Notes under the pieces: generated by a model
The model's input: the letters and a program-made list of their open reading frames with translations, nothing else
The model's database searches: none
Told to the model about the DNA's origin: nothing
Assembly: GCF_018678075.1 (NCBI RefSeq)
Contig: NZ_JAHHIR010000030.1
Location: 30,584 to 94,583 of the forward strand
DNA from: Epibacterium ulvae
GTDB taxonomy: Bacteria; Pseudomonadota; Alphaproteobacteria; Rhodobacterales; Rhodobacteraceae
Reading direction: 5' to 3'
DNA length: 64,000 nucleotides
In this document: positions 1 through 64,000 of the stretch, piece after piece
Numbering within the stretch: the first letter of the stretch is position 1
Layout of the letters: each line of letters begins with the position of its first letter
Made by a program: the position numbers and the translations under genes

Positions 1-475
1 CGAGATCGGCAATATCGATCTTGCCTGCTTCCATCGGACCACCCGAGACAAAGATCACCGGAATGTTCAGGCGCATCGCGGCCATCATCATGCCCGGCGT
101 GATCTTGTCACAGTTGGAGATACAGACCATCGCATCCGCGCAGTGGGCGTTGACCATATATTCGACGCTGTCCGCGATCACTTCGCGCGAGGGCAGGGAA
201 TACAGCATTCCGTCGTGGCCCATGGCGATCCCGTCATCCACAGCAATTGTGTTGAATTCCTTGGCAACACCGCCTGCGGCCTCAACCTCACGCGCAACCA
301 TCTGGCCGAGGTCCTTGAGGTGGACGTGGCCGGGGACAAATTGGGTGAAGGAGTTCACGATGGCGATAATGGGTTTGCCAAAATCGGTGTCGGTCATGCC
401 GGTCGCGCGCCAAAGGCCACGCGCACCAGCCATATTGCGGCCATGGGTAGAGGTTCTGGATCGGTACATCGGCAT
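1..475 (-). CDS. ilvD: Dihydroxy-acid dehydratase, N-terminal part (cut by window edge)
   Basis: The first 158 codons of an IlvD/Edd-family dehydratase; the rest lies left of the window. The enzyme converts 2,3-dihydroxy-isovalerate and its isoleucine counterpart to 2-oxo acids in branched-chain amino acid synthesis, using a cytoplasmic Fe-S cluster. The N-terminus begins [20 protein letters not shown], and further on a conserved segment [11 protein letters not shown] carries a cluster-ligand cysteine; both are typical of IlvD. The start is ATG at 475, preceded by AAGGGA about 9 nt upstream; an in-frame ATG two codons later is possible. The opposite strand has long open frames here that are shadows. 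Confidence 0.93.
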
Positions 476-551
476 TTTGCTGTTTCCCTTAATTCTGGCC
501 CACAGGGACACTATTTGCGCAATAATGGCAATATCTCGGGGGCGTGTTCGG

Positions 552-1781
552 TTACTTTTGGTGGCTTTGGTTAGGTTCTGCTGCGTGCAGGTGGAGGTTT
601 TCTTGGGTGCGGCGTGCTTTTCTGGATGGTGTGGTCAGCACATGGTTCACAATGATTCCCGCAACCAGCCCCCAAAAGGCGGCACCAATGCCCCAGAAAC
701 TGATGCCAGACACTGTGATCATAAAGGTGATCAGCGCTGCTTCGCGCCCCTCTGCATCCAGCAACGCATGCGACAGGCTGTTGCCGATGGTGCCAAGAAG
801 GGCGAGGCCAGCAATCGTTGCGACCAACGCGGGTGGCGCCACCAAAAAGAGGCTGATGACCGCCGCACCGCCCAGACCGACCGCGCAGTAAAAGACGCCG
901 GCCACAATGGAGGCCTTGTACCGGGTTGTGGGATCATCATCGGCCTCGGGCCCTGCGCAAATGGCTGCGGTGATGGCCGCAAGGTTGAATGCATAACCGC
1001 CAAACGGCGCGAGCAGCAGGGACGCAAGCCCGGTCACCGTCAGGCTGGCAGACACGGGCGGCGCATAGCCTGCGCTGCGCAACGTCACGACGCCCGGCAT
1101 ATTCTGCGAGCACATGGTGACGATGTAAAGCGGCAGGCCGAGACCAATGAGCGTCTGCAATGAGAACTCAGGCATCACAAACACCGGCGCGCTGATGGCG
1201 AAATTCAGACCAGTCACCGTCCCGAAACTGCCCGCACTCCACGCCCAAAGGCAGCCGATGGCGAAACACACAGGCACGGTATAGCGCGAAAAATAGAGCC
1301 GCCCACCCACGAAACATCCGCCCATGATCAAAACCAAAGTTGGGTCTGTGTTGAGCGCTTCAAAGGCGGCGAGGCCAAATTGAAACAGGATCCCGGCCAA
1401 CAGGGCGCTGGCCAGCGTATCCGGAATGAGACGCGCGAATTTTTCGAACCATCCCGTCATGCCAGTGAGGGTCAGCAAAAGGCCAGAGAAGACAAAGGCA
1501 CCGACGGCCTGACCCAGAGTGACGCCATCCATTCCCACCGCAATCAATGCAGCCCCCGGCGTCGACCAGGCCGTGAGAATCGGCATCTTGTATTTTAGCG
1601 ACAGAATGAGACAGGTGAGCCCCATGCCAAGCCCCAGCGCCATCATCCAACTGGCGGCTTGCGCAGGCGTTGCGCCAACTGCGTCAATTGCTTGAAAAAT
1701 AATAGCAACCGAACTGGTGTAGCCCACCAAAACCGCTATAGCACCGGCTGCGATATGAGACAGTTTCAAAGGCGTGGCCAT
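552..1781 (-). CDS. BenE-family inner-membrane transporter (YdcO-like)
   Basis: 409-residue, almost wholly hydrophobic protein with about a dozen predicted membrane segments. The motif [12 protein letters not shown] near residue 70 and the even spacing of helices match the benzoate:H+ symporter BenE/YdcO family. The actual substrate is unknown; benzoate transport is only the family name. ATG at 1781 is preferred because GGAAAG lies 5 nt upstream; ATG at 1793 has AGGA too close. It is divergent from an XRE-cupin regulator with repeated operator-like sites between them, the same pairing as E. coli ydcO/ydcN, so local control by that regulator is likely (inference). Confidence 0.85.
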
Positions 1782-1814
1782 GTGGCTTTCCATTTCCTGC
1801 GGCTGCGTTTAGAG

Positions 1815-1862
1815 TTCGTGCGTTATAACGTCCAATATAGGTTTGTGCGCTATAACGCACAA
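1815..1862. promoter_or_regulatory. Two-copy operator-like repeat between benE-like and XRE-cupin genes
   Basis: Two copies of a CGYTATAACG core lie 27 bp apart (1821-1830 and 1848-1857). The second sits inside the near-palindrome GTGCGCTATAACGCAC (1845-1860 area); the first keeps the left half GTGCGTTATAACG. Position in the only gap between divergent genes, next to a DNA-binding regulator, suggests binding sites for the regulator encoded at 1903. No experiment supports this yet. Confidence 0.6.
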
Positions 1863-1902
1863 GGGCGATTTGAGGCCGCACGACACGAGGTACTGGTCAG
1901 GT

Positions 1903-2436
1903 ATGAGAGAAGACACCATTGCGCAGAATTTGCGGCGGTTGAGGAATGATCAGAACTTAAGCCTCAGCAAGGCGTCCGAGTTGACCGGCGTGAGCAAAGC
2001 AATGCTGGGGCAGATTGAACGTCAGGAATCCAGCCCGACCATTGCGACCTTGTGGAAAATTGCCCAAGGATTTCAGGTCTCTCTGTCAGCATTGTTGCAA
2101 GAGGCGACCTGCACCGAAGGCTATGAAGCCGTCCAGTTTCCCGGCAGTATTTCGGTGCGCATTGTGTTCCCGTTTGATGCGGCGCTGGGAGTGGAGACCT
2201 TTGAGATCACGTTGAACGCAGGCCAGTTCCATCAATCACAAGCCCATGTCGCGGGTCTGGTTGAGGATGTCTACGTCTTGTCCGGCGCGATGGAGGTTGA
2301 GGTCGCGGGGCAGAAACGTCAGCTTGACCAGGGGCAGGGGTATCGTTTTGCAGCGGACCAACACCATGCCTATCGCGGGTTAAGCGCAGGGGCGGTGTTT
2401 TTGAACATCCATCACTATGGGCCGGGGCCGTATTGA
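1903..2436 (+). CDS. XRE-family regulator with C-terminal cupin domain
   Basis: 177 residues. Residues about 8-65 form a lambda-repressor-type helix-turn-helix (IAQNLRRLRNDQNLSLSKASELTGVSKAMLGQIE), and residues about 105-175 a small cupin barrel that in this family senses a ligand. The start is ATG at 1903 (MREDTIAQN); an open frame continues upstream to 1843, but that part runs through the operator-like repeat and lacks homology to the fold. The arrangement with a divergent BenE-type transporter resembles E. coli YdcN (SutR)/YdcO. Likely controls the transporter and itself; inducer unknown. Confidence 0.85.
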   Translation: MREDTIAQNLRRLRNDQNLSLSKASELTGVSKAMLGQIERQESSPTIATLWKIAQGFQVSLSALLQEATCTEGYEAVQFPGSISVRIVFPFDAALGVETFEITLNAGQFHQSQAHVAGLVEDVYVLSGAMEVEVAGQKRQLDQGQGYRFAADQHHAYRGLSAGAVFLNIHHYGPGPY

Positions 2437-2576
2437 GGGTGGGGGCACGCGCGTCGACGGCTGTGTCATTGGCCGATCACACATCCGCGCGTGGCTGAGG
2501 TGTCTGCGTTTTCTGGCACGCGGAGCGACACGCGCTCTCTTGCGTCTGGCGTGCAGCCCGCTTACATCTGCCTCCC

Positions 2577-3059
2577 ATGGCCAAGAAGCAACAAAACACT
2601 GACCCGAATTACAAAGTTGTCGCCGAAAACCGGCGCGCACGTTTCGATTACGCAATCGACACCGATCTTGAGTGCGGGGTTGTTCTGTATGGCTCGGAAG
2701 TTAAAGCGATGCGTGGCGGCGGGGTAAACATCGCGGATTCCTATGCGGCGGTGGAAGATGGTGAATTGTGGTTGGTGAACTCCTACATTCCGCCCTATGA
2801 GCAGGCCAAGGTATTCAAACATGTGGAACGGCGGCGGCGCAAGCTGTTGGTGTCCCGGCGTGAGCTGGCCGAGATGTGGAATGCCACACAGCGCAAAGGC
2901 ATGACGCTTGTGCCCCTGGTGCTGTATTTCAACCACAAGGGCCGGGCCAAGATCAAAATCGGCATCGCCAAGGGTAAGAAGCTGCACGACAAACGCGCAA
3001 CCGAGGCCAAGCGCGATTGGTCGCGTCAAAAGCAGCGTCTGCTCAAAGATCACAGCTAG
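2577..3059 (+). CDS. smpB: SsrA-binding protein SmpB
   Basis: 160 residues, the usual length for SmpB, which binds tmRNA and delivers it to stalled ribosomes for trans-translation. Family hallmarks are visible: [26 protein letters not shown] near the N-terminus, VNIADSYA, the LLVSRRE segment, and a basic C-terminal tail rich in Lys/Arg ([21 protein letters not shown]) that mimics mRNA in the decoding channel. ATG at 2577 has no strong Shine-Dalgarno sequence. Followed after 103 bp by the sulfurtransferase gene on the same strand. Confidence 0.96.
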
Positions 3060-3162
3060 AGCCTTAGCTGCGGCAAATTTATCCCAAATGACCAGTTGGC
3101 CCGTCTTGCACAGTCTAAGGCGCGGTAGTACCCATGCTTGCAGGTTTTCCGGGGAGGCATGA

Positions 3163-4029
3163 ATGCAGGACGATCCAAAGACACTTGTTTCGACCGAATG
3201 GCTGGCAGCGCATTTAAAAGATCCCGACTTGCGCATTTTGGATGCATCCATGCCGCCAGTGGGAAGTGGGCCAGAGGCCGCAGGAACGGCCAAGGCGGCA
3301 TTTGACGCCGAGCATATTCCGGGCGCGCGGTTCTTTGACATCGACGATGTCTCGGACCAGCGATCGGATCTGCCGCATATGGCACCCCCGGTGGAAAAGT
3401 TCATGTCTCGTCTGCGGGCCATGGGCGTGGGCGACGGACATCAGGTTGTCATCTATGACTGGCAGGGATTGTTCTCAGCCGCGCGTGTCTGGTGGTTGTT
3501 CCGTCTGATGGGGCAGACCAATGTGGCCGTGCTGGACGGCGGTTTGCCCAAGTGGAAGGCCGAAGGGCGCGCCGTCGAAGATCTGCCGCCGGTGATCCGC
3601 GACCGCCATATGACGGTTCGGGTGCAGAACCATTTGGTGCGCGATGCCACACAGGTGTCGTCCGCGTCGAAACTGCGCGACCATGAAATCATCGACGCCC
3701 GCGCCGCCCCTCGGTTCCGCGGCGAAGCGCCGGAGCCCCGCGAAGGGTTGCGGGCCGGACATATCCCCAGCTCAAAGAACGTGCCCTTTGGCACGGTTCT
3801 GAATGCCGACGGGACGCTAAAAGAGGCGGCTGATCTGCGCGCTGTTTTTGCACAGGCCGGTGTCGATATGAACAAACCCGCAATCACGACCTGCGGATCA
3901 GGAGTGACAGCTGCCATCCTGTGTCTCGCGCTGGAGCGCTTGGGGAAGACTGATTATTCGCTTTACGACGGTTCATGGGTGGAATGGGGTGCCTTTCCAA
4001 CTTTGCCGATCGCGACTGGAGAGAACTGA
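3163..4029 (+). CDS. sseA: 3-mercaptopyruvate / thiosulfate sulfurtransferase
   Basis: 288 residues with two rhodanese domains in tandem. The N-terminal one (about 1-145) lacks a catalytic Cys; the C-terminal one carries the active-site loop CGSGVTA with Cys244, the form typical of 3-mercaptopyruvate sulfurtransferase rather than thiosulfate-specific rhodanese. It transfers sulfane sulfur from 3-mercaptopyruvate to thiols or cyanide in the cytoplasm. The ATG at 3163 follows GGGGAGG. Its TGA shares one base with the ATG of the downstream aminotransferase, so the two are co-transcribed; an aminotransferase can make mercaptopyruvate from cysteine, which gives the pair a plausible joint role. Confidence 0.9.
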   Translation: MQDDPKTLVSTEWLAAHLKDPDLRILDASMPPVGSGPEAAGTAKAAFDAEHIPGARFFDIDDVSDQRSDLPHMAPPVEKFMSRLRAMGVGDGHQVVIYDWQGLFSAARVWWLFRLMGQTNVAVLDGGLPKWKAEGRAVEDLPPVIRDRHMTVRVQNHLVRDATQVSSASKLRDHEIIDARAAPRFRGEAPEPREGLRAGHIPSSKNVPFGTVLNADGTLKEAADLRAVFAQAGVDMNKPAITTCGSGVTAAILCLALERLGKTDYSLYDGSWVEWGAFPTLPIATGEN

Positions 4030-5213
4030 TGTTTGAAAATCTAAAAGCACAACCGGCGGACAAGATCCTCGCGCTCATGCAGAAATTCCGCGAAGACCCG
4101 CGCGGGTCCAAAGTGGACCTGGGCGTCGGTGTCTACAAGAATGCCGAAGGGGTCACACCGGTGATGCGTGCGGTGAAAGCTGCAGAGCAAAAGATCTGGG
4201 AAACCCAGGCCAGCAAGTCCTATGTGGGTCTGGCAGGGGATCCGGCTTATGCGGACGGCATGATCAACCTGATACTGGGTGAGGCGGTTGCGCGCGACAA
4301 GATCGCAGCAGCAGCAACACCCGGCGGCACAGGCGCGGTACGCCAAGCGTTTGAGCTGATCCGCAATGCGAACCCTGCCGCACGTGTTTTTGTTTCAAAC
4401 CCGACATGGCCGAACCATTTGTCGATCCTGAAATATCTGAACATCGAAACCGTCGCCTATCGCTATTTCGACAGTGAGACGCGCGGCGTGGATTTCGATG
4501 GCATGCTTGAGGACCTCAAGACCGCCAATATGGGCGACGTGGTTCTGCTGCACGGGTGCTGTCACAACCCGACCGGTGCAAACCTGAACCTGACCCAATG
4601 GCAGGCCGTGGTGGATCTGGTGGTCGAAAAAGGCCTGATCCCGATGGTCGACATTGCCTATCAGGGCTTTGGTGATGGTCTGGAACAGGATGCGCAGGGC
4701 GTGCGTCTGGTGGCCTCTTCTGTGCCTGAGTGTTTGATCGCGGCAAGCTGTTCCAAGAACTTTGGTATCTACCGTGAACGTACCGGTCTGTTGATGGCGA
4801 TTTCGCAAGACGCTGGTGCGCGCGCGTTGAACCAAGGGACTTTGGCGTTTTTGAACCGCCAGAACTATTCCTTCCCACCAGATCACGGCGCGCGGATTGT
4901 GACCACGATCCTGAATGACGACGCGCTGCGCACCGATTGGGCAGCCGAGCTGGAAGATGTACGTCTGGCCATGTTGGGTCTGCGTCAACAGCTGGCGGAT
5001 GAGCTGCAAAAGCTGACCGGATCTGACCGGTTTGGCTTTATCGCGCAGCACCGCGGCATGTTCTCATTGCTGGGCACGTCTTTTGATCTGGTTGAGAAGA
5101 TGCGAGCAGATGATGGGATCTATATGGTGGGCGACAGCCGCATGAATATCGCCGGTCTGAACGCAGACACGGTGCCGATCCTGGCGCAAGCGATCGTAAA
5201 AGCAGGCGTCTGA
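4029..5213 (+). CDS. Aspartate/aromatic amino acid aminotransferase (class I)
   Basis: 394-residue PLP enzyme of the AspC/TyrB type. Visible landmarks are the substrate-binding N-terminus, HGCCHNPTG near residue 180, and the PLP lysine Lys243 in SCSKNFGIYRERTG. It exchanges amino groups between aspartate or aromatic amino acids and 2-oxoglutarate. ATG at 4029 overlaps the TGA of the upstream sulfurtransferase gene; the longer open frame from 3975 reaches into that gene and is not expected to be used. With its neighbour it could run cysteine -> mercaptopyruvate -> sulfane sulfur (inference). Aspartate versus aromatic preference cannot be told from the sequence alone. Confidence 0.9.
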   Translation: MFENLKAQPADKILALMQKFREDPRGSKVDLGVGVYKNAEGVTPVMRAVKAAEQKIWETQASKSYVGLAGDPAYADGMINLILGEAVARDKIAAAATPGGTGAVRQAFELIRNANPAARVFVSNPTWPNHLSILKYLNIETVAYRYFDSETRGVDFDGMLEDLKTANMGDVVLLHGCCHNPTGANLNLTQWQAVVDLVVEKGLIPMVDIAYQGFGDGLEQDAQGVRLVASSVPECLIAASCSKNFGIYRERTGLLMAISQDAGARALNQGTLAFLNRQNYSFPPDHGARIVTTILNDDALRTDWAAELEDVRLAMLGLRQQLADELQKLTGSDRFGFIAQHRGMFSLLGTSFDLVEKMRADDGIYMVGDSRMNIAGLNADTVPILAQAIVKAGV

Positions 5214-5241
5214 CGCCACCGTTCATCACCAAGATAATTGA

Positions 5242-5272
5242 AGCCGCCATGCGAGAGCTTGGCGGCTTTTTT
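5242..5272 (+). terminator. Rho-independent terminator after the aminotransferase gene
   Basis: AGCCGCCA (5242-5249) pairs with TGGCGGCT (5260-5267), followed by a T run. It closes the sulfurtransferase-aminotransferase operon. Confidence 0.85.
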
Positions 5273-5318
5273 CTGTCTGGCCTGTCGATGTCATCAGCAA
5301 CAGACGTCACCCACAACG

Positions 5319-5348
5319 AAAAAGCCCCGGGCGCGAACCCGGGGCTTT
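5319..5348 (-). terminator. Rho-independent terminator after amtB
   Basis: AAAGCCCCGGG (5321-5331) pairs with CCCGGGGCTTT (5338-5348). Read on the minus strand the stem is followed by T residues, 24 bp past the amtB stop. Confidence 0.85.
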
Positions 5349-5372
5349 CATGTTTAAGGTAAGTGTTAAGAC

Positions 5373-6704
5373 TTAGCTTGGCGAGAACTCAGGATAGGCT
5401 TCCATGCCCAGCTCTGCCATGTCGAGACCGTTGACTTCGTCTTCTTCGGAGACACGGATGCCGAACACGGCTTTGAGGATCAGCCACACCAGGCCGGAGG
5501 CGGCAACAGTGAAGATACCAACAACCAAGATCGCATAGATCTGGGTACCTAAGCTTGCGTCCGAATTGGTCAGAGGAACAACCAGGGTGCCGAAGATACC
5601 GGCAAACAGGTGAACCGGAATTGCGCCAACAACATCGTCGATTTTCAGTTTATCCAGGAACGGAACCGCGAAGACCACGATTACACCGCCAACGGCACCG
5701 ATCAAGGTCGCCATGCCCAGAGTAGGTGTCAGAGGCTCAGCCGTGATTGCTACCAGACCGGCCAGCGCGCCGTTCAGGATCATGGTCAGGTCAGGTTTCT
5801 TGAACAAGACTTGGGTCAGGATCAAGGCCGCAACGGCACCACCAGCCGCAGCTGCGTTGGTGTTGGAGAAGATACGGGAGATGTCAGCAACGTCGCCGAT
5901 GGTACCCATCGCCAGCTGTGAACCGCCGTTAAAGCCGAACCAACCCATCCACAGGATAAACGTACCCAGTGTGGCCAGAGCCAGGTTGGAACCAGGCATC
6001 GGAACGGTTTTGCCGTCTTTGTACTTGCCGATACGTGGGCCGAGGATGATGGCACCGGTCAGAGCCGCCCAGCCACCTACGGAGTGAACAACGGTGGAAC
6101 CCGCGAAGTCCAGGAAACCCATTTCGTCCAGGAAGCCGCCGCCCCATTTCCACGACGCTTGCAGCGGGTAGATGACGGAGGTCAGAACGATTGTGAAGAT
6201 CAGGAAGGGCCACAGTTTGATACGCTCGGCCAGGGTGCCGGATACGATCGACGCAGTTGCCGCACAGAACATCAGCTGGAAGAAGAAGTCGGAACCGGTT
6301 GTGGCATAGCCGTAGTCATCAACAGCATCTGCGCCAACACCAACAGCTTCCAGAACACCAGGGCCCCAAACGCCAGACAGAACGCCTTCGACGGACCATG
6401 TGCCCAGCGGGTACATCAGGTTATAGCCGATCAGCCAGTAAAAGATGGCGGCCAGCGAGAACAGCGCCATGTTTTTGGTCAGCTGCATGGTTACGTTTTT
6501 CGCACGTACCAGACCAGCTTCCAGCATGGAGAAGCCTGCGGCCATCCAGAAAACCAGGAAACCTGCCATCAGGAACAGCAGTGAGTTCAAAATAAAGACC
6601 GTATCCGTCGACGGGTTTACACCCGGAACTGGATCGTCGGCCAGTGCCAGACCGGGCAGGGCAACAAGTGCCGCCGCGGCTAGCGGAAGAGTATATTTTT
6701 TCAT
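5373..6704 (-). CDS. amtB: Ammonium transporter AmtB
   Basis: 443 residues with a cleavable-looking N-terminal signal (MKKYTLPLAAAALVALPGLALA) and about 11 membrane helices, as in Amt proteins. The twin pore histidines are visible in TVVHSVGGWAALTGA and VHLFAGIFGTL, and the Trp/Phe gate region lies upstream. It conducts ammonium across the inner membrane under nitrogen limitation. It lies 27 bp downstream of glnK on the same strand, the standard glnK-amtB operon; GlnK blocks the AmtB pore when nitrogen is ample. A strong terminator follows. Confidence 0.96.
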   Translation of the reverse strand: MKKYTLPLAAAALVALPGLALADDPVPGVNPSTDTVFILNSLLFLMAGFLVFWMAAGFSMLEAGLVRAKNVTMQLTKNMALFSLAAIFYWLIGYNLMYPLGTWSVEGVLSGVWGPGVLEAVGVGADAVDDYGYATTGSDFFFQLMFCAATASIVSGTLAERIKLWPFLIFTIVLTSVIYPLQASWKWGGGFLDEMGFLDFAGSTVVHSVGGWAALTGAIILGPRIGKYKDGKTVPMPGSNLALATLGTFILWMGWFGFNGGSQLAMGTIGDVADISRIFSNTNAAAAGGAVAALILTQVLFKKPDLTMILNGALAGLVAITAEPLTPTLGMATLIGAVGGVIVVFAVPFLDKLKIDDVVGAIPVHLFAGIFGTLVVPLTNSDASLGTQIYAILVVGIFTVAASGLVWLILKAVFGIRVSEEDEVNGLDMAELGMEAYPEFSPS

Positions 6705-6731
6705 GTCCGTATTTCCTTCCCTGTGGACGCT

Positions 6732-7070
6732 TTATAGCGCCTCGTGGTTGGTTTCGCCGGTACGCACGCGTACGGCTTGTGCCACATCCAGCACAAAGAT
6801 CTTGCCATCGCCGATTTTGCCGGTGCGAGCAGTCTGAGTAATGGTTTCCACCACTTGTTCTGCCTGCGCCTCAGGAACTACGATCTCAAGCTTAACCTTG
6901 GGAACAAAGTTCACTTCGTATTCAGCTCCACGATAGATTTCGGTATGCCCTGCTTGCGCACCAAAGCCTTTTATTTCTGTCACCATCAGTCCCGACACGC
7001 CGATTTGGGTCAGCGCTTCGCGGACCTCCTCCAGCTTGAAGGGCTTGATGGCTGCAATGATCATTTTCAT
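6732..7070 (-). CDS. glnK: Nitrogen regulatory protein P-II
   Basis: 112 residues, exact P-II length. The T-loop YRGAEYEVNFVPK contains Tyr51, the uridylylation site, and the C-terminal signature TARTGKIGDGKIFV is present. P-II proteins bind ATP/ADP and 2-oxoglutarate and signal nitrogen status; adjacency to amtB assigns this copy to the GlnK role. The 254-bp region upstream (7071-7324), shared with the divergent penicillin-binding protein gene, is AT-rich near 7185-7240 and probably holds both promoters. I saw no clear sigma-54 -24/-12 element there, so nitrogen control through a sigma-70 promoter is possible. Confidence 0.95.
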   Translation of the reverse strand: MKMIIAAIKPFKLEEVREALTQIGVSGLMVTEIKGFGAQAGHTEIYRGAEYEVNFVPKVKLEIVVPEAQAEQVVETITQTARTGKIGDGKIFVLDVAQAVRVRTGETNHEAL

Positions 7071-7324
7071 CTCAACACCCTTTCTCGGGCATTGCGCCCG
7101 TTCATTCGCACTGGCAGCAAAACGATTGTGACGAGTCGATGAAACGGAGGGCGCGCCTTTCGGGTGCTCAGGAAGTGGCTGAGATGAAAAAATTTGCTTA
7201 AAAACTGATCAATGCACAAAAATGAAGCAGAAAACGAAGGGCAATTCCTAACAAACTGCCCCTCAACCCAGCAAATTGCGGTTAGTAATGTTGGTAAAAC
7301 GGGCAAACCGGGCAGGATATAGGC

Positions 7325-9529
7325 ATGGTACGAAAAACAGGACAAAAGTCTCTGGTTGCGGACAACAGGTATGGATCTGCCCGTAAGAAACCAAAGAAGA
7401 AGGCGCGCAAACCAAAGCGTGCCGGTAAAGGCTTTTTAAGCGTCGTATTTGGGCGCAAGCGCAAACCGAAGACCAAGGCCGCCACGCCACGTAGACGGGG
7501 TGTTTTCGGCTGGATCCGTTGGTTCATTGGGCGGATCTTTGCCACTCTTTGGGGGGCAGGTTGGCGTATTGGTCTGGTGGCGGGCTTTCTGTTGGCGACT
7601 GCTGTGGCCAACATTTACATCTCCCTGCCTGATTTCCGCGGCTTTGTGGACGGGCGCGCGCAAGGTTCGGTGACGATGCTGGATCGCAACGGCGAGGTCT
7701 TTGCCTGGCGCGGCGATCAGTTTGGTGGCGTGGTGACGACCGAAACCGTCTCGCCCCATCTGAAACACGCTTTTGTCGCAACCGAGGACAAACGATTCTA
7801 TCGCCACTTTGGCATCAGTCCGCGCGGCGTGGCCTCGGCGGTACGGATCAACCTGCGTGAAGGACGGGGGCCATTGTCTGGCCACGGCGGCTCAACAATC
7901 ACCCAACAGACAGCCAAACTGTTGTGTCTGGGCGTTGCCTACGATCCACAGGACTGGAAGAGTGAGGCCGCTTACGAGGCGGATTGTCGACGTGGTTCGC
8001 TGGGACGCAAGGCCAAGGAAGCGCTGTTTGCCCTGGCGATGGAGGTCAAATACAGCAAGGATGAGATCCTCTCTATCTATATGAACCGAGCGTATCTTGG
8101 TGGCGGTGCTTATGGTGTCGAAGCTGCCGCGCAACGTTATTTTGGCAAATCGGCCAATCAGGTGAACGCCGCCGAAAGCGCGATGCTGGCGGGGCTTTTG
8201 ACCGCTCCCAGCACCTTGGCGCCCACAAACAACCTGCAACGCTCCCAAGACCGCGCCGCGACGGTTTTGCGATTGATGAATGAGCAGGGCTATCTGACGG
8301 CCGCGCAGACCCGTTCAAGCCAAGAAAACCCCGCACTCTTGTCCAAGGCGGCGCAGGCCCGTGCAGGCGGGTATTTCGCCGATTGGGTGATGGACACGAT
8401 CCCCGACTTCCTGGGGCAGGAGACAACCGAAGACGTGGTTCTGCGCACAACACTGGATCAACGGCTGCAAAAAGCCGCCGAGGATGCGCTGGACTATGTC
8501 TTTACCAATAAGGTGCGTGAAGGATCCAAAGCGCAGGCCGCAATTGTGGTGATGAGCGCCGATGGTGCGGTGCGTGCGATGGTTGGCGGGCGCCAGACGC
8601 GTGTGTCTGGCGTCTTTAACCGCGCGACACAGGCCAAACGCCAGACCGGATCCTCGTTCAAACCCTTTGTCTATGCCACCGCGCTTGAACTGGGGTATTC
8701 GCCCTATGATGTGGTGTTGGATGCGGAATACTGTCTGAATATTCCGGGGTCTGGGCAGTGGTGCCCCAAGAATTACACGCATCGCTTTTACGGCAATGTG
8801 ACGTTGACGCGGGCGCTCAAGGACTCGTTGAACATTCCTGCGGTCAAAATCTCCGAAGCGGTGGGACGAGATCTGGTGCGTCAGGTTGCTGGCGACTTTG
8901 GTATCGAAAGCAGTCTGGCGGATGGCCCTGCACTGGCCCTTGGCGCGTCCGAGAGCAGCTTGTTGGAGATGACCGGAGCCTATGCGGGTATTTTGAACGG
9001 TGGGTCGTCTGTGGCGCCCTATGGGCTGGTTGAACTGCAGCTGTCGCAGGACAACGAACCGTTGTTGCGCAATGACAGTGGTATCGGCGAACGGGTGATC
9101 CGCACCCAAGCAGCACAACAGCTGATCTGGATGATGGACAAGGTCATCACCAATGGCACCGGCACCCGTGCGCAGTTGCCCGGATGGCAGGCGGCCGGTA
9201 AATCCGGCACCACCCAGGCGGCCCGTGATGCCTGGTTCATCGGGTTCACTGCGGATTACGTCGCAGGTGTCTGGATGGGCTATGACGACAACACGCCGTT
9301 GACAGGGGTGACCGGTGGCGGTCTGCCCGCTGAAATCTGGAAAGAGACGATGGTGCGGGTCCATGACGGGCTGACCCCGAAACCTTTGCCCATGCGTGCA
9401 CCGCCTGAATTGCAGGTGCCAGAAGTGCGCCATGAACCACCGCCGCGCCGCGCGCCACAAGGTGGCGGACAGGGGCAGGGGCTTGGTAGTGCGATCGATA
9501 ATGTGTTGCGCGGGATCTTTGGCAACTGA
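7325..9529 (+). CDS. Class A penicillin-binding protein (bifunctional glycosyltransferase/transpeptidase)
   Basis: 734 residues. A very basic cytoplasmic tail (about 1-60, repeated KKPKKKARKPK-type stretches) precedes one membrane helix (about 80-100). The GT51 glycosyltransferase domain follows, with catalytic Glu154 in ATEDKRFYRHFG, then GGSTITQQTAK and RKAKEALFA. The transpeptidase domain has Ser443 of SSFK, the SLN motif in DSLNIPAVK, and KSGTT with Lys626. It polymerises and cross-links peptidoglycan at the outer face of the inner membrane. The Pro/Arg/Gly-rich C-terminal tail (about 690-720) looks disordered. It resembles the shorter PBP1A-like proteins of Rhodobacterales. A terminator follows. 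Confidence 0.92.
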   Translation: MVRKTGQKSLVADNRYGSARKKPKKKARKPKRAGKGFLSVVFGRKRKPKTKAATPRRRGVFGWIRWFIGRIFATLWGAGWRIGLVAGFLLATAVANIYISLPDFRGFVDGRAQGSVTMLDRNGEVFAWRGDQFGGVVTTETVSPHLKHAFVATEDKRFYRHFGISPRGVASAVRINLREGRGPLSGHGGSTITQQTAKLLCLGVAYDPQDWKSEAAYEADCRRGSLGRKAKEALFALAMEVKYSKDEILSIYMNRAYLGGGAYGVEAAAQRYFGKSANQVNAAESAMLAGLLTAPSTLAPTNNLQRSQDRAATVLRLMNEQGYLTAAQTRSSQENPALLSKAAQARAGGYFADWVMDTIPDFLGQETTEDVVLRTTLDQRLQKAAEDALDYVFTNKVREGSKAQAAIVVMSADGAVRAMVGGRQTRVSGVFNRATQAKRQTGSSFKPFVYATALELGYSPYDVVLDAEYCLNIPGSGQWCPKNYTHRFYGNVTLTRALKDSLNIPAVKISEAVGRDLVRQVAGDFGIESSLADGPALALGASESSLLEMTGAYAGILNGGSSVAPYGLVELQLSQDNEPLLRNDSGIGERVIRTQAAQQLIWMMDKVITNGTGTRAQLPGWQAAGKSGTTQAARDAWFIGFTADYVAGVWMGYDDNTPLTGVTGGGLPAEIWKETMVRVHDGLTPKPLPMRAPPELQVPEVRHEPPPRRAPQGGGQGQGLGSAIDNVLRGIFGN

Positions 9530-9556
9530 GACCCCCAACGTATCCGCACAAATAAG

Positions 9557-9581
9557 AAAAGGCCCCAAGCGGGGCCTTTTT
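9557..9581. terminator. Bidirectional terminator between PBP and mlaC
   Basis: GGCCCC (9561-9566) pairs with GGGGCC (9571-9576), flanked by AAAA on the left and TTTTT on the right, so it can serve both converging transcripts. Confidence 0.85.
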
Positions 9582-9604
9582 GTCTGTCGAAACTGTGGGT
9601 CGTC

Positions 9605-10192
9605 TCAGCCGAGTTTCTTGAGTTCCGCGATTGTTTTGTCGATGTCGCCCCGGTTGCGATCCAAGATCGCGCCAACTTCGGTACGTTCCGTCAGCAGCAG
9701 GTTCACGCCCTCGATGAACATATTGAAGAAACGGTCCTGACCGGAACGATCAGAGACAAGGAACGTCACTTTGAACGGCGACTGCCCTTGCAGATAGGCG
9801 ACGGTGTCGACTTCATACCATTTCTTGACCTTCTTGACGCCTGTCACTTCAAGTCGGCCACCAACAAACTCACGGAAACGGCGCCCGTATTTGCGGGAAA
9901 TGTAGCCCTGGAATGCTTTGGAGAAGGCTTTCTTTTGGCTATTGCTCGCACGACGGGCTTCGACACCCATCGCATAGGCGGCGATGTAGGATGTGTCGCT
10001 GTAATTCGCAAAGATACGCTCGAACTCGCGGAACATCGCGGTTTCGCCTTTGCCGGATTCGATCACGTTGTTGATGTCTCCAACAAGGTTGTCGATCAAT
10101 CGGCTAGCGCTTGTGTTGTCCAACGCCCAGGCCGCAGCCGGAGCAAATGACAGGCTTGCGCCCAGGGACAATAGGAAATTTCGACGGTCCAT
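9605..10192 (-). CDS. mlaC: MlaC-type periplasmic phospholipid-binding protein
   Basis: 195 residues. The N-terminus MDRRNFLLSLGASLSFAPAA carries a twin-arginine-like motif (RRNFL) before a hydrophobic core, so export through Tat is likely. The body matches the MlaC/Ttg2D fold: early SRLIDNLVGDINNVI, central YSDTSYIAAYAMG and a YISRKYG...F segment, ending in a long helix. MlaC shuttles phospholipids between the outer-membrane MlaA complex and the inner-membrane MlaFEDB transporter. The gene starts 3 bp after the mlaA stop, so the two form one operon; the mlaFED genes are not in this window. Confidence 0.88.
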   Translation of the reverse strand: MDRRNFLLSLGASLSFAPAAAWALDNTSASRLIDNLVGDINNVIESGKGETAMFREFERIFANYSDTSYIAAYAMGVEARRASNSQKKAFSKAFQGYISRKYGRRFREFVGGRLEVTGVKKVKKWYEVDTVAYLQGQSPFKVTFLVSDRSGQDRFFNMFIEGVNLLLTERTEVGAILDRNRGDIDKTIAELKKLG

Positions 10193-10195
10193 GAC

Positions 10196-10957
10196 TTAAA
10201 ATCCTTCCGTGCTCAATTCAAACGGATCGATCTCTGCATTCTCAGAGGCCTGGCCCAGCTCGAACCGGCGGTTCTGCAAATAGATCAAGCGGGCCTGAGC
10301 ATAGCTGTCGGCGCTCTCATAGAGGATCGAATCCACTGTATCGGAATATGTGCCACGATCCCCGAGACGACGCACGATCTCGGCGTATACGTCGATGTTA
10401 TCGGCGGGATTGTTCTTGGCATATCCAATTGGGTTTGTGAAAAAGTCGACGACCAGACCAGTCGCATCACGCGCGGTGGACGGGCCAAAGAAAGGCAGTT
10501 CGACATAGCTGCCTTCGCCGACCCCCCAGACGTGCAGCGTTTCACCGAAATTGGTGTCGACACGTGGGACGTTGAAATCAGAGGCCGGATCGCCCAGACC
10601 ACCAATCCCGAGGATAGAATTGATCGCAAAACGCGACAGCGCAATCCCGGCTTGTTTGAAGTTACCCTGCAAAACAGAGTTCACGGCCTGCCCCGGCATC
10701 GACAGGTTTTCAGCAAACAGACCGAAGCTTGTGACCATGTCGGGCGGTACGATCGCAACATAGCCCTTGGCGGCAGGACGGAATGCAAAACGGTCGACAC
10801 CACGGTTGAACTCATGAACCGCGCGATTGCGCTGTTCATGGGGGTCAGCAATGGTGCCTTCGGCGATCTGTTCGCCTGTAGGTTTTGCGCAGCCGGACAC
10901 CAAAGTGGCCGCCACAAGGAACAGTGCAGGAAGGATCGCACGCATCTTCATTTTCAT
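10196..10957 (-). CDS. mlaA: MlaA/VacJ family outer-membrane lipoprotein
   Basis: 253 residues. The signal sequence MKMKMRAILPALFLVAATLVSGC ends in a lipobox with Cys23. The mature part has MlaA features: NRAVHEFNRGVDRF, RFAINSILGIGGLGDPASDF and FGETLHVWGVGEGSYVELPFFGPSTARD. MlaA removes misplaced phospholipids from the outer leaflet and passes them to MlaC, encoded directly downstream. ATG at 10957 is preferred; an upstream TTG at 10978 would add seven residues before a normal signal peptide. First gene of a two-gene operon. Confidence 0.92.
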   Translation of the reverse strand: MKMKMRAILPALFLVAATLVSGCAKPTGEQIAEGTIADPHEQRNRAVHEFNRGVDRFAFRPAAKGYVAIVPPDMVTSFGLFAENLSMPGQAVNSVLQGNFKQAGIALSRFAINSILGIGGLGDPASDFNVPRVDTNFGETLHVWGVGEGSYVELPFFGPSTARDATGLVVDFFTNPIGYAKNNPADNIDVYAEIVRRLGDRGTYSDTVDSILYESADSYAQARLIYLQNRRFELGQASENAEIDPFELSTEGF

Positions 10958-11160
10958 GTTACCGCCGTCTCGTCTCAAAGCGCCGTAAGGGGGCGCAGGT
11001 AATATGCTTCGTTCACATACAGTTATTTTCCTGGCGTCCCAGGGGGCTAAAGTCGCTGTTTATCATTTTGTGGCACATAAGGAACAGGGCAAAAGAAACC
11101 CTGTACGTATGGGTTATGTAAGCGCATATATGGTCGAAAATTGGTTTCAGCACTCCGAAC

Positions 11161-12918
11161 ATGCAAAAAAATAAAACACAAGACGGAATTAACGAGCTGC
11201 GCTCTGTGCGTAGACAAAGCCGACACCTGTATTGGACCGTCGGATTGTTCAGCTTTTTCGTGAACTTACTCATGCTCACCGGCCCGCTCTATATGATGCA
11301 GGTCTATGACCGGGTTCTTGGCAGCCGATCAGAGGCAACATTGGTTGCCCTATCGATTCTTGTCCTCTTCCTTTATGGGATGATGGGGCTTTTGGACTAT
11401 GCACGTGGGCGGATTCTTGCCCGCATCGGCGCACGGTTTCAAGCAGCGTTGGACCGGCGTGTATTTGACGCAATGGTCCGCAAATCCGCCTTGGACAGCG
11501 ACCCGGTGGCCCAAACGGGTCTGCAGGATTTGGAAGGCATTCAACGTCTGATGTCGTCGCCCGTTTTGGGCGCCGCGTTCGACCTTCCTTGGACGCCGAT
11601 TTTCCTAGCCGGGATTGCACTCTTCCACCCGTGGTTGGGGCTCTTGGCGGTCGGAGGCGGGCTGGTCTTGGTTGCGATTGCAATTTTGAACCAGGTATTC
11701 TCCAAGAAACCGCAGTCACAAGCGAGTTCCTCGGGGCATAAGGCCAATCTGCTGTCCGAAGAGATCCGCAAAGAATCCGAGATGATCCAATCCATGGGCA
11801 TGCGCACCGCCGCGTTCCATCGTTGGAAAGTGGCACGCGATGCCGCGCTGAGCGATACGGTGGTGGCAAGTGACACGGGTGGTGGTTTCACGGTACTGAC
11901 CAAAACCCTGCGCCTGTTTTTGCAATCCGCGATGCTGGGCCTTGGTGCCTATCTCGTGTTGCAAGGGAACATGACGCCCGGTGCCATGATCGCGGGTTCC
12001 ATTCTGATGGGCCGCGCATTGGCGCCGATCGAAATGGGGCTGGGTCAATGGGCCATGGTGCAACGGGCCTTTAAGGGCTGGGATAACTTGGCCGAATTGC
12101 TTGGCAAAGTTCCGGAAGAACGCGAACGCACCGAATTGCCAAAACCCAAAGCACGTCTGGATGTCAAAGGGTTGGCCGTGGTGCCACCCGGTGAGAACCG
12201 GCCACAGTTGCGCAACGTGACCTTTAAGGTCGAACCGGGCCAGGCGATTGGCGTGATCGGCCCATCTGGATCGGGTAAGTCAACACTGGCGCGCGCTTTG
12301 ACGGGCACATGGCGTCCGGCTGCCGGCTCGGTCCGTTTGGACGGTGCGTCATTGGATCAATATGCGCCGGACGTTCTGGGACAGCATATTGGCTATCTGC
12401 CGCAACGCATTCAGCTGTTTGAAGGCACCGTAAGCCAGAATATCGCCCGTTTGGCACCCAATCCGGATGCTAAGCAAGTTGTGGCAAGTGCGTCCAAAGC
12501 CGCCGCGCATGAGATGATCCTGAAACTGCCAGCAGGCTATGACACGCCGGTTCACGCGGGCGGTGGTCGATTGTCAGGTGGCCAGATGCAGCGTGTCGGA
12601 CTGGCGCGCGCCCTGTATGGCGACCCTGCGATCGTAATCTTGGATGAGCCCAATTCAAACCTCGACAACGAAGGCTCGATGGCGCTTAACGCCGCGATCC
12701 GTCAGATGAAAAAGGAAGGGCGCTCGGTTCTGATCATGGCGCACCGACCGGCGGCTATTCAGGAATGTGATATGCTGTTGGTTATCGAAAACGGCGCGCA
12801 GGCTGCGTTTGGGCCCAAGGACAATGTTCTTGCTGAAATGGTATCCAACCATAAAAACATCCAAGCGGCTGCCAAGAAGAAACCAATAGGCCAAGCAAAG
12901 GCCGGGGGTGTAACATGA
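11161..12918 (+). CDS. Type I secretion system permease/ATPase (PrtD-like)
   Basis: 585 residues. The N-terminal half holds about six membrane helices (class I ABC exporter fold without a C39 peptidase domain). The C-terminal half is the ATPase: Walker [10 protein letters not shown] near residue 367, signature [15 protein letters not shown] near 471 and Walker [14 protein letters not shown] near 493. In type I secretion this protein powers one-step export of RTX-like proteins with a C-terminal signal. Its stop overlaps the start of the HlyD-type adaptor gene by 4 bp. No RTX or other substrate gene and no TolC gene were seen in the window. Confidence 0.92.
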
Positions 12919-14219
12919 GCGATACACAGAAATGGTCGGCACGCCGGCCGTTGTTCATCGGGTTTCTTGCGCTGCTGCTTTTGGTCGGTGGGTTTGGAAC
13001 CTGGGCCGTCATGTCGAACCTCGCCGGGGCGATCATTGCAACGGGCCGTATCGAAGTGGACCGGAACCGTCAGGTCGTCCAACACATCGACGGCGGCGTT
13101 GTCTCTGAAATTCTAGTGGGTGAGGGCGACGCGGTTGAGCTTGGCGCGCTGCTGGTGAAACTTGATTCCAGCGTGTTGGACTCCCAGCTGGCCATCACCG
13201 AAGGCCAATTGTTCGAAGTCATGGCCCGACGCGGCCGTCTTGAGGCCGAGCGTGACAATGCGCAGGCCATTTCTTTTGATCCTTTGTTGATCGAAATGGC
13301 GGATGAGAACCCGGATGTGATCGACTTTTTGTTGGGTCAACGACGTCTGTTCATGGCCCGCAAAGACAGTGTGGCACGGGAATCCGATCAGCTAGAGAAG
13401 CGACGCAACCAAATTGATGAACAGATCATCGGTGTTCAAGCGCAGCAAAAATCCATGCGCCTGCAGTTGGAGTTGATTGATCAAGAACTGGTCAACCAAC
13501 AATCGCTTTTGGATCGCGGGTTGGCTCAGGCTGGCACCGTTTTGAACTTGCGCCGGACCCAGGCGGATCTTGAGGGGCGCTTGGGTGAACTGGTTGCGTC
13601 AGAAGCACAGGCGCGCGGTCGGATTACCGAATTGGACATCGAAATCCTGAAGCTGGGCACCCAGCAGCGCGAAGAGGCGATCACTCGTCTGCGTGATCTG
13701 CGCTTCCAAGAGGTGGAGCTAGCCGAAAACCGGCGCAGCCTGTTGGAGCGTCTGGAGCGCCTGGATATCACGGCGCCGGTGTCTGGTATCATCTACGGGA
13801 TGGAAGTGCACACGCCGCGTTCGGTCATTCGCCCAGCCGATCCGGTGCTGTATCTTGTCCCGCAAGATCGTCCTTTGGTGATCGCTGCAGAAGTCGCGCC
13901 CACGGATGTGGATCAGATTTTCGTTGGCCAAACGGTGACCTTGCGCTTTTCTGCGTTGGATCAACGTGAAACGCCAGAGCTGTTTGGCACCGTGGCCCAG
14001 GTCTCTGCCGACTCTTTCGAGGATGAAGCATCGCGCCTATCTTATTACCGGGCGGAAATCCGTTTGGATCCAGGTGAGCAGGAACGCTTGCCCGAGAACG
14101 CTGTTTTGATTCCCGGCATGCCGGTAGAGAGCTACATTCGGACCGAAGATCGCTCACCGCTGACCTATCTGGTTAAGCCTCTGGCGGATTACTTTGTGCG
14201 GGCCTTCCGGGAAAGTTAA
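12915..14219 (+). CDS. HlyD-family membrane fusion protein of type I secretion system
   Basis: 434 residues. A short cytoplasmic N-terminus and one membrane helix (about 15-38) precede a biotinyl-lipoyl-like half motif ([21 protein letters not shown]), a long coiled coil (about 120-300, rich in Glu/Gln/Arg/Leu), the second lipoyl half ([19 protein letters not shown]) and a beta-barrel domain. It links the inner-membrane ATPase to an outer-membrane TolC channel. ATGA overlap with the upstream ABC gene shows translational coupling. A terminator follows at 14249. Confidence 0.92.
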
Positions 14220-14248
14220 ACTCCAGCGTTTGTATTTTAATGTGTCGC

Positions 14249-14282
14249 AAAGGGGTCCTCTGATGGGCCCCTTTGTTCTTTT
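14249..14282 (+). terminator. Terminator after type I secretion genes
   Basis: AAAGGGGTCC (14249-14258) pairs with GGGCCCCTTT (14265-14274, one G-T pair), followed by TTCTTTT-type sequence. Confidence 0.8.
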
Positions 14283-14343
14283 CCTGAAGCGATGCCGGCG
14301 CTAGCCTGCGCCAAAACCCTCTTTGACTGTAAGGAATGAAAAC

Positions 14344-14802
14344 ATGACCATTGATGCGAACCTGGCGGAACTGGGTCTGACCCTACCCGAGGCACCGGCC
14401 CCGGCGGCGAACTATGTCCCATATGTGGTTGCAGGCGACATGGTCTATGTCTCTGGTCAGATTTCAGCGGATGAGAACGGGTTGATCACCGGCACATTGG
14501 GCGCGGATGTGGACGTCGCAGCAGGGCAGGCGGCGGCACGGCGTTGTGCCTTGTCCCTGTTGGCGCAGCTGAAAGCCGCCTGTGGGGGTGATCTGAGCCG
14601 TTTGGTGCGGGTGGTAAAGCTGGGTGCATTCGTGAACTCGACCGCGGACTTTACCGAGCAGCCACAGGTCGTCAACGGGGCCTCTGATCTGTTGGTTGAA
14701 CTTCTGGGCGATGCGGGCCGTCATACGCGGTCAGCCGTGTCCTCGCCTTCGCTGCCGATGGGCGTTGCCGTCGAAATCGACGCGGTGTTCCAGATCAAGT
14801 AA
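14344..14802 (+). CDS. RidA/YjgF-family protein
   Basis: 152 residues; somewhat longer than classic RidA (about 130) and like the YjgF/YER057c subgroup found in alphaproteobacteria. Motifs include YVPYVVAGDMVYVSGQIS and the C-terminal HTRSAVSSPSLPMGVAVEIDAVF, which contains the conserved Arg of the active site region. RidA hydrolyses reactive enamine/imine intermediates from PLP enzymes; other subgroups have unknown activity. ATG at 14344 follows AAGGA; a TTG seven codons upstream is unlikely. Confidence 0.85.
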   Translation: MTIDANLAELGLTLPEAPAPAANYVPYVVAGDMVYVSGQISADENGLITGTLGADVDVAAGQAAARRCALSLLAQLKAACGGDLSRLVRVVKLGAFVNSTADFTEQPQVVNGASDLLVELLGDAGRHTRSAVSSPSLPMGVAVEIDAVFQIK

Positions 14803-14923
14803 GCCCGTTGCGCAAGCGCTGATCAAAATGACTGTCACGCTCAATGTCGGGGCGTGGCGGCGCATAGTGCCGGTATTGTGAACATGTGCCTGCCGTCAGA
14901 GACGAACGGAGGTTGAACCGCAT

Positions 14924-16165
14924 GTGGCGTTTCCCAGATACTGGCAAAGCCTAGACAACATCGCGCAGGGGATGGCAATGGACGGATCCGCAATCGAAAT
15001 CCAGGTATTGGCCAGCATCGAACAGATGAGCGGGGCGGATTGGGACGCCTGTGCTTGCCCCGAAGTTGAAGACGGCGGTCGCCCGCTGGATCCGTTTACG
15101 ACACATCGGTTTTTGCTCGCTTTGGAAAAAAGCGGCTCTGTTGGACCCGGAACGGGCTGGCAGCCGCAGTATCTGGCTGCATTTCAGGACGGCACTTTGA
15201 TCGCATGCGCCCCTCTTTATGCAAAAGGGCACAGTCAGGGCGAATATGTTTTTGACCACAACTGGGCCCATGCCTACGAGAATGCCGGCGGTCGCTATTA
15301 CCCAAAACTGCAAGTCGCGGTCCCGTTCACGCCCGCCACTGGTCGGCGGTTTTTGGTACGTCCCGGTTACGAAGGCCTTGGCCATTCTGCTCTGGTGCAA
15401 GGCGCGGTGCAGCTGGCGGAAAACAACCAATTGTCCTCGCTTCACATCACCTTTTGCACGGACACCGAACGCGCAATTGGCGAAGAGATGCAGCTTTTGG
15501 TTCGCAACGGGCAGCAATACCACTGGCTGAACGATGACTACGCGGATTTCGACGATTTTCTTGCGTCCCTGTCGTCGCGCAAACGCAAGAACATCCGCAA
15601 GGAACGTAAACAGGCGCAGAGCTTTGGTGGTACGATCCACAGTTTCAGCGGGCAGGATCTGCGTCCAGAACACTGGGATGCGTTTTGGGCGTTTTACCAG
15701 GACACGGGCGCGCGCAAATGGGGCTCTCCCTATTTGACCCGTGCGTTCTTTGATATCGCGCATGATACGATGGCCGATGACATGACGCTGGTTCTGGCCG
15801 AGCGCGAGGGGCAATACGTTGCCGGTGCGTTGAATTTCATGGGGCGTGAGACGCTCTTTGGCCGATATTGGGGCTGCAGCGAACATCATCCCTGCCTGCA
15901 CTTTGAACTGTGCTACTATCAGGCGATAGATCTGGCGATTGCCGGGGGGATGTCACGGGTTGAAGCCGGCGCGCAGGGTGATCACAAACTGGCGCGCGGC
16001 TACTTGCCGACCATGACACACAGTCTGCATTGGATGCGTGATCCAGGCTTTGCGGACGCGGTTGAGCGGTATTTGGTGGCGGAACGCGCGGCCATTGAGG
16101 AAGAGATTGAAGTGCTCACCGACTATGGTCCCTTCCGCAAAGCAGATGTGGAGGAACAAGAATGA
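14924..16165 (+). CDS. FemAB-related GNAT-fold protein (COG3146-type)
   Basis: 413 residues from a GTG start preceded by GGAGGT, or 395-397 residues if an ATG near 14972 or 14978 is used. It belongs to the conserved family of predicted peptidogalycan/FemAB-like acyltransferases: [15 protein letters not shown] in the middle, [14 protein letters not shown], and the C-terminal [34 protein letters not shown] are its hallmarks. It is predicted to have two GNAT-like domains; the substrate is not established. Stop overlaps the start of the pterin dehydratase gene (ATGA), so the two are co-translated. Confidence 0.8.
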
Positions 16166-16458
16166 CCGAGAAACTGTCTGACGCGACACGCGGCCCTTTG
16201 CTGGACCCGTTGTTTCAAGCTGGCTGGGCAATGGTCGACGGGCGCGATGCGATTTGTAAAACCTACAAATTCGCCAATTTCGTCGACGCCTTTGCCTGGA
16301 TGACAAAAGTCGCGATCTGGGCTGAGAAATGGAACCATAACCCAGAATGGTCAAATGTTTACAACAAGGTGGAGGTTGTGCTGACCACCCATGACGTTGA
16401 CGGCATCAGCGCCTTGGACGCCAAGCTGGCCCGTAAAATGGACGCTTTGGCAGAGTGA
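16162..16458 (+). CDS. phhB: 4a-hydroxytetrahydrobiopterin dehydratase
   Basis: 98 residues, standard length for pterin-4a-carbinolamine dehydratase. The active-site signature [18 protein letters not shown] with the catalytic His residues and the closing [13 protein letters not shown] are present. The enzyme recycles the pterin cofactor of aromatic amino acid hydroxylases; no such hydroxylase is seen in the window. Starts inside the stop of the FemAB-like gene. An unextended hairpin lies just after the stop (16459 region). Confidence 0.92.
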
Positions 16459-16478
16459 GGGCGCAGCCTATTGCGCCC
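16459..16478. terminator. GC-rich hairpin between converging genes
   Basis: GGGCGCA (from 16459) pairs with TGCGCCC (16472-16478) across a 6-nt loop. There is no T run, so termination efficiency is uncertain. Confidence 0.45.
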
Positions 16479-16491
16479 CCAGAATGGCGGC

Positions 16492-16980
16492 TTAGGACAT
16501 CGCGTCCAAAAGGGTCTCACCAGCTGAAATCTCGCACTGGCCGGGGCTCTCTTCGAGGTTTAAAAGCTTGACCTCACCATCGGTGACCAGCATGGCATAG
16601 CGTTTGGAGCGGCCGACCAGACCGGCAGGGGGCGCATCAAACCGCATGCCGATCGCATCGGTGAATGTGCTTTCCGCATCGCCAAGCATTGCGATGCCCG
16701 CATCTGCGGCACCGGTTGCGGCGCCCCAGGCTTGCATAACAAACGGGTCATTGGCCGAGACACAGATGATCTCTTCCACGCCTTTGGCGGCAAACTGGTC
16801 TTTGGTGCGGATGAAGCTTGGCACATGGGCCGAGTGACACGTGGGCGTAAAAGCGCCGGGGACGGCAAAGATCACAACGGTGCGCCCTTTGGTCAAGTCG
16901 CTGATTGCGACCTGCTCGGGGCCGTCTGCTCCCATGCGGGTTAATTGAGTATCAGGCAGTTGGTCGCCTACAGAAATCAT
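16492..16980 (-). CDS. Peroxiredoxin (Prx5/AhpC-TSA redoxin type)
   Basis: 162 residues from ATG at 16980, which follows a GAGGA motif; the open frame extends seven codons further but family proteins begin MISVGDQLP. The peroxidatic cysteine is Cys48 in PGAFTPTCHSAHVPSF, the Prx5-type motif. Further cysteines near residues 75 and 151 could act as resolving Cys. It reduces hydrogen peroxide and organic peroxides in the cytoplasm with thioredoxin or glutaredoxin as donor. It converges on the pterin dehydratase gene. Confidence 0.92.
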   Translation of the reverse strand: MISVGDQLPDTQLTRMGADGPEQVAISDLTKGRTVVIFAVPGAFTPTCHSAHVPSFIRTKDQFAAKGVEEIICVSANDPFVMQAWGAATGAADAGIAMLGDAESTFTDAIGMRFDAPPAGLVGRSKRYAMLVTDGEVKLLNLEESPGQCEISAGETLLDAMS

Positions 16981-17075
16981 CGCGCGTTCCTCTTCTTGCA
17001 TTTGCGTTTCCTAGCACCCGGAATATACGTTCCACCGGAACCGTGACCAGAATGTTATCAGGAGGCAAGCACCTT

Positions 17076-18287
17076 ATGGGCCATATCGTTGTAGTTGGGG
17101 CAGGACAGGCCGGAGCATCGTTGGTTGCAAAACTGCGCAAGGGCGGGTTTGACGGCGAGATCACATTGATCGGCGCGGAAACCGCGCTGCCCTATCAACG
17201 TCCTCCACTGTCCAAGGCCTACCTGCTGGGCGAGATGGAGAAAGAACGCCTCTACCTGCGGCCCGAGAGTTTTTTCGCTGAGAGCAAAATCACAGTAAAA
17301 CTGGCCACCCGTGTGCAAGCCATTGATCCCGCGTCCAAAACGCTGACGCTGGATGATGGGGAGATGTCCTATGACCAGCTCGCCCTGACCACAGGATCGC
17401 ATCCGCGCCGCTTGCCCGCGGCGATCGGTGGCGATCTGGAGGGCGTGCATGTGGTGCGCGATCTGGCGGATGCGGATGGCATGTCACCGGATGTGACGGC
17501 TGGCAAACGCGCGTTGATTGTGGGCGGTGGCTATATCGGGCTGGAGGCCGCGGCGGTCTGCGCCAAACGCGGCGTCTCGGTCGTGTTGGTCGAGATGGCA
17601 GATCGCATCCTGCAACGTGTCGCCGCGACTGAAACGTCTGACTACTTCCGCGCGCTGCACCACTCCCATGGCGTCGAAATCCGCGAAGCAACCGGGCTTG
17701 TGCGTTTGCTGGGCGACAATGGGCGGGTCACCGGAGCTGAGCTGAGCGACGGCAGCACCTTGGATCTGGATTTTGTCATTGTTGGCGTTGGCATCGCGCC
17801 CGCCACCGAATTGGCAGAGGCCGCGGGCCTTGAGATCGACAATGGCATCAAAACGGATGCACAGGGGCGATCCTCCGATCCGTCCATCTGGTCCGCCGGA
17901 GACTGTGCGTCGTTCCCATTCAAAGGGCAGCGCATCCGGTTGGAAAGCGTGCCCAACGCCATTGATCAGGCCGAAGTGGTCGCACAGAACATTATGGGAG
18001 CCGACACGGACTATGTCGCACAGCCGTGGTTCTGGTCGGATCAATATGACGTCAAACTACAGATCGCTGGCTTGAACACGGGCTACGATCACGTTGTCAC
18101 CCGCAAGGGGGAGGGCACGCAGGGCTCGTTTTGGTATTTCAAAGGGGATCAATTGGTTGCGGTTGATGCGATGAACGATCCGCGCGCCTATATGGTGGCC
18201 AAGCGTTTGATCGATGCCGGGAAAACGGCTGATAAATCCGTCGTGGCGGACCCTGCGGCGGATCTGAAGCCCCTGTTGAAAGCATGA
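17076..18287 (+). CDS. FAD-dependent ferredoxin/rubredoxin-type NAD(P)H reductase
   Basis: 403 residues from ATG at 17076, which has GGAGG 10 nt upstream; the open frame continues 57 codons further into the divergent peroxiredoxin promoter region. FAD motif GHIVVVGAGQAGASLVAKL at the N-terminus, NAD motif GGGYIGLEAAAV near 149, second FAD motif IWSAGDCASFP near 275, and a C-terminal domain typical of CamA/ThcD-like reductases that feed electrons to ferredoxins of cytochrome P450s or ring dioxygenases. No partner P450 or ferredoxin is nearby, so the acceptor is unknown. Overlaps rsmD by 4 bp. Confidence 0.88.
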   Translation: MGHIVVVGAGQAGASLVAKLRKGGFDGEITLIGAETALPYQRPPLSKAYLLGEMEKERLYLRPESFFAESKITVKLATRVQAIDPASKTLTLDDGEMSYDQLALTTGSHPRRLPAAIGGDLEGVHVVRDLADADGMSPDVTAGKRALIVGGGYIGLEAAAVCAKRGVSVVLVEMADRILQRVAATETSDYFRALHHSHGVEIREATGLVRLLGDNGRVTGAELSDGSTLDLDFVIVGVGIAPATELAEAAGLEIDNGIKTDAQGRSSDPSIWSAGDCASFPFKGQRIRLESVPNAIDQAEVVAQNIMGADTDYVAQPWFWSDQYDVKLQIAGLNTGYDHVVTRKGEGTQGSFWYFKGDQLVAVDAMNDPRAYMVAKRLIDAGKTADKSVVADPAADLKPLLKA

Positions 18288-18844
18288 GGATCATCGCCGG
18301 TGATTTTCGTGGTCGCGCCTTGGCCTCGGTTGGGAAAGGCGACGCAAGCGCCCATCTGCGCCCGACAACGGACCGGGTGCGTGAAAGTCTGTTCAGTGTC
18401 TTGACGCACACTGGCGCTATTCCTGATGCACGTGTCTTGGACCTGTTTGCCGGAACCGGCGCGTTGGGGTTGGAGGCGCTGTCGCGTGGCGCGGCTGAGG
18501 TGACATTTGTTGATGACGGACGGGTTTCCACCGGTCTGATCAAAAAGAATATAGACCTTTGCCGCGCCTCAGATCACTGTCACCTGATGCGACGGGATGT
18601 TTTGAAGATCGGCGCCAATCCGGACGCACCCTATGATCTGATCTTTCTCGACCCGCCCTATGGCAAGGATCTGGGTCAAAAGGCACTGGATGTGGCGCTG
18701 GCGGGCGGCTGGCTCGCCAAGGACGCGCTGATTGTCTGGGAAGAAAACGCGCCCATGCAATGCCCGCCCGGGTTCAGTTTGGAGAGCAGTCGCAAATACG
18801 GCGACACCCATATAACATTGATGTGGTTCGACGGCGCCGCATAG
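18284..18844 (+). CDS. rsmD: 16S rRNA (guanine(966)-N2)-methyltransferase RsmD
   Basis: 186 residues. Begins MRIIAGDFRGRAL, the RsmD N-terminus; SAM-binding motif VLDLFAGTGALGLEALSRG near residue 46; catalytic FLDPPYGK near residue 123. It methylates G966 of 16S rRNA during 30S assembly. The start ATG overlaps the stop of the reductase gene (ATGA). A HAD phosphatase gene follows after 53 bp. Confidence 0.94.
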   Translation: MRIIAGDFRGRALASVGKGDASAHLRPTTDRVRESLFSVLTHTGAIPDARVLDLFAGTGALGLEALSRGAAEVTFVDDGRVSTGLIKKNIDLCRASDHCHLMRRDVLKIGANPDAPYDLIFLDPPYGKDLGQKALDVALAGGWLAKDALIVWEENAPMQCPPGFSLESSRKYGDTHITLMWFDGAA

Positions 18845-18897
18845 CCCGTTACATTCCGCTGCTATCAAAGCGGTCCAATAGCCCAAAGGAAACCCGT

Positions 18898-19563
18898 ATG
18901 CCCGTGACCCATCCCACGCCGAAATTGGTGATCTTTGATTGTGACGGAGTGCTGGTGGACAGTGAAATCACCACCAATCATGTGCTGATCGAGGATCTGG
19001 CGACCCACGGGCTGAACGTCACTATGGATCAATGTATGGATTTGTTTGTGGGCGGCACGATGAAGGGTGTCTTGGCTAAAGCGCGCGAAATGGGTGCAGA
19101 TCTGGCGGATGGTTGGGTCGATCAGATCTATGCAAAAATGTACGCACGCCTCGAAGAAGGGGTCGATTTGGTGCCTGGCATTCCCGCCCTGTTGGAGCAG
19201 CTAGAGGACGCGCAGATCCCGTTTTGTGTGGCCTCCAACGGCAGCGAAGCAAAGATGAAGATCACCTTGGATCAAAACGGTCTTTGGGAGGTGTTTCACC
19301 CAAATGCGATGTTCTCGGCGCATTCGCTTGGTGTGGCCAAACCTGAACCGGGGATTTTTCTGGCGGCAGCAAGCCATTTTGACGTGCAAGCGCGCGACTG
19401 TGTGGTGATCGAAGACAGCGAAACCGGCGCTATGGCCGCCGCACGTGCAGGCATGCGCTGTCTGGGCCATGTCCCCCATGGCACGGGCGCACGGCTGGCA
19501 CAGCACAACGCGGAAGTGTTTGAAGGCATGGATGAGGTTGCTGCACTTCTGAGTATTGTCTAA
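18898..19563 (+). CDS. HAD-superfamily (subfamily IA) hydrolase, phosphoglycolate/beta-phosphoglucomutase-like
   Basis: 221 residues from ATG at 18898 (AAAGGA 5 nt upstream). Motif I is VIFDCDGVLVDSE with Asp14 nucleophile and Asp16; a helical cap follows (about 20-85); motif II CVASNGSE; motif III Lys in SLGVAKPEPGIF; motif IV VVIEDSETGAMAAARAGM. It should hydrolyse a small phosphorylated metabolite. The DSE tail of motif I is shared with sugar-phosphate phosphatases such as YieH/GS1-like proteins; substrate not assignable. Confidence 0.88.
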   Translation: MPVTHPTPKLVIFDCDGVLVDSEITTNHVLIEDLATHGLNVTMDQCMDLFVGGTMKGVLAKAREMGADLADGWVDQIYAKMYARLEEGVDLVPGIPALLEQLEDAQIPFCVASNGSEAKMKITLDQNGLWEVFHPNAMFSAHSLGVAKPEPGIFLAAASHFDVQARDCVVIEDSETGAMAAARAGMRCLGHVPHGTGARLAQHNAEVFEGMDEVAALLSIV

Positions 19564-19723
19564 GCGATCAAAGAATTGTGATCTTCAAGCAACGTCTTGA
19601 CGCGTTTTTGAGATTTGGAAAGCCATTTTTACACGTTCGCGTCCTTGCAATTTATACAACTCACGCGAAAAGCCTGAATTCCAACTACAGGCTGGGAAAG
19701 AAATTGAAAGTACTAGAAAAACT

Positions 19724-20050
19724 ATGAAATTTATCAAAACACCCGGCTTGCTTTTGGTGTCCCTGCTTGCCGTTTCCGCCTGTGTTTCACCCGACGTTGT
19801 AACCAAGTCTAATATAGGTGACCGTGATCTGACATGTGAGCAAATCGCTACTCAACTGGTACAGTTAGAAGAAATTCGCGCCGAGGCAGAAAAGGGAAAA
19901 ACCGCGTCTGGTAAAAACGTCGCGGCGGCAATTCTGTTTTGGCCGGCAATTATCGGCAACTACCAAAATGCGAAACAGGCTTTGGAGGCAGCAAATGAGC
20001 GCCACGAAGTTCTGGTCGAGTTAGCGCACAAGAAAAATTGTGAACTATAA
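19724..20050 (+). CDS. Small predicted lipoprotein of unknown function
   Basis: 108 residues. Signal MKFIKTPGLLLVSLLAVSAC ends in a lipobox with Cys20. The mature part is short, with a helix (CEQIATQLVQLEEIRAEAEKGK), a hydrophobic stretch AAAILFWPAIIGNY and a final amphipathic helix NAKQALEAANERHEVLVELAHKKN. No enzyme motif is visible. The gene and the 160 bp before it are clearly more AT-rich than the neighbours, which hints at lower expression constraint or acquisition. It is followed by a ten-C run and a strong terminator, and is monocistronic. Confidence 0.75.
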   Translation: MKFIKTPGLLLVSLLAVSACVSPDVVTKSNIGDRDLTCEQIATQLVQLEEIRAEAEKGKTASGKNVAAAILFWPAIIGNYQNAKQALEAANERHEVLVELAHKKNCEL

Positions 20051-20053
20051 AGG

Positions 20054-20063
20054 CCCCCCCCCC
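20054..20063. repeat. Homopolymeric tract of ten C residues
   Basis: Ten consecutive C residues start 3 bp after the lipoprotein stop codon and lie outside any coding frame. Such tracts are slippage-prone in replication and sequencing. Confidence 0.7.
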
Positions 20064-20094
20064 AACCTGTTCAACATCTTGATCTGTTGAGTTT

Positions 20095-20121
20095 GCAGGA
20101 GGGTGACCTCCTGCATTTTTT
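20095..20121 (+). terminator. Rho-independent terminator after small lipoprotein gene
   Basis: GCAGGAGG (20095-20102) pairs perfectly with CCTCCTGC (20107-20114) across GTGA, followed by ATTTTTT. The T run touches the map stop codon on the other strand. Confidence 0.9.
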
Positions 20122-20929
20122 ATGCGCATGTCGGGTGGAATTTACCGGCGGGCGATAGTGTGAAAATCTCAAACCCGTCGCCGGTTACACCGATTGAATG
20201 TTCAAACTGCGCGGACAGCGATTTGTCGCGGGTCACAGCGGTCCATTCGTCTGCCAGAACCTTGGTTTCCGGACGGCCTAGATTGATCATCGGTTCGATT
20301 GTAAAGAACATGCCTTCTTCCAGAACAGGTCCAGTTCCGGGGCGGCCATAATGCAGCACGTTTGGCGGTGCGTGGAACACTTGGCCCAAACCGTGGCCGC
20401 AGAAATCACGCACCACGCTCATCCGGTGGCTTTCGGCATAGACCTGAATTGCGTGGCCGATATCACCAAATGTATTGCCCGGTTTGACGGCCTCGATCCC
20501 TTTCATCAGGGAGTCGTGGGTCACCTGTATCAGACGTTCCGCCTTGCGGGGCAGTTTGCCGGCTACAAACATCCGGCTGGTGTCCCCAAACCATCCATCC
20601 AAGATCACAGTGACGTCGATATTCATAATATCGCCGTCTTTCAGCTTTTTGTCGCTTGGGATGCCGTGGCAGACCACATGGTTCACACTTATGCAGCTGG
20701 CATGCTGGTAGCCTTTGTAGCCGATCGTGGCTGAGGTCGAGCGGGACGCCTCAACCATTTCCGTGATCAGACGGTCGATTTCACCGGTGGTCTGGCCGGG
20801 GAAAACATGCGGTGCGATGTCATCAAGGATCTGCGCCGCCAGCTTGCCTGCAGCGTGCATGCCAGCAAAATCCGCGTCTTGGTAGATGCGGATGCCGTCT
20901 TTGGTGGTGCGGCCGTCTTTTGATCTCAT
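20120..20929 (-). CDS. map: Type I methionine aminopeptidase
   Basis: 269 residues from ATG at 20929, with GGAG 6 nt upstream; a TTG four codons earlier is unlikely. The five metal ligands fall in the expected motifs: NIDVTVILDGWFGDTSRMF (two Asp), GHGLGQVFHAP (His), FTIEPMINLG (Glu) and AQFEHSIGVT (Glu). No N-terminal zinc finger. It removes the initiator methionine from nascent proteins. It lies 79 bp downstream of sfsA on the same strand, probably one transcript. Confidence 0.96.
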   Translation of the reverse strand: MRSKDGRTTKDGIRIYQDADFAGMHAAGKLAAQILDDIAPHVFPGQTTGEIDRLITEMVEASRSTSATIGYKGYQHASCISVNHVVCHGIPSDKKLKDGDIMNIDVTVILDGWFGDTSRMFVAGKLPRKAERLIQVTHDSLMKGIEAVKPGNTFGDIGHAIQVYAESHRMSVVRDFCGHGLGQVFHAPPNVLHYGRPGTGPVLEEGMFFTIEPMINLGRPETKVLADEWTAVTRDKSLSAQFEHSIGVTGDGFEIFTLSPAGKFHPTCA

Positions 20930-21008
20930 CAAGGGCTCCAATGCTTACCTGTTGGCCCGTATTTAAGGGGTTTTCCGACGAAGGGCCAGTGCCCCTGACG
21001 CTTGCGCG

Positions 21009-21710
21009 TTATACAGTCAGAACGGGCTTTCCAATCTCTATACCGTCAGGCGAAATTACCGTGTCATAAACCAAATGTTGCACACCTTGGGATTTAGCCT
21101 CCGCAAAAGCCGCCGCATATGTGGGGTCTATGTCCGCAGCCAAAGTGAAACGATCACAATCGGTGCGTTGGATCAGGTACAACATGACCGCGCGGTGGCC
21201 CAATTTGACCATCTCGGCCAGCTCAATCAGATGTTTGGTGCCGCGTTTTGTCACACTGTCCGGAAACTCAGCCAATCTAGGCTGACGCGATAGGGTCACG
21301 CTTTTGACTTCGACGTAGCAGTCCGGCAACCCAGCCGCGCTGAGCAAAAAGTCGATCCGGCTGTTTTCACCGTATTTCACCTCGGGACGGACATCGGTGT
21401 AGTCGGCAAGCTCTTGCACGGCGCGGCTTTCCAATGCCGCGCGCAGGGCTCGGTTGGGCACAGAGGTATCAACCCCGGTAAAATGCCCGCCGTCATGTTC
21501 GACCAACCGCCAGCCGTATTTCAGCTTTTTCTTTGGATCATCATTGGGTTCCAGCCAGATACGCATACCCGGTTCGGCCAACCCCATCATTGAGCCCGGA
21601 TTGGCGCAATGGGCGGTGATCACCTGCCCGTCCTCAAGCTGACAGTCAGCAAGAAAGCGTTTGTAGCGTTTCACAAGCGTGGCGGGGATCAGGGGCGTTG
21701 GAAAATTCAT
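21009..21710 (-). CDS. sfsA: SfsA family protein (DNA-binding/nuclease; sugar fermentation stimulation)
   Basis: 233 residues, full family length. Conserved blocks: LVKRYKRFLADC at the N-terminus, TAHCANPGSMMGL, PNRALRAALE, and the nuclease-like core YGENSRIDFLLS...CYVEVKSVTL followed by FPDSVTKRGTKHL. The ExK and D arrangement (RIDFLL / VEVKSVT) is that of PD-(D/E)XK enzymes. In E. coli SfsA was named for stimulating maltose genes; its cellular role is poorly defined. Divergent from the CinA-like gene, upstream of map. Confidence 0.93.
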   Translation of the reverse strand: MNFPTPLIPATLVKRYKRFLADCQLEDGQVITAHCANPGSMMGLAEPGMRIWLEPNDDPKKKLKYGWRLVEHDGGHFTGVDTSVPNRALRAALESRAVQELADYTDVRPEVKYGENSRIDFLLSAAGLPDCYVEVKSVTLSRQPRLAEFPDSVTKRGTKHLIELAEMVKLGHRAVMLYLIQRTDCDRFTLAADIDPTYAAAFAEAKSQGVQHLVYDTVISPDGIEIGKPVLTV

Positions 21711-21826
21711 GGCCTATGCATGTCAGACAATTGCGAAAAATCAACGGCTTTGTGACATTGATCAGTTGCACGATCTGTGGGCAGGTCTATCTTGCACACA
21801 TAAGGCCAACATATGGGAGATCTCGG

Positions 21827-22549
21827 ATGACCAACCCCACTGCTGCCATGCTTGTCATTGGCGATGAAATCCTGTCTGGCCGCACGCGAGATGCCAATAT
21901 GTACTATCTCGCAGGTGAATTGACCAATCACGGCATCGACCTGAAAGAGGTGCGTGTTGTCAGCGATGATGCCCAGGCGATTGTAACGGCCGTTACCGCG
22001 CTTTCGGGCAATTATGACCATGTCTTTAGCAGCGGCGGCATCGGTCCGACCCATGATGATATCACCGCCGATTGCATCGCACGGGCCTTTGGTGTGCATC
22101 TGGATGTACGTGATGATGCCCGCGCTATTCTCGCGGCGCACTACCAGGAAACCGGAAAAGAGATGAACGCCGCCCGTCTCCGCATGGCGCGGATCCCCGA
22201 AGGAGCTGCACTAATCGAAAATCCAGTTTCGGCCGCGCCGGGATTCACGATCCGCAATGTGCATGTGATGGCAGGTGTCCCTTCGGTGTTTCAGGCTATG
22301 GTTGTGGGTGTGTTGGCCACGATTGCTGGGGGCGCGCCGCTTTTGTCGCAGACGTTGCGGGTTGATCGCGGCGAAGGCGACATTGCCGAGATCCTCAGCC
22401 AGGTTGCCGATGATTTCGCGGATCTATCTATCGGTTGCTACCCTTTTCAACAAAACGGAGCCTTTGGTGCCAATGTCGTCTTGCGGGGCACCGATGGCGC
22501 GCGGATCGAAGCGGCGCTGAACGCACTGGTGGCGGGGTTGCAGATATGA
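21827..22549 (+). CDS. CinA N-domain (MoCF-biosynthesis-fold) protein
   Basis: 240 residues from ATG at 21827 (MTNPTAAMLVIGDEILSGRTRDANM). Contains the molybdopterin-binding/CinA N-terminal domain: IGDEILSGRT, then VFSSGGIGPTHDDIT near residue 67. It lacks the C-terminal nicotinamide-nucleotide amidase domain of full-length CinA, so it is the short form, often labelled competence/damage-inducible protein A. Function of the short form is not established; long CinA is an ADP-ribose pyrophosphatase/NMN deamidase. Stop overlaps the next start (ATGA), and an OmpA-like gene follows, giving a likely three-gene operon. Confidence 0.87.
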   Translation: MTNPTAAMLVIGDEILSGRTRDANMYYLAGELTNHGIDLKEVRVVSDDAQAIVTAVTALSGNYDHVFSSGGIGPTHDDITADCIARAFGVHLDVRDDARAILAAHYQETGKEMNAARLRMARIPEGAALIENPVSAAPGFTIRNVHVMAGVPSVFQAMVVGVLATIAGGAPLLSQTLRVDRGEGDIAEILSQVADDFADLSIGCYPFQQNGAFGANVVLRGTDGARIEAALNALVAGLQI

Positions 22550-23283
22550 GCGATGCGGTGCCTGTGGCTGAACCAGCCTTTTACGATGTCATTGATGCAA
22601 CATGGCCTGCGGCGCGGGTCGAACGTTTGGGGGCTGTTACCCTGCGCGAGGGCAGGGGCGGCGGCAGCCGGGTATCCGCTGCAACCGTCGATGGTGAGTT
22701 CGAACCTGCGGATCTGGAAAACGCCATTTCAGCCATGCGGGACATGGGCCAAACCCCGTTGTTTATGATCCGGGACGGCGATGACGCCTTGGATCACTGG
22801 CTGGCTGAACAGGATTTCAAAGTTAAGGACCCGGTTTTTATTCGCACCGGCCGCACGGCGGATCTGGCCGAAGCGGTGCTTCCACGTGTGACGACCTTTA
22901 CCGTTTGGCCGCCTCTGGCCATTCAAAAGGACATCTGGACCGAAGGCGGCATCAACGCACCGCGTCTTGCGATCATGAAACGGGTTGTCGCGCCGAAAAC
23001 ATCGATCTTTGGCCGGGTGGATGACCAACCTGCGGCCTCGGCCTTTGTTGCGACCCACGGTGAATACGCCATGCTGCACGCGTTAGAAGTGCAGTTTGAG
23101 CATCGCCGCAAGGGGTTGGCCAAATGGATGATGTATCAATCCGCCCAATGGGCGCTGCGCAACAAAGCGCATAAACTCGCGGTGCTGGTGACCCAATCCA
23201 ATCTGGGGGCAAATGCGCTTTATGATCAGCTGGGTCTGAACATCGTCGGCGGCTATCACTACCGAGAACTCAGAAGCGCGTGA
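22546..23283 (+). CDS. GNAT-family N-acetyltransferase
   Basis: 245 residues from the ATG that overlaps the CinA-like stop. The C-terminal half has the acetyl-CoA-binding signature in ALEVQFEHRRKGLAKWMMYQSAQWA (RRKGLA as the Q/RxxGxG/A loop) and the following ALYDQLGL motif near the end. The N-terminal half (about 1-120) is a poorly conserved, degenerate GNAT-like region. Substrate unknown. Middle gene of the predicted three-gene operon from 21827 to 24255. Confidence 0.85.
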   Translation: MSDAVPVAEPAFYDVIDATWPAARVERLGAVTLREGRGGGSRVSAATVDGEFEPADLENAISAMRDMGQTPLFMIRDGDDALDHWLAEQDFKVKDPVFIRTGRTADLAEAVLPRVTTFTVWPPLAIQKDIWTEGGINAPRLAIMKRVVAPKTSIFGRVDDQPAASAFVATHGEYAMLHALEVQFEHRRKGLAKWMMYQSAQWALRNKAHKLAVLVTQSNLGANALYDQLGLNIVGGYHYRELRSA

Positions 23284-23292
23284 TGATCTGAC

Positions 23293-24255
23293 ATGCTGCG
23301 AATACCAAATCGTCGAACGGCGTTAACCGGCATGATCGCCTTGTGCGCCGCGCTGTCGGCCCATGCCGGCGAACTGGAATTGCCGCTGGGCGCAAACGCC
23401 TTGGCCAATCGCGACATGCCCTTTGCGCGCTACGATATTCCCGTTGGGCCATGGCGTGATGGGGCCGTGGCCATGGAGTTGGCCGAGGGGCGCGTGCTGC
23501 GGCGAACCTGGCGGATCAACGGCGGCCAGACCACCTTGCAGGTGTTTGACCCTTTAAGATCCCAGATCGAGACGCAGGGGTATGAGGTTCTGTTTCAATG
23601 TCACGACGTGGAATGCGGCGGCTTTGATTTCCGCTTTGCCGTGGATGTGGTGCCCGCGCCCGATATGGCGGTTGATTTCGGGGACTACCTGTTTCTTTCG
23701 GCGAAATCCGCTGCGGGGGATTTTATAACGCTTCTGGTGTCGCGGTTTGGGCGCGCGAATTTCGTGCAGCTTGTCGAGATCGGCACGGGTGATGCAAATG
23801 TGATTGTCACCCCAACTGTCGCGCCGCAAGCTGAGGTCAGCCAACCGACACGGCCCCAGACGCAAGCGGACACCGACCAGGACCTGACCAGCCGTCTGAT
23901 CAGTGCGGGCCATGCGGTTTTGGCTGGGTTAGAGTTCCAATCCGGCTCAACCACCTTGGCCCAAGAGCGATATGAAAGCCTGGACGCGCTGGCGACTTTT
24001 ATGGAGGCACAGCCCGAGCAGCGGATCCTATTGGTGGGTCACACGGATACCGTCGGCAATCTCGCGCCCAATACCGCGCTGTCTCGTGCACGGTCCGAAG
24101 CGGTGATGCGCCAGTTGCAACAAGTCTATGGTGTGGATCGCAACCGGATGGAGGCCGCAGGCGCCGGGTATATGGCACCGCTGACCACAAACCAAGACGC
24201 GGCCGGTCGAGAGATCAACCGCCGCGTCGAAGTGGTCTTGTTACCGCCCAAATGA
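23293..24255 (+). CDS. OmpA-family outer-membrane/periplasmic protein
   Basis: 320 residues. Signal peptide about 1-26 (core MIALCAALSAHA). Residues about 27-165 form a domain with two close cysteines (FQCHDVECGGFDFRF), resembling the DUF4892 domain often fused to OmpA tails; that match is tentative. Residues about 200-320 are the OmpA peptidoglycan-binding domain: LLVGHTDTVGNLAPNTALSRARSEAV and REINRRVEVVLL, with the Asp and Arg that hold diaminopimelate. It should tether something at the cell wall. It lies 9 bp after the GNAT gene, so same operon. Confidence 0.85.
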   Translation: MLRIPNRRTALTGMIALCAALSAHAGELELPLGANALANRDMPFARYDIPVGPWRDGAVAMELAEGRVLRRTWRINGGQTTLQVFDPLRSQIETQGYEVLFQCHDVECGGFDFRFAVDVVPAPDMAVDFGDYLFLSAKSAAGDFITLLVSRFGRANFVQLVEIGTGDANVIVTPTVAPQAEVSQPTRPQTQADTDQDLTSRLISAGHAVLAGLEFQSGSTTLAQERYESLDALATFMEAQPEQRILLVGHTDTVGNLAPNTALSRARSEAVMRQLQQVYGVDRNRMEAAGAGYMAPLTTNQDAAGREINRRVEVVLLPPK

Positions 24256-24266
24256 GGGAAGACGGT

Positions 24267-25172
24267 TTACCAGACCGAGGGATCTTTGTGTGCGTAGGCT
24301 TGCGCTAGGAAATCGATAAAGGCACGGACCTTGGGCTGGGTGAATTTACCCGGCGGGTAGACCGCATAGATGCCTTGGATTTCCACCGGCAGGCCAGGCA
24401 TGACGTCTTCGACCAAACCTTCTGACATCGCATCCGCATACAGGTAGCTGGGCAGATACGCGATCCCAAGGCCCGAGATCGCAGCCGTCAGCAGCGATTG
24501 CCCGTCGTTTACTGACAACCAGCCGCTGGTGCGCACCTGGCGTTTTTCGCCGGACGGAGCGGTCAGACGCCAGACACTGCCGCTGGATTGGTTCGAATAA
24601 TGCAACAACTTGTGATGGTTCAGATCGTCTATCTTTTGCGGACGGCCGAATTCTTCGAGATAGGCGGGTGACGCGATCATCCGTTTGGTTGTGTCCGCCA
24701 GCTTGCGGGCCCGCAGGGAGCTGTCTTCCAGCTCACCAATACGCACAGCCATGTCAAACCCTTCGGAGATCAGTTCAACATAACGGTTGTTCAGCACCAT
24801 ATTGACGGTGATATCCGGGAAGTCACGCAGGAAGTCCGACAGCACAGGGGACAGGTGGTTGACGCCGAAATCAGTCGCGACCGAAATCCGTAATAGGCCG
24901 GAAGGTGCGGATTGCATCGATGTCACCAACGCATCCGCTTCACCGGCATCATTTAACACACGCCGCGCGCGGTCATAATAGGCCAGACCAATTTCAGTGG
25001 GCGAAACCCGGCGGGTTGTGCGGTTCAAAAGCCGTGCACCAAGCCGCGCTTCGAGGCTGGAGACATGTTTGGAGACCGCAGATTTCGAGATGCCCATCTT
25101 CTTGGCTGCATCCGTAAAACCGCCTTGGTCTACAACATTGGCAAAGGCTTCCATTTCGGTCAGCCGATCCAT
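24267..25172 (-). CDS. LysR-family transcriptional regulator
   Basis: 301 residues. N-terminal winged helix (MDRLTEMEAFANVVDQGGFTDAAKKMGISKSAVSKHVSSLEARLGARLLNRTTRRVSPTE, given here as its ends) and a C-terminal periplasmic-binding-like effector domain. The N-terminal HTH pattern is of the DmlR/AaeR-like group. ATG at 25172 has AGGAGA upstream. It is co-directional with the upstream FadH-like gene 242 bp away; that gap shows no other gene and likely holds its promoter. Target unknown; the reductase upstream is one candidate. Confidence 0.9.
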   Translation of the reverse strand: MDRLTEMEAFANVVDQGGFTDAAKKMGISKSAVSKHVSSLEARLGARLLNRTTRRVSPTEIGLAYYDRARRVLNDAGEADALVTSMQSAPSGLLRISVATDFGVNHLSPVLSDFLRDFPDITVNMVLNNRYVELISEGFDMAVRIGELEDSSLRARKLADTTKRMIASPAYLEEFGRPQKIDDLNHHKLLHYSNQSSGSVWRLTAPSGEKRQVRTSGWLSVNDGQSLLTAAISGLGIAYLPSYLYADAMSEGLVEDVMPGLPVEIQGIYAVYPPGKFTQPKVRAFIDFLAQAYAHKDPSVW

Positions 25173-25414
25173 ATTTCCGTCTCCTAAATCATTCCTGTGC
25201 TGTGCTCAGTCTTGCAAGAAGATTGAGGCAGCTTCGCGGCGGGCGTGGGATAATTCAAGGGTTTTCGGGAAATCGTTTTCACTCTGGAAACAGGGAAACA
25301 ATCGCGACTTCAACTGGTTAAGGGTGTTGCGCTTGATTGCTCCTCAATTCCCGATGACAGCTGAATACCTTTGTTTGTTGCGAGATTTGTAAGCGAACTG
25401 AGCAATTTTGCCAG

Positions 25415-27472
<2,058 letters not shown>

Positions 27473-27583
27473 TCACACTATTCGCAGCCCCCAAGCGCTT
27501 GTCATGATCCAACGCCGCGTCACCCTCTTGCGTGTCGTCGCGGCACCGGCTCTAACTGCACTAGAAATGTGAGGGCTTTGACT

Positions 27584-28066
27584 ATGACACCTGAAGAAAT
27601 CGAACAGCTGCCCTATCGGCCGAATGTGGGCGTGATGCTGATCAATGCCGCCGGTGCGGTATTTGTGGGCCAACGTATGGATCGGCATAAGGATGCCTGG
27701 CAGATGCCGCAAGGCGGGATTGACGCAGGTGAATGTCCAAAAACGGCAGCACTGCGTGAATTGGAAGAAGAAACCGGTGTTCTACCGGAACTTGTTGAAA
27801 TCATCGCTGAAAGCGACGGTTGGTTGCCTTATGATCTGCCACATGACGTGGTGCCGCAGTTCTGGGGGGGCAAGTATCGCGGTCAGGAGCAGAAATGGTA
27901 TCTGATGCGCTTTCTTGGGCAGGACACACAAGTGAACATCGCGACCGAACACCCGGAATTTGGCGCCTGGAAGTGGCTGCCGGTCGATCAGTTGGTGGAC
28001 AATATTGTGCCCTTCAAACGCGAAGTCTATGAACGCGTCTTGGCCGAGTTTAAGGCGCATCTGTGA
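27584..28066 (+). CDS. rppH: RNA pyrophosphohydrolase RppH
   Basis: 160 residues from ATG at 27584 ([19 protein letters not shown]); the open frame continues far upstream through the fadH-like promoter region and is not used. The Nudix box [23 protein letters not shown] fits GX5EX7REUXEEXGU exactly, and the YRPNVG start and ending segments are RppH-like. It removes pyrophosphate from 5' ends of transcripts, or hydrolyses dinucleoside polyphosphates. Its TGA shares a base with the ATG of the next gene, so the secreted protein downstream is co-translated. Confidence 0.94.
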
Positions 28067-28584
28067 TGGCGGGCCGGATTTTGCGCACACTGGCGGGGCT
28101 GGGCGTTGTTCTGACCTTCGCCGCCTCTAGCGCGCATGCGCTCAGCTGCGTGCCATCTGGGATCACCGACAGTTACCTGCATGCGGCAGCGTCGGATGCG
28201 GAGTTCAATGTTCTAAAAGGACGCCTGACCTTCAATCAACGCAAGCTGGATCGCCGGTTGGAAACTATTGTGCGCAGCAATAGCGGTGGAACGGTTGAGA
28301 TCACGGCGCAGCTGCAAGGCGCCGCGCTTGGGGCGGTTGGGTTCACCATTCGGGCCAATGTTCAGGCGACGTTGCACTTGACCTGTCTGGGGCCTTGGTG
28401 TCCCCGCGCGACAACGGATCGTGACGTGATCTTATTTGCTGAAAAAGTGGATGGTGGATTGCGTGTCCGCCTTGATGCCTGTTCAGGCGACCTACACGCG
28501 TTAACGCCCGAAAGTGAACAAGACGTCCTGACCTGCCACCAGGGCGGCGTTTGCATTCCACGGGCTGAGCAAGTCTTTCGATAA
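28066..28584 (+). CDS. Predicted secreted six-cysteine protein, unknown function
   Basis: 172 residues. Signal peptide about 1-25 (LAGLGVVLTFAASSAHALS). The mature part has six cysteines (SCVPSG, LTCLGPWC, DACSG, LTCHQGGVC), consistent with three disulfides in the periplasm. No family recognised. Start ATG at 28066 overlaps the rppH stop; a GTG one codon earlier is possible. A terminator follows at 28596. Genes of this type are conserved next to rppH in some Rhodobacterales is only my expectation, not checked. Confidence 0.75.
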   Translation: MAGRILRTLAGLGVVLTFAASSAHALSCVPSGITDSYLHAAASDAEFNVLKGRLTFNQRKLDRRLETIVRSNSGGTVEITAQLQGAALGAVGFTIRANVQATLHLTCLGPWCPRATTDRDVILFAEKVDGGLRVRLDACSGDLHALTPESEQDVLTCHQGGVCIPRAEQVFR

Positions 28585-28595
28585 CCGTCCAGACA

Positions 28596-28626
28596 GAAAA
28601 ACCTCCCACATGACGGGAGGCTTTTT
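28596..28626. terminator. Bidirectional terminator
   Basis: CCTCCC (28602-28607) pairs with GGGAGG (28615-28620), flanked by AAAAA and CTTTTT; lies between the converging secreted-protein and kinase genes. Confidence 0.85.
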
Positions 28627-28648
28627 GCGTTGAGATACAGAATTTGGC

Positions 28649-29638
28649 TTAGAGCAAGCCAGCAGCCGTCAGCAGATCGCGGACATCCGATTGTGGACGT
28701 GGGCCGATGTGACGGATGACTTCGCCGGCGCAGATGCAGCCGATGCGGGCACATGTTTCCAGATCGCGCCCGGTCGCCAGACCATAAAGGAAACCAGCCG
28801 CAAATTGATCGCCCGCACCTGTGGCGTCGATCGGGGTGATTTTTTCGACCGGCACATCGATCTTGGTCCCGTCGCTCAGAACCGTTGCACCGTCGCCGGA
28901 CCGGGTGCAGACCACCAAGGGGCAGATTGCAGCGGCTTTGGCCAGAGCCGCGTCCAGATCGTCGGTTTCAAACAGCGACTTGATCTCAGCCTCATTGCCG
29001 ATGACATAGTCCAGATCATGTTCGATCAGCGACAGGAAATCGGCGCGGTGACGTTCCACACAGAACGGATCTGAGATCGCGATGCCTGCTTTACCACCAC
29101 CAGCTTTGGCGGCGCGTGCCGCCTCGCGGAAGGCGGATTTGCCTTTGTCTTTGTCAAACAGATAGCCTTCGAGGAAGACGATCTTGGCGCTTTCGGCAAC
29201 ACCGGCGGGCACGTCGTCTGAGCTGACCTCGGACGAGATACCAAGATAGGTGTTCATCGACCGTTCCCCATCGGGGGACACAAAGATCATCGAGCGTGAG
29301 GTGGGCAGTTCGCCACCGGCAACGGGCGGGTTCACAAAATCAACGCCATCGTCCTGCATGGCTTGGGCGTAGAATTTGCCCAATGCATCGTCATGCACGC
29401 GGCCGATGAACGCAGCCTCAAGCCCCAGCGCGCCGGCACCGGCAATTGTATTGGCAACCGAGCCACCCGGCGTTTGCACGCGGTCGTTCATCGCCGCATA
29501 GAGCACCTCGCCGCGATCACGTTCGATCAGCTGCATGATGCCTTTTTCGATGCCCATATGCTCCAGAAAACTGTCGTCACATTGGCTGATAACGTCCACA
29601 ACGGCGTTGCCGATGCCAACAAGTTGGTAGGTTTTCAT
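28649..29638 (-). CDS. PfkB-family sugar/nucleoside kinase (adenosine-kinase-like)
   Basis: 329 residues of the ribokinase fold. N-terminal VGIGNAVVDVISQC, the glycine pair in TPGGSVANTIAGAGALG, and the anion-hole/catalytic signature DATGAGDQFAAGFLYGLATG near residue 270 with the base Asp. This subgroup in alphaproteobacteria is usually annotated adenosine kinase. ATG at 29638 overlaps the nth stop, so it is translated after nth in one operon. Confidence 0.88.
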   Translation of the reverse strand: MKTYQLVGIGNAVVDVISQCDDSFLEHMGIEKGIMQLIERDRGEVLYAAMNDRVQTPGGSVANTIAGAGALGLEAAFIGRVHDDALGKFYAQAMQDDGVDFVNPPVAGGELPTSRSMIFVSPDGERSMNTYLGISSEVSSDDVPAGVAESAKIVFLEGYLFDKDKGKSAFREAARAAKAGGGKAGIAISDPFCVERHRADFLSLIEHDLDYVIGNEAEIKSLFETDDLDAALAKAAAICPLVVCTRSGDGATVLSDGTKIDVPVEKITPIDATGAGDQFAAGFLYGLATGRDLETCARIGCICAGEVIRHIGPRPQSDVRDLLTAAGLL

Positions 29639-30279
29639 AGGGTCTTGTCCTCGAATTGACAGAGATCACGGATTATACAGGTGCCGCACAAAGGTTTGCG
29701 GGCTTTGCAATGGTATCGCCCATGTAAGATTAACCAATGGTGTGCATGTAGTTGGAAATCGGCGGGGATGTGGTCCTCCACCGCGCGTTCCACCGCATCC
29801 ACGTCCTTGCCCGGCGCAATGCCAGAGCGATTGCCGACCCGGAAGATATGCGTATCCACCGCCTGTGCAGGCTGGCGCCACCACATGTTAAGCACCACGT
29901 TGGCGGTTTTGCGACCAACGCCGGGCAGGGACTGCAGCGCGGCTCGCGAATTGGGGACTTCGCCACCGTAGTCATCCACCAGCATCCGCGACAGTTTGAT
30001 CACGTTCTTGGCCTTGTTGCGATAGAGGCCGATGGTTTTGATATGTTCGATCACGCCTTCTTCGCCAAGATCCAGCATCTTTTGCGGCGTGTCGGCGATT
30101 TTGAACAGCTCTTTGGTGGCTTTGTTCACGCCCGCATCCGTGGCCTGCGCAGACAGCGCGACAGCGACCACAAGGGTGTAGACATTCACGTGATCCAATT
30201 CACCTTTCGGTTCAGGCTCTGCGTCCTGGAACCGGGTGAAAATCTCGCGCAGGGTGTGATAATCAAGTTGCTTGGCCAT
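29635..30279 (-). CDS. nth: Endonuclease III
   Basis: 214 residues from ATG at 30279; a longer open frame upstream enters the divergent gene's promoter and has no homology. Helix-hairpin-helix LPGVGRKTANVVLN with the catalytic Lys, catalytic Asp in QAVDTHIFRVGNRSG, and the 4Fe-4S ligands in CKARKPLCGTCIIRDLC (C-x6-C-x2-C-x5-C). It excises oxidised pyrimidines and nicks abasic sites. Coupled to the kinase gene by a 4-bp overlap; divergent from another DNA-repair gene at 30427. Confidence 0.95.
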   Translation of the reverse strand: MAKQLDYHTLREIFTRFQDAEPEPKGELDHVNVYTLVVAVALSAQATDAGVNKATKELFKIADTPQKMLDLGEEGVIEHIKTIGLYRNKAKNVIKLSRMLVDDYGGEVPNSRAALQSLPGVGRKTANVVLNMWWRQPAQAVDTHIFRVGNRSGIAPGKDVDAVERAVEDHIPADFQLHAHHWLILHGRYHCKARKPLCGTCIIRDLCQFEDKTL

Positions 30280-30426
30280 TGCGGCCTTTAATGGCCTGTT
30301 GGATGGTCTGAGGCAACGGCAAAGAGGGGGTTTGCGCCTCTTTGCGCGCGCCTGTGTTCTTATCGCAGGTTTCGGGTCGCGTTGAGCCCGGGACTGGGTA
30401 AGACTTAGGCATGAAGGAGAGCGGCG

Positions 30427-31299
30427 ATGGATATGACAAGCGGACAGATGCAGGATGTTTCCGAGCCCGAGCAGGCCTATCATTATGGTGTGATCCGCCG
30501 CGCGATGGAAGCCATTGATCAATGCGATGACAGCCTGCTGCTCGAAAACCTGGCGTCTCAAATGGGGATGAGCCCCTCGCATTTCCAACGGGTATTCTCC
30601 AGCTGGGTTGGCGTGTCGCCGAAGCGTTATCAGCAATATCTGCGGCTCGGGCACGCCAAATCGCTGCTAAAGGACCGGTTCACCACGCTGGAGACGGCGC
30701 ATGCGGTGGGTCTGACCGGGTCGGGGCGGCTGCATGATCTGTTTCTGCGGTGGGAGGCGATGAGCCCCGGTGATTACGCTCGTCGTGGTTCGGGATTGCA
30801 GATCTATTGGGGATGGTTCGACAGCCCCTTTGGGCTGACGCTGGCAATGGGAACGGATCGGGGATTGTGCGGTCTGGCCTTTGCGGCGGAAACCGGGGCA
30901 GAGCCTGCAATGGCGGATATGCGGGCGCGTTGGCCCAAGGCTGAGTTCATCGAAGACCCGATGCAATTGCGCCCCTGGGTCGACGGCGCATTTGCGCAAA
31001 ATGGCGAAACACAGCTTTACCTGATTGGCGCGCCCTTGCAGATCAAGGTTTGGGAAGCCTTGCTGCGTATCCCGTCGGGCCATGTCACCACATACTCAGA
31101 ACTTGCCATCGCGGCAGGCGCGCCAAAGGCCGTGCGCGCGGTTGGAACGGCCGTAGGGCGCAACCCGATCAGCTGGCTCATTCCCTGCCACCGCGCCTTG
31201 CGCAAATCCGGTGCCTTGGGCGGGTATCATTGGGGATTACCGGTCAAGCGCGCGATGCTGGCCTATGAGGCCGCCAGAACGGAAGAGACCACGACTTAA
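30427..31299 (+). CDS. AraC-type DNA-binding domain fused to methylated-DNA-cysteine methyltransferase
   Basis: 290 residues. Residues about 20-120 are an AraC/XylS double helix-turn-helix (LENLASQMGMSPSHFQRVFSSWVGVSPKRYQQYLR). Residues about 125-285 are O6-methylguanine methyltransferase, with the acceptor Cys254 in IPCHRAL and the downstream GALGGYHWG. It repairs O6-methylguanine by suicide transfer. Compared with E. coli Ada it lacks the N-terminal zinc/phosphotriester-repair domain, so the normal methylation switch for activating transcription is absent; how the AraC part is controlled is unclear. Divergent from nth. Confidence 0.9.
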   Translation: MDMTSGQMQDVSEPEQAYHYGVIRRAMEAIDQCDDSLLLENLASQMGMSPSHFQRVFSSWVGVSPKRYQQYLRLGHAKSLLKDRFTTLETAHAVGLTGSGRLHDLFLRWEAMSPGDYARRGSGLQIYWGWFDSPFGLTLAMGTDRGLCGLAFAAETGAEPAMADMRARWPKAEFIEDPMQLRPWVDGAFAQNGETQLYLIGAPLQIKVWEALLRIPSGHVTTYSELAIAAGAPKAVRAVGTAVGRNPISWLIPCHRALRKSGALGGYHWGLPVKRAMLAYEAARTEETTT

Positions 31300-31445
31300 G
31301 GGCCAAAAGGGTCTGATATGGCGGAAAATCGCCGAGAATTTCCCCCGTTCTCTTGAGCCTTTGCTGTGCCGGCATGATATAAAGCCGGAAACAATAATTG
31401 TGGCGCCCCGGGGATTGGGGCGCTCAGAGCAGCAAAGGACGTAAC

Positions 31446-32111
31446 ATGAACCGCTCGAAATTGATTGTCACCTTGAGCCTTGTGGGTGTGGTGGGGCTGT
31501 CCGCCTGCACCGATCCGGTGACTTTCCAGAATGAGAATGGCGAAGCGAACAAGACTCAACGTGGGGCCATTATCGGCGGTCTGGTCGCCGCAACCGTTGG
31601 CGGGCTGGCCGCGAATGACAACAAGCTGGAAACGGCAGTTCTGTCCGGTGCTGCAGGTGCTTTGGTTGGTGGTGTCATTGGTCATGAGCTGGACAAGCAG
31701 GAAGCCGAACTGCGCCAGACCCTGTCCAACGACATCTCGATCGTGAACACTGGCGATCGTTTGATCGTGTCGCTGCCCAATGATCTGACCTTTGCAACCG
31801 ACAGCGCGCAGGTCTCAACGGCTGTGCGCGGTGACTTGTTGAAGGTTGCCGATAGCCTCGTGCGCTATCCCAACAGCTCGGTCCAGGTGATCGGTCATAC
31901 CGACAGCGACGGTGAAGCATATTATAACCAAGGCCTGTCAGAGCGCCGCGCCAATGCGGTTGCCGATCTAATCCAGGCTGGCGGCGTGCCCTATAACCGG
32001 ATCATCACCGTTGGTCGCGGCGAAGAACAGCCTGTGGCCAGCAACCTGACCCCAGATGGCAAACAGCGTAACCGCCGGGTTGAGATTGTGGTGATCCCAA
32101 ACGCGACCTAA
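31446..32111 (+). CDS. OmpA-family lipoprotein with glycine zipper (YiaD-like)
   Basis: 221 residues from ATG at 31446. Lipobox with Cys21 (LVGVVGLSAC), a glycine-zipper membrane stretch (GAIIGGLVAATVGGLAAND and GAAGALVGGVIGHELD, residues about 40-85), then an OmpA C-domain: NSSVQVIGHTDSDG, LSERRANAVADLI and RNRRVEIVVIP. It should sit in the outer membrane and bind peptidoglycan. Monocistronic; the 146 bp upstream contain an AT-rich stretch near 31370-31400 that may hold its promoter. Confidence 0.9.
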   Translation: MNRSKLIVTLSLVGVVGLSACTDPVTFQNENGEANKTQRGAIIGGLVAATVGGLAANDNKLETAVLSGAAGALVGGVIGHELDKQEAELRQTLSNDISIVNTGDRLIVSLPNDLTFATDSAQVSTAVRGDLLKVADSLVRYPNSSVQVIGHTDSDGEAYYNQGLSERRANAVADLIQAGGVPYNRIITVGRGEEQPVASNLTPDGKQRNRRVEIVVIPNAT

Positions 32112-32237
32112 TCGCGTCATCTACCTAGAGCGTTTGACATGGGCCGCCTGCATATGCCGGGCGGCCTTTTGCGGTTCGACAGTGCACACTCGCTGCGCGT
32201 GTTAGTGCCTTACGTGCGAAAATTTCGGTGCTATGTT

Positions 32238-32274
32238 CATCGTAACAGTGACCCAATGAGTGAGTGTAACGATG
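32238..32274. promoter_or_regulatory. Inverted repeat ending in the FMN-reductase start codon
   Basis: CATCGTAACA (32238-32247) and TGTAACGATG (32265-32274) are inverted repeats with one mismatch and a 17-nt loop. The right arm contains the ATG of the downstream gene, so it could be an operator or an RNA hairpin that masks the start. Confidence 0.45.
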
Positions 32275-32814
32275 ACACAACCGACATTGCTTTTGATTTC
32301 CGGCGCTTTGCGCAAAACCTCTACCAACACCGCATTGCTACGGGAGGCCGCGCGCCTTTTTGGAACGGCCAATGTGGTCGAGGCCGATCTGAACCTGCCA
32401 CTGTATGATGGCGATCTGGAGACGGCTGATGGCATTCCTGCCGCGGTTCAGGCCCTCGCAGATCACATCGCCGCCGCTGATGCCGTGGTCGTGTCGACCC
32501 CTGAATACAACAAAGCACCCTCTGGCGTGCTGAAAAACGCGCTCGACTGGGTCAGTCGTACCGAAGGAGCGCCCTGGGCCGACAAACCGGTGGCTGTGTT
32601 GTCGGCTGCTGCGGGACGTGCGGGTGGTGAACTGGCTCAGTCAATCCTGCGTGGTTTTCTGCAACCGTTTGCGCCCCGCCTGATCACGGGCCCCGCGTTG
32701 CATCTGGCGGCCTCCTACGAAGCGTTTGATGAGGCCGGGCAGTTAAAAAGCGAACGTTACGCGGCCACTCTGAGCGAACTGATGGCCAAACTGCGCGCTG
32801 AGGCAACGGCGTAG
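32272..32814 (+). CDS. NAD(P)H-dependent FMN reductase (flavodoxin fold)
   Basis: 180 residues from ATG at 32272. Flavodoxin-like quinone/FMN reductase with LLLISGALRKTSTNTALL (phosphate loop), VVSTPEYNKAPSGVLKNALDW (the conserved TPEYN motif of the ChrR/YieF/ArsH-like group) and SAAAGRAGG. It probably reduces quinones, chromate or azo compounds with FMN. The start lies in a short inverted repeat. Monocistronic, converging on the FAD oxidoreductase gene. Confidence 0.9.
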   Translation: MTQPTLLLISGALRKTSTNTALLREAARLFGTANVVEADLNLPLYDGDLETADGIPAAVQALADHIAAADAVVVSTPEYNKAPSGVLKNALDWVSRTEGAPWADKPVAVLSAAAGRAGGELAQSILRGFLQPFAPRLITGPALHLAASYEAFDEAGQLKSERYAATLSELMAKLRAEATA

Positions 32815-32856
32815 ACCCCACCAAAACCCGCCAAAGCGCGGGCGTTGCTGCAGATG

Positions 32857-33897
32857 TTACAGGTTGTCTTCGACCCTAAAGCCCGCAGGGATGGTATCGA
32901 TCCCCTCAAGGATCAGGTCCGCCATGACGGCGGCCACCTTGGGGGCCATGCCAAAGCCGATCTTGAAGCCGCCGTTGGCGATGAAATGTCCGGTCCGGTT
33001 CGGCCAGGGGCCAATCATCGGAGCACGGGATTTGGCACGCGGCCGCACGCCGGCCCAGCGTTCCAGAACGCGCGCCTGCGCCAGTTGCGGCATCGCCTGG
33101 ATCGCGCGGGCGTGGACCTCATCCAGTTGCGCGTCCGTGTCGTTGGGGGTGTCAAATGTCCGTTCGCTGGTGGAACCGATGGCCGTGGTGCCATTGGCAT
33201 GCGGGATGACATGCAGACTATCGGCAAAAAGCTGCGGCTTGTCCCGCGCGTCAAAATCCAGCAGCAGTGACTGCCCCTTCACACCGTTCCCAACAGGTTT
33301 TCCCAAGTGTTCTGAGAGGGACAGCAACCCGTGATAGCCCGTTGCATGAACCACGCGGCCCATATCATCGCCGGTGGACTGAACTTCACATCCTTGGGCC
33401 TTGAGGGCGGCGACCAGGGCGCCGCAGGCCTGGCGTGGAAACATGCGCCCGCTCAATGTGTCATGGATCAGAAAACCGGTTGCGCTGGGCGGTGCCCAGT
33501 TGCCGACATCCGCAGCGGGAATAACCTGCCAGATCGCGTTGTCTTGCCACAAGTCCTTGGCGCTGTTGCTGCGCGCCTGCGCCAAGGCCAATGCGCGGTC
33601 GTCCTGGATCGGTTGCAAACGGCCCGTGCGCCCATATCCGGCAGAGGTGCCGCCGGCCTGTTCAACCTCCTGCCAAAAACCTTGCGCCATCAGCAGGCTC
33701 TCCAGTTGGAAGGCTTTCTTGGGATTCCAATTCTCGGGCACATGGGGGGCGAGGGCGCCGACAAGGCCGCCGCTTGATCCGGCGCCTGCACCGAAAGGGT
33801 CAATAACACGCACCTTTGCGCCGCGCTGGACACAGGCCCAGGCGATGGACAGGCCAAAGATGCCCGCTCCGCGCACCGTCACTTCTGCCATTGCCAT
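32857..33897 (-). CDS. FAD-dependent (glycine oxidase/MnmC(o)-like) oxidoreductase
   Basis: 346 residues of the DAO family: FAD motif VTVRGAGIFGLSIAWACVQRGAKVRVID at the N-terminus, SSGGLVGALAPHVPE, and the C-terminal GVRPRAKSRAPMIGPWP...FIANGGFKIGFGMAP typical of DadA/ThiO/MnmC oxidoreductase domains. It is divergent from, and 60 bp away from, a free-standing MnmD methyltransferase; in E. coli these two activities are fused in MnmC. So it is a candidate for the oxidase that converts cmnm5s2U34 to nm5s2U34 in tRNA, but a small-molecule amine oxidase is also possible. ATG at 33897 follows AAGGGA. Confidence 0.8.
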   Translation of the reverse strand: MAMAEVTVRGAGIFGLSIAWACVQRGAKVRVIDPFGAGAGSSGGLVGALAPHVPENWNPKKAFQLESLLMAQGFWQEVEQAGGTSAGYGRTGRLQPIQDDRALALAQARSNSAKDLWQDNAIWQVIPAADVGNWAPPSATGFLIHDTLSGRMFPRQACGALVAALKAQGCEVQSTGDDMGRVVHATGYHGLLSLSEHLGKPVGNGVKGQSLLLDFDARDKPQLFADSLHVIPHANGTTAIGSTSERTFDTPNDTDAQLDEVHARAIQAMPQLAQARVLERWAGVRPRAKSRAPMIGPWPNRTGHFIANGGFKIGFGMAPKVAAVMADLILEGIDTIPAGFRVEDNL

Positions 33898-33957
33898 TTT
33901 TGATCCCTTTCGCCAGTGTCAAGCCGTTGTGCCAAGCGCCATTTTAGGGACTTTTCC

Positions 33958-34647
33958 ATGTCAGACCAGCCGTTGAAACAGCCAAAAGCACATCTCAGCT
34001 GGCGTGAGGATGTTATCCCGGTCTCAGAGCAGTTTGATGATCCCTATTTCTCTATCCACAATGGTTTGGCCGAAACCGAACATGTTTTTCTGGGTGGAAA
34101 CGATCTTCCCGCGCGGTTTTGTGACGGGTTTCACATCGCCGAACTGGGCTTTGGAACCGGGTTGAACATGTTGGCGGCTTGGAAAGCCTGGGAAGAGGCA
34201 GGGCAGTCCACGCCGTTCACCTTCACCAGTTTTGAAGCCTTCCCAATGGATGTGACCGAGATGGCGCGCGCGCTTGAGGCCTTTCCCGAAGTCTCCCCCT
34301 GGGCTGAGCGGTTTCTTGCAAAGTGGCAGGGCGGCGGTGTTCTGGAGCTGGACAGCCTGCACCTCAACGTTGTGATCGGAGATGCCCGCGCGACATTGCC
34401 GGCCTGGTCCCATCACGCGGATGCTTGGTTTCTGGACGGATTTTCGCCAGCCAAGAACCCCGAATTATGGGGCGAGGATCTTTTGCTGGCGGTGGCCGAC
34501 CATACAGTTGATGGTGGTACGGCTGCGACCTATACCGCAGCAGGGTTTGTGCGCCGGGGGCTGGAAAATGCTGGATTTTCTGTTGAACGCATGCCGGGGT
34601 ATGGGCGCAAACGTCATATGACGCGCGCCACCAAAGAAGCAAAATGA
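33958..34647 (+). CDS. mnmD: tRNA 5-aminomethyl-2-thiouridine methyltransferase domain protein MnmD
   Basis: 229 residues from ATG at 33958. The MnmC(m)/DUF752 fold: LSWREDVIPVSEQFDDPYFSI with the typical FDDxYFS, ETEHVFLGGN, the SAM motif FHIAELGFGTGLNMLAAWKAW, and WFLDGFSPAKNPELWGEDLL. It adds the final methyl group of mnm5s2U34 in the anticodon wobble position. Stand-alone here, without the oxidase domain seen in E. coli MnmC; a DAO-type oxidase is encoded divergently. Stop overlaps the next start (ATGA). Confidence 0.92.
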   Translation: MSDQPLKQPKAHLSWREDVIPVSEQFDDPYFSIHNGLAETEHVFLGGNDLPARFCDGFHIAELGFGTGLNMLAAWKAWEEAGQSTPFTFTSFEAFPMDVTEMARALEAFPEVSPWAERFLAKWQGGGVLELDSLHLNVVIGDARATLPAWSHHADAWFLDGFSPAKNPELWGEDLLLAVADHTVDGGTAATYTAAGFVRRGLENAGFSVERMPGYGRKRHMTRATKEAK

Positions 34648-35510
34648 GACGAAACGATACGCGCCGCGGTATTATCCTGATGGTTGCCGCCACGGCGATC
34701 TTTGCCATGCAAGATGGTATTTCGCGCCATCTGGCGTCCGGGTACAACGTCTGGATGGTGGTGACGATCCGCTATTGGTTCCTGGCGCTGTTTGTTGTTG
34801 CCCTGGCTGCGCGAAAGCCCGGTGGCTTGCGCGAGACCATACGCAGCGGGCGTCCGGTGCTGCAGGTTTTGCGTGGGTTTCTGCTTGCGGGGCAGATCTG
34901 TGTCATCGTGACCTCGTTTACCCTGCTTGGTCTGGTAGAGACGCATGCGGTGTTTGCCTGCTATCCTTTGCTTGTCGCAGCACTCTCGGGGCCGATCTTG
35001 GGCGAAAACGTAGGATGGCGCCGATGGGCCGCGATCGCGATCGGATTTGTCGGCATTCTGGTCATCTTGCAACCCGGTTTTAGTGTGTTTGATCCGGCTG
35101 CACTGGTGGCTTTGCTCGCAGCGGCGATGTTCGCGGTCTACGGTCTGCTCACTCGGTATGTCGCGCGCATCGACACTCCGGATACATCGTTTTTCTATGT
35201 TGGTACTGTTGGCGTGGTGTTGATGACACCGCTTGGACTGGCCAATTGGGAGGTCATGACACTGCCAGACTATGGCTGGATGGCCGTGCTGACCGTGATT
35301 GGCGCACTGGGGCATTGGTGCCTGATCAAATGTTACGAGGCCGCTGAGGTCAGCGCAGTGCAGCCCTTTGCCTATCTCCAGCTGGTTTGGGTTTCATTTA
35401 TCGGCGTGTTTGTCTTTGCCGAAACCATGAGCACGAATGTGATACTGGGCGCCTGTGTCGTAGTCACGGCGGGATTGTTCACCCTATGGCGTGAACGCAT
35501 GAAGCGTTGA
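34644..35510 (+). CDS. DMT superfamily (EamA) transporter
   Basis: 288 residues with ten predicted membrane helices in two EamA repeats (about 10-140 and 150-285). Proteins of this group export metabolites or amino acids; substrate unknown. Coupled to mnmD by a 4-bp overlap. Its 3' end overlaps the convergent lytic transglycosylase gene by 27 bp. Confidence 0.88.
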   Translation: MRRNDTRRGIILMVAATAIFAMQDGISRHLASGYNVWMVVTIRYWFLALFVVALAARKPGGLRETIRSGRPVLQVLRGFLLAGQICVIVTSFTLLGLVETHAVFACYPLLVAALSGPILGENVGWRRWAAIAIGFVGILVILQPGFSVFDPAALVALLAAAMFAVYGLLTRYVARIDTPDTSFFYVGTVGVVLMTPLGLANWEVMTLPDYGWMAVLTVIGALGHWCLIKCYEAAEVSAVQPFAYLQLVWVSFIGVFVFAETMSTNVILGACVVVTAGLFTLWRERMKR

Positions 35511-37463
35511 TCCGGCCAATTCCTGCGAAAAAGGCTGCGGCAGCGTAGCTTTACCAAGGCGGGCGCGATAAACAGGCAAGCTTTCGGTGACCCGCATCAC
35601 ATAATTGCGGGTCTCGTTAAACGGGATATGTTCAATCCAGTCGATGATATCGGGCGTCCCATCGCGTGGATCGCCGTAACGTTCCATCCATCCTTTGGGG
35701 CGGTGGGGGCCCGCGTTATAGCCCGCCGCCATCATCACGACATTGCCGTTGAATTCATCCGCAAGCCCCGCCAGATACTGCGCGCCAAGCTGTGCGTTAT
35801 ATTGCCAGTCCTGGGTCAGCCGACCGGTCCGATGGCTGTCTGAAATCCCAAGCTCACCCGCCACCAGCTGCGCGGTTGCAGGCATCAGCTGCATAAGACC
35901 ACGCGCCCCGGCATGGCTAACAACGCTAGGATCAAATTCGCTCTCACGCCGTGAAATCGCCAATGTCATTTCTTCGGCCATCGGCAGTTTGCGACCAGCC
36001 ACGGGGTGCAGCGGGAAATAGGCGTTCTTCAGCTCAACCCCGTCGCGCGCCGCCCGTTTTGAGATCATGACCGCCAGATGGGGTTCGTTCAGATCCACCG
36101 CGATTTGCCCAACCAGAGCCGCCTGATCCGCCGGAAGGCCTTCCACCAAATGGGTCAGGAAGCGCTCTGCAAGGGTCAGCTCTCCGGCCTCCAACAGCGC
36201 TAGTCCGGCCTGCGCGACGGAGCTTTGCAGGAACGCAGCCTCTCGCCAATTTCCAGTCACGCTGGGGTTGGCCAGGCCGGGATCAAAGGGACGCCCCAGT
36301 GCTTCGGCCGCAAGGAGGCCGTAAAACGACGTCTGATATTGCGCGGCTTGGTCCATCGCCACATGGGCTTTTTCAACCTCGTCCAAGGCGCCATAGGCCA
36401 GACCCAGCCAATACCCGCCGCGCCCAATCGAAATGGGCGTCTCAACCGCCTTTAGAAAGCGGTCAAAGTGAAAAACGGCAAGCTCTGGGTCGCGTAGAAA
36501 CCGCAGGGCAACATAGCCCGCGATCCATTCGCAATCGACATAGCCATAGCCATCCGCAGGCGTGCTGAAATGGAAGGCCGCCAGTTGATAGGCTTTCTCA
36601 TAATTTCCATCCCGCATTTCCTGACGAGCAAAGTCACGGCGGCGGCGCAACCATTTCGCTGGCTGGCCCAAAGCCTTGGCACTGGTGCTTTGGCTCATCA
36701 TGAGGGCAATTGCGTCGGCCTGTCGGCGTTTCCCGTCGCGCCAGGCAAACCGGTCATAGGCCAGGCCACTGGCGGATTGCAGGCGTGCGGGGATCGCTTC
36801 GATCTTACCATCTACGCCCGGTGCGACCTCTTGCAAGGCGATCCGCGCCTCAGCCAGCGCGCGCTGCGCCGTGGTCAATAGCGGCAGCATCCGTCCGGCG
36901 CTTTGCGCATGATTATCCCACAACAGATAATCGGTGCGATCCGCGTGATGGTCGCGCAAAAGGGAGCCGTGGCGGGATAGGAAAGCCTGATGTGCCACCT
37001 CGGGCATTGCCATGGTGCGCCAGGCTTGGATGATCTGGGCGCGGCCGTCTGTGCGCCGTCCATTTGCAATCAGCGCCTCACCATAGGCCAGTGCGCCGAT
37101 GCCGGTCTGCGGGGCGGCCTGTTCAAAAAACCGTAGGATTGACTGCGGATCGGACCGCGCAATCGTGGCCTCACTGCGGCGTCGCAACAACGAAAGCCCC
37201 GGCCAATCCGCGCGTTTGTCCAAAAAGGTCAGTACATCCCGCGCGGACCCTTCACCTGCCCGCAGACGGTGCCACTCCACCAAGTCTTGCGCGATCACAT
37301 CGCGACGACCGGCTTCGCGCCGCGCCGTGTCCCAATCCTGCGACTGGGCGGCCTGCATGGCGTCTGCCAAACCTCGGGTCAGGCCTGCCTGCGGCAAGAT
37401 TAAACCAAAAGAGACCGCAGAAATAAGGGCGATCCGGCGGAGTGTGTGTGTCTTCACTTGCAT
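35484..37463 (-). CDS. Soluble lytic murein transglycosylase (Slt70-like)
   Basis: 659 residues from ATG at 37463, which starts a clear signal peptide (MQVKTHTLRRIALISAVSFGLILPQAG). A long alpha-helical superhelix (about 30-480) is followed by the catalytic lysozyme-like domain: ISRRESEFDPSVVSHAGARGLMQLMPATAQ with the catalytic Glu in RRESEFD, and later YNAGPHRPKGW. It cleaves peptidoglycan in the periplasm to 1,6-anhydro products. The 3' end overlaps the convergent DMT gene by 27 bp. Divergent from dapA. Confidence 0.93.
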   Translation of the reverse strand: MQVKTHTLRRIALISAVSFGLILPQAGLTRGLADAMQAAQSQDWDTARREAGRRDVIAQDLVEWHRLRAGEGSARDVLTFLDKRADWPGLSLLRRRSEATIARSDPQSILRFFEQAAPQTGIGALAYGEALIANGRRTDGRAQIIQAWRTMAMPEVAHQAFLSRHGSLLRDHHADRTDYLLWDNHAQSAGRMLPLLTTAQRALAEARIALQEVAPGVDGKIEAIPARLQSASGLAYDRFAWRDGKRRQADAIALMMSQSTSAKALGQPAKWLRRRRDFARQEMRDGNYEKAYQLAAFHFSTPADGYGYVDCEWIAGYVALRFLRDPELAVFHFDRFLKAVETPISIGRGGYWLGLAYGALDEVEKAHVAMDQAAQYQTSFYGLLAAEALGRPFDPGLANPSVTGNWREAAFLQSSVAQAGLALLEAGELTLAERFLTHLVEGLPADQAALVGQIAVDLNEPHLAVMISKRAARDGVELKNAYFPLHPVAGRKLPMAEEMTLAISRRESEFDPSVVSHAGARGLMQLMPATAQLVAGELGISDSHRTGRLTQDWQYNAQLGAQYLAGLADEFNGNVVMMAAGYNAGPHRPKGWMERYGDPRDGTPDIIDWIEHIPFNETRNYVMRVTESLPVYRARLGKATLPQPFSQELAGSTLHAFTP

Positions 37464-37616
37464 TTTCCAGCGACTCGGGGATAGAGCCTGTGACGATAGT
37501 TCGTAGCCCGGCGGTATCAAATCAAATCCGCGGGACCACGCACCGTCAGGACTGATCCAGGGCGATTTCTCGCCTACGTTAAAAGCAAGACACTCACAAG
37601 TAAGGGAGCGTGCACC

Positions 37617-38489
37617 ATGTTCAAAGGCTCAATGCCAGCCCTCGTCACCCCGTTTCGCAACGGTGAATTGGATTTGGACGCGCTCAAACACTTGGTCGAA
37701 TGGCAGATCGGTGAAGGATCCACCGGGCTTGTTCCCGTGGGCACCACCGGTGAAAGCCCGACCTTGAGCCATGAAGAACACGAAACCGTGGTGGCCGAAG
37801 TTGTCAAAGCAGCCGCAGGCCGGGTGCCTGTTATCGCGGGCGCGGGATCCAACAATACGGTCGAAGCGATCCGTTTTGTGGAATTCGCATCTAAAGTCGG
37901 CGCCGACGCGGCCTTGGTTGTCACCCCCTATTATAACAAGCCGACACAACGCGGCATGATTGCGCATTTCACTGCGCTGCATGACTGTGCGGATGTGCCT
38001 ATCATCATCTACAACATTCCGGGCCGCTCCATCATCGATATGATGCCTGCGACTATGGGCGAATTGGCAAAGCTGCCGCGTATCGTCGGGGTCAAGGATG
38101 CAACCGGCGATATCGCCCGTGTGAGCCAGCAACGCGCGTCTTGTGGCGCTGACTTTGTGCAGCTGTCCGGCGAAGACGCCACCGCACTTGGGTTCAATGC
38201 GCATGGCGGTGTGGGCTGCATCTCGGTCACGGCGAACGTGGCCCCCAAGCTCTGCGCCGCGTTCCAGGCTGCGACGTTGGCCGGAGACTATAAAACCGCG
38301 CTGGAGTATCAGGACCGTCTAATGCCGCTGCACGAGGCGATCTTTATCGAGCCGGGCCTTGTGGGTGCGAAATATGCGCTGTCCAAATTGGGGCTGTGTT
38401 CTGAGGAAGTCCGCTCGCCTTTGACCGGGCTTGAGGACAGCACCAAAGCGGCCATCGACGCTGCCATGGCGCACGCAGATCTCGTCTAA
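37617..38489 (+). CDS. dapA: 4-hydroxy-tetrahydrodipicolinate synthase
   Basis: 290 residues, standard length. [14 protein letters not shown] (substrate loop), [12 protein letters not shown] with the catalytic Tyr, and Schiff-base Lys160 in VGVKDATGD. It condenses pyruvate with aspartate semialdehyde in the lysine/diaminopimelate pathway. A strong terminator follows at 38522. Monocistronic. Confidence 0.96.
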
Positions 38490-38521
38490 CCCTGTTTAGA
38501 CATCCACGGTTACATCATCAC

Positions 38522-38550
38522 GCCAGCCCCTTTGGGCTGGCTTTTGTTTT
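38522..38550 (+). terminator. Terminator after dapA
   Basis: GCCAGCCC (38522-38529) pairs with GGGCTGGC (38534-38541), followed by TTTTGTTTT. It sits just before the end of the convergent sigma factor gene. Confidence 0.88.
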
Positions 38551-38556
38551 GGGCGC

Positions 38557-39429
38557 TCACATCAAGCCTTTTAGATGGGCGGTTTTTTCAGGGTTGCGTA
38601 GCACATAAATCTTGCGGATTTGGTCGCCGTCGAGTTCCACCAAAGTGGCCTGCAAGATACCATCTGCCTCGTAACTCAGAACAGCCGGACACCTGTTTAA
38701 GGTGCAGAATTTCCAGAGCTTGGGCACTTGGTGCCCGGTTTTTGCAGCCAGCCCAAGGCAGAGACGCCGCACTTTTTCGCGCCCTATGATAGGGTTCAGC
38801 GCGGCCGAAGCCTTGCCACCGCCATCTGACACCAGGACCGCGTCCTCTGTCAGGAGCTGGGTCAAGGCCTGTGTATCGCCCGTCTTGGCCGCTACAAAAA
38901 ACGCCTGCATCAGCGTCTCACCCTTTTCAGCGTTTACTTTATTGCGGCTGGCATCGGTCCCGATGTGGCGACGTGCGCGCGTCACAAGCTGGCGACAGGT
39001 CGCAGTGGGGCGATCCAACGTGTGGGACAGGTCGTTGTAATCCAAATCAAAAATGTCATGTAGCAAATAAGCCGCGCGTTCCAGCGGGCTCAACCGTTCC
39101 AATGTGCACAGGACCGCATAGGACACATCCTGCGGCGCGATGGGATCCTCCAAAATGATCGGTTCGGGCAGCCATTCTCCTGGATAGACTTCCCTCCGGT
39201 GACGGGCAGATTTTAAATGGTCAAGACACAGGCGAACCGCAGTTTTTTGCAGGAACGCGGCACTGTTCACAACCCTGCCCGTCGAGGACTGCTGCCACCG
39301 CAAATAGGCCTCTTGCACAATGTCGTCCGCGTCGCTGGCACTGCCCAGCATACGATAAGCGACCGCGAATACCCGCGGTCGCGCTTCCATAAAGGAGGCT
39401 AGTGGATCTGTGGTCGTGCTTTGGCTCAC
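38557..39429 (-). CDS. ECF41-group RNA polymerase sigma factor with fused SnoaL-like C-terminal domain
   Basis: 290 residues. Sigma region 2 (FAVAYRMLGSASDADDIVQEAYLRW) and region 4 (LERLSPLERAAYLLHDIFDLDYNDLSHTLDRPTATCRQLVTRARRHI) are followed by a SnoaL/NTF2-like domain (about 175-290). This domain carries the ECF41 landmarks DGGGK near residue 202 and NPEKT near the C-terminus. In this group the fused domain regulates activity instead of a separate anti-sigma factor. Its start overlaps the stop of the carboxymuconolactone-decarboxylase-like gene by 4 bp, the usual ECF41 partner. Confidence 0.92.
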   Translation of the reverse strand: MSQSTTTDPLASFMEARPRVFAVAYRMLGSASDADDIVQEAYLRWQQSSTGRVVNSAAFLQKTAVRLCLDHLKSARHRREVYPGEWLPEPIILEDPIAPQDVSYAVLCTLERLSPLERAAYLLHDIFDLDYNDLSHTLDRPTATCRQLVTRARRHIGTDASRNKVNAEKGETLMQAFFVAAKTGDTQALTQLLTEDAVLVSDGGGKASAALNPIIGREKVRRLCLGLAAKTGHQVPKLWKFCTLNRCPAVLSYEADGILQATLVELDGDQIRKIYVLRNPEKTAHLKGLM

Positions 39430-39887
39430 GCAGTCTCCATCTCTTGGGAGACAGGGTGCGGGGTTTGAAAGCCAATTGCAATCCGGTTCCAGCTGTTTAT
39501 GGCACTAATCAACAGTGTCAGAGCAACTTGCTCACGTGGGGAGAAGTGAAGCGCTACGGTTGCGTAGTCTGCGTCGGGTGCGCCCTGGGTAGAGACATGG
39601 GTCAATGCTTCGGTCCAGGCAAGTGCTGCGCGTTCGCGATCATTGTACAAAGAGGATTCGCGCCATGCATTCAGCAAATGCATCCGGTCCTCAGTCTCAC
39701 CATGCGCGCGTGCGTCATGGGTGTGCATGTGAATGCAGAATGCGCAGCCGTTTATCTGTGACGCGCGCAGCTTGACCAATTCGATCAGGCTGTATTCCAA
39801 GCCGCTGTCTTTCAACAGTTCTTCTTGTTGGATCATGGGCTGAAGCAGGTCAGGGGCGATTGCAAAGTGATTGATGCGTTGCGACAT
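39426..39887 (-). CDS. Carboxymuconolactone decarboxylase/AhpD-family protein, ECF41 partner
   Basis: 153 residues, alpha-helical AhpD-like. The redox motif is CAFC (Cys48 and Cys51) followed by HMHTHDAR, as in alkylhydroperoxidase-D-like proteins; conventional decarboxylases lack this pair. ECF41 sigma factors characteristically sit next to such genes and drive them. An ECF41-type promoter lies 31 nt upstream of the ATG. The product may handle an unknown oxidised substrate; function of the system remains open in the field. Confidence 0.9.
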   Translation of the reverse strand: MSQRINHFAIAPDLLQPMIQQEELLKDSGLEYSLIELVKLRASQINGCAFCIHMHTHDARAHGETEDRMHLLNAWRESSLYNDRERAALAWTEALTHVSTQGAPDADYATVALHFSPREQVALTLLISAINSWNRIAIGFQTPHPVSQEMETA

Positions 39888-39918
39888 GTCGTCTTCCTAT
39901 TTGTTGTCCAAAAAAGAA

Positions 39919-39945
39919 GACGAGACAGCCCATGAGTTTGTGACA
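39919..39945 (-). promoter_or_regulatory. Predicted ECF41-type promoter
   Basis: On the minus strand TGTCACA (39945-39939), a 16-nt spacer and CGTC (39922-39919) match the published ECF41 promoter (TGTCACA / CGTC). It precedes the partner gene and sigma factor, implying autoregulation. Confidence 0.75.
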
Positions 39946-39979
39946 TGCGTGCGCGGTTTTTTTGTCTTAAAGGCGCGGT

Positions 39980-41458
39980 TTATGGTTCGAAAGCCTGCAG
40001 CGCTTGTGCCAACAGCGCGAGGCCTGGGTCAATCTGTTGCGCCTCGATTGAGGAATAGCCGATGCGGTAGTAATTGTGGTGGCGGTTTTGTTGCGCAAAA
40101 AACGGCGCTCCGGGTTCGACCAACACGCTTTGATGTCGCAAACCCGCTGCGACTTGCGCCATATCCACGCCGTCCGGCGCACGCATCCACAGCGCGGACC
40201 CCCCGTAAAGCCCGCCGCCAGCAACATTCAACCCATATTTCTGGATCGCCGCGTCCAAACACATGCGCCGGTCATGCAGCACTTTGGAGATCCGTCGGAT
40301 CTGCGCGTCGTAGTGGCCGAGCGACAGGAAATAGGCAACGGTGCGCTGGATGTGGCCGGGGGGGTGGCGCAGCACACTGGCACGCAGGGCGCGGGCCTGC
40401 CGGATAAAGGTTTCGGGCCCAACCAGATAGCCAAGCCGCAGCCCCGGAAAGAGAGATTTGGAGAACGAGCCGACATAGATCACGCGGTCATCCGTATCCA
40501 GTGACTTCAACGCGGGCGCTGGCGCTTTGAGGAACGACATTTCGAACTCGTAGTCGTCTTCCACCACCACCGCATCGATTTTGCGGGCATGATCCAACAG
40601 CGCTTTGCGCCGGGATTGCGGCATGTTCACGGTTGTCGGGCTATGGTGGCTGGGGGTGACAAAAATCACATCCGTGTCGTCCGCGATCTGGTCCGGCGGC
40701 ATGCCGTCGTTGTCTACGGGGACCAAATCCATGTGACAGCCTGTGTCCACCAATTGATCGCGTAGGGTGTAATATGTTGGGTCTTCCAACGCGGCTTTGC
40801 GGTCTGGTGCCAGCAAGATCTGGGCCGTCAACCAAAGCGCGTTTTGCGCCCCCATGGTGATCAGGATTTCTTCCGGTCGGGCCACAACGCCGCGCCGTGG
40901 CAGCGAATGGCGCGCGATATATTCCACCAAAAGCGGGTCGTCCTGGTCATATTGATCATTGGCCAAGGCGGTAAAGTCGCGCGCTCCCAACGCACGCAGG
41001 GCGCATTGACGCCAATTGGTGTGATCAAACAGGGACGGGTCGGCCTGACCATAGATGAACGTATAGCGATAATCGCGCCAATCCTTGGGACGGCGCGGCG
41101 TGTCGCCGCCTGTGAATGCACGTGCAATCGCCGCGTCCCAGTCTTTGGTTGTTGTTGACCGCTGGCGCGGCTTGTAGCTTGGCGGGATCGGCGCGTTTTC
41201 AGATACATAGTAGCCAGAGCGCCCGCGTGACATCAGGTAATCATTCGCGACAAGCTCGGTGAAAGCCAGGGTGATGGTAATTCGGCTGACCCCCAAATGG
41301 GTGGCAAGTTTGCGAGAGGACGGCAGTTTCTCTCCACGGCGAAACCGGCCTGACAGAATACCTTCTGCGATCATCTCTTGCACCTGTACCTGCAGGGTGC
41401 CCGGCGCATCCGGTTTTAGGAAGAAAGTGTCGACGGCAATGGCCATTAGGGAGTCCAT
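39980..41458 (-). CDS. MocR/GabR-type regulator (GntR HTH fused to aminotransferase-like domain)
   Basis: 492 residues from ATG at 41458; ATG at 41446 and TTG at 41467 are alternatives and none has a good Shine-Dalgarno. Residues about 15-85 are a GntR winged helix (VQVQEMIAEGILSGRFRRGEKLPSSRKLATHLGVSRITITLAF). The rest is a class I aminotransferase fold with PLP lysine about residue 334 in GSFSKSLFPGLRLGY. Such proteins sense an amine or amino acid through PLP and regulate metabolic genes. The usual HQFP-type motif reads HHSPT here. Divergent from arsR-permease, with repeats between them. Confidence 0.9.
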   Translation of the reverse strand: MDSLMAIAVDTFFLKPDAPGTLQVQVQEMIAEGILSGRFRRGEKLPSSRKLATHLGVSRITITLAFTELVANDYLMSRGRSGYYVSENAPIPPSYKPRQRSTTTKDWDAAIARAFTGGDTPRRPKDWRDYRYTFIYGQADPSLFDHTNWRQCALRALGARDFTALANDQYDQDDPLLVEYIARHSLPRRGVVARPEEILITMGAQNALWLTAQILLAPDRKAALEDPTYYTLRDQLVDTGCHMDLVPVDNDGMPPDQIADDTDVIFVTPSHHSPTTVNMPQSRRKALLDHARKIDAVVVEDDYEFEMSFLKAPAPALKSLDTDDRVIYVGSFSKSLFPGLRLGYLVGPETFIRQARALRASVLRHPPGHIQRTVAYFLSLGHYDAQIRRISKVLHDRRMCLDAAIQKYGLNVAGGGLYGGSALWMRAPDGVDMAQVAAGLRHQSVLVEPGAPFFAQQNRHHNYYRIGYSSIEAQQIDPGLALLAQALQAFEP

Positions 41459-41480
41459 TTCGAACAATGAAGACAGCGTA

Positions 41481-41520
41481 TTTTGGACCTATATCAGAAA
41501 TTTTTGGCTATAGGGGTCGG
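41481..41520. promoter_or_regulatory. Direct repeat upstream of the MocR gene
   Basis: TTTTGGACCTATA (from 41481) and TTTTTGGCTATA (from 41501) are imperfect direct repeats about 21 bp apart, 23 bp upstream of the MocR gene. MocR/GabR regulators often bind direct repeats near their own promoter. Candidate operator. Confidence 0.4.
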
Positions 41521-41608
41521 ATCCATCGCGTATTCAAACAATCTGCCGGGTTGACTACCTCCAATAAAACTATAAAACTAGTTATATAGAATCAACGGAG
41601 ATGCACGT

Positions 41609-41932
41609 ATGGAATGGGAAGAAGCCGCGCAGGGGTTCTCCGCGATGGGGTCCGAGGCCCGATTGCAGGTGCTCCGTGCGCTAATCCGCGCCGGGGATGC
41701 AGGGCTGACAATGGGCGACCTGCAAGAACGGACCGGCATCGCGCCGTCAACCTTGGCCCATCACATGAAGTTTTTGGCGGGCGCAGGTGTGGTCGCACAA
41801 GAAAAGCAGGGGCGCAGCACGATAAACCGCGCCTGTTTCGACAAATTGGAAGCGCTTGCGGGTTTTATCCTCAGCGAATGCTGTGCTGACCAGGTCAGCT
41901 TATCAAAATGCGAAAACGAGGTTGAGACATGA
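41609..41932 (+). CDS. ArsR-family metalloregulator-like repressor
   Basis: 107 residues. ArsR winged helix: GSEARLQVLRALIRAGDAGLTMGDLQERTGIAPSTLAHHMKFL, then the wing QEKQGRSTIN. Four cysteines: Cys76 in the last helix region and Cys91, Cys92, Cys101 at the C-terminus, which could bind a soft metal or metalloid; the classical ELCVCDL site is absent. Its stop overlaps the start of a permease gene (ATGA), so the pair forms a regulated efflux/transport unit. An AT-rich stretch with TTGACT at 41551 precedes it and likely holds the promoter. Confidence 0.88.
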   Translation: MEWEEAAQGFSAMGSEARLQVLRALIRAGDAGLTMGDLQERTGIAPSTLAHHMKFLAGAGVVAQEKQGRSTINRACFDKLEALAGFILSECCADQVSLSKCENEVET

Positions 41933-42960
41933 CCGATCTAACACAAGGCGTGGGCCTTCCCCGCCCTCAATGGAAATGGCTGTCCACGCCCTGGACCATC
42001 AGCATCAGCTTGTTGGTCGCTGTGGCTGTCATCGACATTGGGCAATTCGGTTCCGTGGCGGCCTTTGCTGGCAATGCACTGCTGCACACGTTGCAATATG
42101 TGGTCTTTGCGGTGCTTTTGTTGGCGTTCCTCAAGGCAACAGGGGCCGAGGTCATGGTGGCCCGTGCCTTTGAAGGGCGCGAGACGCGGATGATTTTCTT
42201 GGCGGCGATGTTTGGCGGGCTGGCCCCGTTTTGCTCCTGCGAGGTGATCCCCTTTATTGCCGGGCTCTTGGCGCTTGGCGCGCCTTTGTCAGCGGTCATG
42301 GCGTTTTGGCTGTCTTCGCCGCTGATTGACCCGCCGACGCTGTTGATTACGGCGGCAGCTTTGGGCTGGCCCTTTGCCGTGGGCAAGGCTTTGGCGGCCG
42401 TGGGGATTGGGCTGTTTGGTGGCTTTGCGATCAAAGCAGCGCGCAGCTGGGGCGTGTTCGCCAACCCGTTGAAACAACAGCCATCAACTGGATGTTCGAG
42501 CTGTGGTACGCCGAAAATGGACGCCAAACCGGTTTGGAAATTCTGGACCGAAACCACGCGTGTTGAAACCTTCCGCAAGGAAGCCTTCACCAACGGGATC
42601 TTCCTGCTGAAATGGCTCGCGCTGGCCTATGTGCTGGAAGCGTTGCTGGTGCACTACGTCAAGGCCGAGACGATCGCCGGGCTGGTTGGCGGTGAAGGTG
42701 TGGTTCCCATCGCGATTGCAGCACTTGTGGGCATGCCCGCCTACCTCAACTCTTATGTCGCTCCGCCGCTTTTGGCCGGGCTGATGACCCAAGGGATGAG
42801 CGCGGGCAGCGCCATGGCCTTTATGGTGGCAGGCGCCGTGAGCTCGATCCCGGCGATGGCTGCAGTTTGGTCGCTGGTGCGGCCCCAGGTCTTTGCCGCT
42901 TACTTGGGACTGGGTGTTTCGGGTGCCATCCTGGCCGGGTTGTTGTTCCAAATGGTCTAG
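41929..42960 (+). CDS. Permease of the ArsP/DUF318 (YraQ-like) family
   Basis: 343 residues with about eight to ten membrane helices. The family motif GLAPFCSCEVIPFIAGLL is present near residue 100, and a cytoplasmic loop (about 180-215) has a CSSC pair (STGCSSCGTPK) that could bind metal or metalloid. Relatives export trivalent organoarsenicals (ArsP) or metals. Coupling to an ArsR regulator supports a metal/metalloid role; the actual substrate is not shown. A bidirectional terminator follows. Confidence 0.85.
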   Translation: MTDLTQGVGLPRPQWKWLSTPWTISISLLVAVAVIDIGQFGSVAAFAGNALLHTLQYVVFAVLLLAFLKATGAEVMVARAFEGRETRMIFLAAMFGGLAPFCSCEVIPFIAGLLALGAPLSAVMAFWLSSPLIDPPTLLITAAALGWPFAVGKALAAVGIGLFGGFAIKAARSWGVFANPLKQQPSTGCSSCGTPKMDAKPVWKFWTETTRVETFRKEAFTNGIFLLKWLALAYVLEALLVHYVKAETIAGLVGGEGVVPIAIAALVGMPAYLNSYVAPPLLAGLMTQGMSAGSAMAFMVAGAVSSIPAMAAVWSLVRPQVFAAYLGLGVSGAILAGLLFQMV

Positions 42961-42988
42961 TCGACCGGCAAAGAGACACCACAAACAG

Positions 42989-43018
42989 AAAGCCCCAGGT
43001 TTGCACCCGGGGCTTTTG
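42989..43018. terminator. Bidirectional terminator
   Basis: AAAGCCCC (42989-42996) pairs with GGGGCTTT (43009-43016), extended by GG/CC with one mismatch; T and A runs on both sides. Lies between the converging permease and aminotransferase genes. Confidence 0.8.
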
Positions 43019-43053
43019 ATTTTGCCGATTTGGCTTTGTCCTAAGGGCTGAGA

Positions 43054-44451
43054 TTAGCCAAACACTTTGGTCAGAGCGACATCAACCGCGTCGGTGATCT
43101 TGTCCACATCTTCGGCTGTGATGATCAGCGACGGGCTGAAGCATAGGGTGTTGTTTTTGCCTGGGATCGAACGGTTGGTCACACCGATCAACACGCCCTG
43201 CGCGCCCACTTCGCCGACAACCTGTTGCGCGAATTTCTCGTCCACAGGCGTCTTGCTGTCGAGATCAGAGACTAGCTCCGCACCCAGGAACAGACCTTTG
43301 CCACGAACATCACCGATGACCGCGTGTTTCTCTTTCAACGCTTCCAGATTGGCCTTCATGCGGGCACCCATATCGGTGCAGTTTTGCAGAAGCTCTTCAT
43401 CCTCGATGATGCGCATGTTTTCCAATGCCGCCGCCGGGCCTGCGGTGCAGCCGCCAAAGGTGGAGATATCGCGGAAGTAGTTCAGCGGATCGCTTGCGTC
43501 GTCTTTGAACATGTCAAAGACCTCTTCGGTGGTGACCATCACCGCAATCGCCGCATAACCCGAGGCCACACCTTTGGCCATCGTCACGAAATCGGGCTTG
43601 ATGCCGTAGTGCTGGTAGCCGAACCATTTGCCTGTACGGCCAATTCCACAGACCACTTCGTCGATGTGCAGCAGGATGTCATACTTCTTGCAGATCTCCT
43701 GAACACGCGGCCAGTAGCCTTCGGGTGCTTCAATCACACCACCACCGGCAGTCACCGGCTCGAGGCAAAGGGCACCAACGGTTTCGGGGCCTTCTTTCAG
43801 GATGACTTCTTCGATCAGGTTCGCCGCTGCAACGCCGAACTCGGCACCGGACAGATGGCCGAGGCCGATCTCGTCTTTGCGGTATTCCATGCAGTGGGGG
43901 ACGCGGATGAAATCAGGCGCGAAGGGGCCGTATTGTACATTGCGCTCGTCCTGGCCGCCCGCCGACATCGCCGCCAAGGTGGAGCCGTGATAGTCGCGAT
44001 CGCGATAAAGGATCTTGGTTTTCTTGCCGCCGTATTTTTTATGGGCGATCTGGCGCACCATTTTGAACGCTTTTTCGTTCGCTTCCGAGCCTGAGTTTAC
44101 GTAGTAGACGCGGCTCATGCCGGGCATCTTGCTGATCAGCTTTTCTGCATAAAGCGAGCCAGGAATAGAGCCGGCTGAGTTGGCGAAATAGCAGACCTTC
44201 ATCATCTGGTCATAGACCGCTTTGGCGATGCTTTCACGGCCATAGCCAACGTTGACGGTCCAAACGCCGCCGGAGACCGCATCCAGGAACTCTTTGCCGT
44301 TTTGGTCCCAGACACGCATGCCTTTACCTTCGACAATGATACGCGGATCCGAAGTTTCCAGCGGTTTATGTTGCAACAGATGGTGCCACAAATGAGCCTT
44401 ATCAGCTTCTACCACTTGGCTCAGATCATTCTCTGTAAACGCGCCTTCCAT
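43054..44451 (-). CDS. tpa: Class III aminotransferase, taurine-pyruvate aminotransferase type
   Basis: 465 residues. PLP-binding motifs: YYVNSGSEANEKAFKMVR, HGSTLAAMSAGG, HIDEVVCGIGRTGKWFGYQHYGIKPDFVTMAKGVASGYA (the last part contains the Schiff-base Lys in TMAKGV). The N-terminal ADKAHLWHHLLQHKP and overall length fit Tpa, which makes sulfoacetaldehyde from taurine. The usual xsc and tauR/tauABC neighbours are absent here, so the substrate assignment is tentative; other omega-amino acids are possible. AAGGA precedes the ATG at 44451. Confidence 0.8.
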   Translation of the reverse strand: MEGAFTENDLSQVVEADKAHLWHHLLQHKPLETSDPRIIVEGKGMRVWDQNGKEFLDAVSGGVWTVNVGYGRESIAKAVYDQMMKVCYFANSAGSIPGSLYAEKLISKMPGMSRVYYVNSGSEANEKAFKMVRQIAHKKYGGKKTKILYRDRDYHGSTLAAMSAGGQDERNVQYGPFAPDFIRVPHCMEYRKDEIGLGHLSGAEFGVAAANLIEEVILKEGPETVGALCLEPVTAGGGVIEAPEGYWPRVQEICKKYDILLHIDEVVCGIGRTGKWFGYQHYGIKPDFVTMAKGVASGYAAIAVMVTTEEVFDMFKDDASDPLNYFRDISTFGGCTAGPAAALENMRIIEDEELLQNCTDMGARMKANLEALKEKHAVIGDVRGKGLFLGAELVSDLDSKTPVDEKFAQQVVGEVGAQGVLIGVTNRSIPGKNNTLCFSPSLIITAEDVDKITDAVDVALTKVFG

Positions 44452-44910
44452 ATCGAATCCTTTCCTGCGGGCATGGGGGACCCCGTCCGCGGACAGGGCT
44501 GTTAATCATGAAGTGGCGGATCTGCGAATTCTTTGACAGGGCCAGTTTTTGACCCTGTTTATATCCAGACGTATTTCATTGCGGGTTTCTGGCAAGGCGG
44601 GCACCTGCGTCATCCCGGCTGCCAAAAAAATGAGCACCGCAGTCGCGTGCGGGGCTGCCCCAAAGACTCAGACAGCGGCGGGCGTTCCCTGATCAGGAAA
44701 CTTTGCGCTGTTTTGGCGACATGTGTAGCCGACAGTGGTTGCCGGTGACCCGGCTGTGACGCTCGCGATCCGTAAATTGACGCTAACGGCCACAGTTGCC
44801 CATTTTCCGCGTGCTATTGACCCGAAGTTGAGAGATCTATTGCCGAAATGGCTGACACAGAATGTGCGAGATCGTTTCTTCGCGCATCCATCCGTATGAA
44901 AGACTGAGCT
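44452..44910. other. 459-bp intergenic region between tpa and purU
   Basis: No convincing gene. A short open frame at 44533-44748 has no start signal or family resemblance. It contains a hairpin ACAGGG/CCCTGT (44536-44541 with 44553-44558) and several TTGACN hexamers (44777, 44817) with no clear -10 partner. It must carry the divergent promoters of tpa and purU; a structured leader for purU is possible but I recognise no known riboswitch class. Confidence 0.5.
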
Positions 44911-45795
44911 ATGTCGAAATTTGTGCTTACTGTTCAATGTACTTCGCAGCGTGGATTGGTGGCTGCTGTGTCCACCTTCCTGGCCGACCGAGGCTGCAAT
45001 ATCACCGATGCGGCCCAGTTTGATGATACCGAGACGGGCCGTTTCTTTGCACGTCTCGCTTTTGAAGCGCCAGAAGCCGAGACACTGGAAGGCTTTAACG
45101 AGGGTTTTGTGCCCGTAGCCGCGCCTTTTGACATGCAGTTTGGCTTCCACGAACAGGGCACAAAGATGAAAGTTCTGATCATGGTCAGCCGCTTTGGTCA
45201 CTGCCTGAACGATCTGCTTTATCGGTCGCGCATTGGCGCATTGCCGGTTGAGATTGTTGGCGTGATCTCCAACCACTTGGAATATCAAAAGGTTGTGGTG
45301 AACGCGGATATTCCGTTCCACTACATCAAGGTTACAAAAGAGAATAAACCCGAAGCCGAAGCGGCGCAGATGCGGGTGATCGAGGAAACCGGCGCAGAGC
45401 TGGTGGTGCTGGCGCGCTACATGCAGGTGCTGTCGGATGAAATGTGCACCAAGATGTCGGGCCGTATCATCAACATCCACCACTCCTTCTTGCCGTCGTT
45501 CAAAGGCGCGAACCCTTACAAGCAGGCGTTCGAAAAAGGCGTGAAGCTGATCGGTGCGACAGCGCACTATGTGACGGCCGATCTGGACGAAGGCCCGATC
45601 ATCGAACAGGACATCGTACGCATCACCCACGCACAGGCGGCAGCGGATTACGTGTCGCTGGGCCGTGATGTCGAAAGCCAGGCTCTGTCACGTGCGATCC
45701 ACGCCCATGCCAATCACCGCGCGTTTATCAATGGCAATAAAACCGTGGTCTTCCCGGCGTCTCCCGGCAGCTACGCGTCCGAGCGGATGGGCTAA
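44911..45795 (+). CDS. purU: Formyltetrahydrofolate deformylase
   Basis: 294 residues. N-terminal ACT domain (MSKFVLTVQCTSQRGLVAAVSTFLADRGCNI..., about 1-85) and C-terminal formyltransferase fold with FGHCLNDLLYR, GAELVVLARYMQVLSDEM, the HHSFLPSFKGANPYKQAFEKGVKLIGATAHYV block with catalytic Asn/His/Asp. It hydrolyses 10-formyl-THF to THF and formate, balancing one-carbon units and supplying formate for purine synthesis. In roseobacters it is linked to C1 oxidation from methylated compounds (general knowledge). A strong terminator follows. Confidence 0.94.
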   Translation: MSKFVLTVQCTSQRGLVAAVSTFLADRGCNITDAAQFDDTETGRFFARLAFEAPEAETLEGFNEGFVPVAAPFDMQFGFHEQGTKMKVLIMVSRFGHCLNDLLYRSRIGALPVEIVGVISNHLEYQKVVVNADIPFHYIKVTKENKPEAEAAQMRVIEETGAELVVLARYMQVLSDEMCTKMSGRIINIHHSFLPSFKGANPYKQAFEKGVKLIGATAHYVTADLDEGPIIEQDIVRITHAQAAADYVSLGRDVESQALSRAIHAHANHRAFINGNKTVVFPASPGSYASERMG

Positions 45796-45816
45796 GCCTT
45801 TACTCTACAACACATG

Positions 45817-45847
45817 CACCCCGACCTGTTTGGGTCGGGGTGTTTTG
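45817..45847 (+). terminator. Terminator after purU
   Basis: CACCCCGACC (45817-45826) pairs with GGTCGGGGTG (45833-45842), followed by TTTT. Confidence 0.88.
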
Positions 45848-45868
45848 CAGGTTCAGGCCCAAACGTGG

Positions 45869-46558
45869 CTATGTCGGGCTGCCTTCCAGCCGCGCGGATG
45901 TGTTTTCGTCCAGGTTGCCAACAGACATTTTGGCAAAGGCTGCGCGCCAATCATCGGATAATTCATCCAGTTGTGCGAGGGTTGCGGCATCTTGCGATGT
46001 GACTTTGCGCGTCAGGCGCGCGGCGGTCACTGTGGCAACGCTCCAATTGGGGCAGGGGCGGTCCACCAGGTGGATCTCGTCACCCGCCTGCAGTTCTCCG
46101 GTTTCCAGAACGCGATAGTACCAGCCTGTACGGCCGGTTTTCTGAAAGTTATAGGCCATGCGATCTTGGCCGGTATGGGCATTCAGCTTCCAACAGGGTT
46201 GGCGACCCTGGCTGATTTGCACCAGCACCTCTCCCAGACGGAAGATATCGCCAATGAAAACCTCCGTTTCCAGCAAGCCTTTGGTGGAGATGTTTTCGCC
46301 AAATGATCCCGGCACCAGATCAGGACGCGCCAGTTCATCCTGCCAGGCCGGGTAATGGTCGCCTGCATAATGGTGAATGGCCTTATCGGCACCGCCATGG
46401 ACGCTCAGATCGGCCTGACGGTCGCGGTCGAATCCGGTGTGCGACACTGTCAGCCGCGCGAGGGTCTCGCTTTTGTTGATCGCAGAGGTCGGCCGACCGG
46501 GCCAAGGGGTTTGAACGCTGCCAATATAGAGCGCGTCGATTGTGGTGGTCTGTGTCAT
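45869..46558 (-). CDS. MOSC-domain protein (YiiM-like)
   Basis: 229 residues. MOSC domain (about 30-165) with HGGADKAIHHYAGDHY, SFGENIST and GRQPCWKLN carrying the conserved Cys that binds the molybdenum cofactor, followed by a C-terminal three-helix region (about 175-220). Relatives of E. coli YiiM detoxify N-hydroxylated bases with the help of molybdenum cofactor. Single gene, converging with purU; ATG at 46558 follows AAGGGGACC. Confidence 0.9.
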   Translation of the reverse strand: MTQTTTIDALYIGSVQTPWPGRPTSAINKSETLARLTVSHTGFDRDRQADLSVHGGADKAIHHYAGDHYPAWQDELARPDLVPGSFGENISTKGLLETEVFIGDIFRLGEVLVQISQGRQPCWKLNAHTGQDRMAYNFQKTGRTGWYYRVLETGELQAGDEIHLVDRPCPNWSVATVTAARLTRKVTSQDAATLAQLDELSDDWRAAFAKMSVGNLDENTSARLEGSPT

Positions 46559-46743
46559 AGGGTCCCCTTCTCAATTTGAACAAGACGTCAGTGGGGTTGT
46601 GATTTTCGCCGACCGCCTCAGTAGTGAAGTGGTCATGCGACCGGGTCGTTCAAGGGGCGTTTCCACGTAAAACATTATCACCGCCACCGGATGCGCCAAT
46701 CGGTGCAATTGTCACAGGGGCATGTGGCCCGTTCCATGAGGCG

Positions 46744-47454
46744 CTAACTGTCGAGCAGTTTGCGATAGCGCAGGGCAATCCAGATCAGCGCCCCTAAAAA
46801 CAGCACCGCCATCGCATACCAGGTCAGCGCATAGGATAGATGGGAGTTTCGGAATTGAACGATTGTCAGCCCGCCCCGCGGCGATGCGCCAAGCGGTGCC
46901 AGATGATCGGCGTCCACGAAATAGGGTAGCGACGCATCCAGCCCCAAGGCTTGCGACATCTGTGACGTGTCCCGTGCGACCCAGCGGTTGGCGGCAGGGT
47001 CATTGCGTTCCAGCAGCGTGCCTTGGTGGGCGCTTGGCCGGATTAATCCGGTGATGTGCTGGGGTGCGGTGGCCCATTGTTCTGATGTTTTCTTGGCGCT
47101 GGGAACAAAACCACGGTTCACCCATAGCAGGCCAGGGTCCGTCGCATAGGGCTGCATCACCCAATAACCGGGGCCAAGCTCGGTCACGGCTTTGACGAGG
47201 ATATGTTGGGGCAGGGGGGTGCCATCAAAACTCACCCGCAGGTAGACATGATCATCGGCGTCAAAGCGCGCGGGCAGGGGCTGTTCGTCCCCAAATGCGC
47301 GCGCTTCAACAGTTTCAATCAGATCAAGTTTCCAGAACAGTCGGCGCATTTGCCAATTGCCCAAAAGCACGAAGGTCACGACCATCACGGCTGAGATCAG
47401 CAGCAAGGCTGCGGTCCCCCAGCCGGGGCGACGCTCGTGACGGTTGTGGGTCAT
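46744..47454 (-). CDS. SURF1-family oxidase assembly protein
   Basis: 236 residues with membrane helices near both ends (about 13-33 and 208-228) and a periplasmic body: GNWQMRRLFWK, GPGYWVMQP, LLWVNRGFVP and NSHLSYALTWYAMA are SURF1 hallmarks. SURF1 helps insert heme into oxidase subunit I. It is the last gene of the cyo operon (4-bp overlap with cyoD), so it serves the bo3-type quinol oxidase, like Surf1q of Paracoccus ba3 oxidase. Confidence 0.92.
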   Translation of the reverse strand: MTHNRHERRPGWGTAALLLISAVMVVTFVLLGNWQMRRLFWKLDLIETVEARAFGDEQPLPARFDADDHVYLRVSFDGTPLPQHILVKAVTELGPGYWVMQPYATDPGLLWVNRGFVPSAKKTSEQWATAPQHITGLIRPSAHQGTLLERNDPAANRWVARDTSQMSQALGLDASLPYFVDADHLAPLGASPRGGLTIVQFRNSHLSYALTWYAMAVLFLGALIWIALRYRKLLDS

Positions 47455-47807
47455 GGCAGGTTGCGGACCCGTTCGATCTGTTCATGGGCTGGCATCATAT
47501 TTTCCTGCAGGTTGAACATCACCCAGATCGAGCCTGACATGATGATCACAAGCAGCAGGATCGTCAGACCAATGGACATGGCCTGCCAGCCTTCTTCGAC
47601 CTTGATGGTGACATGCAGGAAGTAGTGGATATGCACCATCATCTGAGTCCCGCCCAGAATGAAGATGATCGCCACCGCGATACCTTTGTTGTCAAAGGGT
47701 TCGCCCATCACAACCCAGAACGGGATAACCGTCAGGATAACGGACAGAACAAAGCCCACAACGTATGTTTTCAGCGACCCATGGCCGCCCTTTGCATGAT
47801 CGCTCAC
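47451..47807 (-). CDS. cyoD: Cytochrome o ubiquinol oxidase subunit IV
   Basis: 118 residues with three membrane helices. Motifs LKTYVVGFVLSVILTVIPFW and FILGGTQMMVHIHYFLHV match CyoD. It supports assembly of the CuB site in subunit I. Overlaps cyoC and the SURF1 gene by 4 bp on each side. Confidence 0.93.
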   Translation of the reverse strand: MSDHAKGGHGSLKTYVVGFVLSVILTVIPFWVVMGEPFDNKGIAVAIIFILGGTQMMVHIHYFLHVTIKVEEGWQAMSIGLTILLLVIIMSGSIWVMFNLQENMMPAHEQIERVRNLP

Positions 47808-48460
47808 AACAGGACTCCTGTCAGGTAAACCAGTGAAAAGACGCCGATCCAGATCAGATCGAGGAAGTGCCAGAACAGGCTAAGGCACATGACCCGGCGC
47901 TTGTTCTCATGGGTTAAACCTCGTTGGCTGAGTTGGATCAGAAGAACCACCAGCCAAATACTGCCCCCCAAAACGTGCATCCCGTGGGTGCCGACCAGAA
48001 AGAAGAAGGACGACAGGAATGCGCTGGCTTGTGGTGTCGCGCCCAGATGGATCAGGTGGCTGAATTCGGCATATTCCAGATAGAGGAACGCCAATCCAAA
48101 ACCGCCAGTGATCATCAGCCACAACACCGTGCCTTTCAGATCGTTGTGATCCATCCGCAGCACGGCAAAGCCATAGGTGATGGAGGAGAACAGCAACATG
48201 AATGTCGAAATCAGGATCATGTCCAGTTCGAACAGGTCCGACGGCGCCGGTCCTGCTGCATAGTTTTGACCCAAGACCGCATAGGTCGCGAACAGAATGC
48301 CAAAGATCAGGCAATCGCTCATCAGGTAGATCCAGAAACCCAGCATGGTGCCGGTCTCGTGGTGATGTTCTTCGTGGCCGTCCCCATCGTGATGATGGGG
48401 ATCGTCCAGAACGAAAAACTCAACGGGTTCTTTAACAGTTGTATCAGTCATCGCTGTCAT
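47804..48460 (-). CDS. cyoC: Cytochrome o ubiquinol oxidase subunit III
   Basis: 218 residues, five membrane helices after a His-rich N-terminal segment ([17 protein letters not shown], residues about 20-36), which is longer and richer in His than usual and could bind metal. Family motifs: [23 protein letters not shown] and [14 protein letters not shown]. The start overlaps the cyoB stop (ATGA); an internal ATG three codons later is an alternative. Confidence 0.93.
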
Positions 48461-50490
48461 TGCTCCGCTGCCTTGGCCAGCTGCTGGGTGCGCAGATTTT
48501 CGATCTCACGCACTTCTGCGGCTGGAACGTAATAGTCGCGGTTGTAGTTGAAGGTATGTCCGATGCCATAGATCAGCGCCGCTGCAAAGCTTGCTGCCGC
48601 CAGCCACCAGATATGCCAGATCAGTGCAAAGCCCATGACCGTCAGCAGACCCGCCAACACCACACCGGTTGCGGTGTAATGGGGCATATGGATCGGCATA
48701 AAGCCATCGGTGGGCCGTGTGTAACCTTCGCGCTTCATATGGGTAAAGGCGTCGATTTCATGCACTTTGGGTGAAAAGGCAAAGTTGTAGTACGGCGGAG
48801 GCGAAGACGTCGCCCACTCCAGCGTACGTCCCCCCCAGGGATCGCCGGTTTCATCCGCCAGCTCTTTGCGGCGCATGATGGACACAACGATCTGCACGAT
48901 GAAGGCACCGATACCGGCTGCGATAAACAGCGCACCCACCAGAGCTACGATGAAGTAGATGGAATAGAACGTGTCTTCAAACTGGCTCAGACGGCGTGTG
49001 ACACCCATCAGGCCCAGCACATAAAGCGGCATGAAGGCCAGATAAAAGCCGATGATCCAGCACCAGAAGCTGACCTTGCCCCAGAAGGGATCAAGGCTAA
49101 AGCCAAAGGCCTTGGGCCACCAGTAGACGATACCGGCAAAGATGCCGAAGACCACGCCGCCAATGATCACATTGTGGAAGTGCGCAATCAGGAACAGCGA
49201 GTTGTGCAGCACATAATCTGCAGGCGGAACAGCAAGCAGAACGCCGGTCATGCCCCCAATCACAAAGGTGATCATGAAGCCCATGACCCACAACATCGGC
49301 ACGTCAAAGCGCACCCGGCCTTTGTACATGGTGAACAGCCAGTTGAACATCTTGGCCCCCGTCGGGATCGAGATGATCATCGTGGTGATCCCAAAGAAGG
49401 CGTTCACATTGGCACCCGCCCCCATGGTGAAGAAGTGGTGCAGCCAAACAATGTAGGACAAAACCATGATCACACAGGTCGCATAGACCATCGAGGCATA
49501 GCCAAACAGACGTTTGCCGGTGAAGGTCGGAACGATCTCGGAGAAGATCCCGAACACAGGTAGAACCAGAATATAGACCTCAGGGTGACCCCAGATCCAG
49601 ATCAGGTTCACATACATCATCGGGCTACCGCCCAGATCATTGGTGAAGAAATGCGTGCCCAGATACCGGTCCGCGGTCAGCAGCGCGAGGGTTGCGGCCA
49701 GAACCGGGAAGGTTGCCACGATCAGCACGTTGGTACAGAGCGTGGTCCACACGAAAATAGGCATCTTCATGTAGTCCATGCCCGGTGCACGCATCTTGAC
49801 GATGGTCACCACCAGGTTGATGCCGGACAGGGTTGTGCCGATCCCGGCAATGTTGAGCGCCCACAGGTAGTAGTCCATCCCAACCGAGGGGCTGAATTCC
49901 AATCCTGAGAACGGTGCATAGGCCAACCAACCAGCGGTCGAGAACTCACCCACAAAGAGTGAAACCATGACCAAGATTGCCCCGGACACCGTTAACCAGA
50001 AGCTGAAGTTGTTGAGGAACGGGAACGCCACATCGCGCGCGCCGATCTGCAACGGCATCACATAGTTCATGAATCCGGTGACAAAGGGCATCGCTACAAA
50101 GAAGATCATGATCACACCATGCGCGGTAAAGATCTGATCATAATGGTGGGCATTCAGATAGCCCTCACCGCCCGAAGCAGCAATGGCTTGGTGGCCCCGC
50201 ATCAACAGCGCGTCGGCAAAGCCGCGCAACAGCATGACAAGGCCCAGGATCATATACATGATCCCGATTTTCTTATGGTCGATTGAGGTAAACCAGTTCT
50301 TCCAAAGGTATCCCCAAAGACGGAAGTAAGTCAGCGCGCCAACCAGCGCGAGGCCGCCGAGGACGACACCAATAAAGGTAATCAGAACAATTGGTTCGTG
50401 GAAGGGGAACGCGTCCCAGGACAGCTTTCCCCAAAAGGGATGCACGTCAGGTGCCGAAGCACTGGTGCCATGATGAGCTTGAGAAGCCAT
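48457..50490 (-). CDS. cyoB: Cytochrome o ubiquinol oxidase subunit I
   Basis: 677 residues, 15 membrane helices as in CyoB. Heme and CuB ligands: [20 protein letters not shown] (low-spin heme His), [15 protein letters not shown] (His-Tyr cross-link pair), [10 protein letters not shown] (CuB histidines), and the [10 protein letters not shown]-terminal heme ligands. The D- and K-channel residues appear conserved. It reduces oxygen to water and pumps protons. 23 bp after cyoA. Confidence 0.96.
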
Positions 50491-50513
50491 AGCGGTCTCT
50501 ACTATTTGTCGTT

Positions 50514-51575
50514 TCAGTTTGCGTTCACAGGAGCGGTCAGCGTCATTGCCGTGACCAAGTCATCCTTATTGATACGCAGTTCAGGACGGATCAGAGCCAT
50601 CAGAGCACCGGGATCATCAGCCGAGCAGATGCCGCGGAACATATCTCGGTTCCACAGACCTTCCAGGCCACCGCCACCCAATGCATCGACCATCATCATG
50701 TCGTGCCGGCACAGATCTTCGCCGTTGACACATGTGTTGACGATACGCTCCCATAGGGTGTCTTCGAGACGCCCATAATAGGTAACGGGGTGGGAAATGC
50801 TCTTTTGGTTCAGCGCTTCCAAAGTGTCGGAATCCAGCACCTTGTCGTCGCCGCGAACCTTTTCGACCCAAGTGTCGAAACCGGCTTCGTTCAGCCCGTG
50901 GAACTTGAACCGCATCTGCGAAAATCCCTCGCCAGAGTAGTTGGCGGAGAAGCCTTTGAAGACACCCGGCTCGTTGATCACCGCGTTCAGCTCGGTCTGC
51001 ATGCCGGACATGGCATAGATCTGACCAGCCAGCGCAGGCACATAGAAGGAGTTCATAACTGTGGTGGAGGTCAGTTGGAACTCAATCGGGCGATTCACGA
51101 CGGCGGCCACTTCGTTGACAGAGGCAATGCCAAGTTCGGGATAGATGAACAGCCATTTCCAATCCATCGCCGCAACCTGAATGACCATCGGCTCGACGCT
51201 TTCGTCGATAGGCTGGTCCGCAGAAATCCGCGACAATGGTTTGTAAGGGTCCAGCCGGTGGGTAGCCACATAGGTCAGGCCTGCCAGGCAGATGATAATG
51301 GCCAGGGGCACTGACCAGATAATGATCTCCAACGTGGTGGAGTGGTGCCAATCGGGTTCATATGCAGCATCCGTGTTGGATGCGCGATACCGATAGGCAA
51401 AGAAAACCGTCAACGCGATAACAGGCACGATGACGATCAGCATGAGTATGGTGGAGTATACAATCAGGTTCGCTTGTTGTTCCGCGACGTCACCCGAAGG
51501 GTTCATAACAACCAGATTGCATCCAGATAGGAGGAGGGTCGACAGGAGAGTCGATGCAATAAGTGCGCGTTTCAT
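50514..51575 (-). CDS. cyoA: Cytochrome o ubiquinol oxidase subunit II
   Basis: 353 residues. Lipobox ends at Cys19 ([10 protein letters not shown]). Two membrane helices follow, then the cupredoxin domain. The CuA ligand motif of cytochrome c oxidases is missing (region [16 protein letters not shown] has no Cys), which identifies a quinol oxidase. First gene of cyoABCD-surf1; no cyoE (heme O synthase) gene follows. Divergent from an MFS gene across 195 bp. Confidence 0.95.
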
Positions 51576-51770
51576 TGAGTCTTTCTCACAAGGTGAGACT
51601 TTGAGGAGGAGGAGTACGCTTGCCCGTCAGTCTCAGGCGGCCAGCGCGGGTCTTTTGCTCCAAGTCTCAACAGGTTGCAATGCGACAAATGATGTCTCGG
51701 TGAATGGTCTTTTACTTGATGGAGGCCGCAACCCCATGCATGATCCCCCGTAGGAGAAGAGGAGGATTAT
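51576..51770. promoter_or_regulatory. Divergent promoter region of cyoA and MFS gene
   Basis: 195-bp gap without a gene. GGAGGA stands directly before the MFS ATG. No operator could be named with confidence. Confidence 0.5.
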
Positions 51771-53033
51771 ATGAATAGCGTAGAGAATACGCATCTGCAC
51801 GAGGCGACAATCGACGAGGTGGTGATCACTGTTGTCATGGCGCGTGTGACAGATTTTTTTGGCTTTTTTGTGTACGCGATTGCATCCGCCCTGGTCTTCC
51901 CCAGGTTGTTTTTTCCAACGTTTGATCCCGTAACCGGGACATTGCTGTCGTTTGCGATCTTTTCCTTGGCGTTTTTGGCCCGTCCGGTGGCGTCAATGTC
52001 CGGACGTATGATCCAGCGCAAGATCGGTCGCGCGGGCAAAGTGACCCTGGCCTTGCTGATCTTGGGCACTGCCACAGTCGCCATTGGCATGCTGCCAGGG
52101 TTCGAGTCCATTGGTTGGTGGGCACCGATTCTACTGGCGGTTTTGCGCATCTGTCAGGGCTTGGGATTAGGGGGTGCCTGGGACGGTTTGACGCTACAAT
52201 TGCAGCACAGTGCGCCAGAAAATAAGCAAGGTTTTTATGCAATGGTGCCGCAACTGGGGGGACCCATCGGGTTCGTGGTCGCCGCATCGCTGTTTTATGT
52301 GCTGACTGGCTTCCTGACCGAAGAAGAATTCTTCACCTTTGGATGGCGATTCACATTCTTTGCGGTGTTTGCCGTGAATGTGGTCTCTCTCTTTGCGCGG
52401 CTGCGTCTTTTGAACGCGGACTGGGGCGTCGAAGAGGAGCTGGTGACATCGGCCCCCATACGGGAACTGATTGAAACCCAGTGGCGCCCGATCCTGTTGT
52501 CGGCCTTTCTGCCATTGGCCAGCTATGCGCTGTTCCACATGGTGACGGTCTTCCCGCTGGGGATTACTTCGCTGTTCACGGGGCGCGACATTTCGGACAT
52601 TCTGTTCCTGCAGCTGATCGGCGGTACATTGGCCGTGTTTGCGGTGATTGCGACGGGTCTTTTGGCGGATCGGTTTGGACGACGCTATGTGCTTGGCCTG
52701 TCGACCGGGTTGATTCTGGTGCTGTGTCTTCTGGTGGGCACGCTGGCGACGAACCCGGCGATTTTCATCCTGTTTGGGTTTGTTGTTCTCGGCCTCACCT
52801 ATGGTCAGGCCAGCGCCATCGTACCGCGCCGGTTTGAACGCAAATACCGCTATTCCGGTACCGCGCTTGCGACCAATATCAGCTGGATCCTGGGCGCAGC
52901 CTTTGCGCCGCTGGTTGGTCTGGGTCTGGTGGTCGGGATCGGCCTTTGGGCGGCGGGGATTTACCTGTTGTCTGGTGCGGTGGTGACATTTGTCGCGCTG
53001 CGAATCCTGTCAAACAGCGAAGCCGCGACCTGA
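51771..53033 (+). CDS. MFS transporter (metabolite:H+ symporter-like)
   Basis: 420 residues with 12 predicted membrane helices. Loop 2-3 has GRMIQRKIGRAGKVTL and a second signature GLLADRFGRRYVLGLS lies between helices 8 and 9, as in the MHS branch of the MFS. Substrate unknown; members carry organic acids and osmolytes. ATG at 51771 follows AGGAGGA. Divergent from cyoA; the same promoter gap suggests joint control. Terminator follows. Confidence 0.88.
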   Translation: MNSVENTHLHEATIDEVVITVVMARVTDFFGFFVYAIASALVFPRLFFPTFDPVTGTLLSFAIFSLAFLARPVASMSGRMIQRKIGRAGKVTLALLILGTATVAIGMLPGFESIGWWAPILLAVLRICQGLGLGGAWDGLTLQLQHSAPENKQGFYAMVPQLGGPIGFVVAASLFYVLTGFLTEEEFFTFGWRFTFFAVFAVNVVSLFARLRLLNADWGVEEELVTSAPIRELIETQWRPILLSAFLPLASYALFHMVTVFPLGITSLFTGRDISDILFLQLIGGTLAVFAVIATGLLADRFGRRYVLGLSTGLILVLCLLVGTLATNPAIFILFGFVVLGLTYGQASAIVPRRFERKYRYSGTALATNISWILGAAFAPLVGLGLVVGIGLWAAGIYLLSGAVVTFVALRILSNSEAAT

Positions 53034-53057
53034 CGCGCGCTCCCCAATGAAATGGCT

Positions 53058-53088
53058 AAGGCGCGGGCATTGCCTGCGCCTTTCTCTT
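53058..53088 (+). terminator. Terminator after MFS gene
   Basis: AAGGCGC (53058-53064) pairs with GCGCCTT (53076-53082), with an inner GGCA/TGCC pairing, followed by TCTCTT. Confidence 0.75.
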
Positions 53089-53189
53089 ATCTGGGCCTTA
53101 CCTGCCTCAATTCTGACAGCATGTCTCCTTTAGAATGTGTTAACACTTATCGAAAGTTCACGTAGTGGTATGAGTTGACGGAGAGCGGT

Positions 53190-53969
53190 ATGCAGGATTT
53201 GGGCGACGGACCCCTCAAGCACGACAACGAGCAAACGTCAGACCAAGCAGGCGATGTTTTCCCCCGCGAGGTTGCCGATCTGTTGCCGCGCGGCGATCTG
53301 GACGCGCTGGCCATTTCGGCAGAGACAGACAAAAGCTCCAAGCGCCACGACTACATGCGCCTTTATGAGCATCTGTTGACCCCTTACCGCGACAAGAATT
53401 TCTCGATGCTGGAGCTTGGCGTGGGTATTCCCAGCCGTCGCGCGCCGTCGCTTAGAACGTGGAAATCTTATTTCCCAAATGCACGTATCGTTGGTGTGGA
53501 TATCCGCGGCATCTCCAAAACTTTTGAGGAAGACCGCATTCATATCGAGATCGGCAATGCTGCCCGCCCCCGTTTTCTGCGGCGGGTTTTCCAAAAGTAT
53601 CAGCCATCGGTCATTCTGGATGATGCGTCACATTTCTGGTCGCACCAGATCATCGGCTTTCAAACCCTGTTTCCGCTGCTGCCGCCGAGTGGGGTCTATA
53701 TTGTAGAAGACGTCCATACCAGCTTCCTGGCCACGGAAGAGGGCTCGCAATACGCGGATCACACCGAAAGCTTTTGGAGCTATTTCAACCGGTTGCAGAT
53801 GGCCATGGTCTGCGCCCAAAACCACGGCCCCGATGTCACGAAGGAAGAAAACCGTCTGGTCTCATGGATGGACGCTATTTTTATTACCCGCAAAACAGTC
53901 GCCGTCGTAAAACGTCACGCACCGCGTCGGCGGGAGTGGCAGGCGTCATCGGGTTCAGCGACCCAATAA
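53190..53969 (+). CDS. Class I SAM-dependent methyltransferase-like protein (MycE/TylE C-domain type)
   Basis: 259 residues from ATG at 53190 (GGAGAG upstream); a TTG five codons earlier is possible. Motif I is MLELGVGIPSRRAPSLRTW, motif II VGVDIRG, then ILDDASHFWSHQIIGFQTLFPLL with the DDxSH metal/acid motif and YIVEDVHTSF, as in macrolide sugar O-methyltransferases and related small-molecule methyltransferases. The N-terminal about 35 residues are poorly conserved and acidic. Substrate unknown; no sugar-synthesis genes adjacent. Confidence 0.75.
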   Translation: MQDLGDGPLKHDNEQTSDQAGDVFPREVADLLPRGDLDALAISAETDKSSKRHDYMRLYEHLLTPYRDKNFSMLELGVGIPSRRAPSLRTWKSYFPNARIVGVDIRGISKTFEEDRIHIEIGNAARPRFLRRVFQKYQPSVILDDASHFWSHQIIGFQTLFPLLPPSGVYIVEDVHTSFLATEEGSQYADHTESFWSYFNRLQMAMVCAQNHGPDVTKEENRLVSWMDAIFITRKTVAVVKRHAPRRREWQASSGSATQ

Positions 53970-53987
53970 ACGCCACGTGCCCAAAGG

Positions 53988-54980
53988 CTATGCCAGATCC
54001 GGTGCGATCGGGACCAACACGCGGCCACGCACCTCGCCGGTCAGGAATTTGGGCGCGGTCTCGATCACCCGGTCCAATGGCACTTCGACCATCATCTGAT
54101 CCAGCTTGGCCGTGTCCAGGTTTTCGGCCAGCTGTGCCCAGGCCATTTCACGCTTTGCACGCGGCACCATAACACTGTCGACCCCGGAAAGGGTCACGCC
54201 GCGCAAAATGAACGGGGCCACCGACGACGGCAGATCCATACCGCCCGCCAACCCGCAGGCCGCGACAACGCCGTCATATTTTATGGCAGACAATACATTC
54301 GCCAGAACGGTGCTGCCGACAACATCAATCGCGGCAGGCCAGCGTTCCTTGGCCAGTGGGCGAATTTTTCCCGATAATTCCTCCCGTCCAACAATGGTTG
54401 TCGCACCAAGGGATTTTAGGTAATCGCCCTCTTCGGGACGACCTGTGGCGGCAGCCACCTGATAGCCTTTGCCCGCGAGCAAGGTGACAGCCACGCTGCC
54501 CACGCCCCCGGCCGCCCCTGTCACAAGGATCTCTCCCTGATCCGGGCGCACGCCGTTTTGTTCCAGCGCCATAACACAAAGCATCGCGGTATAGCCCGCC
54601 GTGCCAATGACCATCGCCTGTTTCAGGCTGATCGCTTCGGGCAGTTTGACCAGCCAGTCGCCACGCACCCTGGCGCGCCCGGCCAAACCGCCCCAATGTT
54701 TCTCACCAACACCCCAACCGTTCAGAACCACCTTGTCGCCGGGTGTAAAATCCGGATGGCTACTGTCGCGCACAATGGCCGAGAAATCGACACCCGGCAC
54801 CATCGGAAAGCTGCGCACAACCGGTGCTTTGCCTGTGATCGCCAGCGCGTCTTTGTAGTTCAACGTGGAATAGGCAACGTCGACCAGCACATCCCCTTCG
54901 GGCAAATCCGCTTCATCAACCTCGGTCAGGCGCGCGGTGTAACTGTCGTTCTCATTCTCGATCAGGATAGATGCAAACAT
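53988..54980 (-). CDS. acuI: Acryloyl-CoA reductase (MDR superfamily)
   Basis: 330 residues. Zinc-free medium-chain reductase: GroES-like N-domain ([29 protein letters not shown]), NADPH motif [30 protein letters not shown] near residue 150, and a C-terminal QAxxL-type lid. It matches AcuI/YhdH. AcuI reduces acryloyl-CoA to propionyl-CoA, which detoxifies acrylate from DMSP cleavage and drains the 3-hydroxypropionate route. 15 bp after acuR on the same strand, so it is in the acuR operon; a reading frame of a methyltransferase ends 18 bp away on the other strand. Confidence 0.9.
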
Positions 54981-54995
54981 GGTCGAACCTTTATT

Positions 54996-55643
54996 CTAGG
55001 GGGCAAGAAGTGTCATGAAGGTGGTCATAAACAGCCGAAGCGGTGCGGGATCGCGCTCCAGTTTGGCGCGCAGCACCGCACCCTCCCAGCCGATCCAGAA
55101 AAAGGCGGCCAGACTGGCAGGATCCTTGTGCGCGTCCAAATCACCTTGGCTTTGGGCCTGCCGCAAACAGGTTTCAAGGCGGGCTTGCCAGCCTTCAAAC
55201 GTTGCGGTCAGCTTGGCGCGATAGGCCTCGGGCAGGGTGCCCATTTCTTGGCCCAAGTTTCCAACCAGACAGCCGCGTTTGAAGTCGTGCCGCGCCATGC
55301 CAGCGATCGCGTCTTCTGCGAAATCCGATACACGCGCGATGGCAGGCCGGTCGGTGTTCAGAAAGGTCGCATCCAACTTGCGCAGGAAATAGGCATCATA
55401 GGCCTCGATCAGGGTTATGCCAAAGTCGGATTTAGAGCGGAAGTAGTGATAGAAATTTCCCTTGGGCACGCCTGCGGTCTTTAGGATTTCATCCACGCTG
55501 GACGCGCCATAGCCTTTTTCGGTCAAAAATTCCAAGCCGACCCGGACCAACCGGTTGCGTACATCTGATGCCTCGGGCGTGCGGCGGGGGCGGCCGCGAC
55601 GACGGGGGGATGAGGGGGCGTTGGGCGACGGTTGTGAGGTCAT
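54996..55643 (-). CDS. acuR: TetR-family regulator AcuR
   Basis: 215 residues. Arg-rich disordered N-terminus (about 1-25), TetR helix-turn-helix (GYGASSVDEILKTAGVPKGNFYHYFRSKSDFG, residues about 45-75) and an effector domain. The gene order acuR-acuI matches Rhodobacter sphaeroides, where AcuR represses the operon and is released by acrylate. A perfect palindrome starts 5 nt upstream of its ATG, so it very probably represses itself and acuI. Confidence 0.88.
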   Translation of the reverse strand: MTSQPSPNAPSSPRRRGRPRRTPEASDVRNRLVRVGLEFLTEKGYGASSVDEILKTAGVPKGNFYHYFRSKSDFGITLIEAYDAYFLRKLDATFLNTDRPAIARVSDFAEDAIAGMARHDFKRGCLVGNLGQEMGTLPEAYRAKLTATFEGWQARLETCLRQAQSQGDLDAHKDPASLAAFFWIGWEGAVLRAKLERDPAPLRLFMTTFMTLLAP

Positions 55644-55647
55644 GAAT

Positions 55648-55675
55648 ATTTATTAGACGGATTCGTCTAATAAAT
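55648..55675. promoter_or_regulatory. Perfect 12-bp inverted repeat, predicted AcuR operator
   Basis: ATTTATTAGACG (55648-55659) and CGTCTAATAAAT (55664-55675) are exact inverted complements separated by 4 nt. It lies immediately before the acuR start codon, the usual place for a TetR-family autoregulatory operator. Confidence 0.75.
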
Positions 55676-55716
55676 GCAAAGGAAACCTGCATAAAACGTC
55701 ACGATGAAAAAATACC

Positions 55717-56640
55717 TTATAATGCTTGTTGCCACAGACCCCGGATGACCCGTAAAAGCGCCGCAATAACCGGCCCCTCTGCGCGCTGGGTTGGGGTGAT
55801 AAAACTGAGGCACGCGGGCAGCGCCACCGTCTCACACAGCGCGATGCCGACGGACTGCTTTTGGTTCAGCGCGATGGACTCCCGGCTGAGGCACAGACCT
55901 ATCCCGGAATGTACCATCTCCATCATCGAGGATTCCTGATCCACCAAAGCCACGACATTCTGCGTACAGCCATGCTGAGCAAATACGGTTTTCAACAATC
56001 GGTGATGGACGGAATTCTCGGGCGTGCCAATCCACGGCAGGGCGGCAAGTTCTTCCCAGGATGCGGTCTCGATGCTTTTCTGCCAGCCGACGGGGCCCAC
56101 AACGCGATATGAAAAATCCGCCAATTTGACCGCGCTTAGGTCGCCTCCCAGTTTCGAGTGTTCCGGTTCGATATCTTCCGGTTTACTCAGGTAAAACCCG
56201 GCGTCCAGCTGGTTGCGCCTGATGCGTTCAATGGTCTCCCCGCTAACCCCGTGACGCAGTTCTGTCGCGACATCCGGGTAGTCTTGGTTCAGCGTTTTCA
56301 GCAGCTGTCCCAAGCGAATGAATTCCGGATCAACGATCGTCCCGATCCTGAGCTTGCCGCTGACCCGCCCCACATGTTTGCGGGCGCTGCGTTGAAAATC
56401 GGCTGCCGCATTTAGGGTGCGTTCGGCCAGTGCGATCAGATTTGCGCCTTCGGAGGTGAGCTGAAGCCCCGATGACGTCCGTTTAAACAGGGTCAGACCC
56501 GTATCCTCGCTCAACCGTTTGATCTGGTGACTGATCGCAGGCTGGGTCAGGTTCAACACATCGGCGGCCGCGCTCACGCTGCCTTCGCGCACGACGGTTA
56601 CAAACGCCAGAAGCGCGTTTAAGGTTGGCAGGTCTCTCAT
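55717..56640 (-). CDS. LysR-family regulator, DddR candidate
   Basis: 307 residues from ATG at 56640; a GTG at 56664 would add eight residues, and neither has a clear Shine-Dalgarno. Winged helix LLAFVTVVREGSVSAAADVLNLTQPAISHQIKRLSEDTGLTLF, then an effector-binding domain. It is divergent from the DddA/DddD-type genes, the arrangement of LysR-type DddR in Marinomonas and Halomonas DMSP clusters. Likely activates them in response to DMSP or a breakdown product (inference). Confidence 0.85.
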   Translation of the reverse strand: MRDLPTLNALLAFVTVVREGSVSAAADVLNLTQPAISHQIKRLSEDTGLTLFKRTSSGLQLTSEGANLIALAERTLNAAADFQRSARKHVGRVSGKLRIGTIVDPEFIRLGQLLKTLNQDYPDVATELRHGVSGETIERIRRNQLDAGFYLSKPEDIEPEHSKLGGDLSAVKLADFSYRVVGPVGWQKSIETASWEELAALPWIGTPENSVHHRLLKTVFAQHGCTQNVVALVDQESSMMEMVHSGIGLCLSRESIALNQKQSVGIALCETVALPACLSFITPTQRAEGPVIAALLRVIRGLWQQAL

Positions 56641-56723
56641 ATAAAAAATTTCTATATTGTCCACTCAAATTTGTCATTAGCGTTTTTGAAATCCTGGCCC
56701 TAGCGTGCCGGAAAACGCGCGGT

Positions 56724-56742
56724 GTTTGATCAAGGTTTGATC
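56724..56742. promoter_or_regulatory. Tandem GTTTGATC repeat in the LysR/GMC promoter region
   Basis: GTTTGATC occurs at 56724-56731 and 56735-56742, 11 bp apart, one helical turn. TTGATCAA (56726-56733) is itself palindromic. Candidate LysR-site for the divergent regulator. Confidence 0.5.
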
Positions 56743-56776
56743 GCATCGCCGACCGGGAGAAAAAGGTGAATTTATC

Positions 56777-58447
56777 ATGGGCACACCCGCTGAGAGTGAG
56801 ACGTTTGACTATATCGTCGTCGGCGCAGGCTCGGCGGGATGTCTCTTGGCAAACCGGCTCAGCGCCAATCCGAGAAATCGGGTTTTGTTGCTGGAAGCGG
56901 GCAAACCCGACACCTACCCGTGGATCCATGTGCCGGTTGGGTACCTCTATTGTATCGGCAATCCCCGCGCCGATTGGATGTATAAGACCGAGGCCGACAC
57001 AGGGCTGAACGGGCGATCGCTTCTCTATCCACGTGGCAAAACCCTGGGCGGCTGTTCGTCGATCAACGGCATGATCTACATGCGGGGGCAGGCGCGCGAT
57101 TACAACAACTGGGCCACTCTCACCGGCGAAGAGGCCTGGAACTGGGACAACGCGCTTGAGGATTTCAAAGCGCATGAGGACCACTACAAGCTCGACAAAG
57201 GCGACCCAGCCACCGGCAGCAATGGCCGCTTTTCCGACGCGCATGGCCATGGCGGTGAGTGGCGCGTGGAAAAACAGCGCCTACGGTGGGATGTGCTTGA
57301 CAGTTTTGCGGACGCCGCAACCGAGATTGGCATCGAGAAGACCGATGATTTCAACGGCGGCGACAACGCCGGGGTGGCCTATTTCGATGTGAACCAACGG
57401 TCTGGATGGCGCTGGAACACCTCCAAAGCCTTTTTGCGCCCCGCGAAAACCCGCCCGAACCTCACCATCTGGACTGAGGCGCTGGCGGAAAAACTCACCC
57501 TTGAGCATGACGACAGCGGAGCGTTGCGTTGCAAAGGTGTCTTGGTCAATCGACAGGGAAATAGCATTGCGGTGACAGCCCAAAAAGAGGTGATCCTCTC
57601 CGCCGGTGCCATCAATTCACCGCAGATTTTGCAGCTGTCCGGCATTGGACCGGCGGACGTGTTGAAGCGCCACGGAATAGACGTCGCGCTGGACGCGCCG
57701 CATGTGGGGCAAAACCTGCAGGACCATTTGCAGATCCGCGCGGTGTTCAAGGTCAATGGAACCGCGACGTTGAACACGCTGGCGAATTCCTTGGTCGGTA
57801 AGATGAAAATCGGTCTTGAATATGCGTTCAAACGGTCCGGCCCAATGTCCATGGCGCCCAGCCAGCTGGGCGCGTTCACCCGGTCGGATCCGGCGCGCAA
57901 ACATGTAAACCTTGAATATCACGTGCAGCCGCTCAGCCTTGAGGCGTTTGGAGAGGAACTGCACGGCTTTCCCGCAATGACCGTCTCGGTTTGCAATCTT
58001 AACCCGACCAGCCGTGGCTCGGTTATGATCACGTCCCCTCGGTTCAAGGACGCGCCCAAGATCGCGCCCAATTATCTGGATACCGAAGATGACCGCAAAG
58101 TTGCCGCTGACAGCCTGCGCCAAGTGCGTGAGATTATGGCGCAACCGTCGATGGCCGCCTATGCGCCGGAAGAGTTTAAACCGGGCATCCAATATCAAAG
58201 TGACGACGAGTTGGCCAAGCTGGCGGGCGACATTGCCACCACCATTTTTCACCCCGTTGGCACTGTGAAAATGGGCCATGCCGACGATGACACGGCCGTT
58301 CTTGACCCGCACTTGCGCCTTAAAGGCGTGGCGGGGCTGCGGGTGGTGGATGCTTCGGTCATGCCCGAAATCACCTCGGGCAACACAAATGCGCCAACCC
58401 TGATGATTGCGGAAAAAGCCGCGCGTTGGGTTTTGGCTGGCGAATAA
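56777..58447 (+). CDS. dddA: GMC-family alcohol dehydrogenase, DddA-like (choline-dehydrogenase-related)
   Basis: 556 residues. FAD-binding VVGAGSAGCLLANRLSANPR near the N-terminus, GMC signature GGCSSINGMIYMRGQARDYNNW, second signature GAINSPQILQLSGIGP, and the C-terminal catalytic IFHPVGTVKMGHAD...GNTNAPTLMIAEKAA. It is a choline/alcohol dehydrogenase relative. Next to a DddD gene, the best match in knowledge is DddA of Halomonas HTNK1, which oxidises 3-hydroxypropionate to malonate semialdehyde. The co-cluster is the main reason for the name; choline or another alcohol could be the substrate. 49 bp before the CoA-transferase gene. Confidence 0.8.
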   Translation: MGTPAESETFDYIVVGAGSAGCLLANRLSANPRNRVLLLEAGKPDTYPWIHVPVGYLYCIGNPRADWMYKTEADTGLNGRSLLYPRGKTLGGCSSINGMIYMRGQARDYNNWATLTGEEAWNWDNALEDFKAHEDHYKLDKGDPATGSNGRFSDAHGHGGEWRVEKQRLRWDVLDSFADAATEIGIEKTDDFNGGDNAGVAYFDVNQRSGWRWNTSKAFLRPAKTRPNLTIWTEALAEKLTLEHDDSGALRCKGVLVNRQGNSIAVTAQKEVILSAGAINSPQILQLSGIGPADVLKRHGIDVALDAPHVGQNLQDHLQIRAVFKVNGTATLNTLANSLVGKMKIGLEYAFKRSGPMSMAPSQLGAFTRSDPARKHVNLEYHVQPLSLEAFGEELHGFPAMTVSVCNLNPTSRGSVMITSPRFKDAPKIAPNYLDTEDDRKVAADSLRQVREIMAQPSMAAYAPEEFKPGIQYQSDDELAKLAGDIATTIFHPVGTVKMGHADDDTAVLDPHLRLKGVAGLRVVDASVMPEITSGNTNAPTLMIAEKAARWVLAGE

Positions 58448-58496
58448 CTTCGATCTTCTGACAAGACAGCTCCGATAGATGGGCTCTGGAGGGAAA

Positions 58497-61007
58497 ATGT
58501 ACTGCTCCTTTTCAAATCTCCCCTTATACGGGGTCAAGGTCGTCGATTTTGGGCAATATATTGCAGGCCCGGCGGTGGGCATGCTGTTGGGGGATCTGGG
58601 CGCGACCATTGTCAAAATTGATCCGCCCACTGGCCCCATGTGGGACAGTCCGGCCAATGCTGCGCTGAACCGAAACAAGGTCATCGTCAATCTGGATCTC
58701 AAGACCGAGGACGGGCTGGCCAAGGCGCGTGACTTATGTGCGCAAGCGGATATGATCATTGAAAATTTCCGCCCCGGCAAGCTGGCGAAACTGGGGCTTG
58801 ATTTTGTGCAGATGCGCGCGGAGCGCCCTGAGCTGATCACCCTTTCGCTGCCGGGATTTGCGTCGAACGATGAGGCGCGGCGGGAACAGCGAGCCTTTGA
58901 AAGCGTGGTTGCTGCAAGCTCCGGCGTGTTTACCGACATGGGCTTGAACCGGGTTTTGATGGGGTTCAACCCATCCTTTTCGCCGCTGCCGCTCGCATCC
59001 GCGTATGCCGCACAAATTGGGGCCTCATCCGCGGTGCTTGCGCTGCAATCGCGCCAGATCACCGGATTGGGGGATCAGATCGAAGTCCCCTTGGCGGCGG
59101 CGGTCATGGAAGGGCTGTGTTACAACTCAATCAGCGTGGCCGACATGCCTGAACGCTACCTGACCCAGCGCGAAGTCGAGATCATGCGACGCCGGACCGA
59201 AGGTCTGCCGATGAATGTGACCTATGAGGACCTGCAGGAGCTGCTGGACCCGTTCTTTCGCAGCTACATGTGCAAGGATGGGCGCATGTTCTATGTGGTC
59301 TGCCCGAGCCATAAGCACCACGCAAAACGCTGCCTCGAAATCCTCGGCATCTATGATGAAATGGTCGACGAGGGTCTGACCTCGGAAGAGGACACCTACA
59401 AACCCTACGCCGAATGGTCCTCGGATACTTCGCTTGGGGTCTATCCGATGCCGAAATTCTGGGCCGACAAATTGGCCGAACGGATGAAAGAGGTCTTTAT
59501 GACCCGGACCTCCCACGAATGGCAGCGGATGTTTGGGCGTGGCGGCGTGCCGGCCGCACCGCAGCGTTGGTTGCAGGAGTGGGTGAACGATGAATATGCC
59601 GAACAATCCGGCCTGATGATCGACGTCTATGACCCAGAATATGGTGAGATGACCCAGCCCGGCCCGGTTGTCTGGCTGGAAGAAAGTGGAGAGGAGTCGC
59701 TGGCGCCGGAACCCCGTCGCTGGGTCTCCTTTGATGAGGCGATGACGATTCTCATGAAACATCGCACGGAAATTCCGGCACCCTCTGAGGCGAATGCCCA
59801 GGACGGTTGGTTGAGCGGCCTGCGTGTCCTGGATTTGTGTAATGTGATCGCGGGCCCCCATTCCGCATGCTACCTGGCGCGGTTCGGGGCCGAGGTGATC
59901 AAGCTCGACCCCTCCCAGCCGCTTTATGACTGCTGGAATACGGTGATCTATGGTCTGTCGCAGATGCGGGGCAAACGCTCCATTCTGGCGGATATGAAAA
60001 CCCACCACGGGCGTCAGGTGTTTGAAGACCTTGTAAAAAGCGTGGATGTGATCGTCTGGAATGCACCGGATACCCAGATCAAGCGGATGGGGCTGGACGC
60101 CGAAAGCCTGCGCCGTCTCAACCCCAATGCGATCTTCTGCAAGCTGGACTGTTTTTCGGGCGTGCGGCGCGGGGTGCGGACCGATTATATTGGCTATGAC
60201 GATCTGGTGCAGGCGGTGACCGGCATCATGCTGCGGTTCGGCGGCGCGATGGATCGGCCCGAAGAACATGCGCATGTGGGCACCATCGACGTGATGTGCG
60301 GCTTTGGCGGCGCGCTCAGCGTGGCGGCGGCGCTGTATCAGAAGTACCGCCATGGGCGTATCGGGCGCGGGCGCACTTCGCTGGCGGCCAACAGTGGCCT
60401 GCTGCAGATCCCGTTTGCCTATGACTATCGGGGCAGGGGCCTGTTTGATGAACCCTCAGGGCCCGAGCTGAATGGCTATGACGATCTGTCCCGCTTTTAT
60501 TGGACCGCGTCTGGCACCTATATCCTGCTTAGCGCTTATGAAAGCGATCTGGCGCGGTTCCGCGAGGTGGATGGGCTTAGCGATCTGCCGGATATCCCCG
60601 TGGACGAGCGCGCGGCGTTTCTCGCCACGGCGTTCCAGCAGCACCCGGCCACAGAGTGGGTAACGCGTCTGCGCGCCGCAGATATTGGGGTGGCGATTTG
60701 CGACAACATCGACGCGCTGCGCTCGGAAAATGCACGCCCTACGGATGGCACACCGGGGACAGACAATGGCAGCTATTCCTTCTCAACCTATGCGGATCAT
60801 CCCTGCGGGCACGAGGTCACGCAATTGGATCCTTATGGCGTGCGCACGACCCGCGGGCAGGTTTGCGCGCTCAGCCCTTCCGAGAAATTCGGCGCTTCGA
60901 CGCGCAGCGTTCTAAAAGAGCTGGGGTATGTGGATCAAGCGATCGATGCGATGATCCGCTCGGGCGGGGTGAGCGAGAGTTGGAGCGCAGAATACCTGCC
61001 AAGCTGA
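58497..61007 (+). CDS. dddD: Two-domain CaiB/BaiF CoA-transferase, DddD-type DMSP CoA-transferase/lyase
   Basis: 836 residues from ATG at 58497, which follows GGAGGG; an ATG at 58479 lacks one. Two class III CoA-transferase domains: about 5-280 and 445-760, each starting with a GxxVxDxxxxxAGPxxxxxLxxxGAxxxKxDP motif. The second has the catalytic Asp598 in TIDVMCGFGGA; the matching place in the first reads LASAYAAQIGA, so the Asp is absent. Length, domain pair and the GMC/LysR neighbours fit DddD, which turns DMSP into DMS and 3-hydroxypropionyl-CoA using acetyl-CoA. A relative acting on another onium compound cannot be excluded. Followed by a strong terminator. Confidence 0.85.
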   Translation: MYCSFSNLPLYGVKVVDFGQYIAGPAVGMLLGDLGATIVKIDPPTGPMWDSPANAALNRNKVIVNLDLKTEDGLAKARDLCAQADMIIENFRPGKLAKLGLDFVQMRAERPELITLSLPGFASNDEARREQRAFESVVAASSGVFTDMGLNRVLMGFNPSFSPLPLASAYAAQIGASSAVLALQSRQITGLGDQIEVPLAAAVMEGLCYNSISVADMPERYLTQREVEIMRRRTEGLPMNVTYEDLQELLDPFFRSYMCKDGRMFYVVCPSHKHHAKRCLEILGIYDEMVDEGLTSEEDTYKPYAEWSSDTSLGVYPMPKFWADKLAERMKEVFMTRTSHEWQRMFGRGGVPAAPQRWLQEWVNDEYAEQSGLMIDVYDPEYGEMTQPGPVVWLEESGEESLAPEPRRWVSFDEAMTILMKHRTEIPAPSEANAQDGWLSGLRVLDLCNVIAGPHSACYLARFGAEVIKLDPSQPLYDCWNTVIYGLSQMRGKRSILADMKTHHGRQVFEDLVKSVDVIVWNAPDTQIKRMGLDAESLRRLNPNAIFCKLDCFSGVRRGVRTDYIGYDDLVQAVTGIMLRFGGAMDRPEEHAHVGTIDVMCGFGGALSVAAALYQKYRHGRIGRGRTSLAANSGLLQIPFAYDYRGRGLFDEPSGPELNGYDDLSRFYWTASGTYILLSAYESDLARFREVDGLSDLPDIPVDERAAFLATAFQQHPATEWVTRLRAADIGVAICDNIDALRSENARPTDGTPGTDNGSYSFSTYADHPCGHEVTQLDPYGVRTTRGQVCALSPSEKFGASTRSVLKELGYVDQAIDAMIRSGGVSESWSAEYLPS

Positions 61008-61017
61008 CGGCAGACTA

Positions 61018-61061
61018 CACAAACTGAAACGGCCAGCAGATGCTGGCCGTTTCAGTTTGTG
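61018..61061. terminator. Very strong bidirectional terminator hairpin
   Basis: A 21-bp perfect inverted repeat (61018-61038 against 61041-61061) with a 2-nt centre, rich in GGCCAGCA/TGCTGGCC at the core and AAACTG/CAGTTT at the base. It separates the DddD gene from the converging aldolase gene. Confidence 0.85.
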
Positions 61062-61091
61062 AAACCTATTTGGAAAACCAGAGGCGCTGAT

Positions 61092-61829
61092 CTAATCGCG
61101 CCAGCTGCGATCTTCTTGGTCGAGGGACGATTTGAGGTATTCAAAGTGGTTTTGCGCCATCCCGCGATAGGCTTCCCAGCCCTCGGCCGTGTTGCGCGCA
61201 ATCTCATCGCTCAGGACTGAGATCGGTTGACCACTGGACAGGGCCAGAATTTGCGTCTTGGCTGCTTTTTCAAAGAAATACAGGTCCTCAAACGCATCGG
61301 CGACGGTCTCGCCCGTGACGGTCACCCCGTGGTTGCCCATAACAAGCACTGTATTGCCCTGCATCGCCTCAGCCAGATGCAGACCTTCCTCAGAGCTGTC
61401 AGAGATCCCGCCAAATTCCAGGTCGTAACCAACCCGCCCCCAGAAGCGCGCGGTGTTGTTGTCCATCGGGATCAGCGTCGGATCCTTCAGGCACGCCAGC
61501 GCCGTCGCATAGGGGGAGTGGCAATGCAACATGACCCGCGCTTGCGGCACCGCACCATGAAGGGTCCCATGAACCGCCCAGGCCGATGGATCCGGCGCAT
61601 TGGGGCTTGACATGACCGTGTCGTCATCCACGTCCAGCAGCAACAGATCGCTGGCCCGGATGGTCGCAAAATGCTGCCAGCGGGGGTTCAGCAGGAACTG
61701 GCGCCCATCTTCGGACACAGCTGCGCTAAAGTGGTTACCGACGGACTCGCTCCACCCGAATTTGTGACACAGCCGGAAAGCGGCTGCCAAATCCTGGCGC
61801 AACTGGGTGAGTGTGTCTGGCGCGGTCAT
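61092..61829 (-). CDS. Class II aldolase/adducin-family protein
   Basis: 245 residues. Metal-ligand pair in VMLHCHSPYATALACL (HxH) and a third His in MGNHGVTVTG; the catalytic Glu would be in the SDSSEEGL region. Fits L-fuculose-phosphate aldolase-like enzymes that cleave or form C-C bonds, but adducin-type members may be decarboxylases or have unknown roles. Its start overlaps the stop of the dioxygenase gene by 4 bp, so the two are made together. Substrate unknown. Confidence 0.82.
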   Translation of the reverse strand: MTAPDTLTQLRQDLAAAFRLCHKFGWSESVGNHFSAAVSEDGRQFLLNPRWQHFATIRASDLLLLDVDDDTVMSSPNAPDPSAWAVHGTLHGAVPQARVMLHCHSPYATALACLKDPTLIPMDNNTARFWGRVGYDLEFGGISDSSEEGLHLAEAMQGNTVLVMGNHGVTVTGETVADAFEDLYFFEKAAKTQILALSSGQPISVLSDEIARNTAEGWEAYRGMAQNHFEYLKSSLDQEDRSWRD

Positions 61830-62938
61830 GCTTTGAACCGCCCTTCAGAGATCAACGCGCGATAGGTCGAGCGCAGCTCGGCGCGGTCGGTATAGGTGCC
61901 ACGCAAATACCGCTCACCGCTGGTGGCCGAATAGGCCGCGCGCCCATGCACGATACGGTGGTTGTCAAAGACGATGCATTCGGTGGCTTTGAGCGTGAAC
62001 TTCATGATGTATTTGTCGTCCTGCAACAGCTTTCCGAACCGGCAGAACGCAGGGTAGTAGTCGTCCAGAACCTCTTGCGGCAGATCAATCAGATCCAGCA
62101 TGTGTTGGCTAATGGTCAGGCCCGAAACTTCGCCGTGGTGATCCAGCTCGATCACCCGCTGGTAGCTGCGCATGTCATAGGTGTCATGTTCGCAATAAAA
62201 CGGGATTTCGGTCTCCGCCAGCAGGCGGAAGCCTTCGGGGTCGATCTCACGGAAATCATTGGCCGCAGCAACACCGTCCCCAAAGAGGTTCAGCCCCCCG
62301 TCAACGGAATTGGCCCGCATGTGCAAGTATTGGATGCCTGGCGCGGATTCTTCGGCCGGCACGTCGGTGTGCAGCTCAAGCGCCGCCGCAGTATAGGCGG
62401 TGTTGGTCGGGTTGATATGCGTGTGCACATCGAAATAGTTGCCAAAGAACGTCGGACGCACCGCACCGGCCAGATTGGCCAATTCGGTCAGGGCGTCGTC
62501 GGTGTCTGGCATGTCGGTGATGACCGAGATGCCTTCGACGATCATGGCTTCCAACCAAGTGCCGAGCTTGTCTTTGTCGGATTTCAACTCGTCCAAGGTG
62601 AACCGTGTGACATCAGGATAGTGGTCGCCAAACCAAGCTGTGCGAGGCAGATCGGCAGGGTCAAACCGGGGATTGCCTGTGGCGTATACATCTAATGTTG
62701 CCACGGGCATGCGGGTCACGTGATCTTCGCCTTGAACCTCAGCTGCTGTCGCTTTTGGTGCGGTTTCCAGATGGAAAATGTCAAAGGTGCGTTCACGCGT
62801 GGTGGTGTTGAACGACGTGGGACAATTGTCGCGCAGCCAGTAATAGTTGAAGTATTTGGCCTCTGCACCATGCAGGCTAACCCAGAGGCCTTTTTCCTCG
62901 AGGGCTACGCTGCTGTCTTGGGGGGCGTGAATGTTCAT
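61826..62938 (-). CDS. Gamma-butyrobetaine dioxygenase-like Fe(II)/2-oxoglutarate oxygenase
   Basis: 370 residues from ATG at 62938 (AGGACC upstream). N-terminal DUF971-like domain (WLRDNCPTSFNTTTRERTFDIFHL) and TauD-type catalytic domain: HxD in ALELHTDVPAEESAPGIQYLHM, distal His in IVFDNHRIVHGRAAY, and the 2-oxoglutarate-binding Arg in LRGTYTDR. This architecture is that of gamma-butyrobetaine/trimethyllysine hydroxylases, which add OH next to a quaternary-ammonium tail. Translationally coupled to the aldolase gene and divergent from a LysR gene. Carnitine synthesis is the textbook role; an onium-catabolic role is suggested by the neighbourhood. Confidence 0.85.
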   Translation of the reverse strand: MNIHAPQDSSVALEEKGLWVSLHGAEAKYFNYYWLRDNCPTSFNTTTRERTFDIFHLETAPKATAAEVQGEDHVTRMPVATLDVYATGNPRFDPADLPRTAWFGDHYPDVTRFTLDELKSDKDKLGTWLEAMIVEGISVITDMPDTDDALTELANLAGAVRPTFFGNYFDVHTHINPTNTAYTAAALELHTDVPAEESAPGIQYLHMRANSVDGGLNLFGDGVAAANDFREIDPEGFRLLAETEIPFYCEHDTYDMRSYQRVIELDHHGEVSGLTISQHMLDLIDLPQEVLDDYYPAFCRFGKLLQDDKYIMKFTLKATECIVFDNHRIVHGRAAYSATSGERYLRGTYTDRAELRSTYRALISEGRFKA

Positions 62939-63021
62939 GGCTGGTCCTGTTCGCCGATATGTGATTTTCCCTGTAATTATGCCTGCGAAAAACACTTGAA
63001 TAAAAGATCTGAAAACCTGAA

Positions 63022-63049
63022 CATAAGTTAAGTTTGGAGTTAACTTATG
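63022..63049. promoter_or_regulatory. Perfect 10-bp inverted repeat over the LysR start codon
   Basis: CATAAGTTAA (63022-63031) and TTAACTTATG (63040-63049) are exact inverted complements; the right arm contains the ATG of the LysR gene, the 8-nt loop holds its GGAG. A T-N11-A-type LysR site or an RNA hairpin masking the start. Confidence 0.6.
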
Positions 63050-63940
63050 GACCGTCTTCCCCCCTTGCGCCTGCTGGAAACATTTGACGCTGTCTGCCGT
63101 CTTGGTTCCATGCAGCGTGCCGCGCAGTTGTTGAATGTCTCGCCGCCTGCAATTTCACAGGCGGTGCGCAGTCTAGAGCAGGAGATTGGCGCGGATCTGA
63201 TGGACCGCAGCGCCAAACCGGCCATTCCAACCGAGGCCGGCGAACGTCTGGCGCGGGCGACCCGCAACGGGTTGAGCCTGATCGAAGACACCATCGTTGA
63301 GATCCGCGAAGAGGCGGGGTTGAGCGAGACTGTAATTACGCTGTGCTGCACCATCGGCATGGCAACCCAGTGGCTGATGCCGCGCCTATCCGGGTTTTAT
63401 GACCGCCACCCGGAGATCACGGTGAACATCCAAGCGCCGCCCTCGGATCGCCCCATCCTGTCGCGCGGTACCGATATCGCCCTGCGCTATGGGCGCGGCG
63501 ACTGGAAGGACGGGACAACGGTGAAACTGTTTGATGAGGTGGTCTGCCCGGTCGGCACGCCGGATGTCGTGGACCGTGCTGTGGAGCGGGGGCCGTTGAA
63601 CACCGCCTATCTGATTGAGGTCAGGTCTGGCGGCGGACCGCGCTGGCAAAGCTGGTCTGACTATTTCAAGGAGCGCGGCCTATCACGTGCACCGCGCCCC
63701 AGCGAGACCTTTGACAACTATGTGCAGGCGGTTCAGGCCACGCTGAACGGGCGTGGCATCATGTTGGGCTGGCGCTCCATTACCCAGCGTCTGGTTGACG
63801 ACGGCTCGTTCAAACAATGGCCCGCAGCAACCCATAACTTTGGCACCGGCTACTACCTGTCCTATTCCGCCAGCTCAAGCACCAAGGAAGCAACGCAAAA
63901 GTTCCTCGACTGGGCCGTAGAAGAAGCGAACTGGGTTTGA
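63047..63940 (+). CDS. LysR-family regulator (GcvA-like)
   Basis: 297 residues. Winged helix at residues about 5-65 (LRLLETFDAVCRLGSMQRAAQLLNVSPPAISQAVRSLEQEIG) and a GcvA-type effector domain (LPRLSGFYDRHPEITVNI, DIALRYGRGDW). It is divergent from the dioxygenase-aldolase pair, 108 bp away, and its start sits in a perfect inverted repeat, so it is the likely regulator of that pair. The last 60 bases of the window hold no gene. Confidence 0.9.
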   Translation: MDRLPPLRLLETFDAVCRLGSMQRAAQLLNVSPPAISQAVRSLEQEIGADLMDRSAKPAIPTEAGERLARATRNGLSLIEDTIVEIREEAGLSETVITLCCTIGMATQWLMPRLSGFYDRHPEITVNIQAPPSDRPILSRGTDIALRYGRGDWKDGTTVKLFDEVVCPVGTPDVVDRAVERGPLNTAYLIEVRSGGGPRWQSWSDYFKERGLSRAPRPSETFDNYVQAVQATLNGRGIMLGWRSITQRLVDDGSFKQWPAATHNFGTGYYLSYSASSSTKEATQKFLDWAVEEANWV

Positions 63941-64000
63941 CCTGAGCCCCTAAAACTCCTCCAGATTAGTGTAGAGTCCGCCCAACAAAAGGACGGACCA

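Follow-up and report, generated by a model that had tools for sequence, protein, structure and literature searches.

A conserved oxygenase and aldolase-fold gene pair of alphaproteobacteria, a candidate carbon-shortening module for small onium acids

Two overlapping genes of Epibacterium ulvae encode an Fe(II)/2-oxoglutarate oxygenase (OXY) and a class II aldolase/adducin-fold protein (ALD). Our leading proposal, which we put forward tentatively and with less than even confidence, is that OXY and ALD shorten a small onium acid by one carbon in two steps and that the substrate is most likely beta-alanine betaine. The first step would be hydroxylation by OXY at the carbon next to the carboxylate; in the second, ALD, acting as a non-heme iron oxygenase, would take off the carboxyl carbon as CO2 using O2. 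The evidence for the mechanism class is better than that for the substrate. The proposal provides a conserved gene pair, so far unannotated in its marine and plant-associated alphaproteobacterial hosts, with a function that can be tested.

The gene pair and its distribution

The window, i.e. the whole stretch of DNA that was analysed, comprises 64,000 nucleotides. The coordinates, the strands and the 4-bp overlap of an initial annotation were all reproduced from the sequence (Table 1). The two genes are presumably co-transcribed.

Table 1. Features of the OXY-ALD locus in the window. The coordinates of OXY are taken from the ATG of MNIHAP.
Feature	Position	Strand	Basis and assignment
DddD-like gene adjoining the module	58479-61007	+	two CoA_transf_3 stretches; no NCBIfam cut-off reached
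ALD, class II aldolase/adducin-fold protein, 245 aa	61092-61829	-	PF00596; predicted non-heme iron oxygenase/decarboxylase
OXY/ALD stop/start overlap, 4 bp	61826-61829	-	sequence
OXY, Fe(II)/2-oxoglutarate oxygenase, TmpA/BBOX group, 370 aa	61826-62938	-	PF02668; predicted onium-acid hydroxylase
Candidate LysR operator, palindrome between OXY and lysR	63019-63047	-	exact match
LysR-type regulator, divergent from OXY-ALD	63047-63940	+	HTH_1 and LysR_substrate domains

The module that had been suggested from this single locus is real and conserved. A contig scan of genomes gave 168 loci encoding a relative, and the best 80 were studied. In 76 of these 80 loci ALD lay next to OXY in the same orientation, the facing LysR gene was found again as a divergent LysR in 69, and both features occurred together in 65. 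An in-frame start giving the 4-bp overlap was present in 74 of the 75 loci with both genes readable, the script picking such a start whenever one exists. With the loci of plasmid records and further genomes added, the set comprised 119 loci, 10 duplicates among them, and ALD adjoined OXY in 109. At 42% identity and 70% coverage ALD was missing from the other 10, two of which (L086, L116) have a partial ALD.

The carriers are scattered alphaproteobacteria, marine and plant-associated. The pair is patchy: a sample of 394 genomes of the family had it in 27 (E <= 1e-90), and a sample of 385 genomes of the class, searched with a divergent query, in 5 (E <= 1e-75). ALD-type proteins are more widespread (87 of 385 genomes, E <= 1e-45), and therefore part of the ALD family works without OXY. 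In the rhizobial plasmids NZ_CP067074, NZ_CP072175 and NZ_CP072138 the pair looks broken, because the OXY match spans residues 10-261 only and ALD is about 3 kb off.

OXY is related to TmpA and BBOX

OXY matched PF02668 (TauD) with 117.6 bits. The NCBIfam models of TmpA (NF049936), BBOX (TIGR02409) and trimethyllysine dioxygenase (TMLD, TIGR02410) gave 231.5, 228.4 and 141.4 bits, all under the curated cut-offs of 400, 414.75 and 268.3, respectively. The best solved relatives were TmpA (6npb, 166 bits) and then BBOX (117 bits), and these two were also the top Foldseek matches of the OXY model. Since the quality of this model was moderate (pLDDT 68.8), we make no claim at the level of the pocket.

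The HxD...H triad of TauD/TfdA-type enzymes (H197, D199, H338) and the 2-oxoglutarate residue R350 were present in all 120 aligned rows (duplicates included), and F176, N186, S284, H286 and Y356 were invariant in the same rows. Q285 was found in 119 of the 120 rows and replaced by Gly in one. According to the available sections of PMC9296572, the anionic end of the substrate is held by two Asn in BBOX and TmpA, plus an Arg in TmpA. Of this two-Asn site (BBOX N191 and N292/293; TmpA N187 and N287), OXY keeps the first Asn and has Gln for the second; the anion end is changed, because Gln-His stands where TmpA has Asn-Arg. Aromatic residues form the cation cage in the main clade; in the 14 rows of the divergent clade the first cage residue is Glu or Asp and the position of E257 is Arg or Gly. 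The butyrobetaine-dioxygenase-like character proposed earlier agrees with these alignments, which point to an oxygenase of the TmpA/BBOX type whose onium-type cage is mostly conserved. The window's OXY is without 9 residues in its N-terminal part that are filled in the other 119 of the 120 rows; this in-frame gap, at about 62717-62740, is either a natural deletion or an assembly error.

Several members of the OXY group are annotated at source as 'gamma-butyrobetaine dioxygenase', and OXY might be a plain gamma-butyrobetaine hydroxylase that produces carnitine, with ALD as a passenger unrelated to it. This is very improbable. The score of 228 bits is far under the BBOX cut-off, the second carboxylate Asn is replaced by Gln in 119 of the 120 rows, and a CoA-type gene set leading from gamma-butyrobetaine to carnitine is already present in the loci called type A below. 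An ALD gene beside OXY in 76 of the best 80 loci is also not the pattern of a passenger.

ALD resembles non-heme iron oxygenases

The best NCBIfam match of ALD was NF005689/PRK07490, a 'hypothetical protein' (349.5 bits, cut-off 260). With the AF2 model (pLDDT 91.8) the closest folds were 3ocr, whose title gives no function, level with the iron oxygenases TqaM, NovR and pyruvic oxime dioxygenase (POD). In a single-sequence search 4c24 tied with NovR, which is adverse to the best explanation.

His102, His104, His167 and Ala83 were each found in 110 of 110 rows. The three metal His of a FucA-type class II aldolase are thus kept, and Ala83 takes the position that we assume to be the catalytic Glu73 of FucA. 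The residue aligned to Ala83 is Ala in NovR and Gly in TqaM. With its class II aldolase fold, its three-His site and its closest fold matches, ALD groups with NovR, TqaM and POD, 3ocr being tied. The retro-aldol cleavage by a metal aldolase that had been proposed is disfavoured by the Ala at the supposed Glu position and by a fold nearest to 3ocr and the TqaM/NovR/POD iron oxygenases. ALD is likely a non-heme iron oxygenase and not an aldolase, as judged from the structural model. If true, a family filed as aldolase (PRK07490, still named 'hypothetical protein') moves to iron-oxygenase chemistry.

A scheme close to the earlier one would have OXY as a trimethyllysine hydroxylase and ALD as a metal-dependent hydroxytrimethyllysine aldolase, yielding trimethylaminobutyraldehyde and glycine and feeding gamma-butyrobetaine. 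The butyrobetaine/carnitine neighbours of the pair, the aldehyde dehydrogenase that some type B loci carry (see below) and the place of OXY within the BBOX/TMLD superfamily all fit this scheme. We consider it rather unlikely, since OXY scores 141 bits with TMLD versus 228 with BBOX and 232 with TmpA, and ALD is without the Glu at the assumed FucA position and its model ranks among iron oxygenases. The type A set as defined below also includes no aldehyde dehydrogenase, and the hydroxytrimethyllysine aldolases described in the accessible text of PMC11016064 are PLP enzymes.

Two types of gene neighbourhood

Loci were called type A when at least two of ACD (acyl-CoA dehydrogenase), ACS (ADP-forming CoA ligase), ECH (carnitinyl-CoA hydratase), CDH (carnitine 3-dehydrogenase) and BKACE were found within ~10 kb of OXY-ALD. 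Loci counted as type B if they had either HIB, a HIBADH-like dehydrogenase, or an MR/MLE enzyme, or else both an aldehyde dehydrogenase and a GMC oxidoreductase. CDH was named from NCBIfam (737 bits, cut-off 592) and BKACE from Pfam PF05853 (335 bits), while ACD, ACS, ECH and BKACE all score under the NCBIfam cut-offs; the type A names were also taken from annotated plasmid records of Thioclava, Sulfitobacter W027 and Palleronia. The 109 distinct OXY rows comprised 23 of type A alone, 28 of type B alone, 2 that were both and 56 that were neither, a conservative count in which L056 with ACD and a short ACS stretch is listed as neither. At least 7.5 kb on both sides was available for 45 of these 56. 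Each type is present in both OXY clades, and the minimum number of changes on a quick tree with long-branch warnings was 9 for type A, 7 for type B and 1 for dddD (98 rows, each either positively labelled or with sufficient flanks).

Butyrobetaine/carnitine genes are thus linked to OXY-ALD in part of the loci, in line with the onium substrates suggested from the window. The nearest kin of the window's OXY outside its own pair are the type A loci L108 and L027. The genome of the strain itself (97% complete) has no CDH, MR/MLE, HIB or ACD at the thresholds used, and the contig ends 60 bp past lysR; the module is thus seen here without these partners. Genome-level co-occurrence with carnitine genes was uninformative, as most of the 60 sampled genomes carry such genes. 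A NonD hydrolase and an Opp-type transporter were rejected as general partners, being present in few loci. In the type A loci L106 (28258-28992), L110 (28277-29011) and L119 (18882) a second, distant class II aldolase-like gene of the PRK07044 type follows the carnitine dehydrogenase; it is 27-28% identical to ALD.

The type B set (HIBADH-like, GMC, MR/MLE, aldehyde dehydrogenase) recurs near OXY-ALD, e.g. at L029:2619-8959, L107:879-6266, L111:10230-17472 and in L113. To our knowledge it matches no described pathway. It possibly serves the catabolism of glyceryl-betaine or an amino alcohol; catabolism of betaine-lipid (DGTA/DGTS) head groups would account for each gene on paper.

A HIBADH-type dehydrogenase could also take part in the reaction itself. 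OXY would then form a 3-hydroxy acid, the dehydrogenase a beta-keto acid, and ALD would be a non-oxidative decarboxylase. Such an order is known from L-threonate dehydrogenase and OtnC, where dehydrogenation to the beta-keto acid is followed by non-oxidative decarboxylation. This is quite unlikely for OXY-ALD, as HIB was absent near the 23 type A loci and from the window's genome at E <= 1e-70, and ALD is more distant from OtnC and the HMPD decarboxylase than from the iron oxygenases.

Proposed pathway

In the preferred scheme, a C3 onium acid would be attacked in the BBOX/TmpA manner, at the second carbon counted from N+, to give a 2-hydroxy acid, which a TqaM/NovR-type oxygenase would convert to the acid one carbon shorter. 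Beta-alanine betaine (3-trimethylammoniopropionate) would be hydroxylated by OXY to 2-hydroxy-beta-alanine betaine and cleaved by ALD to glycine betaine and CO2. The sulfur analogue DMSP would be converted to dimethylsulfonioacetate. The beta-alanine betaine route may suit type A loci, where the routes would converge on glycine betaine, type B loci, whose alcohol and aldehyde dehydrogenases might provide the acid, and a strain that lacks carnitine enzymes. Beta-alanine betaine is not mentioned in one seaweed metabolomics paper.

The same chemistry with another chain length fits nearly as well. Delta-valerobetaine would be shortened by alpha-oxidation to gamma-butyrobetaine, which would then be converted by the CoA route, first to carnitine and on to glycine betaine. 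ACD-ACS-ECH genes are found near OXY-ALD in both OXY clades and are directly adjacent in L139 and L140. The accessible parts of the literature describe that bacteria form delta-valerobetaine from trimethyllysine (PMC8976029, PMC11773067) and that trimethyllysine hydroxylase acts at C3, the fourth carbon from N (3-hydroxytrimethyllysine, PMC5644716). However, neither ACD nor CDH was found in the window's genome at the thresholds used, so gamma-butyrobetaine would be a product without a CoA-route outlet there, and 84 of the 109 distinct loci fall outside type A within ~10 kb. BBOX itself, as far as the excerpted source reports, hydroxylates delta-valerobetaine at C3, the third carbon from N, and not at C2. 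This action on the third carbon and the order ALD-OXY-ACD-ACS-ECH of L139 and L140, which suggests that the product enters the gBB-CoA route, speak against the beta-alanine betaine route. We hold the delta-valerobetaine route to be unlikely, if the likeliest of the alternatives. Bazire and colleagues are said to have found in 2019 that some rhizobia produce gamma-butyrobetaine by an unknown route, which the delta-valerobetaine route, if true, would explain.

Returning to the C3 substrates, a broader and bolder reading would be an O2-dependent, previously unrecognised alpha-oxidation of 3-onium propionates, from beta-alanine betaine to glycine betaine and, beside dddD as here, from DMSP to dimethylsulfonioacetate, with the PRK07490 'class II aldolases' being iron oxygenases. 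Taken as a whole, this is doubtful. If the pair works as proposed, C3 or C5 betaines, and possibly DMSP, would gain a new entry into the metabolism of glycine betaine or butyrobetaine, and the conversion of DMSP to dimethylsulfonioacetate would allow its use without release of DMS or methanethiol.

Relation to known systems

The accessible text of PMC8177086 describes that TmpA and TmpB hydroxylate trimethylaminoethylphosphonate beside the phosphorus and then cleave the C-P bond oxidatively. Like the proposed OXY-ALD, TmpA/TmpB and also PhnY/PhnZ combine a 2-oxoglutarate hydroxylase acting beside the anionic head of an amine or onium compound with a second iron oxygenase (PMC8177086), and TmpA is the closest solved relative of OXY. 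OXY-ALD would be the carboxylate counterpart of TmpA/TmpB. In contrast to TmpA/TmpB, which act on a phosphonate, the proposed substrate is a carboxylate, and ALD has the class II aldolase fold instead of an HD-domain di-iron centre.

In the fungal synthesis of 2-aminoisobutyrate a 2-oxoglutarate oxygenase, TqaL, is likewise clustered with an iron oxygenase of the class II aldolase fold, TqaM, which catalyses the oxidative decarboxylation of a 3-amino-2-hydroxy acid. ALD is ~20% identical to TqaM. Unlike OXY-ALD, TqaL makes an aziridine that is opened by a third enzyme, TqaF, and the pathway belongs to fungal secondary metabolism. NovR/CloR and POD differ from ALD in their substrates, and the available sections on them name no 2-oxoglutarate oxygenase partner. 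BBOX and TMLD of the carnitine pathway share the superfamily and the cation cage with OXY, but OXY is under both family cut-offs and ALD does not have the PLP fold of the HTML aldolase.

The initial annotation knew of no described pathway for this pair. Among the open PMC matches listed, as far as their text was available, no paper assigned OXY-ALD a function or a reaction; yet an Arctic SAR11 genomic island with BBOX and class II aldolase genes had already been reported (Sadler et al. 2025, PMC12421898). This island has two BBOX genes, a class II aldolase, a HIBADH-type gene, ALDH, choline dehydrogenase, carnitine dehydrogenase and BKACE. In the accessible sections its authors read it from annotation, with no enzymology, as glycine betaine uptake and production. 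It is the nearest prior description, with a likeness to OXY/ALD at the level of gene annotation.

The DddD-like neighbour

The module lies next to a DMSP-type cluster (53988-61007) that holds AcuI (534.8 bits, cut-off 440), a LysR, a choline-dehydrogenase-like GMC protein and the DddD-like protein, which we take to be DddD. The adjacency to dddD pointed out earlier is true in this strain but not general: full-length dddD was found in one of the best 80 of the 168 loci, a second match (27% over one third of the query) being left uncounted. The expected co-occurrence also failed to appear genome-wide, with dddD in 7 of 34 OXY-positive and 3 of 26 other genomes. The 7 include a partial match (G109), and the 3 include a genome with a broken OXY stretch (G023). 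By these counts dddD was rejected as a functional partner. From the earlier interpretation, the module, the oxygenase type and the linkage to onium genes stand, whereas the dddD link and the retro-aldol cleavage by a metal aldolase are not supported.

The LysR gene and the intergenic palindrome

The best NCBIfam models of the LysR protein, a choline-sulfate regulator and GcvA, both scored under the cut-off. The palindrome TAAGTTAA-N8-TTAACTTATGTTC had no occurrence at up to 3 mismatches in 100 shuffles of the window, and its right arm was found again in several other genera. The core pattern was searched in 12 genomes with up to 3 mismatches, alongside a backwards control pattern. Some match was found in 10 of the 12 genomes and one match at most 100 bp upstream of OXY in 8; sites with zero mismatches were confined to the window's genome and that of its closest relative. 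In the former, the tabulated site, read on both strands, was the only match. Isolated weak matches elsewhere mean little, because the control also matched somewhere in 10 of 12 genomes (places not given). A T-N11-A scan of nine intergenic regions gave nothing useful. The divergent LysR and the palindrome are, from their sequences, a candidate regulator and operator of OXY-ALD, which would presumably respond to an inducer.

In the closest relative (L026:6876-9017, L118:11370-15655), a CocE/NonD-type hydrolase (above cut-off) and a sodium:solute-symporter-like gene (under cut-offs) come after lysR; the window's contig stops short of this region. An ABC transporter and an extra LysR stand beside OXY-ALD at L041:12954-16904 and its orthologues, in 14 of the best 80 of 168 loci. 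This transporter, with a PhnT2/PotA-like ATPase (under cut-offs) and an SBP_bac_8 binding protein, is perhaps the importer of the OXY-ALD substrate.
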